Shown here piece by piece: positions 1 to 64,000 of a DNA stretch of 64,000 bases (position 1 is its first letter; the number at the start of each line of letters is the position of its first letter). Origin of the DNA: Candidatus Calescibacterium sp. (GTDB lineage Bacteria > Calescibacteriota > Calescibacteriia > Calescibacteriales > Calescibacteriaceae); contig JANXBU010000001.1 in NCBI GenBank assembly GCA_025060505.1, positions 124,001-188,000 of the forward strand, written 5' to 3'. The notes under the pieces were generated by a model. It did not search any database and was not told the origin of the DNA. It saw nothing but the letters and a program-made list of their open reading frames with translations. The position numbers and the translations under genes are program-made.

Positions 1-2
1 AT

Positions 3-1922
3 ATACTTTTCAGATGGGGGGATACACAAGCTGCGGAATTTGTTTATAGGGAAGCATATATTTTGGACAAAAAAAACAAAGAAGCTCTCAGGAAACTGAT
101 AATATCAAAAGCAGAAAATCTGTCTGGTGATTTTTATGAGTTTCTTAAACTTTTACCTAAGGAGGAAATTGATTCTGAAATAAACTACTATCACGGAAAA
201 TATATTCTGAAGAAAGAGAAGAAGCCCAGAGAGGCTTGCGATATTTTTGATTCTGTTAGAAGAGAATCTGATTATTTTCCTAAGGCTTCTTATATGTGTG
301 GTGCAGCTATGTTGATCTTGGGTGATAGAGATGAAGCAATGAGAAGATTTCAAAATGCGTATTCTTTTTCCAAAGAAGGAGATAAACTAAAAGAATTCTC
401 TCAGGTAGCAATAGCAAGAATATACTCTGATGTAGGGAGATTCCAAGACGCGCTACCTTACTATCTCAGTATAACAAAGGATTCTCCATTGTTCTACGAG
501 GCAAAATATGAGACATGTTGGATCCTTTTTTCACTTGAAAGGTATAATGAAGTTTCCGATTGTATTGAATATTTCAAAGGTGTAAAGAAATCTTATTTCA
601 CAAAGAGACTCGAGATCCTTGAAGCTTTCCTTTATATGAATGTTGATCTCGTTAGAGCTTTTCTCATATTTACCGCTATCTCAGATTATTCTGAGATGTT
701 TCTTTCAAAAATTATTGAAACTCAGAATATGGATCCACGCTTCTGGAAGAGAGATTCAATAAAGTATTTTTCTTCAATTGAACCCGATATAAAGTCTTGG
801 TTAGATTTCTTCCCGGAATACAAAATGTATAAGGATAGGAAAGAGTATATATTGAGTTTGAAAAAAGAAATCGACGAGGCTCTTGTTCAAATTGAGAGGT
901 TGAAAAGTGTTTCTGTTATAGTTGCAGATAGAACAATAAAAAGATATTTCGAATCTCTGTACAATATTCAGTCAAAGATTCATAACATTTTGTCTTCATT
1001 TGTTATGAGATCTGCACAACCAGATGAACGGCACTTGGTATTGAGCCTTTTTTCTGTTTTTGAAGAACTTAAAAATATAGACTTCAAAACTCGTGAAATG
1101 GCGGCCATTGCTTCACTGAACATACACAAGGTCGCATCAGAAAAAGAATTTAAAAACTGGGAGAAAAAATACAATGTTTATAACGAATCTCTGAAATCTG
1201 TTATGTCTGAGTTAGATAGGGTTGTTGATTTCCAGAAGAAGAATTCTGAGTATATAACAAAGATGGTCAAAATTCTTTCATCAAAGTATGATGGTGTAAA
1301 TCCTGTTTTATCTGACTTTATTTCTCTTTACGGTGAATCAAATAATTTGTTCATTGATTACTCTAATTTATGGAAAGAGATAATATATACGGTTATAAAG
1401 TATGTTGAGGTTCAAGAGAAAAAGCTCAAGGGGGCAAGATCTGTTCTGGATAATTTCCTGGATTACCTTGAGACTTTTGAGGGGTCGTTTATGAGATATA
1501 TCTTTCTTTTCCTGGTAAGAAACGAAGTTCTGAAGACCTACGCTCTGGCTCGCTATGGATTCATTGAAACAGCTTGGGTTATGAAAGAAAGAGAATCAGA
1601 TATACTAGATAAATTACATATACTGAGACTTGAAGAGGAAAACAATCTGAGAGATAAATTTTCAAGTTTTTCGGAAGAAATAAAATCAATAAGTATAAAG
1701 GAAGTTCAGGGTAAGGGTGATAGTTCATTTGAATTGGAATCTTCAAAGGCTCTAAACTACATAGATGAGGTAGATAAAATGATGTCAGAATCGCTCAAAA
1801 TGATGCTCAAGGTAGGTGCAACTACCTGGAAGGAACCAGAAAAAACAATTCAGGAACTTATAGAAGAAAAAGAAAGGGAAAAGAGGAAGATTTTGGAAAA
1901 ATTTGAGGGTTTCGGTAAATAG
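3..1922 (+). CDS. TPR-repeat protein, 5' end lies outside the window
   Basis: The listed ORF begins at a TTG (63), but the frame is open to the window edge (LFRWGDTQAAEFVYREAYILDKKN...), itself TPR-like. The stop overlaps closely with the next gene. Confidence 0.7.
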   Translation: MLFRWGDTQAAEFVYREAYILDKKNKEALRKLIISKAENLSGDFYEFLKLLPKEEIDSEINYYHGKYILKKEKKPREACDIFDSVRRESDYFPKASYMCGAAMLILGDRDEAMRRFQNAYSFSKEGDKLKEFSQVAIARIYSDVGRFQDALPYYLSITKDSPLFYEAKYETCWILFSLERYNEVSDCIEYFKGVKKSYFTKRLEILEAFLYMNVDLVRAFLIFTAISDYSEMFLSKIIETQNMDPRFWKRDSIKYFSSIEPDIKSWLDFFPEYKMYKDRKEYILSLKKEIDEALVQIERLKSVSVIVADRTIKRYFESLYNIQSKIHNILSSFVMRSAQPDERHLVLSLFSVFEELKNIDFKTREMAAIASLNIHKVASEKEFKNWEKKYNVYNESLKSVMSELDRVVDFQKKNSEYITKMVKILSSKYDGVNPVLSDFISLYGESNNLFIDYSNLWKEIIYTVIKYVEVQEKKLKGARSVLDNFLDYLETFEGSFMRYIFLFLVRNEVLKTYALARYGFIETAWVMKERESDILDKLHILRLEEENNLRDKFSSFSEEIKSISIKEVQGKGDSSFELESSKALNYIDEVDKMMSESLKMMLKVGATTWKEPEKTIQELIEEKEREKRKILEKFEGFGK

Positions 1923-1924
1923 CT

Positions 1925-4900
1925 ATGAGGTGGAAAATAAAGAGAATAGGTTTGGCTATAAATACTTTTTCGTTTTGGCTTATTTCTTTTTCTCTTTCCT
2001 CTTATCTATATGCTCAGAATACAAATATGCTAACATCACCTGTAAGCTCAAAGAGAGTTACAAACCCTTATGAAAGACTTTCAGCTGGAATAAGAAACTA
2101 TATATCTGTCTATGCTTTTGAACCTGCTGACTTTATTACGAGGAAAATGGAGTACGATGTTATTCAGATTTTTGTTCAGAGATTTGACAAGATGAAATCA
2201 ATAATGCAAGAGATTTTGGAGTCAAAGTTATTTTCAGAAACTGTTCGTATTTCTTCATTTTTTTCAGACAAAATGAAACCGTTTGCAGAGCTTGAAGATA
2301 TGAGAAGAGCTGAACTTCTAACTGCTCTTCAGAACTACCTGAAAACTTTCCCGGACTCCCCTTTAACTCCATACGCTATTTTAAGGTATGCAGAGCTTCT
2401 TTATGAAAAGTTAAGCTACGAGTATATAGTAAATTACGAAAAAGCTATGCTTGAGGGAAGTCCGGTACCACAGAAGGATTTTTCATCTGTTATAAAAATA
2501 TATGAAGATTTCTTGAAAAAATATCCGAACTTTCCAAGAAGAGATGCTGTCTTGTATCTGGCTGGATATGTTCTTGAAGAGATGGGTGAATCTATGGAGG
2601 CTGTTGAAAAGTATTTTGAACCGCTTGCGAAAATAAGAATATCTCAGTTCGCACCAGAAGCAGCAATGCGAGCAGGGGAGTTCTGGTTTAATGCGGGAGA
2701 CCTTGATAGGGCAGAAGAGTTCTACATAGTTGTTCTTGACTTTCCAAAGCATCCACTTTATTCAAAAGCTCTTTTCAAGCTAGCATGGACATACTACCGT
2801 AAGGGTGATTACGAACTTGCTATAGATTACTTTTCTGAAGCTATAAATATGAGTGGGGAAGAAGAGAAAAAAACTGGCGTTGTTCAAGAAGCTGTTGATT
2901 ATCTCATTGCATCTATTGTTGAAATAGGTGGTTTCAACAAGGTGAATAAAGATCTCCAAGATAAAGCTGTTTCCGCTGTTCAGAGAGCCTACGGACTGGA
3001 ACCGGAAGGAGTTATGCAGATGATACTTGAAACCGAAGGTAGGACATATTTTGATCAGGGTAAATATCAGGAAGCAATAATTTCTTTCAAATCTGTGGTT
3101 GATAAATTCTATACTCATCCTCGCTCTGTGATTTCTGCATTCGGTATTTATGATTCTTTGAAAAAACTTGGAGATATAGAGGGGGCCTCTGATTGGATAG
3201 TCAAAGTTTCTCAAAGATGGGGACCAAAGTCTCAATGGGCACAGCTCAATCCTCAAGAGTACGCGAAGAATAAAGATAAAATAGAGAACCAGCTTCTTGA
3301 AGTCTCTCGATACTTTCACGCTAAAGGGAATTTAGACAAAGCTCTTGAGTCTTATATGTTGTTCCTTGATCTGTTTCCTTCAAGTGAATTTTCCGCAGAG
3401 GTTCAATTTCTGACAGCAGAGCTATATTTCTCAAAAAATGATTATGTAAATGCTTACAAGTATTACAAAGCTAATGTTGAAAACACGGTTGTAAGACAAA
3501 ACAAATTTCTCATAGATTCAGCTTGGAATATGGTTCTTTCAGCTGACAAAGCCATTCAGGCCGGTATAAAAGAAGCTCCTGAGCTACTCAAAGAAGCATC
3601 TTTTATGTACGAAAGACTGTTTCCTATGGATAGAAGAGTTCCTATTGCTCTTTATAAAGCAGCTCAAGTGCTTGGAAGAGAAGGTAAATCACAAGATGCG
3701 CTCGCTATACTTGAAAAGTTGGTTGAAAGGTATCCGGGTTCCGAGGTTGTTGCAGATTCCATGTTGGAAATCATAAAGGTTTATCTTGATATGGGAGAAC
3801 TTGAAAAAGTTTTCCTATTCTCGCTTTCAGCTAGAAAAAGAAGAGATATTTTGAAGGAGCAAGATATAGCCTATGTAAATGATCTTGGATCAAAAGCTTT
3901 GTTTAAAATAGCCAAGAGATATGAAGAGCAGAAAAACTATAAGGAAGCTGTTTCAAAATATCTTGAACTTATAAGTCTCTTCCCTCAATCTGATCTTGTG
4001 GATGATTGTCTCTACAACATAATAATGATAAAGAATGAAGAAAAGGTTTACAATGACGTTGTTACCTTATCTAAGCTTTTTATAGATAGTTTTCCGAAAT
4101 CTGATTTTCTCTTTGATGTTATTTATGTTAGGGCAATAGCCTTAGCAAATTTGTTTTACTTTGAGGATGCAATATCTACATACAAGGATATAATATCTCG
4201 CCTTGAGATTAAGAAGAAAGAGAAAACGCTTTCTGATATAGATAAAGATATATACAAGAGTTCCATAAGAGCTCTGATGAATATACATGCAGGTCTTGGG
4301 AGATTTGATGAAGCTTCTCAGTGGGTTTTGAAATATTATCAAGAATTTGGTGCTGAAGAACAGAATCCAGAATCATATATAATTTTAGCTGCGGACTACT
4401 ACAGCAATGCGGGAAACTACAAGAGAATGGTAGAGCTTCTTGAAGAATTTATAAATAGAACAAGACAGAAAACAAAAAGAAAATATACTCCAGAGATAAT
4501 TCAGGCAATCCATAGAATAGCGAGGGTATATAAGATGGATCTTGATAAATCTAAGGATAAATCTGCTCTTTTGAAGAAATATGAGGAACTATTATCTGAG
4601 ATAATAAAGGGAGGAAAGGAGGTTCCAGATAAAACTCTGATAGTAAATGCTTATTCGGAGGCTCTGTTTTATTTTGCTCAGAAAACTTTTGAGGAGTACA
4701 AAAAAATACGATTTGAAAAAAGAGATAACAAAAAGCAACTTCAAGATAAGCTTAAAAAGAAAGGAGATATGGCAAAGAAGGTAGAGGCAGAGATGATGGA
4801 GATAGCAAAGCTTAGAGACCCATATTGGTCTTTCGCCGCGCTTTACTATGCAGGTGAAACATACAGAGAGTTTGCCAACATGTTTATTGAAGCTCCAATA

Positions 4901-5371
4901 CCAGCAGAAATAGAAGCAATTAGAGACCCAGAAGAGAGGGAGATGTATATTGCCGTGTATAGAGAAGAGCTTGAAAAACAGGCTTTTCCTCTTGAAGATA
5001 GTGCTCTCAAATTATTTTCTTCTTCAATAGAAAGAATAAAGGAGCTTGGAGTTAGAAATGAATGGACAGCAGCTATATTCAAGGCTCTAAAAGCGATAGA
5101 CCCTCTCGCACCAGTTGAAGTAGAAGATGATAGAACAGCTGATTTGGATATTGTTGTCTCTATGAGTTCAGATAAAATACCACCTATAAAGGAAGAAAGA
5201 AAAAGTATGATAGCTGTTGCAGCAGATCAAAATATAAACATTTTGAATTTGGTTCAGTTTGACCCTCTGAAAGATTACCTCACTTCTGTTATTGTGAGAG
5301 ATGTTTTTACTCCTTCTTTTTCTTACTATTCTTCTGATCAAAGATTTCAATTTATAAATCCGAATTTCTGA
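1925..5371 (+). CDS. Large exported TPR protein (YfiO/YbgF-like repeats)
   Basis: 1148 aa with an N-terminal hydrophobic signal (FSFWLISFSLSSYLYAQ) and many TPR-like motifs such as YEEQKNYKEAVSKYLELISLFPQSD. Confidence 0.8.
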   Translation: MRWKIKRIGLAINTFSFWLISFSLSSYLYAQNTNMLTSPVSSKRVTNPYERLSAGIRNYISVYAFEPADFITRKMEYDVIQIFVQRFDKMKSIMQEILESKLFSETVRISSFFSDKMKPFAELEDMRRAELLTALQNYLKTFPDSPLTPYAILRYAELLYEKLSYEYIVNYEKAMLEGSPVPQKDFSSVIKIYEDFLKKYPNFPRRDAVLYLAGYVLEEMGESMEAVEKYFEPLAKIRISQFAPEAAMRAGEFWFNAGDLDRAEEFYIVVLDFPKHPLYSKALFKLAWTYYRKGDYELAIDYFSEAINMSGEEEKKTGVVQEAVDYLIASIVEIGGFNKVNKDLQDKAVSAVQRAYGLEPEGVMQMILETEGRTYFDQGKYQEAIISFKSVVDKFYTHPRSVISAFGIYDSLKKLGDIEGASDWIVKVSQRWGPKSQWAQLNPQEYAKNKDKIENQLLEVSRYFHAKGNLDKALESYMLFLDLFPSSEFSAEVQFLTAELYFSKNDYVNAYKYYKANVENTVVRQNKFLIDSAWNMVLSADKAIQAGIKEAPELLKEASFMYERLFPMDRRVPIALYKAAQVLGREGKSQDALAILEKLVERYPGSEVVADSMLEIIKVYLDMGELEKVFLFSLSARKRRDILKEQDIAYVNDLGSKALFKIAKRYEEQKNYKEAVSKYLELISLFPQSDLVDDCLYNIIMIKNEEKVYNDVVTLSKLFIDSFPKSDFLFDVIYVRAIALANLFYFEDAISTYKDIISRLEIKKKEKTLSDIDKDIYKSSIRALMNIHAGLGRFDEASQWVLKYYQEFGAEEQNPESYIILAADYYSNAGNYKRMVELLEEFINRTRQKTKRKYTPEIIQAIHRIARVYKMDLDKSKDKSALLKKYEELLSEIIKGGKEVPDKTLIVNAYSEALFYFAQKTFEEYKKIRFEKRDNKKQLQDKLKKKGDMAKKVEAEMMEIAKLRDPYWSFAALYYAGETYREFANMFIEAPIPAEIEAIRDPEEREMYIAVYREELEKQAFPLEDSALKLFSSSIERIKELGVRNEWTAAIFKALKAIDPLAPVEVEDDRTADLDIVVSMSSDKIPPIKEERKSMIAVAADQNINILNLVQFDPLKDYLTSVIVRDVFTPSFSYYSSDQRFQFINPNF

Positions 5372-5398
5372 TTTTATATTGTTTTTGAGAAATTTGTG

Positions 5399-7231
5399 AT
5401 GGAAGATTTTAAAATTTTAATAGTGAAAACAGTAGTAAAAACATTTGTAATAAACTTCTTTCTAGTATTACTTTTATCGTGTTCCTCTAAAAGAGTTGAA
5501 AATTCTATAGTTCAGAGTTCAATTCAGATACAAAATTCCTCACAGAAAGGTTCGTTGTTGAGTAAGGATGTTAAGAATAGTAGTAAGGCTAAAATAGATG
5601 TCTATGAAATAGAAAATAGGTATCACGATAAGACTACTTCTTTTTCTCTCAGGAACGGATGGCAGGTGGAAATTTTTGAACCACAAATTCTTGATTCATA
5701 TACCTTTGAAGAACAAGAAGAAGATAAAGAAATATATGAGATCGATAAGGTCTTTTCTGATATATTGACGCAAGATAATTTTCCGGATCTTCTTACTAAA
5801 TTTAGAGATTGGTTCGTAGATGGATACGGAAGGTATAATATACCAGTGGAGATAAACCAGTATGTTGAATACTATATTTATCTTTTCACTGAGACAAAGT
5901 TCAGGCAACACTATGAGAAGTGGCTTTCAAGGTACTTTTTGTATTCTGGAATTATAAGAAAGATTCTTGTTTCCTACGGCATGCCGGATGACTTGGTTTT
6001 TGTCGCGATGGCAGAATCTGGTTTTTCTAACAGAGCTGTTTCTCCTATGGGAGCGGTTGGTCCGTGGCAATTTATATATGGCACCGGTGTGAGGTACGGA
6101 CTTAGAATAGATGAGTGGATTGATGAAAGAAGAGATATTATTCTTTCTACCATAGCTGCTATTAACTATTTGAAGGATCTGTATGATATGTTTGGAGATT
6201 GGTATTTAGCTTGGGCTGCATACAATGCTGGAGAAAGAAGGATAGAAAAAGCGATAAAAAGAGTCAGAAGTAAAAACTTCTGGGATCTCCTGAAAAAAAG
6301 AGCTATACCAAGAGAGACTGCTGGATATGTTCCAAAAATAATAGCACTTTCCATAATAACTAAGAATCTCGAAAAGTTCGGATTTAAGAAAGAAGATTAT
6401 TATCAAACGCCAATAGAAATGGAGCAAGTTGTAGTTCCTTTTCAAATTGATATATTCTCAATCGCTCGACTTTGTAATTGCTCGGTTGAAGATGTCTATA
6501 ATATGAATCCTCATCTGAAACATCCGGTCACTCCTCCTTATGAGACGAGATTAAATGTTCCAAAAGGAAGTGCAAAATCTCTTCAAGAGAAGATCAACTT
6601 CATATCAGAGAATTTTATAACAGAGTATAACAAATATTACAACCTTGGATTCTATCCAGTTGCAAATGAGGTTTTTTCAAAAAAAGTTATCGCAGGTGTT
6701 TTGCATATAAAAACGAAAAAGGAAATACACAATACTTTGCTTGATGATTTCTTTGATGTATCAGATGAATTTGATGATTCAGAATTCATCGCGCCAGCTG
6801 ATGAAACCATCAAAATTCCTATTGAGGTTTATGTAAGAGAGTTTATAACTTACAGAATTAAAAAGAAAGATAGTATTTTTAAGATTTCAAGTAGATTTGG
6901 TGTTAAGGTTCAAGATATTTTAAAGATGAATAACCTTGCTAGTATCAAATCTATAAAACCAGGGATGGTTATAAAGATTCCTACCTCCTCTGTTGCTTAT
7001 AGGAGAGATGATACAAAGAGAAACAATCCTGTACAAAAAGTTAGTACTCGTAGGACACCCGGGAGCAAAAATAATTCTATGGTTGTTCATGTAGTTAAGA
7101 GGGGAGAAACTTTATCTCACATATCAAAAAAGTATGGAGTAGATGAGCAGAGAATAAAAAAGGTAAATAGAATGAAGAGTTCAAAGCTTTATCAGGGGCA
7201 GAAAATATATATTCCGGTAAGAGCTCTGTAA
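5399..7231 (+). CDS. Membrane-bound lytic murein transglycosylase D-like, with C-terminal LysM domains
   Basis: Lipobox LLLSCSS; SLT signature MAESGFSNRAVSPMGAVGPWQFI...WAAYNAGERRI; LysM-like YRIKKKDSIFKISSRFGV... and HVVKRGETLSHISKKYGV... Confidence 0.9.
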   Translation: MEDFKILIVKTVVKTFVINFFLVLLLSCSSKRVENSIVQSSIQIQNSSQKGSLLSKDVKNSSKAKIDVYEIENRYHDKTTSFSLRNGWQVEIFEPQILDSYTFEEQEEDKEIYEIDKVFSDILTQDNFPDLLTKFRDWFVDGYGRYNIPVEINQYVEYYIYLFTETKFRQHYEKWLSRYFLYSGIIRKILVSYGMPDDLVFVAMAESGFSNRAVSPMGAVGPWQFIYGTGVRYGLRIDEWIDERRDIILSTIAAINYLKDLYDMFGDWYLAWAAYNAGERRIEKAIKRVRSKNFWDLLKKRAIPRETAGYVPKIIALSIITKNLEKFGFKKEDYYQTPIEMEQVVVPFQIDIFSIARLCNCSVEDVYNMNPHLKHPVTPPYETRLNVPKGSAKSLQEKINFISENFITEYNKYYNLGFYPVANEVFSKKVIAGVLHIKTKKEIHNTLLDDFFDVSDEFDDSEFIAPADETIKIPIEVYVREFITYRIKKKDSIFKISSRFGVKVQDILKMNNLASIKSIKPGMVIKIPTSSVAYRRDDTKRNNPVQKVSTRRTPGSKNNSMVVHVVKRGETLSHISKKYGVDEQRIKKVNRMKSSKLYQGQKIYIPVRAL

Positions 7232-7337
7232 TATAACAAAAATAACAAAATTTGTCAATCCATTTGAAACTACGGATTAGTTTTCAGGATACAACGCAAG
7301 AACATAACAATAAATTTTTTACTTTTTAAACAGAAAA

Positions 7338-7383
7338 ATATGCAATATTCATTTTTATTAATATGCAATATTCATTTTTATTT
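7338..7383. repeat. 23-bp tandem duplication (22/23)
   Basis: ATATGCAATATTCATTTTTATTA / ATATGCAATATTCATTTTTATTT. Confidence 0.95.
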
Positions 7384-7385
7384 AT

Positions 7386-7814
7386 GTGATACAAGTTATG
7401 CGTCCTCCTATGAAAGTTTTGTCAGCCAATGGTGATATTCTTGAAGTTTGTCATCCATCCGGTGGATGTTATGTTTGTAAAAGTGGTTTTTTCGGATATT
7501 ATGATAAGTCTAACAAAAGATCTTTCTTTGATTTCACATTTCTCAAAGAGCATCAGGGGCCACCGGGATATGCGCACGGAGGTTATATAGCTTTGTTTTT
7601 AGATGAGGTTATGAGCTTTGCAACTTATGATTATTTCCCCGCTCTTTTAGGAAAAATGGAGATTTATTATAAAAAGTCGGTTCCTCTTGGAAATAAAGTC
7701 TTGTTTGAAGCAAAGCTTGTAAAGGTTGAAAGAAAAAAAATCATTGTTGAGGGTTCAATAACATATAATCGAGAAACTCTTGTAAAATCCAGTGGTATTT
7801 ATGTGAGAATTTGA
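7386..7814 (+). CDS. Hotdog-fold thioesterase (PaaI-like)
   Basis: GPPGYAHGGYIALFLDEVMSFA...KMEIYYKKSVPLGNKVLFEAKLV typical of PaaI thioesterases; GTG start, with alternative ATG at 7398. Confidence 0.7.
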   Translation: MIQVMRPPMKVLSANGDILEVCHPSGGCYVCKSGFFGYYDKSNKRSFFDFTFLKEHQGPPGYAHGGYIALFLDEVMSFATYDYFPALLGKMEIYYKKSVPLGNKVLFEAKLVKVERKKIIVEGSITYNRETLVKSSGIYVRI

Positions 7815-7865
7815 TCAATTACCAGATTTGTACTACATTTAAATTCTCTGACTAAATTTCCAAGA

Positions 7866-8801
7866 ATGAAAGAGCTGCTCAAAGTTGAGAAATTGACAAT
7901 ATCATTTGCAGATAGGAAGGTTGTTGAAGATGTTAGTTTTTCTGTTTATGAAGGAGAAATTCTTGGAATAGTTGGTGAGTCTGGATCTGGTAAGACCATT
8001 ACATCTCTTTCTGTTATCAGAATGACTCCTGAAAGTGCAAAGGTTGAGGGTTCAGTAATTTTTAACGGAAAGGAAATAATGAAGCTCCCGGAGGAAGAAA
8101 TAAGAAAAATAAGGGGTAAAGAAATATCTCTTATTACTCAAAATCCTCACTCTGCGTTTAACCCTGTTTTTAAAGTCGGTTATCAAGTTGTAGAGCCTGT
8201 GCTAATACACTATGGTGTATCACCAAAACAAGCAAAGAAACAAGCTATGGAGGTTTTTGTAAAACTCGGTATATCTGAACCGGAAATTAGACTAAACAGT
8301 TATCCGCACGAGCTTTCCGGTGGTATGAAGCAGAGGGCAGTAATATCTATAGCTATATTAACCGGTTCAAAGTTAATAATAGCAGATGAACCAACAACTG
8401 CTCTTGATCCAACAATAGCTTCACAGATACTGAAACTTCTCAGGAACCTTGTTGAAGAAACCAAGAAATCTATTATTTTTATATCACATGATATATCTGC
8501 TGTTGGATGGATATCTGACAGAATAGCTGTGATGTATGGAGGATGGATAGTTGAAATCGGTAAGTCAAAAGATATTTTAAATAAACCTTTTCACCCATAT
8601 ACTAAAGCACTAATAGAGGCAATACCGGGTAGAAAAATTAAACCAAAACCTATTCCTGGTTCCCCTCTTGATATAAACTGGAAGGGTTGTAGGTTTGCTA
8701 AAAGGTGTGAATTCGCAAGAACAGATTGCTTCGAAAAAAACATAGATGTGAAAACATTCGATTCAAGATCTGTAAGATGTCTTTATCCGCTAATCCAATG
8801 A
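7866..8801 (+). CDS. Oligopeptide/dipeptide ABC transporter ATP-binding protein (DppD/OppD type)
   Basis: Walker A GESGSGKT, signature LSGGMKQR, Walker B LIIADEPT, and the Cys-containing OppC-type C-terminus GCRFAKRCEFARTDC. Confidence 0.9.
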   Translation: MKELLKVEKLTISFADRKVVEDVSFSVYEGEILGIVGESGSGKTITSLSVIRMTPESAKVEGSVIFNGKEIMKLPEEEIRKIRGKEISLITQNPHSAFNPVFKVGYQVVEPVLIHYGVSPKQAKKQAMEVFVKLGISEPEIRLNSYPHELSGGMKQRAVISIAILTGSKLIIADEPTTALDPTIASQILKLLRNLVEETKKSIIFISHDISAVGWISDRIAVMYGGWIVEIGKSKDILNKPFHPYTKALIEAIPGRKIKPKPIPGSPLDINWKGCRFAKRCEFARTDCFEKNIDVKTFDSRSVRCLYPLIQ

Positions 8802-8857
8802 AGTTTTTAAACAGTAAGATCTGTTTTGCTAACTAACTATTTTAAAATAAATAATAT

Positions 8858-11800
8858 ATGAAGGAAAAGATTCCAAAATCAGTTATTATTATATGGCTGA
8901 TAACTGCTATAGCTATATTCTTGTCTGTAATTTCTCTGATTGGTGTTATAATATCCAGGAGTGAAAAAATCAAAAAAAATATGCTTGAAAAAATTCGTGA
9001 ATATGGATTTTATATTCAAGATTTTTCTTTTGATCTTTTCCCTGCTTCCGATGGGTTTTATGCTTATCTTAAATCTGTAACATCAGATAATTTCAGTTTT
9101 GATTCTCTGACTTTTTCTCCAAGAAAAATATCGGTGGAAAATCTGAGAATAGGTTTTTTATCCTGTACTTATTGTGAATTGTTTCCGGGGATCAGAACAT
9201 TTCTGAAAGCAAGAGAACTTAGCATATTAATAAAATCAGAAAGGGGAGGCAAAATTGATCTTACACCTGTTTGTAAGGTAAAGAGTTTATCAAGATATAA
9301 ATTTTTAACTTCTTTCATTCCTCTTTCTTTGGTTTTTGATTTTTATGAATCATCAATTTATGTAGACGATGTTCACATTTTATTCAGAAAAGGTAGAAGT
9401 GAGGTATCTTTGAGAAATCTCAATGTAATTTCTGATTATTCCTTGGATGTTGGAGAAAATAGGGTTACAGGGAATATTCAACTTACATTTGATCCGATTT
9501 TTCTCCAAGGAATTGGGGAACTTAGATTAGGCTCACCTGTTGATGCATCAGGAAGATACAATATCTCTTTTTGCGATGGATCTCAACTGGATATAGCTTA
9601 TTCGTTAGATTTTAAGACAGACCTGAATTTTCTTTCCGAGAAAATAGGAAACAAAATATCCTCTGATTCAACTTTTTCTGTATTCGGAAATTTTTCAATA
9701 CTTGAGAATGGAGATATCAAGACCTCGGGAGATCTGAGAGGCAATTTGAAGAATCTGAGTTTTTCTGATCAGAATTTTGGAAATTTTATTCTTGACTTCT
9801 CATTTAACTACGATTCGGATGGTTTGAAGTTTTCTGGAAGAACTCAATCTGAGTATATATCGGAACTTCTTGTTGAAGGAATTTATAGTAATTCAAAATC
9901 AAAAGGTAATCAGTGGAATATAAATTTTACGGGGAAATTTGATCTTGGTAATATACCTTTCGTTGATAGGATATACGGAAAAATATTTGCAAGTGGTAAT
10001 TTATCTTTACCAAAGATAAATTTGAAATCAAATTTGAATATATCTAATTTCTCCTATGATACAATAAGGTTTAACTCAGCACAGGGAAATATTAGGTGGT
10101 CTGGTCGTAATAATATAGATTTTGTTTTCAATATAAACAACATTGGAGCTAATGTTAATTGGAAGGGAAAATTTGATGCAAATAAAATCAGGTTGAAATC
10201 ACAGGCTTCATTTTTAGGATCCTCTCTCATGAATTTGCTCGGTATTCTTAATGTAAGCTTACCAATAGATGGAACTGCGGATGGAAATATTTCTATTGAT
10301 CTTCTTAAAGATAATGTTATTGTTTTGGGAAATGTTGTATCTTACAGAAATTTTGCTTTTGGTGAAAAAATAGCTTGTGTATCTTCCGATATCTTTGCCA
10401 ATGTTAATCTGAAAAACGGAGAAATTTCTGTTTCTGTGAAGGGAGTTGGGGCAGAGAGAGAATCTTTTTGTGCTTCAAAATTACCTCAATCATATGATAA
10501 TTCTATGGTTTATTTTGACTTATCTCTTGATAGTGAGACTTTTGGAATTTCTATATCTGGTATATATGATCTTTCTTATTTTGATATGTTGAATATACCT
10601 CTTAGGGGTAAGGCAAAGTTTGATGGTTTGGTATCTGGTAATTTGAAAGGAAAAACAAATATCAACGGTCAAATCGGCCTGGAGTCAAGTGATGTTGAAT
10701 TTGTTCAATATCCTATAAGTTCCTCTTGTATATATGGTAAGATTTTAATTTCAGATGAAGCTGTTCGATTTGAAGGAGAATCTTGCGAGGGGTTCAGTAT
10801 CTCTTCGTCTTATTCGCTTAATAAATCAGACCTTTTTGTCTCGATTTCAAAAGGAGAAACATTTGTGAACATAATGAATGGCGACATTTCTGGTAAAGGT
10901 AGGCTAGAGGATATATCAAAAGTTATCAGAAATCTTGGGGATAATATCGGACAATTCGATTTCAGTTATAATCTGGAAAGAAAAGACGGTAGGGTTCTTG
11001 TAAAATCTCAAAGATTCTCGTTAGAAAATCTTACATTTGAGAACTTAGATTTCTCTGGAGATATAAAGGATAATACGATGTCTTTTTCTGTATCTGGTCT
11101 TTATTCCGGAGATAAGTTTTGGGGCTCAGGCAATTACAGTATAGCTTCAGGAAAGATTCATTCAAATTTCTACCTCCAGAATTTTGCTGGTATTCCTTTA
11201 GATGGGAGTTTGTTGGTTTCTGGTTCTATAGATAAACCGTACATTTCTGGAAACTTCAGAGTTAAGAACATTGAGCTATCAGATGATAAAATAGAGATCT
11301 TGTTTGAAAGGGAGCAGGGAGGAAGAGTTGATGAAGAGGTTGTTCAGAAAGAAAGAACCACCGGAACTTTGAACATAAAAATCGATCTACAAGAGATAAT
11401 ATACAGGGGACCTTTTATGAATCTGAATCTTGATGGAGTGCTTTATGTTGTAGGTAATCTTGATGATCCTACAATATTTGGTATCTTTGATATAAAAGAT
11501 GGAACTTTCAGTTTGGCGGATACTGAATTTTCAAAAATAAGAGGCGTAGCATTTTTAAGAGGGAAAAGCATATTCGTTAATATTTCTGCTTCAACAGATG
11601 TGATAACATTTGAAGGAGATAAATATCTTGTTCAGTTGAGAATGATCGGGGATCTGAAATCTCCAAAGGTTTATTTGTTTTCTACGCCTCAGGTTTCGCA
11701 AGCAGATATAGTTTGTATTCTTGCTATGTACAGGAGATGTGATTCCCTTGATGAGTTCAACAAGATAATGTCATCTTTAATTTATAGAAACTTCTCACTC

Positions 11801-12073
11801 ATTTCAAGAAGTATCCTTGAAAGTATTGGTGCCGGAACTGATTTGAAAGTTATAATTTCTCCAACAGATATAGGTTTATCAAGAAAAATCGGACAGTTTG
11901 ATATAATAGTGATGCAGAACATATTTGAAGATGTCAGAAGGTTTATAGCTTCCAGAACTTTTGGGGAAAACTATCAATTCATATTTTCTTGGGACAGTAA
12001 AAGATATGGTTACTCTATGCTCGGTGATATAGGAAATGTTGGGGTCGACGTCAAAACAAAGAGAAGATTTTAG
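8858..12073 (+). CDS. TamB/AsmA-like inner-membrane-anchored envelope protein
   Basis: 1071 aa, N-terminal TM, beta-rich repeats, C-terminal DUF490-like GVLYVVGNLDDPTIFGIFDIKDGTFSL...STPQVSQADIVCIL. Confidence 0.75.
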   Translation: MKEKIPKSVIIIWLITAIAIFLSVISLIGVIISRSEKIKKNMLEKIREYGFYIQDFSFDLFPASDGFYAYLKSVTSDNFSFDSLTFSPRKISVENLRIGFLSCTYCELFPGIRTFLKARELSILIKSERGGKIDLTPVCKVKSLSRYKFLTSFIPLSLVFDFYESSIYVDDVHILFRKGRSEVSLRNLNVISDYSLDVGENRVTGNIQLTFDPIFLQGIGELRLGSPVDASGRYNISFCDGSQLDIAYSLDFKTDLNFLSEKIGNKISSDSTFSVFGNFSILENGDIKTSGDLRGNLKNLSFSDQNFGNFILDFSFNYDSDGLKFSGRTQSEYISELLVEGIYSNSKSKGNQWNINFTGKFDLGNIPFVDRIYGKIFASGNLSLPKINLKSNLNISNFSYDTIRFNSAQGNIRWSGRNNIDFVFNINNIGANVNWKGKFDANKIRLKSQASFLGSSLMNLLGILNVSLPIDGTADGNISIDLLKDNVIVLGNVVSYRNFAFGEKIACVSSDIFANVNLKNGEISVSVKGVGAERESFCASKLPQSYDNSMVYFDLSLDSETFGISISGIYDLSYFDMLNIPLRGKAKFDGLVSGNLKGKTNINGQIGLESSDVEFVQYPISSSCIYGKILISDEAVRFEGESCEGFSISSSYSLNKSDLFVSISKGETFVNIMNGDISGKGRLEDISKVIRNLGDNIGQFDFSYNLERKDGRVLVKSQRFSLENLTFENLDFSGDIKDNTMSFSVSGLYSGDKFWGSGNYSIASGKIHSNFYLQNFAGIPLDGSLLVSGSIDKPYISGNFRVKNIELSDDKIEILFEREQGGRVDEEVVQKERTTGTLNIKIDLQEIIYRGPFMNLNLDGVLYVVGNLDDPTIFGIFDIKDGTFSLADTEFSKIRGVAFLRGKSIFVNISASTDVITFEGDKYLVQLRMIGDLKSPKVYLFSTPQVSQADIVCILAMYRRCDSLDEFNKIMSSLIYRNFSLISRSILESIGAGTDLKVIISPTDIGLSRKIGQFDIIVMQNIFEDVRRFIASRTFGENYQFIFSWDSKRYGYSMLGDIGNVGVDVKTKRRF

Positions 12074-12160
12074 GTATTTTGATCAGATTTTTGATTCATC
12101 TAAGCTTAATTTTTAATTAAAAATATAATAATAAAGCGCAAAAACTAAAATTTATTCTTA

Positions 12161-14320
12161 ATGATCAGTATACCTGAATACAAAGGTCTCAAGGAACCAC
12201 CAAAAGGAAAGAATTACCTTTATTTTGAAGACAGTCTGTACCTCAAGCAACACGAGGATAATCCTGTTATGTGGTATCCTTGGTGTAAAGAGGCATTCGA
12301 AAAAGCGAAAAACGAGAATAAACTTATACTTGTATCAATTGGATATTCAACTTGTCACTGGTGTCATGTGATGGAAAGAGAAAGTTTTTCCGATGAACAG
12401 ATTGCTCATTTGCTTAATGAATCTTTTGTGGCAATAAAAATAGATAGAGAAGAGCATCCTGATCTTGATAAAATATTCATGCGTATATGTGAGATAACTG
12501 TCAAGAACTGTGGTTGGCCGCTTAATGTTATACTTACTCCAGACGGTCTCCCTATTTTTGTTGCGACTTATATACCTCCTGAGACAAGAAGAGGAATGAT
12601 TGGTATGAAAGAGCTTATACCAAGATTGAGAGAAATATGGTTGAATGATAAACAAAGATGTATATCTGTTGGAAATAATATTATATCAGCTCTTAACGAG
12701 ATAGAAAAGGAGCTAACAAAGGTAAGAACAGATATTCAGATCTCACCAGATATAATCTCGCACGCTTTTGAACATATTAAAAATTCATTTGATTTTGAAT
12801 TTGGTGGTTTTGGTGAAAATATGAAGTTTCCCAATCCTTCTGTTTTGTATTTCCTTCTGAGATTCTACTCAAGAACAAAAGACAAGGAAGCTTTTTACAT
12901 GATAGAAAAAACTTTAGATGAAATGAGGTATGGTGGAATTTATGATCATATAGCAGGTGGATTTCACAGGTATACTGTTGAAAGAACTTGGACTATTCCG
13001 CACTTTGAAAAGATGCTTTATGACAACGCTCAGCTTATTGAAATCTACTCAGAAGCTTATCAGCTTACAAAAAAGGATATCTACAAGCAGACAGTTTATC
13101 AAACATTTGAATTTCTACTTGAAAATTTTCTTGATCAGAAAACCGGACTTTTTTATTCAGCACAAGATGCTGAAAGTGAAGGTGAGGAAGGGAAGTTCTA
13201 TCTCTGGCGATACGATGAGATAAAAGAAGTTCTCGGAGAAAATACAGATATTTTCACAAGGTATTTCGGAGTTTCTCCGTATGGGAATACACAGATTTTT
13301 GGAAATGAGAATATATTGAGGGTTTCTGTTAGCGAGGAAAGTATTTCAAAGTTATATCGAATTCCTATTGAAGAGGTTAGAAAAATAATAAGCAATTCAT
13401 TGGAGCGTCTGAAAGCTGCGAGACAAAAAAGAATTCATCCACATATAGACAAGAAAATTCTTGTAGATATAAATTCTCTTGTAATAAAGGCGCTTTCAAA
13501 ATCTGCATTTATTTTTGATGAAAATAAATTCCTGAATGTAGCCAAAAGAAACGCTGATTTTCTTTTGGATTATTTCAATAAAAACGGAATTTTGCCACAC
13601 GTTATATACGAAAATGGCAATGTTGTAAAAGGTTTGCTTGATGATTTTTCGTTTTTCTCCGAGGCGCTCTTAGAGTTATTTTCAACATCTCAGGAAGTAA
13701 AGTATCTCAAAAAAGCAAAAGAAATCATTGATCTAATGATTGAAGAATTTTATGATTATGAAAATGGTGGTTTCTTCACTCAACCAAAAAATTCGGACTT
13801 TGTTTTTATTAAACAGAAAGATTCATTTGATTCATCCATTCCATCTGGTAATTCTTCTGCTTTGTTTGCAATCTTCAAGATATACAGAATAACAGGTGAA
13901 AAGAAATATCTTGATATAGTAGAAAAAACAATTCAGATATTTGCAGGTTCTATTCTTTCATCTCCCATATTTCACTCTTATTTTCTTTCTGTTATAGATT
14001 TTCAGATAGGTCAAACATACGATTTTGTTATATCAGCAAAAGATCAAAGTAAAATAAAGAGATTTTTAGATGTGCTCAGAAATTTATTTGTACCTCAGAA
14101 AATTACTATTGTTTTATCCGATAACAACAAAAATGAACTTGCAGAGATTTCTGAGTTTTATGCAAAACTTCCTGTTTATGATGCTGTTAAGGTATTTATT
14201 TGTTCAGAGGGTGTTTGTAAGGTTCCAATTGATGATCCAGACCAATTAAATGACTTTCTCAGAGATCAGAAAAACCTCGGTTATCGAGTTTCGAATTTGA
14301 ATAATATTTTATCGGAGTAG
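12161..14320 (+). CDS. Thioredoxin-domain protein, DUF255/YyaL family
   Basis: [17 protein letters not shown]...[61 protein letters not shown]. Confidence 0.93.
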
Positions 14321-14443
14321 CTTTTCCAGATGATACAAATTTTTCATTTTTGCCTTGCTTGATTCAAGTTGATGATCTTCCTGAATATTTTTTATATCAG
14401 ATATTTGAAACGAAATATTTCATTTTCTATTTTCGGTTTTTTG

Positions 14444-14471
14444 GCTGAACACTTTGAGCTGAACACATCGC
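14444..14471. repeat. 14-bp imperfect tandem duplication, intergenic
   Basis: GCTGAACACTTTGA / GCTGAACACATCGC. Confidence 0.75.
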
Positions 14472-14524
14472 AAAAACCTAAAATTTTGTAATTGCTTTTG
14501 TATGTTATTATACTTATATTATTT

Positions 14525-15619
14525 ATGCAAAGCAATAAAAAAGATTACTATGAGATTTTAGGAGTTCCGAAGAATGCTACACAGGAGGAGATAAAAAAAG
14601 CTTTCTGGGAGCTTGCGAAAAAATGGCATCCAGATAGGGTTCCGCCCGAAAAGAAAAAGGAGGCGGAGGAGAAATTCAAGGAAATAAACGAAGCTTATCA
14701 GGTTCTTTCAGATCCAGAGAAAAGAAAAATATATGATATGTACGGAACAGATGGTTTGCGTGGCGGAGGATTTTCAGACTTCACTCAAACATATTCTGGT
14801 AGCTTTGAAGATTTTGTCAAACAGGTTTTCGGAGAAGACGTTTTCGGAATCTCAGACATATTTGGTGACATTTTCGGTTTTGGAGCAAAGTCAAAGAAAA
14901 AAGGCTCAAAACGTGTATTTTATGAAGAAGAAAAATCCAGAGTACTTTTAGAAGTTCCACTCAAAGATATTTACATAGGAAAGGATATCGAGAGAGAAAT
15001 CACACTTGAAGTTAGAAACGAATGTAAGAAATGTGGTGGAACTGGCCTTATAGAGGGTGAAACATGTAAGAAATGCGGAGGACGTGGAATGATTGGCTTT
15101 TCAAAGGGCTTCTTCACATTCAGTCAGACATGTCCAGATTGCAAAGGTTACGGAAAGAAAATGCTAACATGTCAGAAATGCTCCGGTAGAGGTTTCGATT
15201 CAAAATATGAGACAATAAAGATTAAGATTCCAAAGGGTGTAAGAGATGGAGATGTTATACACCACTCAGATGCAGATTTCATTGTCAGAATAATACCTCA
15301 TCCGAACTTCAAGATTCAGGGAGATGATATAATTTCGGAGATCACAGTTGATACTCTGACAGCAACTGTTGGTGGAGAAATTCCATTCATTTTACCAGAT
15401 GATTCTGAAATAAAGGTTAAAGTTCCTGAGGAAACAGACTCGGGTATACTTCTTACTTTAAGAGATCTCGGAATGCCCAGAAAGGATGGTAGGAGAGGAA
15501 CGCTTTACCTGCGTGTCAAAATTGTATCAACAAGATCTCTCACACGCGAAGAAAAAGAGGTTATAAAATCTATAATCGGAGCGAAAAGAGAAAGAACAGA
15601 AGCAAGAAAATATCATTAA
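14525..15619 (+). CDS. dnaJ: Chaperone DnaJ
   Basis: J-domain [14 protein letters not shown]...HPD, G/F region, four CxxCxGxG zinc motifs; ATG chosen over the upstream ORF start. Confidence 0.92.
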
Positions 15620-15624
15620 ATCTG

Positions 15625-17115
15625 ATGGAGCGCACTCTTTCCCACATTATTAAAGGAATACCTGCCAAAATTTACGGAAAAGATAGAAAAATCTTGGGAC
15701 TCTTTTACGATTCAAGAAAGTTTGAACCAAGATTTGCCTACATAGCTTTGAAGGGGAACAAGACCGATGGACACAAATACATAAAAGAACTCTATTTCAA
15801 AGGTTGTGAGGTGTTTTTCATTCAGGATCAGAATTACATAAACAATTCTTGGGATGCTTCTTTTGTTCTCGTTGATGATACAAGAAAATACATGGGAAAA
15901 ATCGCCAGAAACTTTTGGGGCGTACAGAAGGCAAAAGTTCTGGGTGTGACCGGGACAAAAGGAAAATCTTCTACTGCTAAAATATTGTCATCATCTCTTG
16001 TTTTTTCTGGGAAAAGGTGTGGAGTAATAGGCTCCGTTTGGTGGAAACTGACTACTCCTGAGGTAGTAGATACTTTTTCCATAATCAATAACTCATATTT
16101 TGATTATGTGGTTATGGAGGTTACATCTATTGGTGTAATTCAGAACAGAGTCGATGATATTGATTTTGAACTCGGTATATTCTTGGGTTTAGGGCACGAC
16201 CATCTTGATTTTCACAAGACAATGGAAAATTATTTCCTTGCAAAATTTTCATTCATTGAAAAAGTAAAGTCTTTTGCTGTGATATACTTAGATGAATGGG
16301 GACAAATTGCAGAAGAAAAGCTGAAGGGAAAGAAAACTGTTTATTCTTTTGATGATCAATCTGTCAAAGATTACAAGGTTGTTTTTGAAGATGGTAAGGT
16401 TAGATCTTTTTTTGATTTGAGTTGGAGAGGTGAGAGATTATCTTTTCATTCTTCTTTCATAGGATTTTTCAACTGGATAAATTTTCTTTCATCATACATA
16501 GTTTTGAGAGAGTTAGGATTCAGCCCATACGAAATAAAGGATTTTTTTGAAGAGGTTGTTCCACCTGCAGGAAGAATGGAGGTTGTAAATACAAAACCGT
16601 ATGTTTTTGTAGATTATGCTCATACTCCGGAGTCTCTTGAATCATCTTTGAAAGAATGTGTTGAGCTGAAAAGATTTCTTGGTCGTGGAAGGGTTATTGT
16701 GGTTTTCGGTTGCGGTGGAGATAGAGACAAAGAAAAAAGACCAAAAATGGGCAACATAGCATACAAGATGGCAGACATAGTTATTATAACATCAGACAAT
16801 CCAAGAAGCGAAGATCCAAAGAAGATAGCTTACGATATTATTTCGGGTATATATGGGTTTCATACACAACCTGAGATTGTAAATACAAAAGATATTGATA
16901 TGACCAACACTAATTCAAAACTTATTTTAGAACTTGATAGGAAGAATGCTATTTTCAAAGCTATGTCTATTGCTAATGAAGATGATATAATACTGATCGC
17001 CGGAAAGGGACATGAAAACTATCAGATAATAGGAGATAAAGTTATTAATTTTTCCGATAAGATCGTAGTGCAGGAGTTTCTTTCAAGCAAATCCATAATT
17101 TGGCATCAGACCTAA
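15625..17115 (+). CDS. murE: UDP-N-acetylmuramoyl-tripeptide synthetase MurE-like
   Basis: GVTGTKGKSSTAKIL ATP loop, VDYAHTPESLE, VVFGCGGDRDKEKRPKMG, DNPRSEDP motif. Confidence 0.9.
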   Translation: MERTLSHIIKGIPAKIYGKDRKILGLFYDSRKFEPRFAYIALKGNKTDGHKYIKELYFKGCEVFFIQDQNYINNSWDASFVLVDDTRKYMGKIARNFWGVQKAKVLGVTGTKGKSSTAKILSSSLVFSGKRCGVIGSVWWKLTTPEVVDTFSIINNSYFDYVVMEVTSIGVIQNRVDDIDFELGIFLGLGHDHLDFHKTMENYFLAKFSFIEKVKSFAVIYLDEWGQIAEEKLKGKKTVYSFDDQSVKDYKVVFEDGKVRSFFDLSWRGERLSFHSSFIGFFNWINFLSSYIVLRELGFSPYEIKDFFEEVVPPAGRMEVVNTKPYVFVDYAHTPESLESSLKECVELKRFLGRGRVIVVFGCGGDRDKEKRPKMGNIAYKMADIVIITSDNPRSEDPKKIAYDIISGIYGFHTQPEIVNTKDIDMTNTNSKLILELDRKNAIFKAMSIANEDDIILIAGKGHENYQIIGDKVINFSDKIVVQEFLSSKSIIWHQT

Positions 17116-17163
17116 ATTCTATCATATTTCTGATTTTTTATAAAATTAAGCTATACAACTAAC

Positions 17164-17646
17164 ATGGAACTTGTGAAAAATTTCCTGAATACTTTTGTTT
17201 CATTTTTGATCAGAAGGTTATCATTTTTTCTTGTAGATCTTTACATTGCTGTGAAGAGAATCTACGGGACTGATAAAGCTTTGAATATTTTTATACCAGT
17301 AATGGATTTTATTGGAAAGAAAAGAGCACCCATAATGGCAAGGCTTGGAAAAGTAAAGCTACAAGATATGTCATCTCTTGGAAAGATACAGGATATGGAG
17401 GACATGATATTTGGAGTCTTTGGTACATGGGAGAAGGCTGAAAAAGACGAGGCTATCAAAGTGGAGATGTTTTGTCCTTTTGCACAGAAGCTCAAAGGAC
17501 ATTCGGAGTTCTGTCATGTCTTGGTTAAAAGATTTGAGGAAAGTACATTCAGGAGTCTCAATCCTTCGTATTCTCTTGAGATAAAAGGAAAACTCCTTTC
17601 TGAGCACAATGGAACAGGTTGTATTTTCATTCACAAACTAAAATAA
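17164..17646 (+). CDS. Conserved hypothetical protein
   Basis: 160-aa ORF in a coding-dense context, no recognised family. Confidence 0.55.
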   Translation: MELVKNFLNTFVSFLIRRLSFFLVDLYIAVKRIYGTDKALNIFIPVMDFIGKKRAPIMARLGKVKLQDMSSLGKIQDMEDMIFGVFGTWEKAEKDEAIKVEMFCPFAQKLKGHSEFCHVLVKRFEESTFRSLNPSYSLEIKGKLLSEHNGTGCIFIHKLK

Positions 17647-17711
17647 GTCTTGAAGTATAAGTTTCTTGAAAGATATTTTTCCGAAACCTTTTTCTACTAA
17701 AATCAGAAAGA

Positions 17712-18689
17712 ATGTTCTATATTCCAAAGGAGTTTGACCAAAAGGTTGAAGAAATTCTCGAAGATATAAGAAATAAGAATAACATAATTTATTCTTCCAT
17801 AAGCTATGCATACAAAAGTGGTGGAAAAAGAATAAGGCCTATTTTTTGCTTTCTCTGTTATGAAACAATAAAAAATTCACAGGATAATTTTCAAGATATA
17901 GTTTTAAGTTCCGTATGTGTTGAATTTCTACACACTGCGTCTCTTATGTTAGATGATGTTGTTGATGCATCAGATATGAGAAGAGGGAAACCATCTGTTA
18001 ATGCTGTTTTTGGAAACAAGGTGGCAGTAATATCTGGCTCTTATCTTATCGGTATGATCTCAAAGCTTATTTCAGACATTGGGAACATAAATCTGATAAA
18101 AAAATTTTCGGAAACATCAAGTCTTATGGCAGAAGGTGAGGCTCTTGAATTCAATATAATGATACAAACTTCTTATGATCTTTCAAAAGATTTTGTATTC
18201 AAAAATTACTTTGATGTTATCAATAAAAAGACAGCTTCATTATTTTCTCTGAGTTCCTCCATACCTCCGATTCTCTATAAAAAGGAAGATGAATATGTGC
18301 AGGTTTTCTCTAAGCTTGGTTTTCTTGTTGGTAGTGCCTTCCAAATAAAAGATGACATTATTGATTTTAAACCTTCAGATAAGACTGGAAAACCTTCAAT
18401 GAAAGATTTGAAGGAGGGTAAGCTAACTTTACCTGTTATACTTTCAGAGAATTACGAAAAGATTATAGAATATGTAGGAGCATACAAAGATGATTCAGAT
18501 ATTCCTGATGAAATTGTTGAAAGAATACATAATCTTGTTGTTTCCGGTGATGGATTGAAAAGAGCTGAAAGCTATTTACAAAATCTATCCTCTCAAATAT
18601 ATGATTTTGTAGATTCTAATACTGTTCTCAGATCAAGAAAGAGAGAATTTTACGATTTTGTTTCTTTTGTAGTGTATAGGCAGTTTTAG
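17712..18689 (+). CDS. Polyprenyl (trans-isoprenyl) diphosphate synthase
   Basis: GGKRIRPIFCFL, Asp-rich LMLDDVVDASDMRRGKPSVN, second QIKDDIIDF motif. Confidence 0.9.
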   Translation: MFYIPKEFDQKVEEILEDIRNKNNIIYSSISYAYKSGGKRIRPIFCFLCYETIKNSQDNFQDIVLSSVCVEFLHTASLMLDDVVDASDMRRGKPSVNAVFGNKVAVISGSYLIGMISKLISDIGNINLIKKFSETSSLMAEGEALEFNIMIQTSYDLSKDFVFKNYFDVINKKTASLFSLSSSIPPILYKKEDEYVQVFSKLGFLVGSAFQIKDDIIDFKPSDKTGKPSMKDLKEGKLTLPVILSENYEKIIEYVGAYKDDSDIPDEIVERIHNLVVSGDGLKRAESYLQNLSSQIYDFVDSNTVLRSRKREFYDFVSFVVYRQF

Positions 18690-18720
18690 TTTTCTAAATG
18701 AACCAATACTTTTTTTGAAA

Positions 18721-19377
18721 CTACTTTATTCCATTTTTGAATTTTGCATTCCAGTCTTCGAGAAATTTTTTCAGTCCAATATCTGTTAGTGGATGTTTGA
18801 AAAGTTGCCAGAATATTTTTGGAGGTACTGTAGCTACATCTGCTCCTGCCTTTGCGACTTCTGCAAAATGAACAGGGTGTCTTATAGATGCTGCAAGAAC
18901 CTTAGATGAAAATTTATAGTTCTCTTTTATTTTCACTATATCAGATATTAGGTTTATACCATTCTGAGATATATCATCTAATCTTCCGATGAACGGGGAT
19001 ATATATTCTGCACCTGCTTTCATTGCCAGCAAGGCTTGGGATGGGGAGAAGATAAGCGTTACATTAACTTTGATTCCTTGCTTAGCGAGTTCATAGGTTG
19101 CAGATATACCATCTTCTGTGAGTGGAATTTTTACAACTATGTAGGGAGAAATTTCCGCAATAGACTTACCTTGTACAATCATCTCTTCTTTCTTTGTAGC
19201 GGTCACTTCAACACTTACAGGACCTTTTACAATTTCCGCTATCTTTTTAACATGTTCTATTGGATCATTTGCATCCTGAGACAATAAAGAAGGATTTGTT
19301 GTTACTCCATCTACAATACCTGTTTCACACGCTCTTTTTATTTCTTCTATGTTTGCAGTGTCTAAAAATATCTTCAT
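18721..19377 (-). CDS. Transaldolase, TalC/MipB-like
   Basis: MKIFLDTANIEEIKRACETGIVDGVTTNPSLL, VVKIPLTEDG, ASIRHPVHFAEVAKAGADVATVPPKI; start trimmed to the ATG at 19377. Confidence 0.92.
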   Translation of the reverse strand: MKIFLDTANIEEIKRACETGIVDGVTTNPSLLSQDANDPIEHVKKIAEIVKGPVSVEVTATKKEEMIVQGKSIAEISPYIVVKIPLTEDGISATYELAKQGIKVNVTLIFSPSQALLAMKAGAEYISPFIGRLDDISQNGINLISDIVKIKENYKFSSKVLAASIRHPVHFAEVAKAGADVATVPPKIFWQLFKHPLTDIGLKKFLEDWNAKFKNGIK

Positions 19378-19475
19378 TTCTTTGTATAATTCTACAAACA
19401 CTCCAAAAAAATACAAATTACTAAAATTTTTTGGCTTAGTGTAATGAAATTTCAGCTGATTATAATTTTTCGTAT

Positions 19476-20183
19476 ATGATCGCCGCCTTATTTTTTATAA
19501 CTTTGACCGGATATGAAATAATGAAGCGGGTCGACTCTATTTCTGTTCCAAAGACATCTCAAAGTTCTGTTAGAATGATAATAAAGAAGGAGGGAGAAAC
19601 CCGAGAAAGAAAACTTGTTATATATACTAAGGAAGAAGGAAACAAAAGATTAAGTGCGACAAAGTTTTTGGAACCAGCAGATGTAAGGGGAACAGCTTTT
19701 CTTCAAATATCTTCCGATGGAAACACTCAACAGTTCCTTTATCTTTCCTCCTTGAAAAAAACAAGGAGAATAGCTGGTGGACAGAAGAAGACATCTTTTA
19801 TGGGAAGCGAAATAACCTATGAAGATCTTGAAAGAAAAAATCCAGATGATTACGAACACAAACTTCTCAAAGAAGATGAAGAATTGTATGTTGTTGAGTC
19901 GGTTCCCAAAAAAGGAATTGAATCTCAGTACTCAAAAGCCATTTCATACATAAGAAAATCCGATTTCTTCGTAATAAAAACAGAACTATTCTCATCAGAT
20001 GGAAAAGTTGTAAAAATAATTGAGAATGTTCCAGGAAATGTAGAAAAATATCTTGTTCCTCTGAAAACAAAGGTCAGAAATATTCAAAATGGAAACGAGA
20101 CAGAAATGATAGTGGACGAGATGAAAGTGGATATACCGGTTGAAAGTAAATACTTCTCGGAATCTTTACTCGGGACATGGTGA
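19476..20183 (+). CDS. Outer-membrane lipoprotein-sorting (LolA-like) protein
   Basis: KFLEPADVRGTAFLQISSDGNTQQFLYLSSLKKTRRIAGGQKKTSFMGSEITYEDL. Confidence 0.75.
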   Translation: MIAALFFITLTGYEIMKRVDSISVPKTSQSSVRMIIKKEGETRERKLVIYTKEEGNKRLSATKFLEPADVRGTAFLQISSDGNTQQFLYLSSLKKTRRIAGGQKKTSFMGSEITYEDLERKNPDDYEHKLLKEDEELYVVESVPKKGIESQYSKAISYIRKSDFFVIKTELFSSDGKVVKIIENVPGNVEKYLVPLKTKVRNIQNGNETEMIVDEMKVDIPVESKYFSESLLGTW

Positions 20184-20249
20184 GATTTTGATTGAATGAA
20201 TTTTTAAAACATTTTTTGTTTGAGTGAATTAGAACATTGTGCATACAAA

Positions 20250-21668
20250 ATGAAAAATTCACATTTGAAAAACCTCTTTCATTCTTTGATATTTATCTTT
20301 TCTTTTTTCTTTTTTCTTATTCCATGTAGTTTTGCGGATGGCCTCTATTCTTTGACAAGGTTCTATAGAGATTTCAAGAAGGAAGACAGTTTTGAAGATA
20401 TTTTTGAGATAAAGCAGAGGTTCTTTATTGAGCAGAGATATAACATCACAGAAGAGTCTTTTTTCTTTAATTTCTCTGGGAAAATTGATTTGGATTATTT
20501 TCAGGGAGGATTTAACAGGTTTTCTTATTCGGTATATCTTTATGAGTTTTATTTTGGTATGTCTTTTGGAAATTTTAACTTATCTGCTGGTAGAAAGATT
20601 GTGACATGGGGTATTGTAGATGGTTCTCCACTTGACGTTGTAAACAGGCCTGATTTCTCAGAAGGACTTTTTAATGAACCAAGATTTCTCAAAACTCCTT
20701 CTATAGTAACTCAGCTTATCGGTTTTTCTGGAAGTAGTTCTATTGATTTCGTCTACGAGCCTTTTTTTACTCCTCCTAATTTTGCTGATATAGGAGGAGA
20801 TTGGGCTATTCTGAACTGGTCATCTCTGAACTCATCTTTTGAAGGCGATAGATCAAATCCTCAGCTCAAAAATATCTTGAATGGCTTGGTTTCACCAATA
20901 GTCAGATCATATCCTAAAGAGATTACAGAAATGCTTCTTAGTTTCGGAGCCGGTTTTCAGTTCAAAACTTCTTTTGAAAATTTAAATTTTGCTTTTGTTT
21001 CATATACAGCAAGCAGTATATTTCCAATTCCGTTTTTTGAGCAAACTTTTATTGACTACTTTGAAAGAAGTCCTCAGACTTTTTCTGAAAAGTTTAATAT
21101 ATCTGCTCTTGAGATAGTTGAGCCAGCATCTCGTGGAGAGCCTTTCATAAGATTGGAACCAAGAAGATATTATCTTTTGGGAGGTGGTTGGTCTTATGAT
21201 ATCGATGGATATTTGCTTAAAAATGATTTAGCATTCTATCTTCTGAATGATCTTCCTGATGAGAATCTTAAAGTCAGAGAATTTAATATCATGTCTTGGG
21301 CTGTTGATCTTGAAAGAGAAATTATTCCGAACTTTTTTGTAATCCCAAGCTTCAGAGGAATTTTGAAACTTTCGCCCGCAAATGACATAATAGTTGTTGA
21401 AAATGGAGTTTTTCTCCCATCCTTTTCCGCAAGATATGAATTCTTCATAGGCAATAGTTCAATTAGTCTTCTTGGAAATTTGGTTTTAGATGTTCCTTTT
21501 GATTTAGATATAAGGAGTTATTTTTCGGTTGTTTCTTTTGGCTGGAAACCTGTTGATACAATTGAGCTATCTATCTTGTCTTATATTTTTGGAGGAGATC
21601 AAATTTCTCTTTTTGGTTTTTTTGAGAATAATTCAGCTCTATCTCTTTGGATCAGGCTATATTTTTAG
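20250..21668 (+). CDS. Outer-membrane beta-barrel protein, DUF1302-like
   Basis: Signal peptide and FNLSAGRKIVTWGIVDGSPLDVVNRPDFSEGL-type motif; terminal aromatic LYF*. Confidence 0.6.
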   Translation: MKNSHLKNLFHSLIFIFSFFFFLIPCSFADGLYSLTRFYRDFKKEDSFEDIFEIKQRFFIEQRYNITEESFFFNFSGKIDLDYFQGGFNRFSYSVYLYEFYFGMSFGNFNLSAGRKIVTWGIVDGSPLDVVNRPDFSEGLFNEPRFLKTPSIVTQLIGFSGSSSIDFVYEPFFTPPNFADIGGDWAILNWSSLNSSFEGDRSNPQLKNILNGLVSPIVRSYPKEITEMLLSFGAGFQFKTSFENLNFAFVSYTASSIFPIPFFEQTFIDYFERSPQTFSEKFNISALEIVEPASRGEPFIRLEPRRYYLLGGGWSYDIDGYLLKNDLAFYLLNDLPDENLKVREFNIMSWAVDLEREIIPNFFVIPSFRGILKLSPANDIIVVENGVFLPSFSARYEFFIGNSSISLLGNLVLDVPFDLDIRSYFSVVSFGWKPVDTIELSILSYIFGGDQISLFGFFENNSALSLWIRLYF

Positions 21669-21684
21669 AGTTCTATTTTTAGAG
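21657..21684. repeat. 14-bp tandem duplication across a stop codon (12/14)
   Basis: CTATATTTTTAGAG / TTCTATTTTTAGAG. Confidence 0.85.
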
Positions 21685-21770
21685 CATAAAATAATTTGAA
21701 TATCTGTAAAACTCTTCAATAAAAAAGTTAAAATTTTATAACTGCTGAATCGTCCTTTATAATATTTTGG

Positions 21771-23336
21771 GTGATAATAATGATTCTTTATAGTCTGTTT
21801 CGCTTTTTGTTAGGATTTTTTCTTATGTCAGTTTTTTTCTATTCTAACTTTTTGTCTTTGGTTTTCTTGGCTTATTCTCAAAATGAAACAAAATATACAA
21901 AAAAGTCAATAACATATTTGAGAATGGTTTTTCCCGATTCTGCAAAAAGATTTTCAGATGGTGTTGATTTTTTGACCGGTTTCAATCTTTTTTCATATCT
22001 GGAGAAAAATATTAGAGAAGCTGTTGAGATGCAAAGATTTGATTATAATCCAGTAAATGTTTCAGGGAATGTTGATTTAAAAACGCTCTCAAAACTTGTC
22101 AAGCAGTATGTAGATGAAGTAAAAGTGGATAGAGCAAAAGCAGAGGCGAAGATGGATTGGCGATTCAAAGATCTTGTAATAACAGCGGAAGACATAAAAA
22201 AGATTGCAGAATCTGCTTACATATACTATCCTGAAATAAGGAGTTTTTCGGTGTCAATAGCCTTCTTACCAAGAAGGGATGGGGAAATCGATAAGTTTAT
22301 ATCTGTTAATATAGCTTTGGTTGTTCATTACTGGCGTGTTGATTTTGATACAGGGGAGCCTATAAAAGTTGCTGAGATTTCAGTTGATCACGGAGAATCG
22401 GTAAAGGTAGGCAGAATAGACTTGGTTCCTCTACCTTTTCCTTTTTCTCTGATTTCTCCATCGGTTGAGGTTCCGGAGACTTCTCTTCAAGCATTTTTGA
22501 GATGCTCGGAGCAGGTTATATATTGGCTTGCTCGTAAAGTGAATAGAGAAACAAGAAAGATTCCTGATTTCTCTTTATTTGCTCCGGTCGAATCGGTTTC
22601 TTTCGGTTCAGCGTTCGCTCCGCTCACAAAAAAAGATGGGGTTTATCTTGATTCCGATTTTGAAGTTCTTGAAGAATTTGAATATCTAAAGAATGGAGAA
22701 AAACAGAAAAGTAAGAAAAGGGTAGGGTGGGTTCGAGCAAGAGATATCGCCGACGGAAATGAGAAATTGTCTTCATCTTTCCAGATACTTAGCGGTTCAG
22801 CTGAGATCGGACAGATAGTATCAGAATATCCACTTTTGGGAATAGGATTATCTCCTTTTGGGATCTACATTCCTGAGAAAAGTGCTATTGGTTTTTCATT
22901 GCTTGCAAATATAAGCTTGCCAAGAGCTTTTTCTTTGAACCTATCTGAATTTTATCTCTTTGGAGGTCCTGAGATAGTCGTTCCGAAAGACTGGGTTGAG
23001 CTGAACGCTCTGGTGGGGTTTAGGAAGAAATTTTATATAAGATCAGTTGGCATAAATCCAGAATTTGCTTTTACATTTACGAGATTGTTTACAGAAGTTC
23101 AACAGGGAGCTCAGACATACAGCGCTTACGCAAATTCAATAGGAATAAAACCTGCTCTTGGACTTGAATGGTTTTTTAGTCCAAGATTCTCTTTATATCT
23201 TATTAGCGGATATAGACTCTCTTCATTGGTGGATACAGTATATTATGAAATTGGAGATTTATTATTTTCTGGACAGAAAGAATATAATCCATCTGCTTTC
23301 TTTATTTCGGGAGGATTTGATATAACTATATGGTAG
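21771..23336 (+). CDS. Exported hypothetical protein with probable C-terminal barrel
   Basis: 521 aa, N-terminal hydrophobic segment, beta-rich C-terminal half. Confidence 0.6.
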   Translation: MIIMILYSLFRFLLGFFLMSVFFYSNFLSLVFLAYSQNETKYTKKSITYLRMVFPDSAKRFSDGVDFLTGFNLFSYLEKNIREAVEMQRFDYNPVNVSGNVDLKTLSKLVKQYVDEVKVDRAKAEAKMDWRFKDLVITAEDIKKIAESAYIYYPEIRSFSVSIAFLPRRDGEIDKFISVNIALVVHYWRVDFDTGEPIKVAEISVDHGESVKVGRIDLVPLPFPFSLISPSVEVPETSLQAFLRCSEQVIYWLARKVNRETRKIPDFSLFAPVESVSFGSAFAPLTKKDGVYLDSDFEVLEEFEYLKNGEKQKSKKRVGWVRARDIADGNEKLSSSFQILSGSAEIGQIVSEYPLLGIGLSPFGIYIPEKSAIGFSLLANISLPRAFSLNLSEFYLFGGPEIVVPKDWVELNALVGFRKKFYIRSVGINPEFAFTFTRLFTEVQQGAQTYSAYANSIGIKPALGLEWFFSPRFSLYLISGYRLSSLVDTVYYEIGDLLFSGQKEYNPSAFFISGGFDITIW

Positions 23337-23386
23337 ATTTTTTATTTCATTTGATTTCTAAGAAATGATTTTTTTCAAACCTATAT

Positions 23387-24256
23387 TTGTTTGTTAGGAA
23401 TATGCTATTGGTTCCAATTATAGTCTTCTATTTGGCTGTTGTTTTCTTCAAGATATTCTGGGGAATAACTGGTAAAAACTTAAGTCTTCTGGCTGACGGA
23501 CTTGATTCAGTCAAGAATGTAGTGACTTTAGTAATAGCTTTTTTTTTCTCAAGAATTTCAAGGAAAGGAGTTGACGAAACACATCATTTTGGACATACAA
23601 AATATGATTCCTTAGGAGCTGTTGTTATATCTATTTTTCAGATATTTGTTTCTGGAATTACTATGACAGTGGTATTCTTTAAATTTGGTCAAATTCCGGA
23701 GGAAAAATCTGTTGATCATTCTTTCTTTTCTTTTATACTTATGTTTTTTGTGGTCTTTGGAGTTTATTTTGCTTCAAAAAGATACCGATCAGAATCTATT
23801 CGCGCTGAATTCTGGCATGAATTTTCAGATCTTATTCAGACAGGATTTGTTTTGATCTCAACATATATTTCTGTAAATTATTTCCCCCTGGTTAATTCAA
23901 TTTTCGCATTGTTTGTATCTTTGTTTCTGCTTTGCAGCGGTATCAGGACTTTTCTGCGTGTGGAAAAGTTCATTATGGATTGGGCTCCGCCTCCTTCGGT
24001 TATTTCAGCTGTAAAGGAAATAGTTTCAAAGCATAAAAATGTTCTTCTGAGAGAGAACAGGCTTTCTATATCCGCAGAAAACAAAGTTAGAGTGGAACTC
24101 ACAATACAACTTGAAGGAAATATATTTCTTCAAGAAGCTCACAACATATCTCACATTATTGAAAAGGACATAAAAGATAAATTAAAAGATATCGGATTTG
24201 AGGTCGAAAATATAGTCATACACGTTGAACCATCCGGTGCTCATATAGTTAATTGA
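23387..24256 (+). CDS. Cation diffusion facilitator family transporter
   Basis: SLLADGLDSVKNVVTLV...HHFGHTKYDSLGAV...HNISHIIEKDIKDKL; start uncertain, with alternative ATG at 23402. Confidence 0.8.
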   Translation: MFVRNMLLVPIIVFYLAVVFFKIFWGITGKNLSLLADGLDSVKNVVTLVIAFFFSRISRKGVDETHHFGHTKYDSLGAVVISIFQIFVSGITMTVVFFKFGQIPEEKSVDHSFFSFILMFFVVFGVYFASKRYRSESIRAEFWHEFSDLIQTGFVLISTYISVNYFPLVNSIFALFVSLFLLCSGIRTFLRVEKFIMDWAPPPSVISAVKEIVSKHKNVLLRENRLSISAENKVRVELTIQLEGNIFLQEAHNISHIIEKDIKDKLKDIGFEVENIVIHVEPSGAHIVN

Positions 24257-24369
24257 TACTTTGATTTTATAAAAAGGATCTAATTTTCATTTTGTTGCGA
24301 TTGCAAAATTTGTCTTCATCTTGAATCCCGGAATCTTAATATTTTGATTTTTTAAAATTACCTTTGATT

Positions 24370-25161
24370 ATGTTTTTGATCTTTTTTATTATTCTTTTCA
24401 TTGCCCTATCGTCTTGTGCAAAGAAGATACAGGGTGCCGGAAGTGCATCTATTGCTCCTTCTGTGAGTGAAGTTTTGCTGACTTTTCAACCAGAGGTTCA
24501 GGTTTTAGGGGAAACTCAGGAACAAGATAGAGAAGAGAAAATAGAAGACAAAAGGGGATTGCGTATCGGAATAGGAGTTTCCAACCTTCGACCTTACCTC
24601 GTTGGTGTCTATGTTTCAGAAGAATCTGCTTTTGGACTTGGACTCGGAGGAATTCTTTTTTCTGGATTTCAAAAATCCTATGATGTCTTAACGGGAGATC
24701 TTTCCTTCCTGACTAGATGGCTCAAAGGCAAGAATTCTTTTCTGGGACTAGGTATAGGAGTAGGTGGTAGTATAGCTCAGGATGAAAATTGGTCAAGACC
24801 GGGTAAGAAAACTAATCTTCTTGAAGCTCACTTTTATGGACAATTGCACCTTGGGGTAAGACCTCCGGGATCAGGTATTGGTGTAGCTCTGAATTTCAAA
24901 ATAGGTGGATTTTATATAGCGTCTCCGGTTTTTGTTGATATATCACAGGAACTCAAACAGCAAACTGGAAGCGAGTATATCAGAGAAAGAGATAACATCA
25001 GAGGTTTATCTTTTACTCCATCCTTTGGAATCAACTGGAGTATGGTGGATGGTAAAGTTCTTTCGTATCTTGGTTTTGCTCTCCCTCTTACAACCTTCCT
25101 TATATTTGAACCAGATTTTCATCCATATATCCCATCACTCAATTTTATTATGGTTTTCTGA
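24370..25161 (+). CDS. Putative outer-membrane lipoprotein
   Basis: Lipobox-like FIALSSCAKK, Gly-rich beta-barrel-like remainder. Confidence 0.5.
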   Translation: MFLIFFIILFIALSSCAKKIQGAGSASIAPSVSEVLLTFQPEVQVLGETQEQDREEKIEDKRGLRIGIGVSNLRPYLVGVYVSEESAFGLGLGGILFSGFQKSYDVLTGDLSFLTRWLKGKNSFLGLGIGVGGSIAQDENWSRPGKKTNLLEAHFYGQLHLGVRPPGSGIGVALNFKIGGFYIASPVFVDISQELKQQTGSEYIRERDNIRGLSFTPSFGINWSMVDGKVLSYLGFALPLTTFLIFEPDFHPYIPSLNFIMVF

Positions 25162-25220
25162 AAAGCAAGGGATCTGAAAAGCAAGAGATTTGAGAATGAT
25201 TATTTCTGAAAAAGAAAATG
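25157..25220. repeat. 16-bp tandem array, 4 phased units, starting across a stop codon
   Basis: TCTGAAAAGCAAGGGA / TCTGAAAAGCAAGAGA / TTTGAGAATGATTATT / TCTGAAAAAGAAAATG. Confidence 0.9.
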
Positions 25221-25234
25221 ATATCAGGAACAAG

Positions 25235-25663
25235 CTATGGACACTTGCGACAAACACTACAATCATCGGATAAGTTTGAAGTTCCCCTTGTGTGACATAA
25301 ATCACTCGTTTCCCAGCAATTACCACATCCATACCAAGGATGGCTGGGAGGGCAACCAGTTGGGATACATGTTGAACTACTTCCTCCATCATCTTCACTT
25401 ATGCACTGTAAATTTGGATCGCAAGGATCACTTGAGGAACATTTTGAACCAACTGAGCAGTAAATACATTTTCCTGCATTCGGATTATTACTCAGTATAA
25501 CATCTTCTTTACAATATCCGCATAATATATATCCACTTTTTTCCTCACAAATATTTTCTTTACCACAGTTTATGAGTATTATGAAGGTAAGAATTATAAT
25601 TTTCCCGAAAGTATCGTAGAGCAAAGAGAAATTTTTCCTTTTGCTTACTTTGGGCTCAGGCAA
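25235..25663 (-). CDS. Cysteine-rich putative lipoprotein
   Basis: Hydrophobic segment plus lipobox IILINCGKENIC, then many Cys residues in CxxC-type pairs; TTG start with upstream GGGGG. Confidence 0.55.
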   Translation of the reverse strand: MPEPKVSKRKNFSLLYDTFGKIIILTFIILINCGKENICEEKSGYILCGYCKEDVILSNNPNAGKCIYCSVGSKCSSSDPCDPNLQCISEDDGGSSSTCIPTGCPPSHPWYGCGNCWETSDLCHTRGTSNLSDDCSVCRKCP

Positions 25664-25768
25664 ATTAAATACCCCCTTTTGTAATTTGACAATTTAAGAT
25701 CCTTAATTCGAATTTTTCTATTCTCTAAAAGTTTTGTATTGCTCTTTAATTTGTTCAGTTTTGTTTCA

Positions 25769-28700
25769 TCAGATACCAATACCTATTCCAAAATACATTC
25801 TAAAAGGTGCTTTGAGAGGATCTTGAAAACCCCGAGATACAAGTATCTGGAACACCAAATTGTATCTGTAAAATATAGACGCATATGTTACTAGTCCTAA
25901 AGAAAGGCTACTGAAATATCTTCCTCTAAATATTTCATTGAGATTAACAGGCTTTTTGGTCTCATCAAATTGTCTGACAAATCTGAACAGATTGTATAAT
26001 CCAGCAAAAGATATCCTGTGTAAAGCAGATGTTTGTGTTATATTCAGATAACCAGACCAAATATCAATCAGTGTTCCTGATGTCCACTCAAAGAAAGCAT
26101 CTCCGAAGAAAACTTGCAGATAACCAAGATATGTATCTGCAAATTCATCTATTGAGCTTACATTGTTCAGAGTGTAACCAATTCTACCAATGCTAAATAT
26201 AGAAAAGCTTTTTTCGAAACCAATTGGTAATACATATTGTGTTCCAAGAGAGAAAACGGAGTTAGCAGAAAAATAATTTTCAGATATTTCATCTAAGGTC
26301 TCAGCGAATTGTTCAAGTTTCACCTTTGCAGAGGTTTGGAATGATGAAATAATTAGTTCAGTTAGAATAGAGATAGATCCGATTGGTATTCTAAATGGTT
26401 GAACAAAACCTGTACCAAATATACCTCTGAAGGATGTTGCTGAATATGATTGCCCAAATGGTAAATATGTCAGACCACCTGTTTTCACTTCTTGTTTGTA
26501 ATATTCTGCAGCAGGTGCCAGAAGTATGGAAAGGCTGCGTCCTCCCTGAACTCCGTAAATTATGGGGAACCTAAAAGGTAAAGCTCCGAATAATCTTGTT
26601 ATAGTCCATCCTTCTGATGATAGATCAAGCTCCTGAATATTTGTAATAGGGGTTGCTCTATATCTTGAAAGACCAACTATGAGCGAGGGAATAAAGTATT
26701 CAAAATGGAACGAGTCTATTTGGCCTACTAATCCAAATGATCCCCTAAGCCCTAAAGATCCGCTGAATCCAATCTGAGTTCTTCCAAGAACATCAAAAGT
26801 GAATCCTTCAACAGATACTCCAAAGATATCAAGGGGAATAAAGAAATCTGTTGAAGATGATGTTAGAAGTGGAGTTAGTGTGAGACCAATAGATGGTATA
26901 AAAAGAGGTTTTGAAAGTTCAACAATTCCAACTTTTTCTCCAAACGATCCCCAAACGGTGTCTGTATCTGATTGCTGTTTTTCCGATATTTTGATATTTT
27001 CTTCAGATATATCCTGTTTTGATGTAAAGCCTTGATGGTTTTTGTTTATTGGATCAATTGATAAATCGTTGCTTCTGGAAATATCTGGAATTTGCGCTAA
27101 TTTTTCTTCTCTATATCTTTCTCTGTCTCTTTTTTCTTCTTCTTTATCTTTATCTCTTTTTTCTTCCTCTTCTTTATCTCTCTGTTGCTCATTTATTTCC
27201 TCCCATGTTTCTTTTTTAGCTATGATTCTTTTTGGTCTGAAACCTTCTGTTTCGAATGATACATAAAGAAATTCTTCCTCTGAAACCGGATAAGGAAAGA
27301 TGCAACCGGATATCTCTTCTGTTAACTTCCAAACCCTTCCGGAATCAATCTCCTTGACATAAATATTAAAAACGCCGTCTCTATCTGATGAGAAGGAGAT
27401 CATATTTCTGTTGATGAAAACAGGATCTCTCGCTTCGGCTTTATCTTTTGTTATAAATTTAAGCTGAGATTCTGAATAAACAACATTATCATATTCAAGG
27501 GCAACAATATACTGATTTTTACCGTCAAAATAAGCTGCTACTATATAATCTCCGTCTGGTGAGAACTGTGGGAACATAAATTGTTTACCATTTTTGAAAT
27601 TTGTAATTCTTCTTTCTTTACCGCTTTCAATGTCGTAGATGAAAAGATTTCTTGAATCGATTTCGTTTCTTGTAAAGACTATTTTCTTGCCGTCGGGAGA
27701 GAAAGATGGATATGCAGCTCTTTTTGCTACATCTTTTCTTTCTTTTATAACAATTTTCTTTTCGCCATCCTTTTCTTCTTCAACAATGTATCCAGTTGCC
27801 AGGTTAAGATAAACTTCTGGAAAAGAAGCGAGGAAGATAAATTTTTTTGTTGGTTTAGGATATGCTATAACTATCTGGGTTCCCTGAACTGAATAACTCT
27901 GAACGCCTCCGGCTATAACTTGAGGTTCTGAACCTCTGTAGAAAACTAAGTTTCTATCTTGTATGAGCAAGATCCCATCTTTATATGGTCTTGGTTGGTA
28001 TACGAAATATACCTTGGGGGTGTATAGACCAACTCTTTTGTTTTTGACTTCAATTTTCTCTCCAAACTTTTTTTTCTGCTCGTATCTTTCTATAAATGGT
28101 GTATATTTTTGTTTGAGCCATTGCTTCCATTCTTCCTGAATTTCTTTGAAGTTCTTTCCCGTTGCTTTTTCAAAAGCTTTCTCGTATGAAAAATTGAAAA
28201 ATCCAGATGAGTAATCCATAACCTTCAAGATTGCATCCCACCCGTATTTTTCTTTTATGAATGTCAGAAGAGAAAATCCATGGTTATATACTATTTCTCC
28301 TTCAAATCCAGCTTTATCTTCAAAGTTCCCAAGCTTCTCAAACGGGTATATTTTATCATGATAAAACAGGGTTCTTATAATCATTTCTCTGTATGAGTCA
28401 AGGGCATCGTATCCAAGCTCGGCAGTCACGAGTTGTGCTATTCCTTCTGTAAAGTAGGCTGGTTCTGAGTATGGTACCGTACCGAGGATGAAACCTCCAA
28501 TCAGAGTTGATTTTTTCTCAACATTCCCAATTTTACATATTGGATCAAGAACACAGAAGATTCCACCAGATAAGTAAACAGATGGAACTGTATCTGGCAT
28601 CTTTTTTATTTTTTTCAATGCAAGAATGTGAGTGAGTTCATGAACTAGAACATCTTCAAGCCAAGGATGTCTTCCTCTAAAAGGAATGAAATATATATCT

Positions 28701-28975
28701 GCAGTGAATACAAACACCTGATCAAATATCTCAAGAGCTAATCCGTTTCCAATATCATCAAAATCTCCCAAAACAATTTTTATTTTGTTAGGAGCTTTGA
28801 ATCTCAGAAGGGAAGTCATTTTCGGATATATATTTTCTAGAAATTCAGCAGATCTTCTTGCAAAATCTTCTATTTCCTTGTGATAATATATAACGAAATG
28901 TTTAGTTTCTACTTTGTACCAGTCTTTTTGGAGATTTAAGTTCAGAAAACAGAAAACAAGAATTGTTGCATACAT
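25769..28975 (-). CDS. Zn-peptidase-like protein with TolB-type propeller and C-terminal beta-barrel region
   Basis: VLVHELTHILA metallopeptidase motif, WD40-like SPDGKKIVFTRNEIDSRNLFIYDIESG repeats, charged linker EEEEKRDKDKEEEKRDRER, barrel-like C-terminus. Confidence 0.8.
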   Translation of the reverse strand: MYATILVFCFLNLNLQKDWYKVETKHFVIYYHKEIEDFARRSAEFLENIYPKMTSLLRFKAPNKIKIVLGDFDDIGNGLALEIFDQVFVFTADIYFIPFRGRHPWLEDVLVHELTHILALKKIKKMPDTVPSVYLSGGIFCVLDPICKIGNVEKKSTLIGGFILGTVPYSEPAYFTEGIAQLVTAELGYDALDSYREMIIRTLFYHDKIYPFEKLGNFEDKAGFEGEIVYNHGFSLLTFIKEKYGWDAILKVMDYSSGFFNFSYEKAFEKATGKNFKEIQEEWKQWLKQKYTPFIERYEQKKKFGEKIEVKNKRVGLYTPKVYFVYQPRPYKDGILLIQDRNLVFYRGSEPQVIAGGVQSYSVQGTQIVIAYPKPTKKFIFLASFPEVYLNLATGYIVEEEKDGEKKIVIKERKDVAKRAAYPSFSPDGKKIVFTRNEIDSRNLFIYDIESGKERRITNFKNGKQFMFPQFSPDGDYIVAAYFDGKNQYIVALEYDNVVYSESQLKFITKDKAEARDPVFINRNMISFSSDRDGVFNIYVKEIDSGRVWKLTEEISGCIFPYPVSEEEFLYVSFETEGFRPKRIIAKKETWEEINEQQRDKEEEEKRDKDKEEEKRDRERYREEKLAQIPDISRSNDLSIDPINKNHQGFTSKQDISEENIKISEKQQSDTDTVWGSFGEKVGIVELSKPLFIPSIGLTLTPLLTSSSTDFFIPLDIFGVSVEGFTFDVLGRTQIGFSGSLGLRGSFGLVGQIDSFHFEYFIPSLIVGLSRYRATPITNIQELDLSSEGWTITRLFGALPFRFPIIYGVQGGRSLSILLAPAAEYYKQEVKTGGLTYLPFGQSYSATSFRGIFGTGFVQPFRIPIGSISILTELIISSFQTSAKVKLEQFAETLDEISENYFSANSVFSLGTQYVLPIGFEKSFSIFSIGRIGYTLNNVSSIDEFADTYLGYLQVFFGDAFFEWTSGTLIDIWSGYLNITQTSALHRISFAGLYNLFRFVRQFDETKKPVNLNEIFRGRYFSSLSLGLVTYASIFYRYNLVFQILVSRGFQDPLKAPFRMYFGIGIGI

Positions 28976-29056
28976 AAAGTATTATTTTTGAATACATATT
29001 TTTCTTTTGCTTTTTTTAAGGATACTTTTTTAGGGAATAGAAGAGGTGAAATCTAC

Positions 29057-31045
29057 ATGAAGAATAATGGAACTGTTTTATTTTTTGAAAAGGGCGAAAT
29101 GAAGATAGGAGCTATCAAGAAAAAAGAGGGTAAATTTTTTCTGATCAGTACTCCAGATGGAGCGGAAAAAACAATATCAGAAATTCAAGTTTTTGGTATA
29201 TTTGGTCAAGTAAATCTTCAGAAAGTAGAGGAATATAAAAAAGATATAGATCTTCAAACTCTTTGGGAAGTTGTAAGGAGTGTTCCGGATCTAAGACAAG
29301 TGAAAGAAGACGAGCTTATCTCAATACAAAATCCACATTTTTCTCAGGAAGAGTTGTTAGCAATAGTTATGAAATTGCATTCAAAAGAAAACATATATTT
29401 CAAGAATGTGGGTGAAGGTCTATGGGTACCGAGGGAAGAAAATGATGTCAAAAGCTTGTACCATAAGATGAAAGAAGAAAATGAGAAGAAACAGAAGATA
29501 AAAGAATTCAGAGATTGGATATTTCAGAACAAAATTATAGAATCTATAAAAGTTGTCTCCAACACTGATATAAGTTCGTTTTTTACAGGGAAGAACATAA
29601 CCTTTGAAGGAGAGATCAATCAAACTGCTCTGGAGTTTTTGCGAAAGCTCAGAAAGTTTTTTATTAATGGAAGTGAAGAAGATATTGTTAAGGAAGCTTT
29701 CGGAGGAATAATAGAATTGAAAAGAACAGATATTTTCAAACTTCTTGTGTTTTTCAAAGTTATTAATCCATACGAAAATTTTTTCATCGAAAAGTTTAAC
29801 ATAAATTTTTCGGACTGTAAATTAAACGTGGATTCAATTATTGAGGATTACCAAAAACAAAGACACAGAAGAAAGATTGTGGAAGATTTAACCTACTCCA
29901 TAGATGTTGAGGGAACAGAAATAAGAGATGACGCAATATCTGAACCAAAATTTCTTGACAACGAGACAGAGATACTCGTTCATATTGCAGATACAAGTTT
30001 GCTTGATAGAGAAGATATTATATCAGAAGTTTTGAAAAGGGGAAAAACTATATATTTTCCAGAAGGCAAGAAAGATATGCTTCCTGAAAAAGCTGTAAAG
30101 AAGTTATCTCTTGATGCTGGTGTTCCAAAACCTGCAATCACTTTTAGAATAAAATTTTCAACTGACAAAAAGATAAAAATAAATGAGGTAGAAATATTTA
30201 AATCAGAGATATTTGTTCGAGGAAATTATGAATTTTCTGATGATGTTCAGATTCTTCAAAATATAAAGAACCTTGGTGTAAATATACACAATTTGAGAAT
30301 TCTGAATATGGGAGGTGTTGATCTTATATCTGATGATTTTCTTATTCTGGTTGATGATAAAGGAAATTTTATAACAGAAAGATGGAAGGTCAACGATATG
30401 AGAATAGCTGTTGCTGAGATCTCTATGCTTTGCTCACATGCTATTGCTTGGTTCTGTGCAAAAAAATCTATACCTATCTTTTTTAGAAGGTCGAAGATAG
30501 ATCAAAATATAAAAGATGAGATTCACAGATTCAATAATGAATCATACAAATCAGGACTTCCAAGATTCTATATGATATGGAAGAATATAAGAGCATCAAG
30601 ATATATAGAGACAACTGTTGAACCATCAGGAGCTGAGTCACTGGGATATGACCTTTATGCTTGGGGAACATCTCCTTTACGCAGAGGTTGGGATTTTGTA
30701 AACATACTCCAAATAGGTCGCTTTCTTGAAGGAGAAAAATTGTTTTCAGAAGATGATCTGATCAAAATGAAGGAAAAATTAGATATCTCAATAAGTAATG
30801 TTGAATCAGCAGAAGACAGAAGATATAAATATATTCTTTCAGTATATCTTATGAGAGAGTTCTCAGATAAGATCGTGGAAGCAACAGTTGTTGAGAGAAA
30901 TAGGGAGACAATATACTGGGTAGAGGATATCCTTACATTCCTGAAAGGAAAGTCTCCAAAAAAGGCAGATATTCTACAAAATGTCAAAGTAATTTTGAAA
31001 TCAGATCCCTTGAATCTAAAAATTGTACCAGTGCCAGTTGAATAA
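29057..31045 (+). CDS. RNB-domain ribonuclease (RNase II/R family)
   Basis: [18 protein letters not shown]...[48 protein letters not shown] upstream of the ATG. Confidence 0.85.
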
Positions 31046-31119
31046 TATTGACTTTGATCCATTTTTCGCTTTTTTCGTATATACTCAAATTTTTCCTAAA
31101 AGGCAATACTATACAGAGA

Positions 31120-31467
31120 ATGGATGAAAAGATTTTGAATATTGTTAAAACGATTTTATTATTTTTCTTAACAGCTGTGGCGGAAATAGTTGGATGTTTT
31201 CTTCCATATCTTTGGTTGAAAAAACAAGGTTCTGCTCTGCTTCTTATTCCTGCTAGTGTGAGTTTATGTATATTTGTTTTTTTACTTTCGTTGCATCCAG
31301 TTGAGAGCGGTAGAGTTTACGCTGCGTACGGTGGAATTTACATAATAACAGCTATGTTATGGTTGATTTTGGTAGATCGATCAAGACCGACTCCGTTTGA
31401 CATAATTGGTGCTCTGATAATTCTTCTTGGAAGTGCTCTGATGGTTGCCGGATGGAGATCAAAATAA
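31120..31467 (+). CDS. YnfA/UPF0060 family membrane protein
   Basis: [18 protein letters not shown]...[46 protein letters not shown]. Confidence 0.92.
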
Positions 31468-31516
31468 ATTTTCTCTAACATTGGTTTTCTTTCATTTTTG
31501 TAATAAATTATTCCGT

Positions 31517-32560
31517 ATGCAGAGTGAAGATAGTATCAAACAAGTCAGCATAGTATATGATGATTATTTTTTAGAGCACAAGCCATTTTACTCGCATCCA
31601 GAAAATCCGGCAAGACTACATTCAATTGTCAATTTCCTTGAGATAAACGGTCTATGGCGTAGGCTGAAACATCTACCAATAGATGTAGATAAGGAAGAAA
31701 CACTGGAACTTTTACGACTTGTTCACTCAGAACATCATATTGAACTTGTAGAAGGAACAGCCGGTAGTTACGGAAACATAGATGCAGATACATACTATTG
31801 TCCGGAAACTCACTCAGTAGCTCTACAGGCTGCGTCTGCTGCCGTGAGGGCTGTATCTGCTGTTATGTACGGACATACAAATAAGGTTTTCGTTTTGGCA
31901 AGACCCCCTGGACACCACGCTACATTTTCAGAAGCTATGGGTTTCTGTTTCTACAACAATGCAGCTGTTGCTGCAGAAAAGGCAAAAAAGATGGGTGCGG
32001 AAAATATTATTATCGTTGACTATGATATTCATCACGGCAACGGAACTCAGGAAATATTCTACCAAAGAGATGATGTTCTTTACTTCTCTACTCATAGATA
32101 CCCATTCTATCCTGGAACCGGAAGATTTGACGAAATAGGTGAAGGAAAAGGTAAAGGGTTTACCATAAATGTTCCACTCCCTTCATCTCTTGGAGATGGC
32201 GAGTACGCAAAGATATATGAAGAAATATACACTCCAATTGCTCAGAAATTCTCTCCAGATTTAGTCATAGTCTCTGCTGGATTTGATGCTCATTACAAAG
32301 ACCCTCTCGGAGATATGAGATTAACAGAGGAAGGATTTGCTTATATATCAGATATTATAATTAGAGCTACTCCAAAAGCAAAAGGCTTTATATTCATTCT
32401 CGAAGGTGGATATAACTTGGAAGGTTTATCTGAAAGCGTGAAGGAAGTAATCCTTACTATGGCTGGATTGAAAAAACCAGAAAGGGCGAGGATTACCAAT
32501 AACATAGACAGAATAATGTTCGAATCACAAAGATATTTCAGAGATTGGTTGACAAACTAG
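31517..32560 (+). CDS. Histone deacetylase / acetoin utilisation (AcuC) family hydrolase
   Basis: HPENPARLHSI, ARPPGHHA, FCFYNNAAVAAEKA, VDYDIHHGNGTQEIFY, SAGFDAHYKDPLG. Confidence 0.95.
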   Translation: MQSEDSIKQVSIVYDDYFLEHKPFYSHPENPARLHSIVNFLEINGLWRRLKHLPIDVDKEETLELLRLVHSEHHIELVEGTAGSYGNIDADTYYCPETHSVALQAASAAVRAVSAVMYGHTNKVFVLARPPGHHATFSEAMGFCFYNNAAVAAEKAKKMGAENIIIVDYDIHHGNGTQEIFYQRDDVLYFSTHRYPFYPGTGRFDEIGEGKGKGFTINVPLPSSLGDGEYAKIYEEIYTPIAQKFSPDLVIVSAGFDAHYKDPLGDMRLTEEGFAYISDIIIRATPKAKGFIFILEGGYNLEGLSESVKEVILTMAGLKKPERARITNNIDRIMFESQRYFRDWLTN

Positions 32561-32575
32561 AATTTTGAGATATAT

Positions 32576-33028
32576 CTAATTTATATCTTCCCATTCTTTT
32601 CCATTGTATATGCAAGTCGTTATACCACCTGTGGGAGAAAGAACTGAAAAAGCAAGGAAATCTTTATCACAAGAAACATATAAAGTCCCAGAAAGATCTT
32701 TCAGACCTCTTGATGAGAATTTGAAGTTGGTTTTTATCTGCGGAGTTCCGGCGATGTTAGAGCAAGCTCTCTTTGAAGTTGCTGGTGCCGATATTTTGAA
32801 ATCAAATCTATACTTTTTTTCAAATTTGTTGCTCATAATTTTTATCTCTTCATTCTGGAAATGTATGGTTGACTCGCCATATTTTACTGCTATGCTCTTG
32901 GCTTCAAGAAATGCTGAACTGATGTAAGCTGATAAAGATTTAGTATTGCAGTTTTTTGGTTTCAAAAAAGAAAATATGGTCAAACCTATTGATATATATA
33001 TCAGTATCTTTAAGGAAAGATACCACAT
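32576..33028 (-). CDS. Pseudopilin-like (GspH/FimT-like) protein
   Basis: Single N-terminal TM followed by AYISSAFLEAKSIAVKYGESTIHF; C-terminal FSVLSPTGGITTC resembles FimT/GspH. Confidence 0.4.
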   Translation of the reverse strand: MWYLSLKILIYISIGLTIFSFLKPKNCNTKSLSAYISSAFLEAKSIAVKYGESTIHFQNEEIKIMSNKFEKKYRFDFKISAPATSKRACSNIAGTPQIKTNFKFSSRGLKDLSGTLYVSCDKDFLAFSVLSPTGGITTCIYNGKEWEDIN

Positions 33029-33048
33029 CTGAGTCTAATCTGAATCTA
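33027..33048. repeat. 11-bp tandem duplication beginning at the glgA stop (10/11)
   Basis: Minus strand TAGATTCAGAT / TAGACTCAGAT. Confidence 0.85.
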
Positions 33049-34500
33049 TATCATTTTCTCATAAACTTTGAGGTACTCTTGTACCATTCGTTCCGCTGAA
33101 AAATCAAGTTTCATAACTTTACTTGTAAGTTTTTTTAGTTTGGCTTTGTTATCATAAAGTTCAACCGCTCTTTTTAATGCGCATAAAAACTCTTGTTTTG
33201 TTGGATTTTCAAAAACTATACCATATCCGTCTTCTTCCTGAATATCTTTAACCGTATCTGCAAGTCCTCCTGTTTTTCTAACAACTGGGATACACCCATA
33301 TCTCATCCCTATGATTTGAGAAATCCCACAAGGTTCAAAGAGAGATGGAACAAGAATGAAATCTGCAGCGGCATAAAATTTTCTCGCAAGAGTTTCTCTA
33401 AACCTTGTTTCTACTTTCACATTATCGTATATCGATGAAAGAGAACTTATTTTATGCTGGTATTCTCCCATTCCTAAGAAAAGAAAATTGGCTTTCAAAC
33501 TAAATACTTCCTTGTGATATTCTGTAAAAAAATGCATGCCTTTTTGGTGAGTTAGTCTGCTTATTACACAAAATAGTGGTTTCTTCGCATCAAAACCATA
33601 TTCCTTTGCAAGCTTTGTTTTGTTTTTTGATCTTTTTGCAAGTGTTTTTTCAGAGTATGTTTGGGGTATTTCTTTGTCATTTGTTGGATCCCATACTTTG
33701 TAGTCTATGCCATTTAGTATGCCTTTTATTTTCCATTCGTATTTTCTAATCAAACCTTCAAGTCCATAGCCGTAATCATAAGTTTTTATTTCCTCAGCAT
33801 ATGTTGGACTTACAACGAAGATCTGATCACTGAAAACTATTCCAGCTTTTATTATGTTCACAAGTCCCCAAAACTCAAGAGCTTCCATGTTGAAAAGATA
33901 TGATGGAAGTCCAAGTTCTTGCATAACGTTTTTTGGGTAAAGACCTTGGTAGGCAAAATTATGTATTGTGAAAGCAAATTTCTTATCTATTCTAAATATC
34001 TCTTTTGAAATGAGTGGTACAAGTGAGGTGATCCAGTCGTTTGTGTGAATTATATCAAAATCAATTATTTTTTCTTTCAGCGACTTCGCTACTGCCCAGC
34101 AGAATGCCCCAAATCTTATATGATTATCATCGTATGAACCACCCGGCGGACCATATATGAAGTCCCTACCGAATAGTTCTTCATTCTCAAAGAAAATGCA
34201 GTTGTTCCCTTGATATATTGAAAATTCAAAAGCTCTTCCATTCATTTCAACTTTTAATTTTTTGCCAGTGTCTTTTATCTCTATTCCTTCTATTTTTTCA
34301 TCACTTATTTCAAGTCCTGAATCACCTTCAAAATTCTTGCCAAGAACATATTTTTCTTTAATGTGCTTGTAAAATGGAATTATACCATAACATTCTACTC
34401 CTTTATTTTTAAGTTGGTTAACCAAAGTGAAAACATAGTCTCCTAATCCACCTGTTTTTGCATAGGGATACATCTCAGATGAAACTATTGCTATTTTCAT
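33046..34500 (-). CDS. glgA: Glycogen synthase
   Basis: MKIAIVSSEMYPYAKTGGLGDYV, TIHNFAYQGLYP, GILNGIDYKVWDP, SLFEPCGISQIIGMRYG. Confidence 0.95.
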   Translation of the reverse strand: MKIAIVSSEMYPYAKTGGLGDYVFTLVNQLKNKGVECYGIIPFYKHIKEKYVLGKNFEGDSGLEISDEKIEGIEIKDTGKKLKVEMNGRAFEFSIYQGNNCIFFENEELFGRDFIYGPPGGSYDDNHIRFGAFCWAVAKSLKEKIIDFDIIHTNDWITSLVPLISKEIFRIDKKFAFTIHNFAYQGLYPKNVMQELGLPSYLFNMEALEFWGLVNIIKAGIVFSDQIFVVSPTYAEEIKTYDYGYGLEGLIRKYEWKIKGILNGIDYKVWDPTNDKEIPQTYSEKTLAKRSKNKTKLAKEYGFDAKKPLFCVISRLTHQKGMHFFTEYHKEVFSLKANFLFLGMGEYQHKISSLSSIYDNVKVETRFRETLARKFYAAADFILVPSLFEPCGISQIIGMRYGCIPVVRKTGGLADTVKDIQEEDGYGIVFENPTKQEFLCALKRAVELYDNKAKLKKLTSKVMKLDFSAERMVQEYLKVYEKMI

Positions 34501-34506
34501 AAAGAC

Positions 34507-35601
34507 CTAATAAAATATAAATGTAAGATTTATACTGGAATAAAAACCAGGTTTTATTCTATCTATATAGGGAAATCTTATTATGGCATAATCTGGATGA
34601 TCAAGTTTTAGGAAGGATCTTTCGTAAAGTACGAATGAAAAATGTAATGATAAATTAAGCCACTCTCTTATTATTTTTTCTCCAAAGATATCTTTTTTGG
34701 TTTTAAACTTTCCTGCCAAGGTTAATTCACTTTTTATAACATCCCAGGAAGAGCCTGGTACTCTATAGAGGCTCGTTCTCTGATCTTCTGGGAATCCATG
34801 GATAAATGATGAGAACAATCCAAATGCAAAGTTGTGAGAGATATCTGAGGAGGTTTGGAAGAAATTTTTCAAAGTTGTTGTGATTCCAATAGACCCAAGA
34901 GCTACATCTCCGGGTGATATTATCTGTCCGAAAAATGGATAAGACATCCGAAAAATATATCCTCCAGAAGATAAGACTGCAATGTTGAGGTTTTCTGTTT
35001 CAAAGGGTATTTTCAGTAGAGTATAAATTGGAAAATCAAGACCAAAAGAAGATTGATTTATTCTTTGGAAGGTAGCTATCTGCTCATCTGGCTCACCTGC
35101 TAATGGTATAAGTGCTCCGAACGATCCGTAGAGTTCTGGATTTTTAGTGAATCTGAAAATCAGGTTTATATTTATGTCTCCGAATCCAAATCCACTTACG
35201 TTGTTGAAATCTCTGCTTCTGAGAAAAACTCCAAGATTTGTAAATATAGAATCGGAAAAGAAATACTCTCCTCCAATATATACATCAAAGTCACTTACTT
35301 TTATTTGAGCTTGACCCTCATCTGATGATTGAGTTATGATGTTGTACGCATAGTTTATTATTTTTGGAGTTGTTATGTAAGAAGTTTTGTCGAATGTAGG
35401 TTGTTTTATAGGTAGTTTTTTACCCCAGAAAGAGAAAGCGAATCCAGAATTTATAAAAAATAAATCTTTCTTGAACTCCGTTGAGAAAAGAACATTTTTG
35501 CTCGGAAATATATAAGGATAATCTGTTGTTGCGAAGATGCTTTCTTTCGGAATGATGAAAAACGTCAAAAGAATGATTATTATGACATTTGTTTTTCTCA
35601 T
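34507..35601 (-). CDS. Exported hypothetical, outer-membrane-like protein
   Basis: Signal-like MRKTNVIIIILLTFFIIPKESIFA; the listed ORF extends into the tRNA-Ser gene, so the start is trimmed to the ATG at 35601. Confidence 0.6.
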   Translation of the reverse strand: MRKTNVIIIILLTFFIIPKESIFATTDYPYIFPSKNVLFSTEFKKDLFFINSGFAFSFWGKKLPIKQPTFDKTSYITTPKIINYAYNIITQSSDEGQAQIKVSDFDVYIGGEYFFSDSIFTNLGVFLRSRDFNNVSGFGFGDININLIFRFTKNPELYGSFGALIPLAGEPDEQIATFQRINQSSFGLDFPIYTLLKIPFETENLNIAVLSSGGYIFRMSYPFFGQIISPGDVALGSIGITTTLKNFFQTSSDISHNFAFGLFSSFIHGFPEDQRTSLYRVPGSSWDVIKSELTLAGKFKTKKDIFGEKIIREWLNLSLHFSFVLYERSFLKLDHPDYAIIRFPYIDRIKPGFYSSINLTFIFY

Positions 35602-35606
35602 TTTTA

Positions 35607-35697
35607 TGGCGGAGAGGGTGGGATTTGAACCCACGCGGGGACGGGAGCCCCCAACGGATTTCAAGTCCGTCCTGTTCGTCCACTCCAGCACCTCTCC
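35607..35697 (-). tRNA. tRNA-Ser (anticodon TGA), CCA encoded
   Basis: Minus-strand GGAGAGGTGCTGGAGTGG...CGGACTTGAAATCCG...long variable arm...GGGTTCAAATCCCACCCTCTCCGCCA; acceptor GGAGAGG/CCTCTCC. Confidence 0.95.
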
Positions 35698-35755
35698 ATA
35701 ATAAAAAATCTTAAAACTATAAAATCTAAAAATAAAATTTAAAGTAAATTTCAGG

Positions 35756-36526
35756 ATGAAGGATCAAGCAGAAAAGCTCAGAGAGATCATGCGTAAGAAA
35801 GTTTTCGCTGTTGCATCAGGTAAGGGAGGTGTTGGAAAAACAACTGTTTCTGTGAATCTTTCTGTTGAACTCTCAAGACTTGGCAAAAAAGTTTTGTTGA
35901 TAGATGGAGATATATCTTTGGCTAACGCAGATATTATTTTGGGAGTATCTCCAAAAAAGCATATAGGACACTATATTCAGGGAAATTCCTCAATAGATGA
36001 AATTATCGAAAGGGTTGATACAAATTTGTATTTTGTCCCCGGAGCAAGCGGGGTCGCTAAGCTTACCAACCTTACAGAAAACAGCCTGAAGAAAATCAAA
36101 GATATTCTTTCTTATTTTCAAGCAGATGTAACAATAATCGATCTACCAGCAGGTATTGGTAAAAATGCTATATCTCTTGGAATGATAGCTGACATAATTA
36201 TAGTTGTTGTGACACCAGATCCTGTTTCTGTTACAGATTGCTACTCATTTATAAAGGTTCTAACAAAGTCCGGGTTTGAAGGAAAAATCTATGTTATCGT
36301 TAACATGGTGAGAAATCAAAGAGAAAAAGATGTAACATTCAATACGCTAAACAAAGTTTCTCAAAAATATTTGGGAATCTATATTGATCTTCTGGGGCAT
36401 ATAAGTTATGATGAATCTGTAAAGGAATCCTTTTGCCTTCAAAAACCATATGTAAAAACTTTTCCGAGATCAAAGGCTGCGTCGGATATAAAAGATATTG
36501 CAAATAAAATGCTCCAAATTGCTTAG
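35756..36526 (+). CDS. FlhG/MinD-like ATPase
   Basis: N-terminal DQAEKLREI plus deviant Walker A SGKGGVGKTTVSVNL and TIIDLPAGIG. Confidence 0.88.
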   Translation: MKDQAEKLREIMRKKVFAVASGKGGVGKTTVSVNLSVELSRLGKKVLLIDGDISLANADIILGVSPKKHIGHYIQGNSSIDEIIERVDTNLYFVPGASGVAKLTNLTENSLKKIKDILSYFQADVTIIDLPAGIGKNAISLGMIADIIIVVVTPDPVSVTDCYSFIKVLTKSGFEGKIYVIVNMVRNQREKDVTFNTLNKVSQKYLGIYIDLLGHISYDESVKESFCLQKPYVKTFPRSKAASDIKDIANKMLQIA

Positions 36527-36594
36527 TTTCAATTGACTATTTTTAGTTGGCTCATGGAAATTTCCCAAAGCTTAGATCTTGAATATTACTTAGA

Positions 36595-37452
36595 TTAAGC
36601 ATTGAAGTATTCTACTATTTTGAAGTTTTGGTATTCAAGAAATCTTCTTTTGAATATTTTTTCTGTTATGTTTGCGACGACGTTCTGAATTATTCTCTTG
36701 ATAGGTCTTGCTTTTATTTTTGGTTCAAATTCCCATCTGTTTTTGCTGATGAATTCATTCATTAATTCAGGATGTTTTCCGTTGAATATTTTGAGTCCTT
36801 CTGTTTGCGTGAATATATCTTTAACATCTACATCTTGGTTGTGTCTTATTTTTATTGCTCTTTGTATTTTTTTCCTTGCATAGTCATAAGGTAGCATCCA
36901 GCCGTAGTGATGTATGTAAGCCGGTAGAACTGCCACAGGGATTTTCTTTCCCTTTATTCTGAAGCCTTGGGCATCCCCCCATGATGAAATATGTGGATGA
37001 TTCTTTACCACTCTTATTTCCCATCTGTACCAAGGAGCACTATCGTGGTAGTAACGCGGAGAACCGTAAAAGTGTCTGTATCTTAGAACCAAGCCTAAAA
37101 TTTTTTGTGAATTCTCATACTTCTTCATTGCAGATTTTATTATTTCATAGCTTTCTGGAATTAAGACCTCATCAGCTTGTATGTATACTCTCCATATTCC
37201 CTGACAGTTTCTCAGAGCTAAATCTGTGTAAAATCTGAAATATTCGTTACCACACAGATTATCATATTTTTCAACTTCTATAATCTTTATTTTTTTGTCT
37301 TGAATTTCCATTATTCTTTTGAGAGTATCGTCGGAACCTCTTACGACAACTGCGATGAATTCATCTACTATTGGTAAAACTGACAGTATACTCTCTACAA
37401 ATGGATAACCAATCTCTGATACGTTATGAAAAAAAGAGAATCCGGAAATCAT
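36595..37452 (-). CDS. Glycosyltransferase family 2-like protein
   Basis: N-terminal VESILSVLPIVDEFIAVVVRGSDDTL, VYIQADEVLIPE. Confidence 0.7.
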   Translation of the reverse strand: MISGFSFFHNVSEIGYPFVESILSVLPIVDEFIAVVVRGSDDTLKRIMEIQDKKIKIIEVEKYDNLCGNEYFRFYTDLALRNCQGIWRVYIQADEVLIPESYEIIKSAMKKYENSQKILGLVLRYRHFYGSPRYYHDSAPWYRWEIRVVKNHPHISSWGDAQGFRIKGKKIPVAVLPAYIHHYGWMLPYDYARKKIQRAIKIRHNQDVDVKDIFTQTEGLKIFNGKHPELMNEFISKNRWEFEPKIKARPIKRIIQNVVANITEKIFKRRFLEYQNFKIVEYFNA

Positions 37453-37671
37453 AACTATTAAAAAATTTGAATGATTCTCAGTTTTGTAAATAAAGAATTA
37501 GAAAAATGTCTATAAATTTTTGGCTTGCTTTTGATTTGAAATTGGGCATACTGTTTGTAAATGTGAAAAAATGGATTTTCAGTAAGTAATATGTGGTTAA
37601 TCTCTCTGATTTTGTGATTATTATAATTGTTTATTTGTTTATTTATTAAGCAATTCAAGCAAGTATAGTTA

Positions 37672-38688
37672 ATGAATCAACATACGATAAGGGTTCTTAA
37701 TATATACCATCCGGGCAGAGGAGGTCTTGAAAAACTATCATATCTGCTGAGTTTTGAGCTCAGGAAGCACTTTGATGTTCAATCAATTTCGGCAGATAAT
37801 TCTTTATTTGAAATTTGGAAATATGTGAATCAGAGTGATGTTGTCTTGATCCACAGAGGAAAGATTCTTTATAAGTTATTGCCTTTTATTCTGTTGAGAA
37901 AACCGAAATTCATTTTCATACATCACTTTATGGCGAAGGCAAAAAAGAAGGATCCATATCATAGGTTTATTTATTCCAGAGTTTCTGCAATCATAGCTCT
38001 CAGCAAAAGAATAGCCGAGCAGATAAAAGAAAACTGGCAAGTTGACGCTAGTAAAGTTTTTGTATTATATCCCGGAATAGATATAGAAAAATTTTTCAGA
38101 TCAGAAAATCAGAGAGTTCAGGTAAGGCGAAAATACAGCATAGCAGACAAAGAAATAGTGTTAGGAACAGTTGGGAGAATATGTCAGGAAAAGAATCAGA
38201 AACTTCTTTTGGAATCTGTTAAGCTCTCTGGTAAGGATTTCACCTGCTTTATAGTTGGCCCAGTTCAGGAGAATAAATACCTTGAAAGTCTGAAGGTTAC
38301 TTCGGAAAAATTACATATAAGAACAATCTTCGTTCCAGAATTTGTAGATAATGTTGGAAGTATATTTAACGCCATAGATTTTCTCGTTATAACATCAAAG
38401 AATGAACCGTTTGGTCTGGTTGGACTTGAATCAATGGCTTGTTCAACGCCAGTTTTGGCTCCAGATAACTCCGGAATAGCTGAAGTAATATCAGATAATG
38501 AGGATTCATTTATTTACCATAACAATAGTGCCAAATCACTTAGCAGTATCATCAGGAATCTAGCTGAGAGTTCGCAAGTGGATATTCTCAGTATGTCAAA
38601 AAAAGCGAGGGAGAAAGTGGAGAAGAACTTTACATTGAGTAAGTATGCTGAAAAATTAAAAGATATTATTTATGGTGTTCTGCGATGA
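37672..38688 (+). CDS. Glycosyltransferase family 1/4
   Basis: HPGRGGLEKLSYLL, VGRICQEKNQKLLLES, SKNEPFGLVGLESMACSTPVLAPDNSGIAEVI. Confidence 0.88.
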   Translation: MNQHTIRVLNIYHPGRGGLEKLSYLLSFELRKHFDVQSISADNSLFEIWKYVNQSDVVLIHRGKILYKLLPFILLRKPKFIFIHHFMAKAKKKDPYHRFIYSRVSAIIALSKRIAEQIKENWQVDASKVFVLYPGIDIEKFFRSENQRVQVRRKYSIADKEIVLGTVGRICQEKNQKLLLESVKLSGKDFTCFIVGPVQENKYLESLKVTSEKLHIRTIFVPEFVDNVGSIFNAIDFLVITSKNEPFGLVGLESMACSTPVLAPDNSGIAEVISDNEDSFIYHNNSAKSLSSIIRNLAESSQVDILSMSKKAREKVEKNFTLSKYAEKLKDIIYGVLR

Positions 38689-38799
38689 TCTTTTTGATTT
38701 AGATTTTGTAAATCTCTATGTTGAGAGTGTATGTGTTTTTCAGAAGGCTTTGCAAAGATGGAAGGGGGATTTTCTATGATTGCAAGGTGGCGAGATTTT

Positions 38800-39123
38800 T
38801 CAGCTTATGAGAAATACATCTCCATTTTGATCTATTTCGATTGGTAATTTCTTAATAGGAGCTGGTGCCGGCATGGAGACATTTTTTCCTGTTTTTATAT
38901 CAAATTCTGCTCCGTGCCACATACAGATTATCTTTTCACCTTCTATCTCGTAGTTTTCTGAAATTGGCATATCTTGGTGAGAGCACCGGTCTTCATAGAC
39001 ATAAATTTTACCTCCTAATTTTATTACCAGATAATACTCCCCATCTAAGCTTATTCCTTTTGCTGAATTATCTTGTATGTCTTTTACATTCAGAAGGAAT
39101 TTTTTGTTTCCCATAGATCGCAA
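38800..39123 (-). CDS. Rieske [2Fe-2S] ferredoxin
   Basis: EDRCSHQDMPIS...IICMWHGAEFDIKTG (CxH ... CxxH). Confidence 0.88.
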   Translation of the reverse strand: MRSMGNKKFLLNVKDIQDNSAKGISLDGEYYLVIKLGGKIYVYEDRCSHQDMPISENYEIEGEKIICMWHGAEFDIKTGKNVSMPAPAPIKKLPIEIDQNGDVFLIS

Positions 39124-39127
39124 AATG

Positions 39128-40153
39128 TTAGTAAATTTTTTTTTCGTTTTTGAAAATTTCCGAATAGTATCCTTTTGAGTAGTAAAAATCCATATATAGT
39201 TTTATAAAGGGTAGAGCAATTCTCAGAACATTTTTATATTCCTTTGGAAAGAATTGGTTTTCAGATGCTTTGCTAAGTATTCTTTGAGTTTCAGTTATGT
39301 ATAAAGCAAAGAAAAAAATTAAACTGATTGGAGATACAGCTGATATAAGAATTTTTGGAAGGATTAACTCTCTTCTTACAAGTCTTTTTATGTATCTTTT
39401 TTCATATTTTTTTGTTAATGTTGCAAAGCTTTTGCCTCTGCGTATAAACCATTTCTTTATTTCACTCAGGGTCTTTCTGGGTTCTGTAAAAACATAAGCG
39501 TCTGGATTATAAAGAAATCTTGCATCTGGAAATTTCTTTTTTATCCTTATAGATAAGTCTGAATCTTCCGCTCCGAAAACGAGATTTTCATCAAACATTC
39601 CTGTTTCAGTGATGAGTTTTTTCACAATAGCAAGGTTTGAGGTTGAAAAAGAATCAATATATGATCTTCCTTGAGCCATAAGTTTGAATCCTCCAGCTGG
39701 AAATCCAAGAACTCCCTGTGATAGTATCAAAATATTTTTCAGGTAAGTTGATAGTTTTTCTTTGGTGTTTCCATCTGTGTTGATTGTTTTCGGTATCACG
39801 CTTCCAAGTACTGCATCAGCTTCTTTTTTAAGAATAGGTTCTGTAATTTTTTTTATCCAACTTTTTGGTATATCCATGCCGTCGTCTATGAACACAAGAA
39901 TGTTATATTCAGATTCTTTTACTCCTATGTTTCTTTGTATTGAAAAGCCACCCTTTTTTATTCTTATATATTTTATTTCAAGATTTTTACATGCGTGTGT
40001 TAAGTCTTTTTCATTCGTTTTCTCCGAACTATCTGCTTCAACAATTACATATTGAACTTTTTTCAAATCAGAGTTTTCAACGCTTTCAATGACTCCGAAA
40101 AACGTTTTCAGAAGCTTTTCTCTTGAATTACTTATTGTTATTACAGAGATCAT
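39128..40153 (-). CDS. Glycosyltransferase family 2
   Basis: SVITISNSREKLL, IQRNIGVKESEYNILVFIDDGMDIP, GAEDSDLSIRIKKKFP. Confidence 0.85.
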   Translation of the reverse strand: MISVITISNSREKLLKTFFGVIESVENSDLKKVQYVIVEADSSEKTNEKDLTHACKNLEIKYIRIKKGGFSIQRNIGVKESEYNILVFIDDGMDIPKSWIKKITEPILKKEADAVLGSVIPKTINTDGNTKEKLSTYLKNILILSQGVLGFPAGGFKLMAQGRSYIDSFSTSNLAIVKKLITETGMFDENLVFGAEDSDLSIRIKKKFPDARFLYNPDAYVFTEPRKTLSEIKKWFIRRGKSFATLTKKYEKRYIKRLVRRELILPKILISAVSPISLIFFFALYITETQRILSKASENQFFPKEYKNVLRIALPFIKLYMDFYYSKGYYSEIFKNEKKIY

Positions 40154-40284
40154 TTTTTAGTTCTTAATATATTTTTTTGATTTATTTACCATAACTTCAA
40201 TTTACTCACATCTTCAATTTGGCCGATAAAAAAATCTAAAAAAAGAGTTTTTCATTCATTTTGTAAATAGAATAAAAATAGGGT

Positions 40285-41363
<1,079 letters not shown>

Positions 41364-41495
41364 GCGATATAGGTAATCCAACATATATACAAATGCGAAG
41401 CTGAATTTTTTGTACATTTGAAACTCTGGAACTCTAAAAATCAAAAAGCTGGAAATAGTATTCAAATTCGGAAGAAATAAATTCGGATTGTTTGA

Positions 41496-42020
41496 TTATC
41501 CTTTCTTATTAGTAGGTAGAAAATCTGCTATCTTTGATTTTTTACTACTTCCTGATGTGCATTTGCATCCCTCTGTGTTTAAATTGTTCCCGCATTTCTG
41601 GCATATTCCCTTGCATTCTTCTGAACATAAATTGTATGGTGGGATTATTGATTCTCCAAGAGAAATTATATATTGATAAAAGTCAAATTCATCTCCTTCG
41701 TAAAAATCATCATCGAGATCTTCAAATTTGAGTTCAATTTCTTCTTCTCTTGGGAGAGTATATGAAGGTTTGAGATATATATTTATGGATTCAGATACGT
41801 TAAGGTGAAACTCTTCCAAACATCTTATACATTCTACTAATTTATCTACAAATATATTACCTGTAATTTCAACAATATCATTTTTTCTTGTTATTTCACC
41901 GTCAAAGATCACTTTTATTTTTTCTCCGGAGAAGATTTTTGAAACTCTTATACCTTTTTCGGTAAGTTGCCTTATCTTTACAGGACCTCTGAACAGATCC
42001 TCTTGTGTTCTGATCTGCAT
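41496..42020 (-). CDS. YceD/DUF177 family protein
   Basis: VECIRCLEEF and CSEECKGICQKCGNNLNTEGCKC zinc motif. Confidence 0.85.
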   Translation of the reverse strand: MQIRTQEDLFRGPVKIRQLTEKGIRVSKIFSGEKIKVIFDGEITRKNDIVEITGNIFVDKLVECIRCLEEFHLNVSESINIYLKPSYTLPREEEIELKFEDLDDDFYEGDEFDFYQYIISLGESIIPPYNLCSEECKGICQKCGNNLNTEGCKCTSGSSKKSKIADFLPTNKKG

Positions 42021-42070
42021 GGCTGCATATCTTATTAAACCTAAATTCCAAGTGAAAGAAAGATGGATTT

Positions 42071-42691
42071 TCAGAATCTATGAGAAATACCACCGAATAT
42101 AGCACTTTGACCAAACGAGTGAAGTTCAACGGTGATATAAGTTTCTGGATTAAGATGATAATCTCCTCCAACAAATACAAAAAATCTGGCGTTTGTTCTT
42201 GCTCTCAAGTTTTCTCCACTTTCAAGTTTAATGTAGAAATCTCTGTATCCTCCTCCTACATATACCAGGGAGTGGGCTACTTTGAAGCTCATATTTGGTG
42301 CTATCTGCCAGAATATAGCATTTGGAAATCTTTTCCTTTCCGTATTCTTCAAGAAAGGAAGAATTTCGGTGTTTCCATCAATGTTTATGTTCGCACTCCT
42401 TTTCTTATCAAGCAAAGAAGTTTTTAAACCAATTCCAAACTGGTTTAATGTGGGTATGGGATCAATAGGAGAGAAGGTTTTTATTCCAGAAAATCCATAC
42501 AGTAATATTTTATCTGATGGAGAATACCCGAATTTTACAGACATTGATAAAGAAGATATCGGAGTTTTTTTGTATATATTTGTTTCAAACATAGAAAAAT
42601 TCAAAAATCCGCCAATTTCAAAGCTATTTGGATCCGGAGTTATAACTCCGCCACCAGCTAAGAAGCCCAAAAGTAGAATGGGTAAAATCAT
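42071..42691 (-). CDS. Putative outer-membrane protein
   Basis: N-terminal signal-like MILPILLLGFLAGGG, beta-rich, terminal GGISHRF. Confidence 0.5.
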   Translation of the reverse strand: MILPILLLGFLAGGGVITPDPNSFEIGGFLNFSMFETNIYKKTPISSLSMSVKFGYSPSDKILLYGFSGIKTFSPIDPIPTLNQFGIGLKTSLLDKKRSANINIDGNTEILPFLKNTERKRFPNAIFWQIAPNMSFKVAHSLVYVGGGYRDFYIKLESGENLRARTNARFFVFVGGDYHLNPETYITVELHSFGQSAIFGGISHRF

Positions 42692-42823
42692 ACAAAGATA
42701 ATTATAAAAATTTGCTCTGATACAAACACGAGTGCTTCTTGAAATGAACCAGTTTTTATATAAAATTAGACGATCTTGTGGAGGTAAATAAATCCTTGCA
42801 ATGATAAGAGCGGGCGTTAAATC

Positions 42824-43615
42824 TCAGCAAGATTGAAGTGAAGTTTTTTGTATTTGTGAATTTGTGTGTTCCGGTTTTCTCTTGAAAAATAGGTTCCATT
42901 GAGTGTAGCTTTTCATTATACTATCTTCAATGAATTTTGTCATTTCATCGTCTCTGTGTATCTTTTTTATTTTCAGAATGAAATTTTTATTATCTCTTAC
43001 ACAAGCTATACCAAAAATACTTAGTCCAAATCTCTTAGATAGTCTGATTGGTAGGTCAGATATGTAGAATATCTCTCCAAACATTTCTGCTGGCTTAGAA
43101 TTTGGTACGGGTCTATCTACAAGAACAACAAATATTTTTCCAGCTGGATTTAACATATAGCTTACAAATTTTTTGAAGCGAGGTTCTGTGATGATTCCTA
43201 TGTTTCTCCTTGTTATATTGAAGAAAAGCTTTTGATATTTTGATTTCAGATCTTCAACCAGAGCGAAGACTTTTATTCCATTTTGTACAAAAATTTTTGC
43301 ACCGAACTCCGGGATACCGATGTGAGCAGATACACATATGGCTCCTTTCTCCATTGATTCTATGATGAGCTCTTGTAGTCTATCATTGCTCTCTGGGTTT
43401 ATTTTTATCTTATTTCTTATCAGAGGATATAAAAAAAGATAAAGGTGATATAATACATGGTTCTTGAATACTTCGTTTATTTCATCTTTTGTGGGGTTTC
43501 TTTTGAGAACTACTTTTAGATTTTCCTTACATATTTCACTTCTGTTTATTCCATATATTTTTGTTCTTTTGGAGAATAACGATATTATACTTGAGAGTGA
43601 TTCAAGAAGTATCAC
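42824..43615 (-). CDS. LpxL/HtrB-like lipid A acyltransferase family protein
   Basis: GAICVSAHIGIPEFGAKIF (HxxxxE-type), VVLVDRPVPNSKP; GTG start overlaps the upstream stop by 4 nt (GTGA). Confidence 0.7.
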   Translation of the reverse strand: MILLESLSSIISLFSKRTKIYGINRSEICKENLKVVLKRNPTKDEINEVFKNHVLYHLYLFLYPLIRNKIKINPESNDRLQELIIESMEKGAICVSAHIGIPEFGAKIFVQNGIKVFALVEDLKSKYQKLFFNITRRNIGIITEPRFKKFVSYMLNPAGKIFVVLVDRPVPNSKPAEMFGEIFYISDLPIRLSKRFGLSIFGIACVRDNKNFILKIKKIHRDDEMTKFIEDSIMKSYTQWNLFFKRKPEHTNSQIQKTSLQSC

Positions 43616-44190
43616 ATTTTCATTTTTCCGAAATCTTCTTCCGATACTATTTCAAGTAGTGCTTCCTCTTTCTTTTCTGCTACTGCAGCTGGAATTCCTT
43701 TGAGAAACTCAGAACTTCTGGTTTTGTCGAAAACGAGTTCGTCTACATATATTTCACTATCGAGTCTCAAAGCAAGCGCAAGTGCATCAGATGGCCGAGA
43801 ATCAATTTGATATTCTTTGCCGTTGTGTTCTACATAGAGTATTGCATAGTATGTTGAGCTTTTGAGATCGCATACTTCTATTTTTTTAAGTTTCATACCA
43901 ATAGTATTGAATATGTTTTTCATAAGATCATGTGTCAGAGGACGCTCAAATTTAATTTTTTCCAGTTCCATCATTATTGCATTTGCTTCGTTTATACCTA
44001 TCCATATAGGTAGGAATCTTTCTCCGTTTTCTTCTTTTAGTATAACTGCTGGTGTTTGTGTTACCTGATCTACTATTACTGTGGCAACTACCATTTTTAT
44101 TTTATTGTGCAATTTTGTTTCTTCCTTCGCCTTATGTTCTGTTAGGTTGGCCTCCTCCTTCTGATTATTATCTGATTTTTTTCTGGGCAT
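43612..44190 (-). CDS. Bifunctional nuclease family protein (DUF151)
   Basis: PAVILKEENGERFLPIWIGINEANAIMMELEKIKFERPLTHDLMKNI...DSRPSDALALALRLDSEIYVDE; SD AAAGGAGGTAAAGCT-ATG. Confidence 0.92.
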   Translation of the reverse strand: MPRKKSDNNQKEEANLTEHKAKEETKLHNKIKMVVATVIVDQVTQTPAVILKEENGERFLPIWIGINEANAIMMELEKIKFERPLTHDLMKNIFNTIGMKLKKIEVCDLKSSTYYAILYVEHNGKEYQIDSRPSDALALALRLDSEIYVDELVFDKTRSSEFLKGIPAAVAEKKEEALLEIVSEEDFGKMKM

Positions 44191-44467
44191 AGCTTTACCT
44201 CCTTTGTTATATTTTAATCTATTTTTTATCTCTTTGGAAGATTTGAAACAAGTTTACCTTATTTCTTTCTGTGAATTATTTTGATTTCCCCTTGCAGAGT
44301 AAAAACTTCAATTTCCTGTCCTTGTTTCTATGAGTTGTTTTGATCATATTTGTGTGTGATTGTTTCTACACCAGCGTATTTTTACTGTAGAAATAAGAGT
44401 TTATCAACTCTGAAAAGATATTGAATAAATATAATGAATTACATGGAATGAATGGAAAGATGGGAGG

Positions 44468-44509
44468 GTTGCAAGGTTCAAGCTTTAGATTTTTCTTGAA
44501 CCCTGCAAC
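44468..44509 (-). other. Strong 15-bp hairpin 3' of the 44519-45316 gene
   Basis: GTTGCAAGGTTCAAG / loop ctttagattttt / CTTGAACCCTGCAAC; 14/15 pairs on + and 15/15 (one G-U) on the minus-strand RNA; no T-tract. Confidence 0.7.
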
Positions 44510-44518
44510 AGATTATTA

Positions 44519-45316
44519 CTATTGGCCTTTCAGATCAATATCTACATCAATCTGTAGTGTCCATATCCATCCCTTTGGGGCTCCTGCGGCTACTTTATCG
44601 AAGAAAAATACAGGTCCGGTAAGTAGCCCAATTGCTGGAGTAAAGAAGATTGCTAAACCTCCTCCGCCACCACCTATTACATTCTCACCTGTCATTACAT
44701 CTGCGAGGAAAATTATTTTGTCTATCAGAGGAACATCTATTGGGTATGAAAGCCAACCCAACATTATTCCAAATTGATTTGTTTCTCCATCTGAACTTAC
44801 AAAAAGATTTTTGTTTAACCCAAAATATGCTCCTACATTTATACTTCCAAGATATTTCAGAGCTCCCCAGTCCTCAAGCATGGTTTTCCCGACTACAAAA
44901 TGCAGTATATTGTAGTCATTCACATCTTTCTCAAAACCTAAGTTGAATATACCAAATGACCAACCAGGTTGTCCTTTAAATAAAACATCTTCAGGTGTTC
45001 CGATCTTGGCATTAAGCAAAAGAGGAGCTTGAGATGGGAATAAAAGATCAAAACCTACTTCCAGCTGAAGTTCATTTATCGGAAGTGCTCCTATGGTTAG
45101 TCCTGTTATGATAGGATAACTGTAATCATCTAAAAAATATGTATCATAAGTTATATGAAGAACTCCAAAAGGTTGCATATATGGTGTGCAGGTAGTCCAC
45201 AAAACAGTAGAAGGTGTTGCGTAAACGTTCTTGGCAGATGATAATATAATACCTATCATGTACATGATTCCGATGTATTTTGATTTGCTTCTAAACCTTT
45301 CTACCTTTATTTTCAT
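44519..45316 (-). CDS. Exported hypothetical protein
   Basis: Signal peptide IGIMYMIGIILSSAKNVYA; SD AAAAGGAGGTAATAAACC-ATG; ends with tandem stops TAG TAA TAA. Confidence 0.65.
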   Translation of the reverse strand: MKIKVERFRSKSKYIGIMYMIGIILSSAKNVYATPSTVLWTTCTPYMQPFGVLHITYDTYFLDDYSYPIITGLTIGALPINELQLEVGFDLLFPSQAPLLLNAKIGTPEDVLFKGQPGWSFGIFNLGFEKDVNDYNILHFVVGKTMLEDWGALKYLGSINVGAYFGLNKNLFVSSDGETNQFGIMLGWLSYPIDVPLIDKIIFLADVMTGENVIGGGGGGLAIFFTPAIGLLTGPVFFFDKVAAGAPKGWIWTLQIDVDIDLKGQ

Positions 45317-45585
45317 GGTTTATTACCTCCTTTTCAGATAAATATGAAAATTCTGTTCCATACACCGGCGTTCTTATTTATTCTTTCAGATAAGTGTTTT
45401 CAATTCTTTTTCTTTCGTTGTTTTTCATTTCTGTGTGTTGGTAAACATTTTTGTTTATTTTTTTGTGAATGTGAATTGCTTGATTCGATCTTTAAATTTT
45501 GCAGAGATCTTCGGGTACAATAAATCAGAGATTACCAGATACTAGACAAGTGTAAAAGTTTATTTTCCTTTTTTTCGTAAGAACT

Positions 45586-46506
45586 TTGCAGGATCAAGAA
45601 AGTCAATCGTTATTCCGAAGACATATATACATAATGAAAAGATTCGTATTTTTCAATGTTTCTTCTGTTCTTCTTTGTTTTCTTGTTTTTATTGCTTTTC
45701 ATTTATTTCAACATAGGTCATACAAAGTTAGAGCAAAAATAATGGTTGAGCCAGATATTCTGTTTGATCACATCAATTGTTCCGAGAATCTTCTTGCAGA
45801 AGCTCAAAGTATGTATCAGTTTATATCTAGTGAAATCATTAAGAATTCAAGAATAGTTTGTAAAAGATCATCAAAGGTAATACTTGTTGAGTCTTTTCTT
45901 AACGATAAACATGAATCCGAAAAAATTGTTGATGTTATTTCATCTTTGATTGTTCAAACTTTAAAAGAAAAATCAAAAAGTATCTGTACAAATCGAAATA
46001 TAAATGTTTCTAATGAAGAGCTGAGGAAAATTTATTTGGAGTCATATCTTTCAGAGCTTCACAGAATCAGAGAAAAGTTGGTTGATATAGAAAGCAAGAT
46101 TTTGAATCTGGAAAGCTTTGTTAGAGATTTTGATAAGGAAGGATTCAATATTCCACCAATAGATGAAATAAAAGATATATTTGAATCATACAAATCACTT
46201 GAAATCAGAAAGATAGAGCTGTTAAGTCAATATACTGAAAAAAGTCCGCAGATAAATGTACTGGACGAGCAGATAAGATTTGTTTCTCGCTCCATTAAAA
46301 AGAAGATATTATATGAGATTAGGTCTCTGAAAAATAAGAGAGAGCTTCTTTTAGCTGAAGAAAAAAGAATCAGACAAGATTTGGAGAGAAATTACATTGA
46401 CCAGTATAGAGAGATTTCGGATGGTTATACCTTCAGGAGTTCTTGTTCTCCGTTTTTCTACATAGAAAAATCGGTTATTCCTGAATTTTCTCAGGCGAGC
46501 TTCTGA
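45586..46506 (+). CDS. Wzz/chain-length-determinant-like membrane protein
   Basis: N-terminal TM, RSYKVRAKIMVEPD, long coiled-coil; TTG start or ATG at 45634. Confidence 0.5.
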   Translation: MQDQESQSLFRRHIYIMKRFVFFNVSSVLLCFLVFIAFHLFQHRSYKVRAKIMVEPDILFDHINCSENLLAEAQSMYQFISSEIIKNSRIVCKRSSKVILVESFLNDKHESEKIVDVISSLIVQTLKEKSKSICTNRNINVSNEELRKIYLESYLSELHRIREKLVDIESKILNLESFVRDFDKEGFNIPPIDEIKDIFESYKSLEIRKIELLSQYTEKSPQINVLDEQIRFVSRSIKKKILYEIRSLKNKRELLLAEEKRIRQDLERNYIDQYREISDGYTFRSSCSPFFYIEKSVIPEFSQASF

Positions 46507-46528
46507 ATAATTATACTATAAACCTTTG

Positions 46529-46942
46529 ATGAGGAGAGAGTTTTCCGCAGGCGGTATTGTCTACAAAGACGGGAAGGTTCTTATGATAAAGGTCAAAACC
46601 CTCTCCGGAAAATATGTATGGACCTTTCCAAAAGGACATATAGAAAAAGGTGAGAAAAAGGAAGAAGCTGCAATCAGAGAAGTGGAAGAGGAAACCGGAG
46701 TTAGATCCGAGATAAAAAAAGATCTCGGAAGTTTTACATACTACTTTAAAGATAAAGACGGCGTATTGGTTAAGAAGACTGTATTTTGGTACCTTATGGA
46801 ACCTCTTTTTCAGGCTGAATTGAAAACTCCCGGCGAAGTTCTCGAAGTAAAATGGATTGATATAAAAGAGGCAGAAAAAATTATATCTTATGATTCAGAT
46901 AGAACGATCATTGGTAAAATCTCGCGGGAGTTTTCAATCTGA
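46529..46942 (+). CDS. NUDIX hydrolase
   Basis: Nudix box GHIEKGEKKEEAAIREVEEETGV. Confidence 0.95.
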   Translation: MRREFSAGGIVYKDGKVLMIKVKTLSGKYVWTFPKGHIEKGEKKEEAAIREVEEETGVRSEIKKDLGSFTYYFKDKDGVLVKKTVFWYLMEPLFQAELKTPGEVLEVKWIDIKEAEKIISYDSDRTIIGKISREFSI

Positions 46943-47024
46943 CTTCTTTGACGAACTTCCGCAAACTTCTATATTTTCTCTCTGATGATTATAATAAAGT
47001 GAATGACAAAGGAGGAATTTGCGT

Positions 47025-47633
47025 ATGGTTCAGCAATCTTTTGAACATTTTAAGAAGGTTCCAGCTTTATCAGATTATCCGAAGCAATTTTCAACTAAGG
47101 ATGGAAGAGCTGTAATTGTTAGACCAATGGTAAAAGATGATGCGGATAAACTTTTCGAATTTTTTTCTGGACTTGAAAAAGAAGACAAACTATTTCTGAG
47201 AGATGATGTAAGCAGACCAGAGGTAACACGAAGATGGGCAGAAAATCTAAACTATGATGTTGTATTGCCTCTGCTTGGAATATATGAAGACAGAATCATT
47301 GCAGATGGAACTCTGCATTCTTCTAATTACTTTTGGACAAGACATGTAGCAGAAATAAGAATAGTTGTAGCCAAAGAATTTAGAAATACAGGTCTTGCAA
47401 AGAAAATAGTTTCGGAGTTGTTTTTCTACGCTCTCAAAAGGGGTTTCAAAAAAATAGTAGCGCAGGTTCCATTCTACCAACTCAACACAATAAGAATATT
47501 TGAATCTCTTGGTTTTGAGAAGGAAGCTATACTGAAAAAACATATCATGGTTCAAGGTAAAGGATATTTTGATCTTCTTATTATGTCTGTATTTTCAGAT
47601 AGCGCAATGCATAACATAAGAAAAATTTCTTAA
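47025..47633 (+). CDS. GNAT family N-acetyltransferase
   Basis: EIRIVVAKEFRNTGLAKKIVSELFFYALKRGFKKIVAQVPFYQLNTIRIFESLGFEKEAIL; SD GGAGG upstream. Confidence 0.88.
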   Translation: MVQQSFEHFKKVPALSDYPKQFSTKDGRAVIVRPMVKDDADKLFEFFSGLEKEDKLFLRDDVSRPEVTRRWAENLNYDVVLPLLGIYEDRIIADGTLHSSNYFWTRHVAEIRIVVAKEFRNTGLAKKIVSELFFYALKRGFKKIVAQVPFYQLNTIRIFESLGFEKEAILKKHIMVQGKGYFDLLIMSVFSDSAMHNIRKIS

Positions 47634-47635
47634 TT

Positions 47636-48400
47636 ATGTGGCGAAAGGTAGCTTTGAATGTTTGGAGTAAACCCCGGGATCCAACAATATATGGTATATT
47701 TGAAGTATCAGCTTCTCATATAATAGATTACATAAGAGCAAAGAGGGAGAAGGAAGGCGAAAAGATAACCGTTACTCACTTTGTTGGAAAAGTTGTTGCT
47801 CAAACTCTTGCGGAACACAAAGATTACAACCTTATAATCAAGAGAGGAGAAATAGTTAAGAGAAAAACTATAGATATATTTTTTCAGATAGAGTTTGGTG
47901 AAGGAGAGCTTGCAGGTGCAAAATTGAAAGAAGTTGATAGAAAGTCTCTTTCTGCCATAGCAAAAGAGCTCAGGGAAAAAGCACATAAGATAAAAAAATT
48001 TCAAAATGATCCATCTATTAATATGATAAAGATCTTTTCAAAGCTCCCGTCATTTGTTCTTAAACCTGTTCTGCGTTTATCTGAATTCTTATCTTACGAG
48101 CTTGGTATATCTATTGGTGGACTTGACCAGGATCCGTTTGGCTCAGCCATGGTAACTAACATAGGTTCGTTTGGACTCGATTTTGGTCTCGCTCCCCTTT
48201 TCCCACTTTCAAGAACTCCGATAGTTATAACACTTGGATTGATTAAAGAGAAGCCCTATGTGCTCAATGGAGAACTTACTGTGGCTCCTGTTTTATCTAT
48301 GGGGGTTGCAATAGATCATAGGTACTACGACGGATACCATATAGCTGTGCTTGCAAGAACCTTCAAAGAACTAATTGAAAATCCGGATCCAAACTGGTGA
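47636..48400 (+). CDS. 2-oxoacid dehydrogenase E2-type acyltransferase catalytic domain, stand-alone
   Basis: VTNIGSFGLDFGLAPLFPLSRTPIVITLG, HxxxD-like DHRYYDG motif; no lipoyl domain. Confidence 0.85.
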   Translation: MWRKVALNVWSKPRDPTIYGIFEVSASHIIDYIRAKREKEGEKITVTHFVGKVVAQTLAEHKDYNLIIKRGEIVKRKTIDIFFQIEFGEGELAGAKLKEVDRKSLSAIAKELREKAHKIKKFQNDPSINMIKIFSKLPSFVLKPVLRLSEFLSYELGISIGGLDQDPFGSAMVTNIGSFGLDFGLAPLFPLSRTPIVITLGLIKEKPYVLNGELTVAPVLSMGVAIDHRYYDGYHIAVLARTFKELIENPDPNW

Positions 48401-48482
48401 AGGATCAAAAAGATCGTATAGGCCGTTGTTATATCTCTGAGACTTTTTATTGAATATTTTTGGTATTCTACTATCATTATTC

Positions 48483-48739
48483 TGCTGTGTCCAATTATTT
48501 AATAGGATAATATTGACCATATAGAGCGGAGCTGGAAAGATTATAACAAAGACTTAGTATTTGAGTAGCGTGAAGTTTGAGAACATACGGAAGGAGCTAA
48601 CCAAGTTATGATAACGAGCATGTTTTTAAGTGGTGGTGTGGGTATGTTGGTGAGTTGAGTTGATGTTATGGTTATGTAAGTGGGTTATAGGGGTGTGTGG
48701 GTGTGTTGGAGGATATTGAATCCTTTATTGGACACAGCA
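48483..48739. mobile_element. Non-autonomous insertion element (MITE-like, probably derived from the IS5 family/IS903 group)
   Basis: TIRs TGCTGTGTCCAAT / ATTGGACACAGCA (13/13), flanked by 9-bp direct repeats TCATTATTC at 48474-48482 and 48740-48748; internal remnant SWKDYNKDLV. Confidence 0.85.
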
Positions 48740-48821
48740 TCATTATTCACTCAGATGACAAAAAATTCATTCTAAGACTTTTTTGTAGTTCTCGGTTGTT
48801 AAAATATTCAATTTGATTACA

Positions 48822-50510
48822 ATGAAGCTAATAGGAGAAATTCTGCAAGACTTGGGAGTTCCAAAAGAAAAAGTGGATGAAGCTCTAAGAATTCAGGAAG
48901 AAAAACCAAACTATGGAAGGCTTGGGGAAATACTCATAAAAATGGGAGTTATAAACCATGTTATCCTTGCAAAAGCTCTTTCTGCGCAGTTTGGAATTGA
49001 ATTAAAAGAAAAAATCAACAAAGAAGAAGTTTTAGATGAGGTAACGAAAATTTTCCCTCCTTATATACTTAAAGATTCCGGATTTATAGTGTTAAAGGAA
49101 CCAAATTCTGAATATGTTTCTATTGTTCTTAGTGATCCAGAGAAATCTTATCTTATCTCAGACTTGCAGAAGAAGTTTAAAAAGGTGCTCAAATTATTCA
49201 TCGCGCCCTCTGATGAGATAGAAAGAGTTATAAATGAAATTTATGGATTCGGTGATACAATGGAAGTATCCAGAGAAGTTGAAAAAGCTGAAGAAATATT
49301 TTCATCAGACGAAATAATAGAAACGACACGAGATATTCTTGAGGAAAAAGGGGAAGCACCAATAATAAGGTTTGTCAACGCTTTGTTTTTTCAGGCAGTT
49401 AAGCGAAGAGCATCTGATATACACATAGAACCAGCTGAAACTGAAACGGTAGTTAGAATGAGAATAGATGGAGTTTTGCATGAGGTAATAAGAGTTAATA
49501 AAGTCCTTCACGAACCAATCGTTTCAAGAGTAAAAGTTATATCAAGGCTAGACATAGCAGAAAAAAGACTTCCTCAGGACGGAAAAATAAAACTTAAAGT
49601 TGCGGGAAAAGATATAGATGTAAGAGTTTCGACATTACCTACTGTCTTTGGAGAAAGAGTTTCTCTGAGAATTCTAGATAGAACGGCAACCATACTGAAA
49701 ATAGAAGAGCTTGGAATGGAAGAAGATATTATCCAGAAGATCAAGAACCTTGTAAAAAGAACATATGGTATGATTCTTATAACGGGACCAACAGGTTCAG
49801 GAAAAACAACAACGCTTTATGCATGTCTTTCTGAAATAAATTCTCGTGAGATAAACATAATCACCATAGAAGATCCAATAGAGTATCAGCTCAAAGGAAT
49901 AAACCAGATTCAGGTCAATCCTAAGGTTGGTCTGACTTTTGCGGCAGGCTTAAGATCTATTTTGAGACAAGACCCGGATGTAGTTATGGTTGGAGAGATC
50001 AGAGATGGAGAGACGGCTTCAATTGCTATACATGCTGCACTTACAGGACATCTTGTTCTTTCTACATTACATACTAATGACGCTCCAAGTGCTATTACAA
50101 GGCTTATTGATATGGAAATTGAACCGTATCTTATATCCTCTGCTGTTTTTGCTACTTTGGCTCAAAGACTTGTAAGAAAGATATGTGAAAAATGCAAGAA
50201 AAAATATAAACCAGACACTATGGAACTTGAAGTTCTATCTATTCCATCTGGAGAACTAGATTTCGCCTTTAGGGGAACAGGATGCGACGAATGTTTCGGA
50301 ACTGGATACAAAGGCAGAATTGGTATATTTGAACTTTTTGTCATAGATGATGAAATAAGAGAACTCATAAATCAAAAATCAGATTCTGTTAAATTGAAAA
50401 ATGCCGCTATATCTAAGGGTATGAGAACATTACGTGAAGATGGTATACTCAAAATAAAAAAAGGTATAACAACAATTCAAGAGGTAGCAAGGGTGATACA
50501 GGAAAGTTAA
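48822..50510 (+). CDS. GspE/PilB-type secretion or type IV pilus assembly ATPase
   Basis: GPTGSGKTTTLYACL, EDPIEYQLKGINQIQVN, VGEIRDGETASIAIHAALTGHLVLSTLHTNDA, CxxC zinc motifs. Confidence 0.95.
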   Translation: MKLIGEILQDLGVPKEKVDEALRIQEEKPNYGRLGEILIKMGVINHVILAKALSAQFGIELKEKINKEEVLDEVTKIFPPYILKDSGFIVLKEPNSEYVSIVLSDPEKSYLISDLQKKFKKVLKLFIAPSDEIERVINEIYGFGDTMEVSREVEKAEEIFSSDEIIETTRDILEEKGEAPIIRFVNALFFQAVKRRASDIHIEPAETETVVRMRIDGVLHEVIRVNKVLHEPIVSRVKVISRLDIAEKRLPQDGKIKLKVAGKDIDVRVSTLPTVFGERVSLRILDRTATILKIEELGMEEDIIQKIKNLVKRTYGMILITGPTGSGKTTTLYACLSEINSREINIITIEDPIEYQLKGINQIQVNPKVGLTFAAGLRSILRQDPDVVMVGEIRDGETASIAIHAALTGHLVLSTLHTNDAPSAITRLIDMEIEPYLISSAVFATLAQRLVRKICEKCKKKYKPDTMELEVLSIPSGELDFAFRGTGCDECFGTGYKGRIGIFELFVIDDEIRELINQKSDSVKLKNAAISKGMRTLREDGILKIKKGITTIQEVARVIQES

Positions 50511-50541
50511 CCTCTATTATACAAGAAAGTTGATCTCTCAT
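50496..50541. repeat. 23-bp imperfect tandem duplication across the GspE/PilB stop
   Basis: ATACAGGAAAGTTAACCTCTATT / ATACAAGAAAGTTGATCTCTCAT (18/23, three of the differences are transitions). Confidence 0.9.
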
Positions 50542-50740
50542 TTTGTTCTTCTCTGCTATATTGTAGAATTTTTTTTGTGTTGTTATTGAAATCTATCAGT
50601 TTTTACATGATTGTACATTTGCAATAGAGCAATTTTATTTTGATTTTTTGATGGAGATTTATTGTAGAGTTTTGTGTTGTATTTTTCTTGGAAGAAGGTT
50701 TGTGGCAGAGCAATTTAATTCTATGTTTTTTCTTCAAAGT

Positions 50741-51202
50741 TTATCCCGGTGGCCATCTCATCTGTCTTCCCCCAAGCATGTGTAGATGCAGATGATAAAC
50801 CGTCTGACCACCATGCGGGTTTGTGTTTATAATTATTCTGAACCCCTTTTCATCTATATTCATATCTTTTGCTATCTTCTTGCATGTATTTACTATGTTC
50901 ATTAGTATATCTTTATCTTCTTCGTTTATATCTATAAAAGTCGGAATATGTTTTTTAGGGATAACAAGTATATGTACAGGAGCTTGTGGGTTTATATCAT
51001 GAAAGGCTAAAACACTATCATCTTCGTATACTTTCTTTGTGCTTACTTCTCCCCTTACTATCTTGCAGAATATACAAGGTGTGTTTTGCATTTTCAAAAA
51101 TCTTAACATCATCTCAACAAATTTCCAGAAAAACCGGTTTTTACCGAAGATGGTTATGAAAAATTTTCTGAACCAAGGTTTATGTATAAATTTTTCAATC
51201 AT
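50741..51202 (-). CDS. HIT-family protein
   Basis: CIFCKIVRGE, HGGQTVYHLHLHMLGGRQMRWPPG; the 37-aa N-terminal extension may be annotation only (alternative ATG at 51091). Confidence 0.93.
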   Translation of the reverse strand: MIEKFIHKPWFRKFFITIFGKNRFFWKFVEMMLRFLKMQNTPCIFCKIVRGEVSTKKVYEDDSVLAFHDINPQAPVHILVIPKKHIPTFIDINEEDKDILMNIVNTCKKIAKDMNIDEKGFRIIINTNPHGGQTVYHLHLHMLGGRQMRWPPG

Positions 51203-51280
51203 ATAAAAAGATCAATTAAACATCAATTAATGTTTCTGAAAATATTTTTTGATTTTCTGGAATAGAAAAATTCATATCAA

Positions 51281-52270
51281 ATGAAAGTTCTTGTGACTGG
51301 TGCAACAGGATTTGTTGGACAGAATTTGGTTTCCGAGCTTCTGAAAAGGGGATATTCTGTTTCAGTTATTGTCAGATCAAGAAAAAAGCTACTCCTTTCG
51401 GAGGATGTTGAAATTATAGATGGAGATATAACTGATCCAAAAACTTTTAATCCAAAAATTCTGAATGGAGTCGATGTTGTATTTCATGTTGCGGGTCTTG
51501 TTTCTTCTTTTAGTAAACAGGAATATATGCGCGTGAATTTCTGGGGAACAAAAAGTTTTGTTGAAATGATAATTGACTCCGGGTACAAGCCAAAATTTAT
51601 CTATACATCATCCATAGCTGCCGTGGGACCAGCAAAAGATCACAATTCTGTAATAACAGAAGAAGATATACCTCATCCTGTTGACTACTATGGTGAATCA
51701 AAGAGAAAAGCCGAAGAGTTCCTTATTCTCATGAAGAACAAGATTAATTCTGTTATTCTGAGACCGACTGCCATATACGGTTATTTAGATAAAGCCTTGC
51801 TTCCTTTCTTTGAGTTGTCTTCTAAGTTTTTATTCCCGGTCATTTCTGGATCTGTTATGTCTCTTATTCATATTTCAGATGTTGTAAATGCTCATATTCT
51901 CGCTGCTGAAAAGGAAACCGAATCTGCCGACATATTCAACCTATCGGATGGTTATAGATATACTATGGCTGAAGTGTTTGAGATGATAAACCAAATATCT
52001 ACAGAGCAATTTTCAAGAAAGTTGAGAAAGATCGTAATTCCAAGAGAACTTCTTGTTTTTATATCTTATATTATGAGGTTGATTCCACCTCGTATCGGAG
52101 ATTCAATGAAATTAATATCACCTGATATTCTACTCAGAATATCTCAGAAAAACTGGTATTGCACATATGAAAAAGCTGAAAAAAAACTTGGATTTAAACC
52201 ATCTTATGTAGCAAAAGAAGGATTGAGACAAGCTCTGCTTTGGTATTGGAAGAAAAGTCCTTTTGTATAA
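51281..52270 (+). CDS. NAD-dependent epimerase/dehydratase
   Basis: MKVLVTGATGFVGQNLVSELLKRG, YYGESKRKAE. Confidence 0.92.
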   Translation: MKVLVTGATGFVGQNLVSELLKRGYSVSVIVRSRKKLLLSEDVEIIDGDITDPKTFNPKILNGVDVVFHVAGLVSSFSKQEYMRVNFWGTKSFVEMIIDSGYKPKFIYTSSIAAVGPAKDHNSVITEEDIPHPVDYYGESKRKAEEFLILMKNKINSVILRPTAIYGYLDKALLPFFELSSKFLFPVISGSVMSLIHISDVVNAHILAAEKETESADIFNLSDGYRYTMAEVFEMINQISTEQFSRKLRKIVIPRELLVFISYIMRLIPPRIGDSMKLISPDILLRISQKNWYCTYEKAEKKLGFKPSYVAKEGLRQALLWYWKKSPFV

Positions 52271-52271
52271 T

Positions 52272-53246
52272 ATGATCAAAGTATCTTTAGTTGGACTTGG
52301 CTACTGGGGACCGAATCTTCTGAGAAATTTTTACAACCATAAGGATATATCCGTTGTTTCAATATGTGATTTAGATGAGGCTAAGGTAAAAAAATATCTT
52401 TCAATATATCCAAAAATTCAGTATGGTTCAACCAGCTTTGAAGATGTTCTGAAAGATCAATCTGAACTTGTTGTTATTGCAACTCCTCCCGAACTTCACT
52501 ATGAGCAAGCGAAAAAATCTCTTATAGCAGGAAAGAATATTCTTGTTGCAAAACCTTTTACTACTGACTCAAAAGGCGCAGAAGAACTAATTCAAATCGC
52601 AAATCAGAGAGGGTTAAGAATCTTTGTTGATCATACATTCGTTTTTCATCCTGTTGTGAACAAAATAAGAGAAATAATACAGCGCGGAGAGATAGGAAAA
52701 CCAGTGTACTTTGATAGTGAAAGAATAAAAGGAATTTATCAAAAAAATGTAGATGTTATATGGGATTTAGCAGTACATGATTTTTCTATATTGCTTCATT
52801 TAGGTTTTGAAATCAGAATAGAGGATGTTATTTCAAAAACTCTGTATGGAAGAGATAGAAGGGATATGGCTCACATATCTTTTTGCGGTAAAGATGGTAT
52901 GATAGGACACATTTATGTGAATTGGTTCTCTCCTTTGAAGATAAGGAAAATATTGATTGGCGGGGAAAAAGGACTTATATTCTGGGATGACGTTCACCCA
53001 TTTGAGAAGCTCAAGATATTTTATTATGATGATTCAAAACCTCAGGATTTTGAAAACCCTTTTTTCCCAACATATATCTCAGGTGATGTTAGAATTGTTA
53101 AGGTTGAAAACAGGGAAACTCTCTCAATAGAAGTCGAGAATATAATAAGCTCTCTCAAGGGCGGGGAGAAATTTCCATCTGACGGGATATTTGGTCTTGA
53201 GGTTGTAAAATTACTTGAACAGTGCGATGTTTTAGCGAGAGCTTAG
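52272..53246 (+). CDS. Gfo/Idh/MocA family oxidoreductase
   Basis: VSLVGLGYWGPNLLRNF, VAKPFTTDSKGAEELI, FVDHTFVFHPVVNKI. Confidence 0.92.
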   Translation: MIKVSLVGLGYWGPNLLRNFYNHKDISVVSICDLDEAKVKKYLSIYPKIQYGSTSFEDVLKDQSELVVIATPPELHYEQAKKSLIAGKNILVAKPFTTDSKGAEELIQIANQRGLRIFVDHTFVFHPVVNKIREIIQRGEIGKPVYFDSERIKGIYQKNVDVIWDLAVHDFSILLHLGFEIRIEDVISKTLYGRDRRDMAHISFCGKDGMIGHIYVNWFSPLKIRKILIGGEKGLIFWDDVHPFEKLKIFYYDDSKPQDFENPFFPTYISGDVRIVKVENRETLSIEVENIISSLKGGEKFPSDGIFGLEVVKLLEQCDVLARA

Positions 53247-53376
53247 ATTTAGTATTTTTTTGATTCTTTATACATTCTCTTTTAGATTTAACACGGTAGC
53301 GAAAATCCAAATTGATAAAGCAAAATGAGAAAAAAAATTAATCAGTGAGTAATTATGAAAGTAATAGGAGTAAATA

Positions 53377-54108
53377 ATGAGAACAATTGCTATAATACCT
53401 GTTTTTAACGAAGAGAAAGCTATACAAAAAATAGTTGGAAATTTTCAGAAGAACATTGTAGATCAGATATTGTTTGTGGATGATGGATCAACAGACTCTT
53501 CTTCAAAACAGATAAAAGATATAGTTGATTCTGAACTCGGAACAGACTTAAACATCAAGTGCATAACTCATCAATATAATATGGGGGTCGGAGCTGCTAT
53601 AAGAACAGGGATAAATTACGCTTTAGATAATCACTACGATGTAGTTGTTGTGATGGCTGGAAACGGAAAAGATGACCCGCGTGAAATACCTAAGCTTTTG
53701 CATCCGATATTTTATGAAGGATACGATTATGTTCAAGGTTCAAGATTTCTTGAAGGTGGAAGATGGGATAATCTTCCTCTGGCTCGTTATATTGGTATAA
53801 AGATGTACTCATATACTTGGACAATTCTTACGGGTAAAAAAATAACAGATGTTTCAAATGGTTTCAGAGCTTACAGAACATCTCTTTTTTCAGATAAAAG
53901 GATAAACATATGGCAAGAATGGCTTTCAAGATACGAACTTGAGTTTTACATACATTATAAGGTTCTCACTCTTGGTTACAAATTCAAAGAGGTTCCAGTG
54001 TCAAAAATATACCCTGTGAGTGGCAAATACACTAAAATAAGACCGATTATTGACTGGTGGAAAATTTTGAGACCTCTGATATACTTGAAATTGAGAATTA
54101 AAGATTAG
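53377..54108 (+). CDS. Glycosyltransferase family 2 (polyprenyl-phosphate sugar transferase-like)
   Basis: IIPVFNEEKAIQKIV, FVDDGSTDSSSKQIK, NMGVGAAIRTGI. Confidence 0.9.
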   Translation: MRTIAIIPVFNEEKAIQKIVGNFQKNIVDQILFVDDGSTDSSSKQIKDIVDSELGTDLNIKCITHQYNMGVGAAIRTGINYALDNHYDVVVVMAGNGKDDPREIPKLLHPIFYEGYDYVQGSRFLEGGRWDNLPLARYIGIKMYSYTWTILTGKKITDVSNGFRAYRTSLFSDKRINIWQEWLSRYELEFYIHYKVLTLGYKFKEVPVSKIYPVSGKYTKIRPIIDWWKILRPLIYLKLRIKD

Positions 54109-54226
54109 TTACCTAAGAGAACTTTGATTCTGGTTGATATATCTTATGCTTTTTATTTTGGTATATTTAATGCAGTGATTTTTCTCAGTTTTTAATTTTA
54201 TTGTGTATGTTTATAGATTTTTCTTT

Positions 54227-54838
54227 ATGGAGCATGACAGATTCTTTCATAAACTATCTCTTGTGGAGAGTGATGAAGTAGGTGAGGGAACGCGTATTTG
54301 GGCATTCACTCATGTTCTCAAGGGTTCGAAAATAGGAAGGTTCTGCAATATAGGAGAACACTGCTACATTGAATCTGGAGTCGTTATAGGTGACTACTGT
54401 ACCATAAAAAATGGTATATGTTTATGGGAAGGTATAACTCTTGAAGAACACGTTTTTCTGGGACCTTGCGCAGTTTTTACAAACGATAAGTATCCGAGGA
54501 GCAGAAACAAAGATTGGGAGCTAAAAAGAACGCTTATCAGGAGATATGCTACGGTTGGTGCGGGAGCTGTTGTTTTGTGCGGAATTGAAATTGGAAGGTT
54601 TTCTTTAATAGGTGCTGGTGCAGTTGTTACTAAATCTGTGCCAGATTTTGCTATTGTATATGGAAATCCAGCGAGAATCAAAGGGTATGCATGTGCCTGC
54701 GGGAGAGTCTTATTGAATATACAAAAAATAAAAAGAAATAATGGGAAAAAAATAGATGTAAGGTGCAAATTTTGCGGACGAATTTACAGGTACAGGAGTA
54801 AAACACTCGAGTGGATTGGTGGGGAAAAATTACCCTGA
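54227..54838 (+). CDS. Left-handed beta-helix acyltransferase (WbpD-like)
   Basis: Hexapeptide repeats IGRFCNIGEHCYIESGVVIGDYCTIKNG, VTKSVPDFAIVYGNPARIKGYACACG...CKFCGRIY. Confidence 0.9.
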   Translation: MEHDRFFHKLSLVESDEVGEGTRIWAFTHVLKGSKIGRFCNIGEHCYIESGVVIGDYCTIKNGICLWEGITLEEHVFLGPCAVFTNDKYPRSRNKDWELKRTLIRRYATVGAGAVVLCGIEIGRFSLIGAGAVVTKSVPDFAIVYGNPARIKGYACACGRVLLNIQKIKRNNGKKIDVRCKFCGRIYRYRSKTLEWIGGEKLP

Positions 54839-54875
54839 TTTTTTCGTATAGAAGAAAAGATGATGTAAATGAAAA

Positions 54876-55988
54876 TTAAATTCGTACAAAACTAAATTCT
54901 TCTCTCGTTTGTCCCCAGAGTTTTTTGTCGGAAATAAATCCGCCACCTATAATTTTTTCATTCTCATAAAATACACAAGCTTGCCCCGGAACTACTGGAC
55001 CGTATTCTTCATGGAACTCTACATAAGTTCTCTTACCGTTAGAAATTATTCTTCCCGAACTTCCCTGATGGCTGTATCTTACTTTTATAATACATTCTAT
55101 TCCGTTTTTCGCTCGTTCTTCAATATCTTTATTCGCAAATGTGAGGTTCTCAACACAGAAATTTTTTGTGAGCAACCTGTGCTTTTCTCCAACTACTATT
55201 TCGTTTTTATCTTTATTTATGTCAATAACATACATGGGTTTTCCGAGTCTGACGCCAAGTCCCCTTCTTTGTCCAACTGTGAGAAAATAGTATCCACTGT
55301 GATGCCCGACAACATTACCTTTTTCATCTTTTATTTTTCCGATCCTCTCGTCAAGACCAAATCCTTTGAGAACATCTTTTATTTCTTTTCCTTCTGTAAA
55401 GCATATATCTTGGCTGTCTTTTTTATCTGCGACCGGTAGATTCAATTCTTCGGCTATTTTTCTTACTTGTGATTTCAGAAGCTTTCCAACAGGGAATATT
55501 ATTTTCTTCAATTTTTCAGATGTTAAACCGAAGAGAAAATAAGATTGATCTTTTTGATGATCCGGAGCCTTAGATACATAATAATTCCCATTTTCTTTGA
55601 TTTTTACTGCATAGTGCCCCGTTGCTATGTAGTCAGCGGAAATTTCTTCAGCTTTTTTCAACAATATATCAAACTTGATATAGTTATTACAATGAACACA
55701 AGGTATTGGTGTTCTTGCATTTCTGTATTCTGATATAAAGTTTTCTATGACAAATTTTCTGAATTCTTCTCTCATATCGAGTATATAGAATGGTATTCTT
55801 ATTTTTCTTGCAACTCTTTCTGCATCTGATAGATCGTATATTGTGCAACAGGTTCTGCCGTGCGATTTTGCTTTTGTATCATACAGAAGGAGGCTTACAC
55901 CTACAACATCGAATCCCATCTGCTTGAGGAGTACAGCGGATACAGAGGAATCAACACCCCCACTCATTGCAACTATTACTCTCTTCAT
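54876..55988 (-). CDS. mnmA: tRNA-specific 2-thiouridylase MnmA
   Basis: MKRVIVAMSGGVDSSVSAVLLKQ, PIPCVHCNNYIKFD, KKDSQDICF, GQACVFYENEKIIGGGFI. Confidence 0.95.
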   Translation of the reverse strand: MKRVIVAMSGGVDSSVSAVLLKQMGFDVVGVSLLLYDTKAKSHGRTCCTIYDLSDAERVARKIRIPFYILDMREEFRKFVIENFISEYRNARTPIPCVHCNNYIKFDILLKKAEEISADYIATGHYAVKIKENGNYYVSKAPDHQKDQSYFLFGLTSEKLKKIIFPVGKLLKSQVRKIAEELNLPVADKKDSQDICFTEGKEIKDVLKGFGLDERIGKIKDEKGNVVGHHSGYYFLTVGQRRGLGVRLGKPMYVIDINKDKNEIVVGEKHRLLTKNFCVENLTFANKDIEERAKNGIECIIKVRYSHQGSSGRIISNGKRTYVEFHEEYGPVVPGQACVFYENEKIIGGGFISDKKLWGQTREEFSFVRI

Positions 55989-56217
55989 ATTCTGATATAT
56001 TATCAAGAAAGAGCTTTCTTTTTGTTTTCTTTGAAATTTTGGATGTTTTCAGGGGTTTTTTGTTTTGAATGAAATAGAAATACGATGGAGTATTTTTTGA
56101 TCTGTTATTTATCTATTTGATTATGTTTGGATTGTCAAATAAATTTTCGTAAATTATATACCATATGGTTGGTAGTTTTTACATTTAAGCTGTATCAACA
56201 GAAGGGAGGTGAAGATT

Positions 56218-56643
56218 ATGGTTTTGTTTCCTTCACAGCAGTGGATAGATGAGCTGATTAAAATAGCTCTTGGAAATAATGAGTTAAGAGAGGTTGGCAA
56301 AACATGGACATATGGAGGAGTTATTACAGTTCTTGAGCCAGATGATAAGTTTGATGGGAGAGTTTGTTCGTACTTCTATATTGATAAGGGAGATATAAAA
56401 GAAGCTCAAATAATAAAAAGTGAAGAGGAAAGACAGTCAGCATTCACGATATATGCGAGGTATTCAACTTGGAAAAGCATAGTGAAGGGTGAATCAGATC
56501 CGATTCAGGAGTTTATGAAAGGAACAATAAAAGTGAAAGGAAATATAGGGCTACTTATGCAGTATGCTCCAATGATACAGAAGTTTGTAGGACTATTGAG
56601 AATGGTTCCAACGAAGTTTGCTGACGAGATGCAGGAGAAATAA
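56218..56643 (+). CDS. SCP2-like sterol-binding domain protein
   Basis: FMKGTIKVKGNIGLLMQYAPMIQKF near the C-terminus; SD GGGAGGTGAAG. Confidence 0.6.
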   Translation: MVLFPSQQWIDELIKIALGNNELREVGKTWTYGGVITVLEPDDKFDGRVCSYFYIDKGDIKEAQIIKSEEERQSAFTIYARYSTWKSIVKGESDPIQEFMKGTIKVKGNIGLLMQYAPMIQKFVGLLRMVPTKFADEMQEK

Positions 56644-56920
56644 TTAGGAAGAATATCTCTGCCTAAATTGTTTTGTCTCGCATCTGTTCTGAAAACCGGA
56701 ACTTTTGATCTATAGAGAAACTGATGTTTGCAGCAGAGTAAAGACGGATAACTTTCTTTTTCCAAACTTTGTTTAAGAACTACAGTGTTCTCTGGAATTG
56801 CAAATCATGGAATAATTACCGAGATGAGAATCTTTTTGAAATATAATTATGAAGGGTAAAACAGGAAATATCTCAAAAACTTCTTTTTACGACATATAAA
56901 GCACTATTGTGATTGTAGTT

Positions 56921-57877
56921 ATGATAATTTCTATTCCAAAGGTAAAGATTTCTCATTATACGGATTTGGAAAACATAACGGGTGCAACGATTTTTATTTT
57001 TGATGAACCACTTTTGTGTGCTGCCGATAAAAGGGGTGGAGCTCAGACTACAAGACAGACTGATGCCTTGTTTCCGCCACACATATCTTTGGGAATAGAT
57101 GCTCTTGTTTTAAGTGGAGGTAGTGCTTTTGGTTTGAATTCTGCAGCACCAGTTATGCAGTTTTTAAGAGAGCAGGGTATAGGTTTTGGAATAGGAAATG
57201 TAAGAGTTCCAAGAGTTCCAACAGCTTGTATATTTGATCTTCTTATAGGAAATCCTGTTCCACCTGAACCAGAAAAGATATATAAATCTTGTAGTTCTGC
57301 GGATTATTGGTTCTCTGAACAGGATTTTGGGAGCGTTGGAGCTGGAACCGGTGCAACTTGCGGTAAGATATTTGGAGTAAAATATTCAACAAAGGCTGGA
57401 ATTGGCTTTGCTTGGTCTTCCATAAAAGATGAACAAGGATACGACGTCAGGAACTTTGTTTTTGCAGTTGTAAATGCTTTTGGAAATATCTCGGATAATG
57501 GAAAAATAGTAGCAGGAGCGAGAAAAGATGGAGGATTCTTTGATTTTGTTGAAGAGGGAGAGTTTCATCCGCCACAATATCCGCAAGACTACTTTTCATC
57601 AACTGTACTTTTGGTTGGTTTTACCGAAGGGACGTTTGGTCTATCTGAGCTTGCTATACTTTCTCAAGCTATGAACTCTGCTTTGGCAAGCTGTGTAAAA
57701 CCAGCTCACACACCTTTTGATGGAGATATAGCTTTTGCTATCTCTTGTGCCACAAAAAAAGCAAATATATTTGATGTGTTTGGAGAATTCTACCGTCTCA
57801 CCAAAAAAGCTGTGTTGGACTCTATAAAGAAAGCAAAATCTCTTGGCGGAATACCGAATTATTCTGGACTTATGTAA
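56921..57877 (+). CDS. P1-family (DmpA/S58-like) peptidase
   Basis: GGAQTTRQTDALFPPH, DALVLSGGSAFGLNSAAPVMQFL, GTGATCGK. Confidence 0.88.
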   Translation: MIISIPKVKISHYTDLENITGATIFIFDEPLLCAADKRGGAQTTRQTDALFPPHISLGIDALVLSGGSAFGLNSAAPVMQFLREQGIGFGIGNVRVPRVPTACIFDLLIGNPVPPEPEKIYKSCSSADYWFSEQDFGSVGAGTGATCGKIFGVKYSTKAGIGFAWSSIKDEQGYDVRNFVFAVVNAFGNISDNGKIVAGARKDGGFFDFVEEGEFHPPQYPQDYFSSTVLLVGFTEGTFGLSELAILSQAMNSALASCVKPAHTPFDGDIAFAISCATKKANIFDVFGEFYRLTKKAVLDSIKKAKSLGGIPNYSGLM

Positions 57878-57963
57878 TTGACAAAGAACAAAATCAATTT
57901 AAAAAATCTGTTGAGGTATTTTTCCTAACAGGTGTTCGGAAATTTGATAAGAGTTTCTTTTTC

Positions 57964-59010
57964 TTATTTCATAACCTCTCTATATGTTTCAAGAATTTGC
58001 TGCGCTGCATTTTTCCAAGAGAAGAATTTAGCTCTTTCAAGTCCTTTTTCTGAAAGTTTCTGCTGTAAGCTCGGCGAACTGATTATTTTCTCCATTTTTT
58101 CTATCATTTCATCAACAGAAGATGGATCACATTTTTCAGCTGCTTCATCTCCAATCTCATCTTGTGCTGTACCGCGAGATGTAAGAACTGGGCATCCACA
58201 CGCCATTGCTTCTACAACCGGGAGTCCGAATCCTCCGTAAGTTGCTGGGAAGAAAAGCATATCTGAAATATTGTATAAATCGCACAACTGTTCTTTACTC
58301 ACATATCCGATGTTTATTATATTGTTTTTATGTGTTTGTATATATTCAGATATATCTTTCCCGACAAATATTGCTTTTACACCTTTATACTTTTGAGTAA
58401 TGTTTGTTATGGTGAACAAAATATTTCTGATATTTCTTTGTGTATCATCTGTGATTACGCATAAAATGAATCTATCTCCTCCGTATTTGCTTTTAAATTC
58501 TTTTTTCTTTTCTGAAACATAGTTTTGATCTTTTTTTGTGAATATATCAGATACACCGTTGTATATAACCTTTATCTTTTTTTCTGGAATTCCAAGCTCC
58601 TCAACTATTAATCTTTTTGAAAAGTTAGATATTGTAATTACCAGATCTGCAAGGTTACACATTTTCTTTAATTTCTTTTTTCTTCCGTGTGTATCGTGTA
58701 ATGTCAAGATGTATTTTTTAGCAATTATTCCAAAACATAATCTATTTGCAAGACCATGATATATATCAAATTTGTTTGGACTGAATGCTAACGGTAGAAA
58801 ATCTCCACCTATACTAAGAGATAAAAGTTTTTCAATTTTAACATTTACATCTAATTTATGGATGCTTTTCCATCGAGAAGTTCTGACACCTACAAAATAT
58901 TGGTTTGTTGGATCTGCAAGATAAATATTCTTTACTATCTCATACGAATATGTGCTCAGTCCCATTTTGAGATCTTCAAATATAGATGTCCCGTCAAAAA
59001 GTATTTTCAT
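57964..59010 (-). CDS. Glycosyltransferase family 1/4
   Basis: VIYNGVSDIFTKK, FFPATYGGFGLPVVEAMACGCPVLTSRGTAQDEIGDEAA. Confidence 0.92.
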   Translation of the reverse strand: MKILFDGTSIFEDLKMGLSTYSYEIVKNIYLADPTNQYFVGVRTSRWKSIHKLDVNVKIEKLLSLSIGGDFLPLAFSPNKFDIYHGLANRLCFGIIAKKYILTLHDTHGRKKKLKKMCNLADLVITISNFSKRLIVEELGIPEKKIKVIYNGVSDIFTKKDQNYVSEKKKEFKSKYGGDRFILCVITDDTQRNIRNILFTITNITQKYKGVKAIFVGKDISEYIQTHKNNIINIGYVSKEQLCDLYNISDMLFFPATYGGFGLPVVEAMACGCPVLTSRGTAQDEIGDEAAEKCDPSSVDEMIEKMEKIISSPSLQQKLSEKGLERAKFFSWKNAAQQILETYREVMK

Positions 59011-59028
59011 CTTTGTTTGTTCTTTTTT

Positions 59029-60345
59029 CTATTGACTCCTAGAGATGATTATCTGCTTTTTTCCATCTTTGCTTTGCTCTTTATATATAACAACTTCTTT
59101 TCCACTTTGATCATATACTTTTGGAATGGGTTTTTTTTCCGTTTCAGATTTAGGTTTTAGTGGTGTTATGTTCTTTATAAATATTGTAGCGAAGGTTCCG
59201 GGCTTCAGAGAAAACGAAAGTTCTATTTTTTTCATTCCGCTGTGGTGTTCATCTTCTTGTATTTTCCATTGAACTTCGTCTGGTCTTTCCCAAGCATTTC
59301 TTATGCTTTTTGCAAAGTTTATTCTGCTATCTCCAGTATCAAACATAGAAAGAGAAACTTTTTCTTCTTTGAGAATATCTTCATATATTTCTTTGACTTC
59401 CGGAGGTATCTGAGCATCTTTATGAGGCAGAGGTATTTTTACATTCTTTATAAGTGATACATGTGATATATCTGGTTTATATGGGAAGACGAAATTACCA
59501 ACAAAATACGGAAAAAAATAGTGATGATGGAATCTTTTTTTTACAAGTTCTGCGAGTATCTTGTTGAATATGTAATTCTGATATACTTCAAGGTAAAGGC
59601 GAGCAAGACGAGCTTCTATTCTGAAAAAGGCGCTTCTGAAATCGTTTGGTCTGCGCACAAGGTATCTTAGGACTTCTATGTCATTTTTTTCCTGAGCTTC
59701 AACAAGGCACTCAGACCATCTTCCCCATTTTTCTCTCATTATTTTCTTGAATTTTTTTACCCGGCTTCTATCGCTATCAGATAGAGCTTGGAAATGAATC
59801 TTCAGGGCTCCCTCCCAGTCTTTCATAAGCACACGTTTGCCTATAAAGTCAATTATTTCTGGTTCATTCATTTTTTCATCCGCAAAGTGTCTGGCAGATC
59901 CAAATCTCTGCTCATCAAAGTAGTTAGGAAATCCAAGAGATGATACTAACTTTATATTTTCTTCATATTCCTTCATTTCATCTGGATGAATGTCTCTTAA
60001 TGTTATGTTGAATAGGTTTCTCAAAATGTTTCTTGAAGATAGAGTTTCATTTGTGTTTCCAACAATTTCTCCCTCCCAGTTTTCACCTTCTATTCTTCTT
60101 GGAAGTTTTTCTTTCTTCTCAACCGCTATGTACTGCTTAGCAACTGCGTATTTATCTTTTAGACCACAGGAGTAAACAGATGTTCTTGGAATTTTGAACC
60201 TTCTTGCAATCTCATTCATAACAGATAGAGTATCTACCATCTGCTTTTTAACGAGGTAGACTGTAAACCTTCCGTCTCTTGTTATTGTTCCTTCTTTCAG
60301 TATTTCCTCAACTACAAAATCCTCGGGTTTGTATTTTACTTTCAT
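59029..60345 (-). CDS. truD: tRNA pseudouridine synthase TruD
   Basis: KYKPEDFVVEEI, FTVYLVKKQMVDTL, SVYSCGLKDKYAVAKQYIAV, GFPNYFDEQRFGS. Confidence 0.92.
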   Translation of the reverse strand: MKVKYKPEDFVVEEILKEGTITRDGRFTVYLVKKQMVDTLSVMNEIARRFKIPRTSVYSCGLKDKYAVAKQYIAVEKKEKLPRRIEGENWEGEIVGNTNETLSSRNILRNLFNITLRDIHPDEMKEYEENIKLVSSLGFPNYFDEQRFGSARHFADEKMNEPEIIDFIGKRVLMKDWEGALKIHFQALSDSDRSRVKKFKKIMREKWGRWSECLVEAQEKNDIEVLRYLVRRPNDFRSAFFRIEARLARLYLEVYQNYIFNKILAELVKKRFHHHYFFPYFVGNFVFPYKPDISHVSLIKNVKIPLPHKDAQIPPEVKEIYEDILKEEKVSLSMFDTGDSRINFAKSIRNAWERPDEVQWKIQEDEHHSGMKKIELSFSLKPGTFATIFIKNITPLKPKSETEKKPIPKVYDQSGKEVVIYKEQSKDGKKQIIISRSQ

Positions 60346-60441
60346 AATGTTTTGGAGATTTTTTGCCTTAAGATTACATCAGTAAAACAATGGGATTAAA
60401 ATATCAAAAACTCAAAATTTTGATTCAAATTCCTTGATAAA

Positions 60442-60486
60442 TTAGTTTTACTCCTGAAAATTTCGCTTCTGAGAATTTTACTCCTG
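60442..60486. repeat. 15-bp imperfect tandem array (3 units) across the FlhA stop
   Basis: TTAGTTTTACTCCTG / AAAATTTCGCTTCTG / AGAATTTTACTCCTG on +. Confidence 0.9.
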
Positions 60487-62544
60487 AACTTTCACAACTC
60501 CGAGTATCCTTATTTTTATCTTCGGGTCTATTTCTTGGTAAGATAAGACTGGAATCATTGGGAAGTAGTTTTCAATAAGTTTCTTTACAAATCTTCTTGA
60601 CTGCGATGAAGTTATGAGTACAGGTTGTGTTTTGTATTTCGTGAATTTTGGAACAATTTCTCCGATTGAATTAAGGATTTTCTGAACAAACTGTGGGGGA
60701 ATTTTCATTCTTATGGCTCCCTGTGTTTCCTCTATTCCTTGAAGAATTTTTTCCTCTGTTGTGGGTTCAAGAGACATTCCAAGTATCTCACTATTATTAT
60801 ATGAATATATTTTCGTAATGAGTCTCCAGAGAGATTGTCTTACATATTCTGTCAGAACATCCGGATCTTTTATTGTTCCTCCCCAGTCTCCAATAGCTTC
60901 AAGAATTGTTATTGTGTCTTTTATAGGTATTCCCTCTTTGAGTAAATTTTGAAGAACTCTGTGTATCACAGAAAGTGAGACCAAGTTTGTTACATCTTCA
61001 ACGAGTTTCGGATAGTTTTTTTTCGCTATATCAAGGATTTTTTGTGTGTCTTGTCTTGTGAGTATCTCGTGAGCGTTTCTTCTTACTATTTCGGAAAAAT
61101 GAGTAATTATGACTGATGGAACGTCAACTACTGTGTATCCCTTTGCAACTGCTTCCTGCTTTTTGGTCTCATCTATCCAAACAGTCTCAACTCCAAATAC
61201 AGGATCTTTTGCGGGTGTTCCCTCTATATCTGGTTTTTCAACTCCAATAACAAGATATTTTTCTGGAAAGACTTCCCCTCTTACAATCTCTACACCTTTG
61301 AGTATTATGGAATACTCGTTTGGTTTCAAGGAAAGATTATCTCTTATGTGTACCGGAGGTAGAATTATTCCAAGTTCGTCTGCAATAGTTCTTCTCAGAC
61401 CTTTTATTCTTCTTATAACTTCTCCACCTTGTGTTTCATCTACATAGGGTATGAGTGCATATCCAACCTCAAGACCAAGAATATCTGGTTGCAGTATCGC
61501 TTCTATTTGCTTTTCTTCCGCCTCCGGTGATTCCACAGCTTGCTGAGTTTGGGTAGGTTGTGTTATTATTTTTTCTTCCTCCTCCTTTTTTCTCATGCTT
61601 TTTACTGAGTAATACATAAGACCGCCAGCTAGCAGAAGGAATAGCGGAGTTGCAAGATTCATAAAGAGTAATCCAATAAGTCCCAAAACCAAAGCGGAGG
61701 CAAAGACTGCCTTTGGATAAGATATAAACTGCTTTGTTATGTCTCTTGCAAAATCAGATTGAGCTGATGAACGAGATATAATCACACCTGCTGAAGTTGA
61801 TATTATCAGTGCTGGTATCTGAGCTACAAGTCCATCTCCAACAGTTAGCTTTGTATAAGTCGAAAGTGCATCGACAATAGATATTCCTTTTTGGACTACA
61901 CCTATAAATATTCCACCGATGATATTCACGAGCAGAATTATTATTGATGCGACAGCTTCTCCTCTTATGAATTTTGATGCTCCATCCATTGCTCCGTAAA
62001 AATCAGCTTCTCTTGTAAGCCTTGATCTTCTTTCTTTTGCTTCCTCGACCGTTATAAGCCCGGCGTTCAGATCCGCATCTATTGAAAGCTGTTTGCCGGG
62101 GAGTGAATCGAGAGTAAATCTTGCGGCTACTTCTGCTATTCTTCCAGCTCCGCGGGTTATGACCACAAGGTTTATTATTGTCAGAACTATAAATATAATC
62201 AGACCAATTGCGAAATTTCCCCCCATGACAACATTACCGAAGAACTCAATTATCAAGGATACCATTCCGGTTTCTGTTACGAACTCATGTCCATGTGCAA
62301 GTATTCTTCTTGTTGTTGCCACATTCAAGGATAGTCTGTATAGCGTTACTATAAGAAGAACTGTTGGAAAAGAAAAAAATTCAAGGGGTTCTCTTATATA
62401 TAGTGAAACAAATAGAATCATCACAGCGAATGCAAAGCTCAAAATTATAAGCAGGTCTATGAATAGAGCGGGAAGAGGAATTATGACTATAATTATTATC
62501 AGAAAAGCTCCAATAGCTATGAGAAAGTCCAAATTTCTTCTCAT
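60478..62544 (-). CDS. flhA: Flagellar biosynthesis protein FlhA
   Basis: PTVLLIVTLYRLSLNVATTRRIL, GRIAEVAARFTLDSLPGKQLSIDADLNAG, GAMDGASKFIRGEAVASIIILLVNIIGG. Confidence 0.95.
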   Translation of the reverse strand: MRRNLDFLIAIGAFLIIIIVIIPLPALFIDLLIILSFAFAVMILFVSLYIREPLEFFSFPTVLLIVTLYRLSLNVATTRRILAHGHEFVTETGMVSLIIEFFGNVVMGGNFAIGLIIFIVLTIINLVVITRGAGRIAEVAARFTLDSLPGKQLSIDADLNAGLITVEEAKERRSRLTREADFYGAMDGASKFIRGEAVASIIILLVNIIGGIFIGVVQKGISIVDALSTYTKLTVGDGLVAQIPALIISTSAGVIISRSSAQSDFARDITKQFISYPKAVFASALVLGLIGLLFMNLATPLFLLLAGGLMYYSVKSMRKKEEEEKIITQPTQTQQAVESPEAEEKQIEAILQPDILGLEVGYALIPYVDETQGGEVIRRIKGLRRTIADELGIILPPVHIRDNLSLKPNEYSIILKGVEIVRGEVFPEKYLVIGVEKPDIEGTPAKDPVFGVETVWIDETKKQEAVAKGYTVVDVPSVIITHFSEIVRRNAHEILTRQDTQKILDIAKKNYPKLVEDVTNLVSLSVIHRVLQNLLKEGIPIKDTITILEAIGDWGGTIKDPDVLTEYVRQSLWRLITKIYSYNNSEILGMSLEPTTEEKILQGIEETQGAIRMKIPPQFVQKILNSIGEIVPKFTKYKTQPVLITSSQSRRFVKKLIENYFPMIPVLSYQEIDPKIKIRILGVVKVQE

Positions 62545-62749
62545 CTATATGAATTTTAAAAACAAGAAACTAAAACCTTTTTATTTCAAGTTTCAAGGTA
62601 TCCTTTTACAATAACATAAATTACCTGTTCCGCCAAAATCATACATCAGATCTTGAAACCTGAAATTTTTATCTGGAAGATTTGATGTTTGCAAGTGCAA
62701 GAAGTCATAGATTATCTCGTTTTGCAAGAATCAGGAAATATTCCATGTT

Positions 62750-63319
62750 TTATTTTTTCCTTCCCTTCTTTGTATTAAGATGGAATTTCCCGTTGATCTT
62801 GAATTTGAAAAATTTATTCTCATCTGATTTAAGTAGCTCTAAAATTTCTGAGAAGGAGACTATATCACCTCTTTTTTTGTTTAGTTTTGATGCAAATGTT
62901 TTAACATTTGAACTATCTTTTGCAATTCCATATATTATGAAGCTGAAAATCAGAGAGTTTTCATCTTGTGGATATATTTCAATTTTATCTATCTGTATGC
63001 TGTTGCTAACTGAGTTCGATAGCAAAACAAAAAATTCGTATATTGATTCATTCTGAATTTTTGAGACCTCCCACAGATTCAGAAACTCTTTATATCTTTG
63101 GTACTCTTCTTTGATGTTTTGAATGTTTTTCTTCTGAGATTCGAATTCTATTTTTGTCTTGAGTTCTTCTATATCTTTTTCATATCTTCTGTTTGTTATG
63201 CTCAGAGATATAAATAGTACAACAGAAACAGATAAGATTACAGCAAATATTTTTGCATATTTTTTCCCCCTTTTTGTTTTGAGAATCTGAGCTATTCCTT
63301 TGTATCTTTCCATCGCCAT
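62750..63319 (-). CDS. Membrane-anchored coiled-coil protein, possibly PilN-like
   Basis: Single TM IFAVILSVSVVLFISLSI then coiled-coil and an alpha/beta domain; start overlaps the 3' end of the upstream GH gene. Confidence 0.4.
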   Translation of the reverse strand: MAMERYKGIAQILKTKRGKKYAKIFAVILSVSVVLFISLSITNRRYEKDIEELKTKIEFESQKKNIQNIKEEYQRYKEFLNLWEVSKIQNESIYEFFVLLSNSVSNSIQIDKIEIYPQDENSLIFSFIIYGIAKDSSNVKTFASKLNKKRGDIVSFSEILELLKSDENKFFKFKINGKFHLNTKKGRKK

Positions 63320-64000
63320 GATACCGAAACTTTTTTCTTTGAAATTTTTATTTGTTCTTCTGACACTTTTTCTGAGTCTATGAAGCAATCAAGTATTTTT
63401 GGGCATCTCAGAACAAAGTAATCTCCTTCATATTCGAATGTAAGTTCATTTTGGAGGTACTTTATATTTTTAATTTCTCCTTTCAGGAATTCTGGATAGG
63501 GTCTTATAACTGGGACAAAATTAGATAGAGGATTTCCGAAATCATCAATGATTGCAAGATCGTATTTGCTTGACTTGTCATAAGACCACACAGCGGAACC
63601 GACGAAATTTGAATCAAAAATATCTATTTGTTCTTTTACTTTTTCATAAGCCTCTGGATCTTCCCAAGCAACTCCATATTCACCAACCAACATAGGAACT
63701 TCATACTTCAAGGAATGTTCAAGATGCTTGTTGAATATTGAAAGAGTATCTGTTTGTGATTGACTACCTAAGAAGGCGGATATTGGATATATGTGCGGAG
63801 CATAGACAAGATTATTACCATCTGGTTTTTGGAGATAGAATGGATAACCAAAGTCAGATAAAGGATGGGTTTCATAAAAGATTAGCTTTTGCGTATATTT
63901 TCTGGTTATTTTTATCACTTTGTTATAAAATTCTCTGAGCTTTTCGTTCTCCCACTTTTCTGTATCATTCCATTCGTATCCCGGCCAAGGTTCGTTTATT
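63292..64000 (-). CDS. Glycoside hydrolase (GH5/endoglycoceramidase-like), 5' end beyond the window
   Basis: Frame open to the window edge: INEPWPGYEW (acid/base NEP motif) and MLVGEYGVAW (nucleophile motif). Confidence 0.75.
   Translation of the reverse strand, partial: INEPWPGYEWNDTEKWENEKLREFYNKVIKITRKYTQKLIFYETHPLSDFGYPFYLQKPDGNNLVYAPHIYPISAFLGSQSQTDTLSIFNKHLEHSLKYEVPMLVGEYGVAWEDPEAYEKVKEQIDIFDSNFVGSAVWSYDKSSKYDLAIIDDFGNPLSNFVPVIRPYPEFLKGEIKNIKYLQNELTFEYEGDYFVLRCPKILDCFIDSEKVSEEQIKISKKKVSVSWRWKDTKE

Follow-up and report, generated by a model that had tools for sequence, protein, structure and literature searches.

A 257-bp miniature insertion sequence in Candidatus Calescibacterium, probably a deletion derivative of an IS5-family element related to those of Aquificaceae

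IS903-type elements of the IS5 family, among them ISAte1 and ISAba10, are represented by the NCBIfam model NF033579 (transpos_IS5_2), and the terminal inverted repeat (TIR) of IS903 is GGCTTTGTTGAATAAA. Their miniature counterparts include MITEAba12, a 113-bp bacterial MITE ascribed to ISAba12 and flanked by 9-bp target-site duplications (TSDs) (PMC6382973). The element that we describe here resembles MITEAba12 in being small and non-coding, in having IS-like ends and 9-bp duplications, and in being ascribed to a transposase acting in trans (PMC6382973). The two are different elements in different hosts, however; in our case the deletion junction is readable, and the host assembly yielded no resident parent. 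Tn3-derived miniature elements (TIMEs) are reported to form mosaic non-autonomous elements (PMC4133298). Two chimeras of 439 and 445 bp in our host appear likewise to be mosaic mobile units built from miniature elements, although they are IS5-derived rather than Tn3-derived.

The element lies in a 64-kb stretch of Candidatus Calescibacterium DNA (the window, contig C27 of the assembly), where direct reading of the sequence places it at positions 48483-48739 (257 bp), beginning with TGCTGTGTCCAAT and ending with ATTGGACACAGCA. Its left TIR (48483-48495, plus strand) and right TIR (48727-48739, minus strand, ATTGGACACAGCA as written on the plus strand) match at 13 of 13 positions, both by eye and by script, and two exact copies of the 9-bp TSD TCATTATTC flank it at 48474-48482 and 48740-48748 (9/9 by script). 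The first-pass annotation had described a MITE-like element with these features, and its reading was exact. We searched the whole window exhaustively for pairs of 13-bp inverted repeats that lie within 3 kb of each other and are flanked by a 9-bp direct repeat; this element alone emerged, and 20 mononucleotide shuffles of the window yielded no structure of this type. The length falls within the range of MITEs (about 50-600 bp), and the element holds no intact transposase; the longest transposase remnant that we read in it spans 16-18 codons.

Alignment with full-length ISs resolves the element into two parts. The first ~77 bases (48483-48559, plus strand) correspond to the 5′ end of the parent IS, including what is left of the transposase N-terminus (IDHIERSWKDYNKDLV, 48512-48559), and share 86-90% identity with G043:C20 and G040:C40. 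The remaining ~184 bp (48556-48739, plus strand) correspond to the 3′ end of the parent, with a remnant of the transposase C-terminus and the right end, and match the nearest of the other copies, on contigs C32, C60, C84 and C104 of the assembly and in an Aquificaceae IS (G040:C63), at 93-97% identity. Both ends of the element therefore align to ISs of Aquificaceae MAGs, and the region that had been described as degenerate is the 3′ terminus of the IS. The two parts meet at 48556-48559 (plus strand) in a 4-bp microhomology, AGTA (5′ ...GACTTAGTA / 3′ GAGAGTATGTGAG...), which is also found in the copy on C104. An open frame at 48512-48565, previously compared to the start of an IS5-family transposase, is indeed present, yet the transposase N-terminus accounts for IDHIERSWKDYNKDLV only; the last two residues of the frame (FE) and its stop are out-of-frame 3′ sequence from beyond the junction. 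Judging from these alignments, the 257-bp element is a MITE that formed when an IS5-family element lost internal sequence by deletion.

Contig C84 of the assembly carries an IS fragment with a partial gene for a DDE_Tnp_1/IS5_2 transposase, and using this fragment as a query we recovered relatives in Aquificaceae MAGs. These include near-full-length ISs of 925, 925, 986 and 992 bp with left ends of the type TGCTGTGT(C/T)(C/T)AAT, their left TIR matching the left end of the 257-bp element with one mismatch. ISs with the same kind of ends as the element thus have near-complete representatives in Aquificaceae. No intact transposase gene with such ends was found among the host's own contigs, in an assembly that is 86% complete and interrupted at these repeats. 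IS5_2 matches on contigs C44 and C26 were rejected as parents, as they lack a matching TIR pair. At L082 (G000:C44:2225-3040), we observed another IS5_2-like transposase, which is interrupted by a single in-frame stop and lacks paired TGCTGTGTCC ends.

A 226-aa fragment of the parent transposase scores 190.6 bits against NF033579 (IS5_2), compared with a curated cut-off of 140, and the better-preserved Aquificaceae fragments also exceed this cut-off and match Pfam DDE_Tnp_1. Perfect and mutually different 9-bp TSDs, as expected for IS5/IS903-type elements, flank six elements with the same or near-identical ends (in the window and on C104, C32, C60, C71 and C93). In the five near-full-length Aquificaceae copies that we examined, no 9-bp TSD could be recognised, so its length is taken from the MITEs and from distant relatives, such as a plasmid-borne IS in Vogesella (L129:885-1920) that has a 9-bp TSD and the TIR GGCTTTGTTGCACAAATC, as against TGCTGTGTCCAAT here. 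The NF033579 score and the TSD of the Vogesella relative support the earlier assignment to an IS903/IS5 type at the level of the group, but not for IS903 itself. The TIR resembles the IS903 end in part (xGCTxTGT...). Because the TIR differs, and because the parent transposase shares only ~31-34% identity with the plasmid relatives that are best among those annotated, ISAte1 and ISAba10, derivation from IS903 itself is not supported. In contrast to members of the IS903-type group, the 257-bp element itself has no transposase.

A search of the element's own genome (2.28 Mb, 115 contigs) for further copies returned nine matches. One of them, a 333-bp copy on contig C104 (G000:C104:24100-24432; L025:9101-9433), aligns with the window copy through the left part, the deletion junction and the right part, yet lies in a different flank with its own 9-bp TSD, GGTAGTTTT. 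Its extra length lies in the right end, ~42 bp of which are repeated, with ~33 bp of unrelated filler between, all within a single TSD pair. These two copies, on C27 and C104, are the only ones of the exact 257-bp deletion type. As they share a junction at two unlinked sites with different TSDs, the deletion must have arisen before one insertion or both, and the element has moved to at least two places in the host genome. The earlier proposal of an IS deletion derivative is in this way supported by a second copy, inserted at another site.

The genome also holds a second miniature element with nearly the same ends. The chimeras on C60 (445 bp, L024:10316-10760, TSD GAAATCATA) and C32 (439 bp, L023:7282-7720, TSD GTTTGTGTA) have their right end in common with the 257-bp element, while on the left they consist of a separate MITE of ~122 bp, here joined to the IS 3′ half. 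Since the chimera occurs at two sites with separate 9-bp TSDs, it moved as a unit. The ~122-bp MITE also stands alone on C71 (TSD ATATCTATC), on C93 (TSD GAAAATTAC) and on C19, where the TSD is damaged, and it occurs on C108, where it is cut by the contig end; the members of this 121/122-bp family (L020:1501-1621, L021:1392-1513, L016:1393-1513 and L022:587-661) have ends nearly those of the 257-bp element. Four diverged relatives, 75-84% identical to the 122-bp MITE, are present on C20, C25, C28 and C5. A separate TIR-like match on C28, with one mismatch and within an apparent coding region, was taken as chance.

None of these elements was detected in the four other genomes of the host phylum examined, all of one family, whereas 18 of the 61 Aquificaceae genomes searched gave matches, some of them weak. 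In the Aquificaceae MAG SKYG61 (G044), the 122-bp element has 33 matches of weak to moderate strength. In the host assembly, parent-like IS pieces are confined to two short contigs, C84 (L005) and C10 (L006). Along its full 527 bp, C10 matches the Aquificaceae MAG SKW97 at 99.8% identity, a purC fragment on C84 has 98% protein identity to the Aquificaceae MAG SKYG33, and both contigs have a GC content of 0.40-0.42, compared with 0.34-0.38 in the MITE-bearing stretches. Given this identity and GC content, C84 and C10 look like cross-binned Aquificaceae DNA, and we do not read them as evidence of a resident parent. They are also a warning that cross-binning may affect short contigs of MAGs that carry ISs. 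The MITE-bearing window contig, by comparison, carries a gene common to the host's relatives (57% identity). The parent IS thus appears to reside in a different bacterial phylum that shares the host's habitat, and its distribution makes it likely that the IS/MITE system was transferred from Aquificaceae. We found no literature on MITEs and IS5 elements in Aquificales or hot springs.

Together, these findings make it very probable that the 257-bp element is a non-autonomous miniature IS (a type I MITE) that arose by an AGTA deletion in an IS5-family element. What is seen directly is the pair of ends, the duplications, a junction common to two unlinked sites and the near-full-length relatives; movement in trans and acquisition from Aquificaceae are inferred. 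An IS5-family element of ~0.9-1.0 kb with TGCTGTGTCCAAT-type ends would have lost its interior when a single deletion joined two AGTA tetranucleotides. With both ends kept, the reduced copy would remain mobilisable by an IS5_2-type DDE transposase in trans, which would make a 9-bp staggered cut in the target and so give rise to the duplication. The occurrence of the chimera at two sites with separate duplications suggests that this transposase may also recognise the left end of the 122-bp element together with the IS right end. The system itself would have been acquired from Aquificaceae living alongside the host, and not inherited within the host's own lineage. A broader scenario, in which the host harbours several parentless MITE families that depend, or once depended, on the IS of cohabiting Aquificaceae, with miniature elements crossing phyla and forming chimeras that move as units, is a tentative possibility. 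The 257-bp element is an ordinary parasitic element of a known kind. It offers a clean, readable case of the birth of a bacterial MITE, in which an IS5-type element underwent a single microhomology deletion and the product then transposed, and it suggests that ISs pass between Aquificaceae and a phylum that is sparsely sampled.

We considered whether a single full-length IS inserted at this site and was then deleted in place, so that the 257-bp form never moved. Such decay is common in this IS family, with most Aquificaceae copies internally deleted or interrupted by stops, but it leaves unexplained the identical junction and different 9-bp TSD at the unrelated C104 site. This copy, together with four other elements that have their own perfect TSDs, argues that the element transposed, and we regard decay in place as extremely improbable. 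A MITE belonging to a long-standing IS/MITE family of the host, whose likeness to Aquificaceae reflects old shared ancestry of the family rather than transfer, is less easily set aside, as the four diverged relatives of the 122-bp MITE indicate that the system is not wholly recent. They also suggest that contact with Aquificaceae was not only recent. Against an old host family stand its absence from the four other genomes of the phylum and the 93% identity of the MITE 3′ part to an IS of another phylum, which together make this history unlikely.

The position of the element raises a further alternative to a simple parasitic MITE. It is intergenic and directly upstream of a GspE/PilB-type ATPase gene starting near 48813-48823, where it might have been recruited as a promoter, terminator or insulator. 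Promoter-like sites are not above shuffled expectation, however, a search for a terminator found none, and single-strand folding is only mildly better than in shuffles. Function of the element for the gspE-like gene is consequently not supported by these sequence predictions, and recruitment seems very improbable. The upstream E2-like gene is present in three relatives (G001, G003 and G004; 57% identity), where its neighbour is a cold-shock-like gene and not gspE; given this difference in gene order, the insertion site has no orthologue there, and no empty site was seen. Six of the seven elements checked are clear of long ORFs, as expected for neutral insertions under selection against gene disruption.
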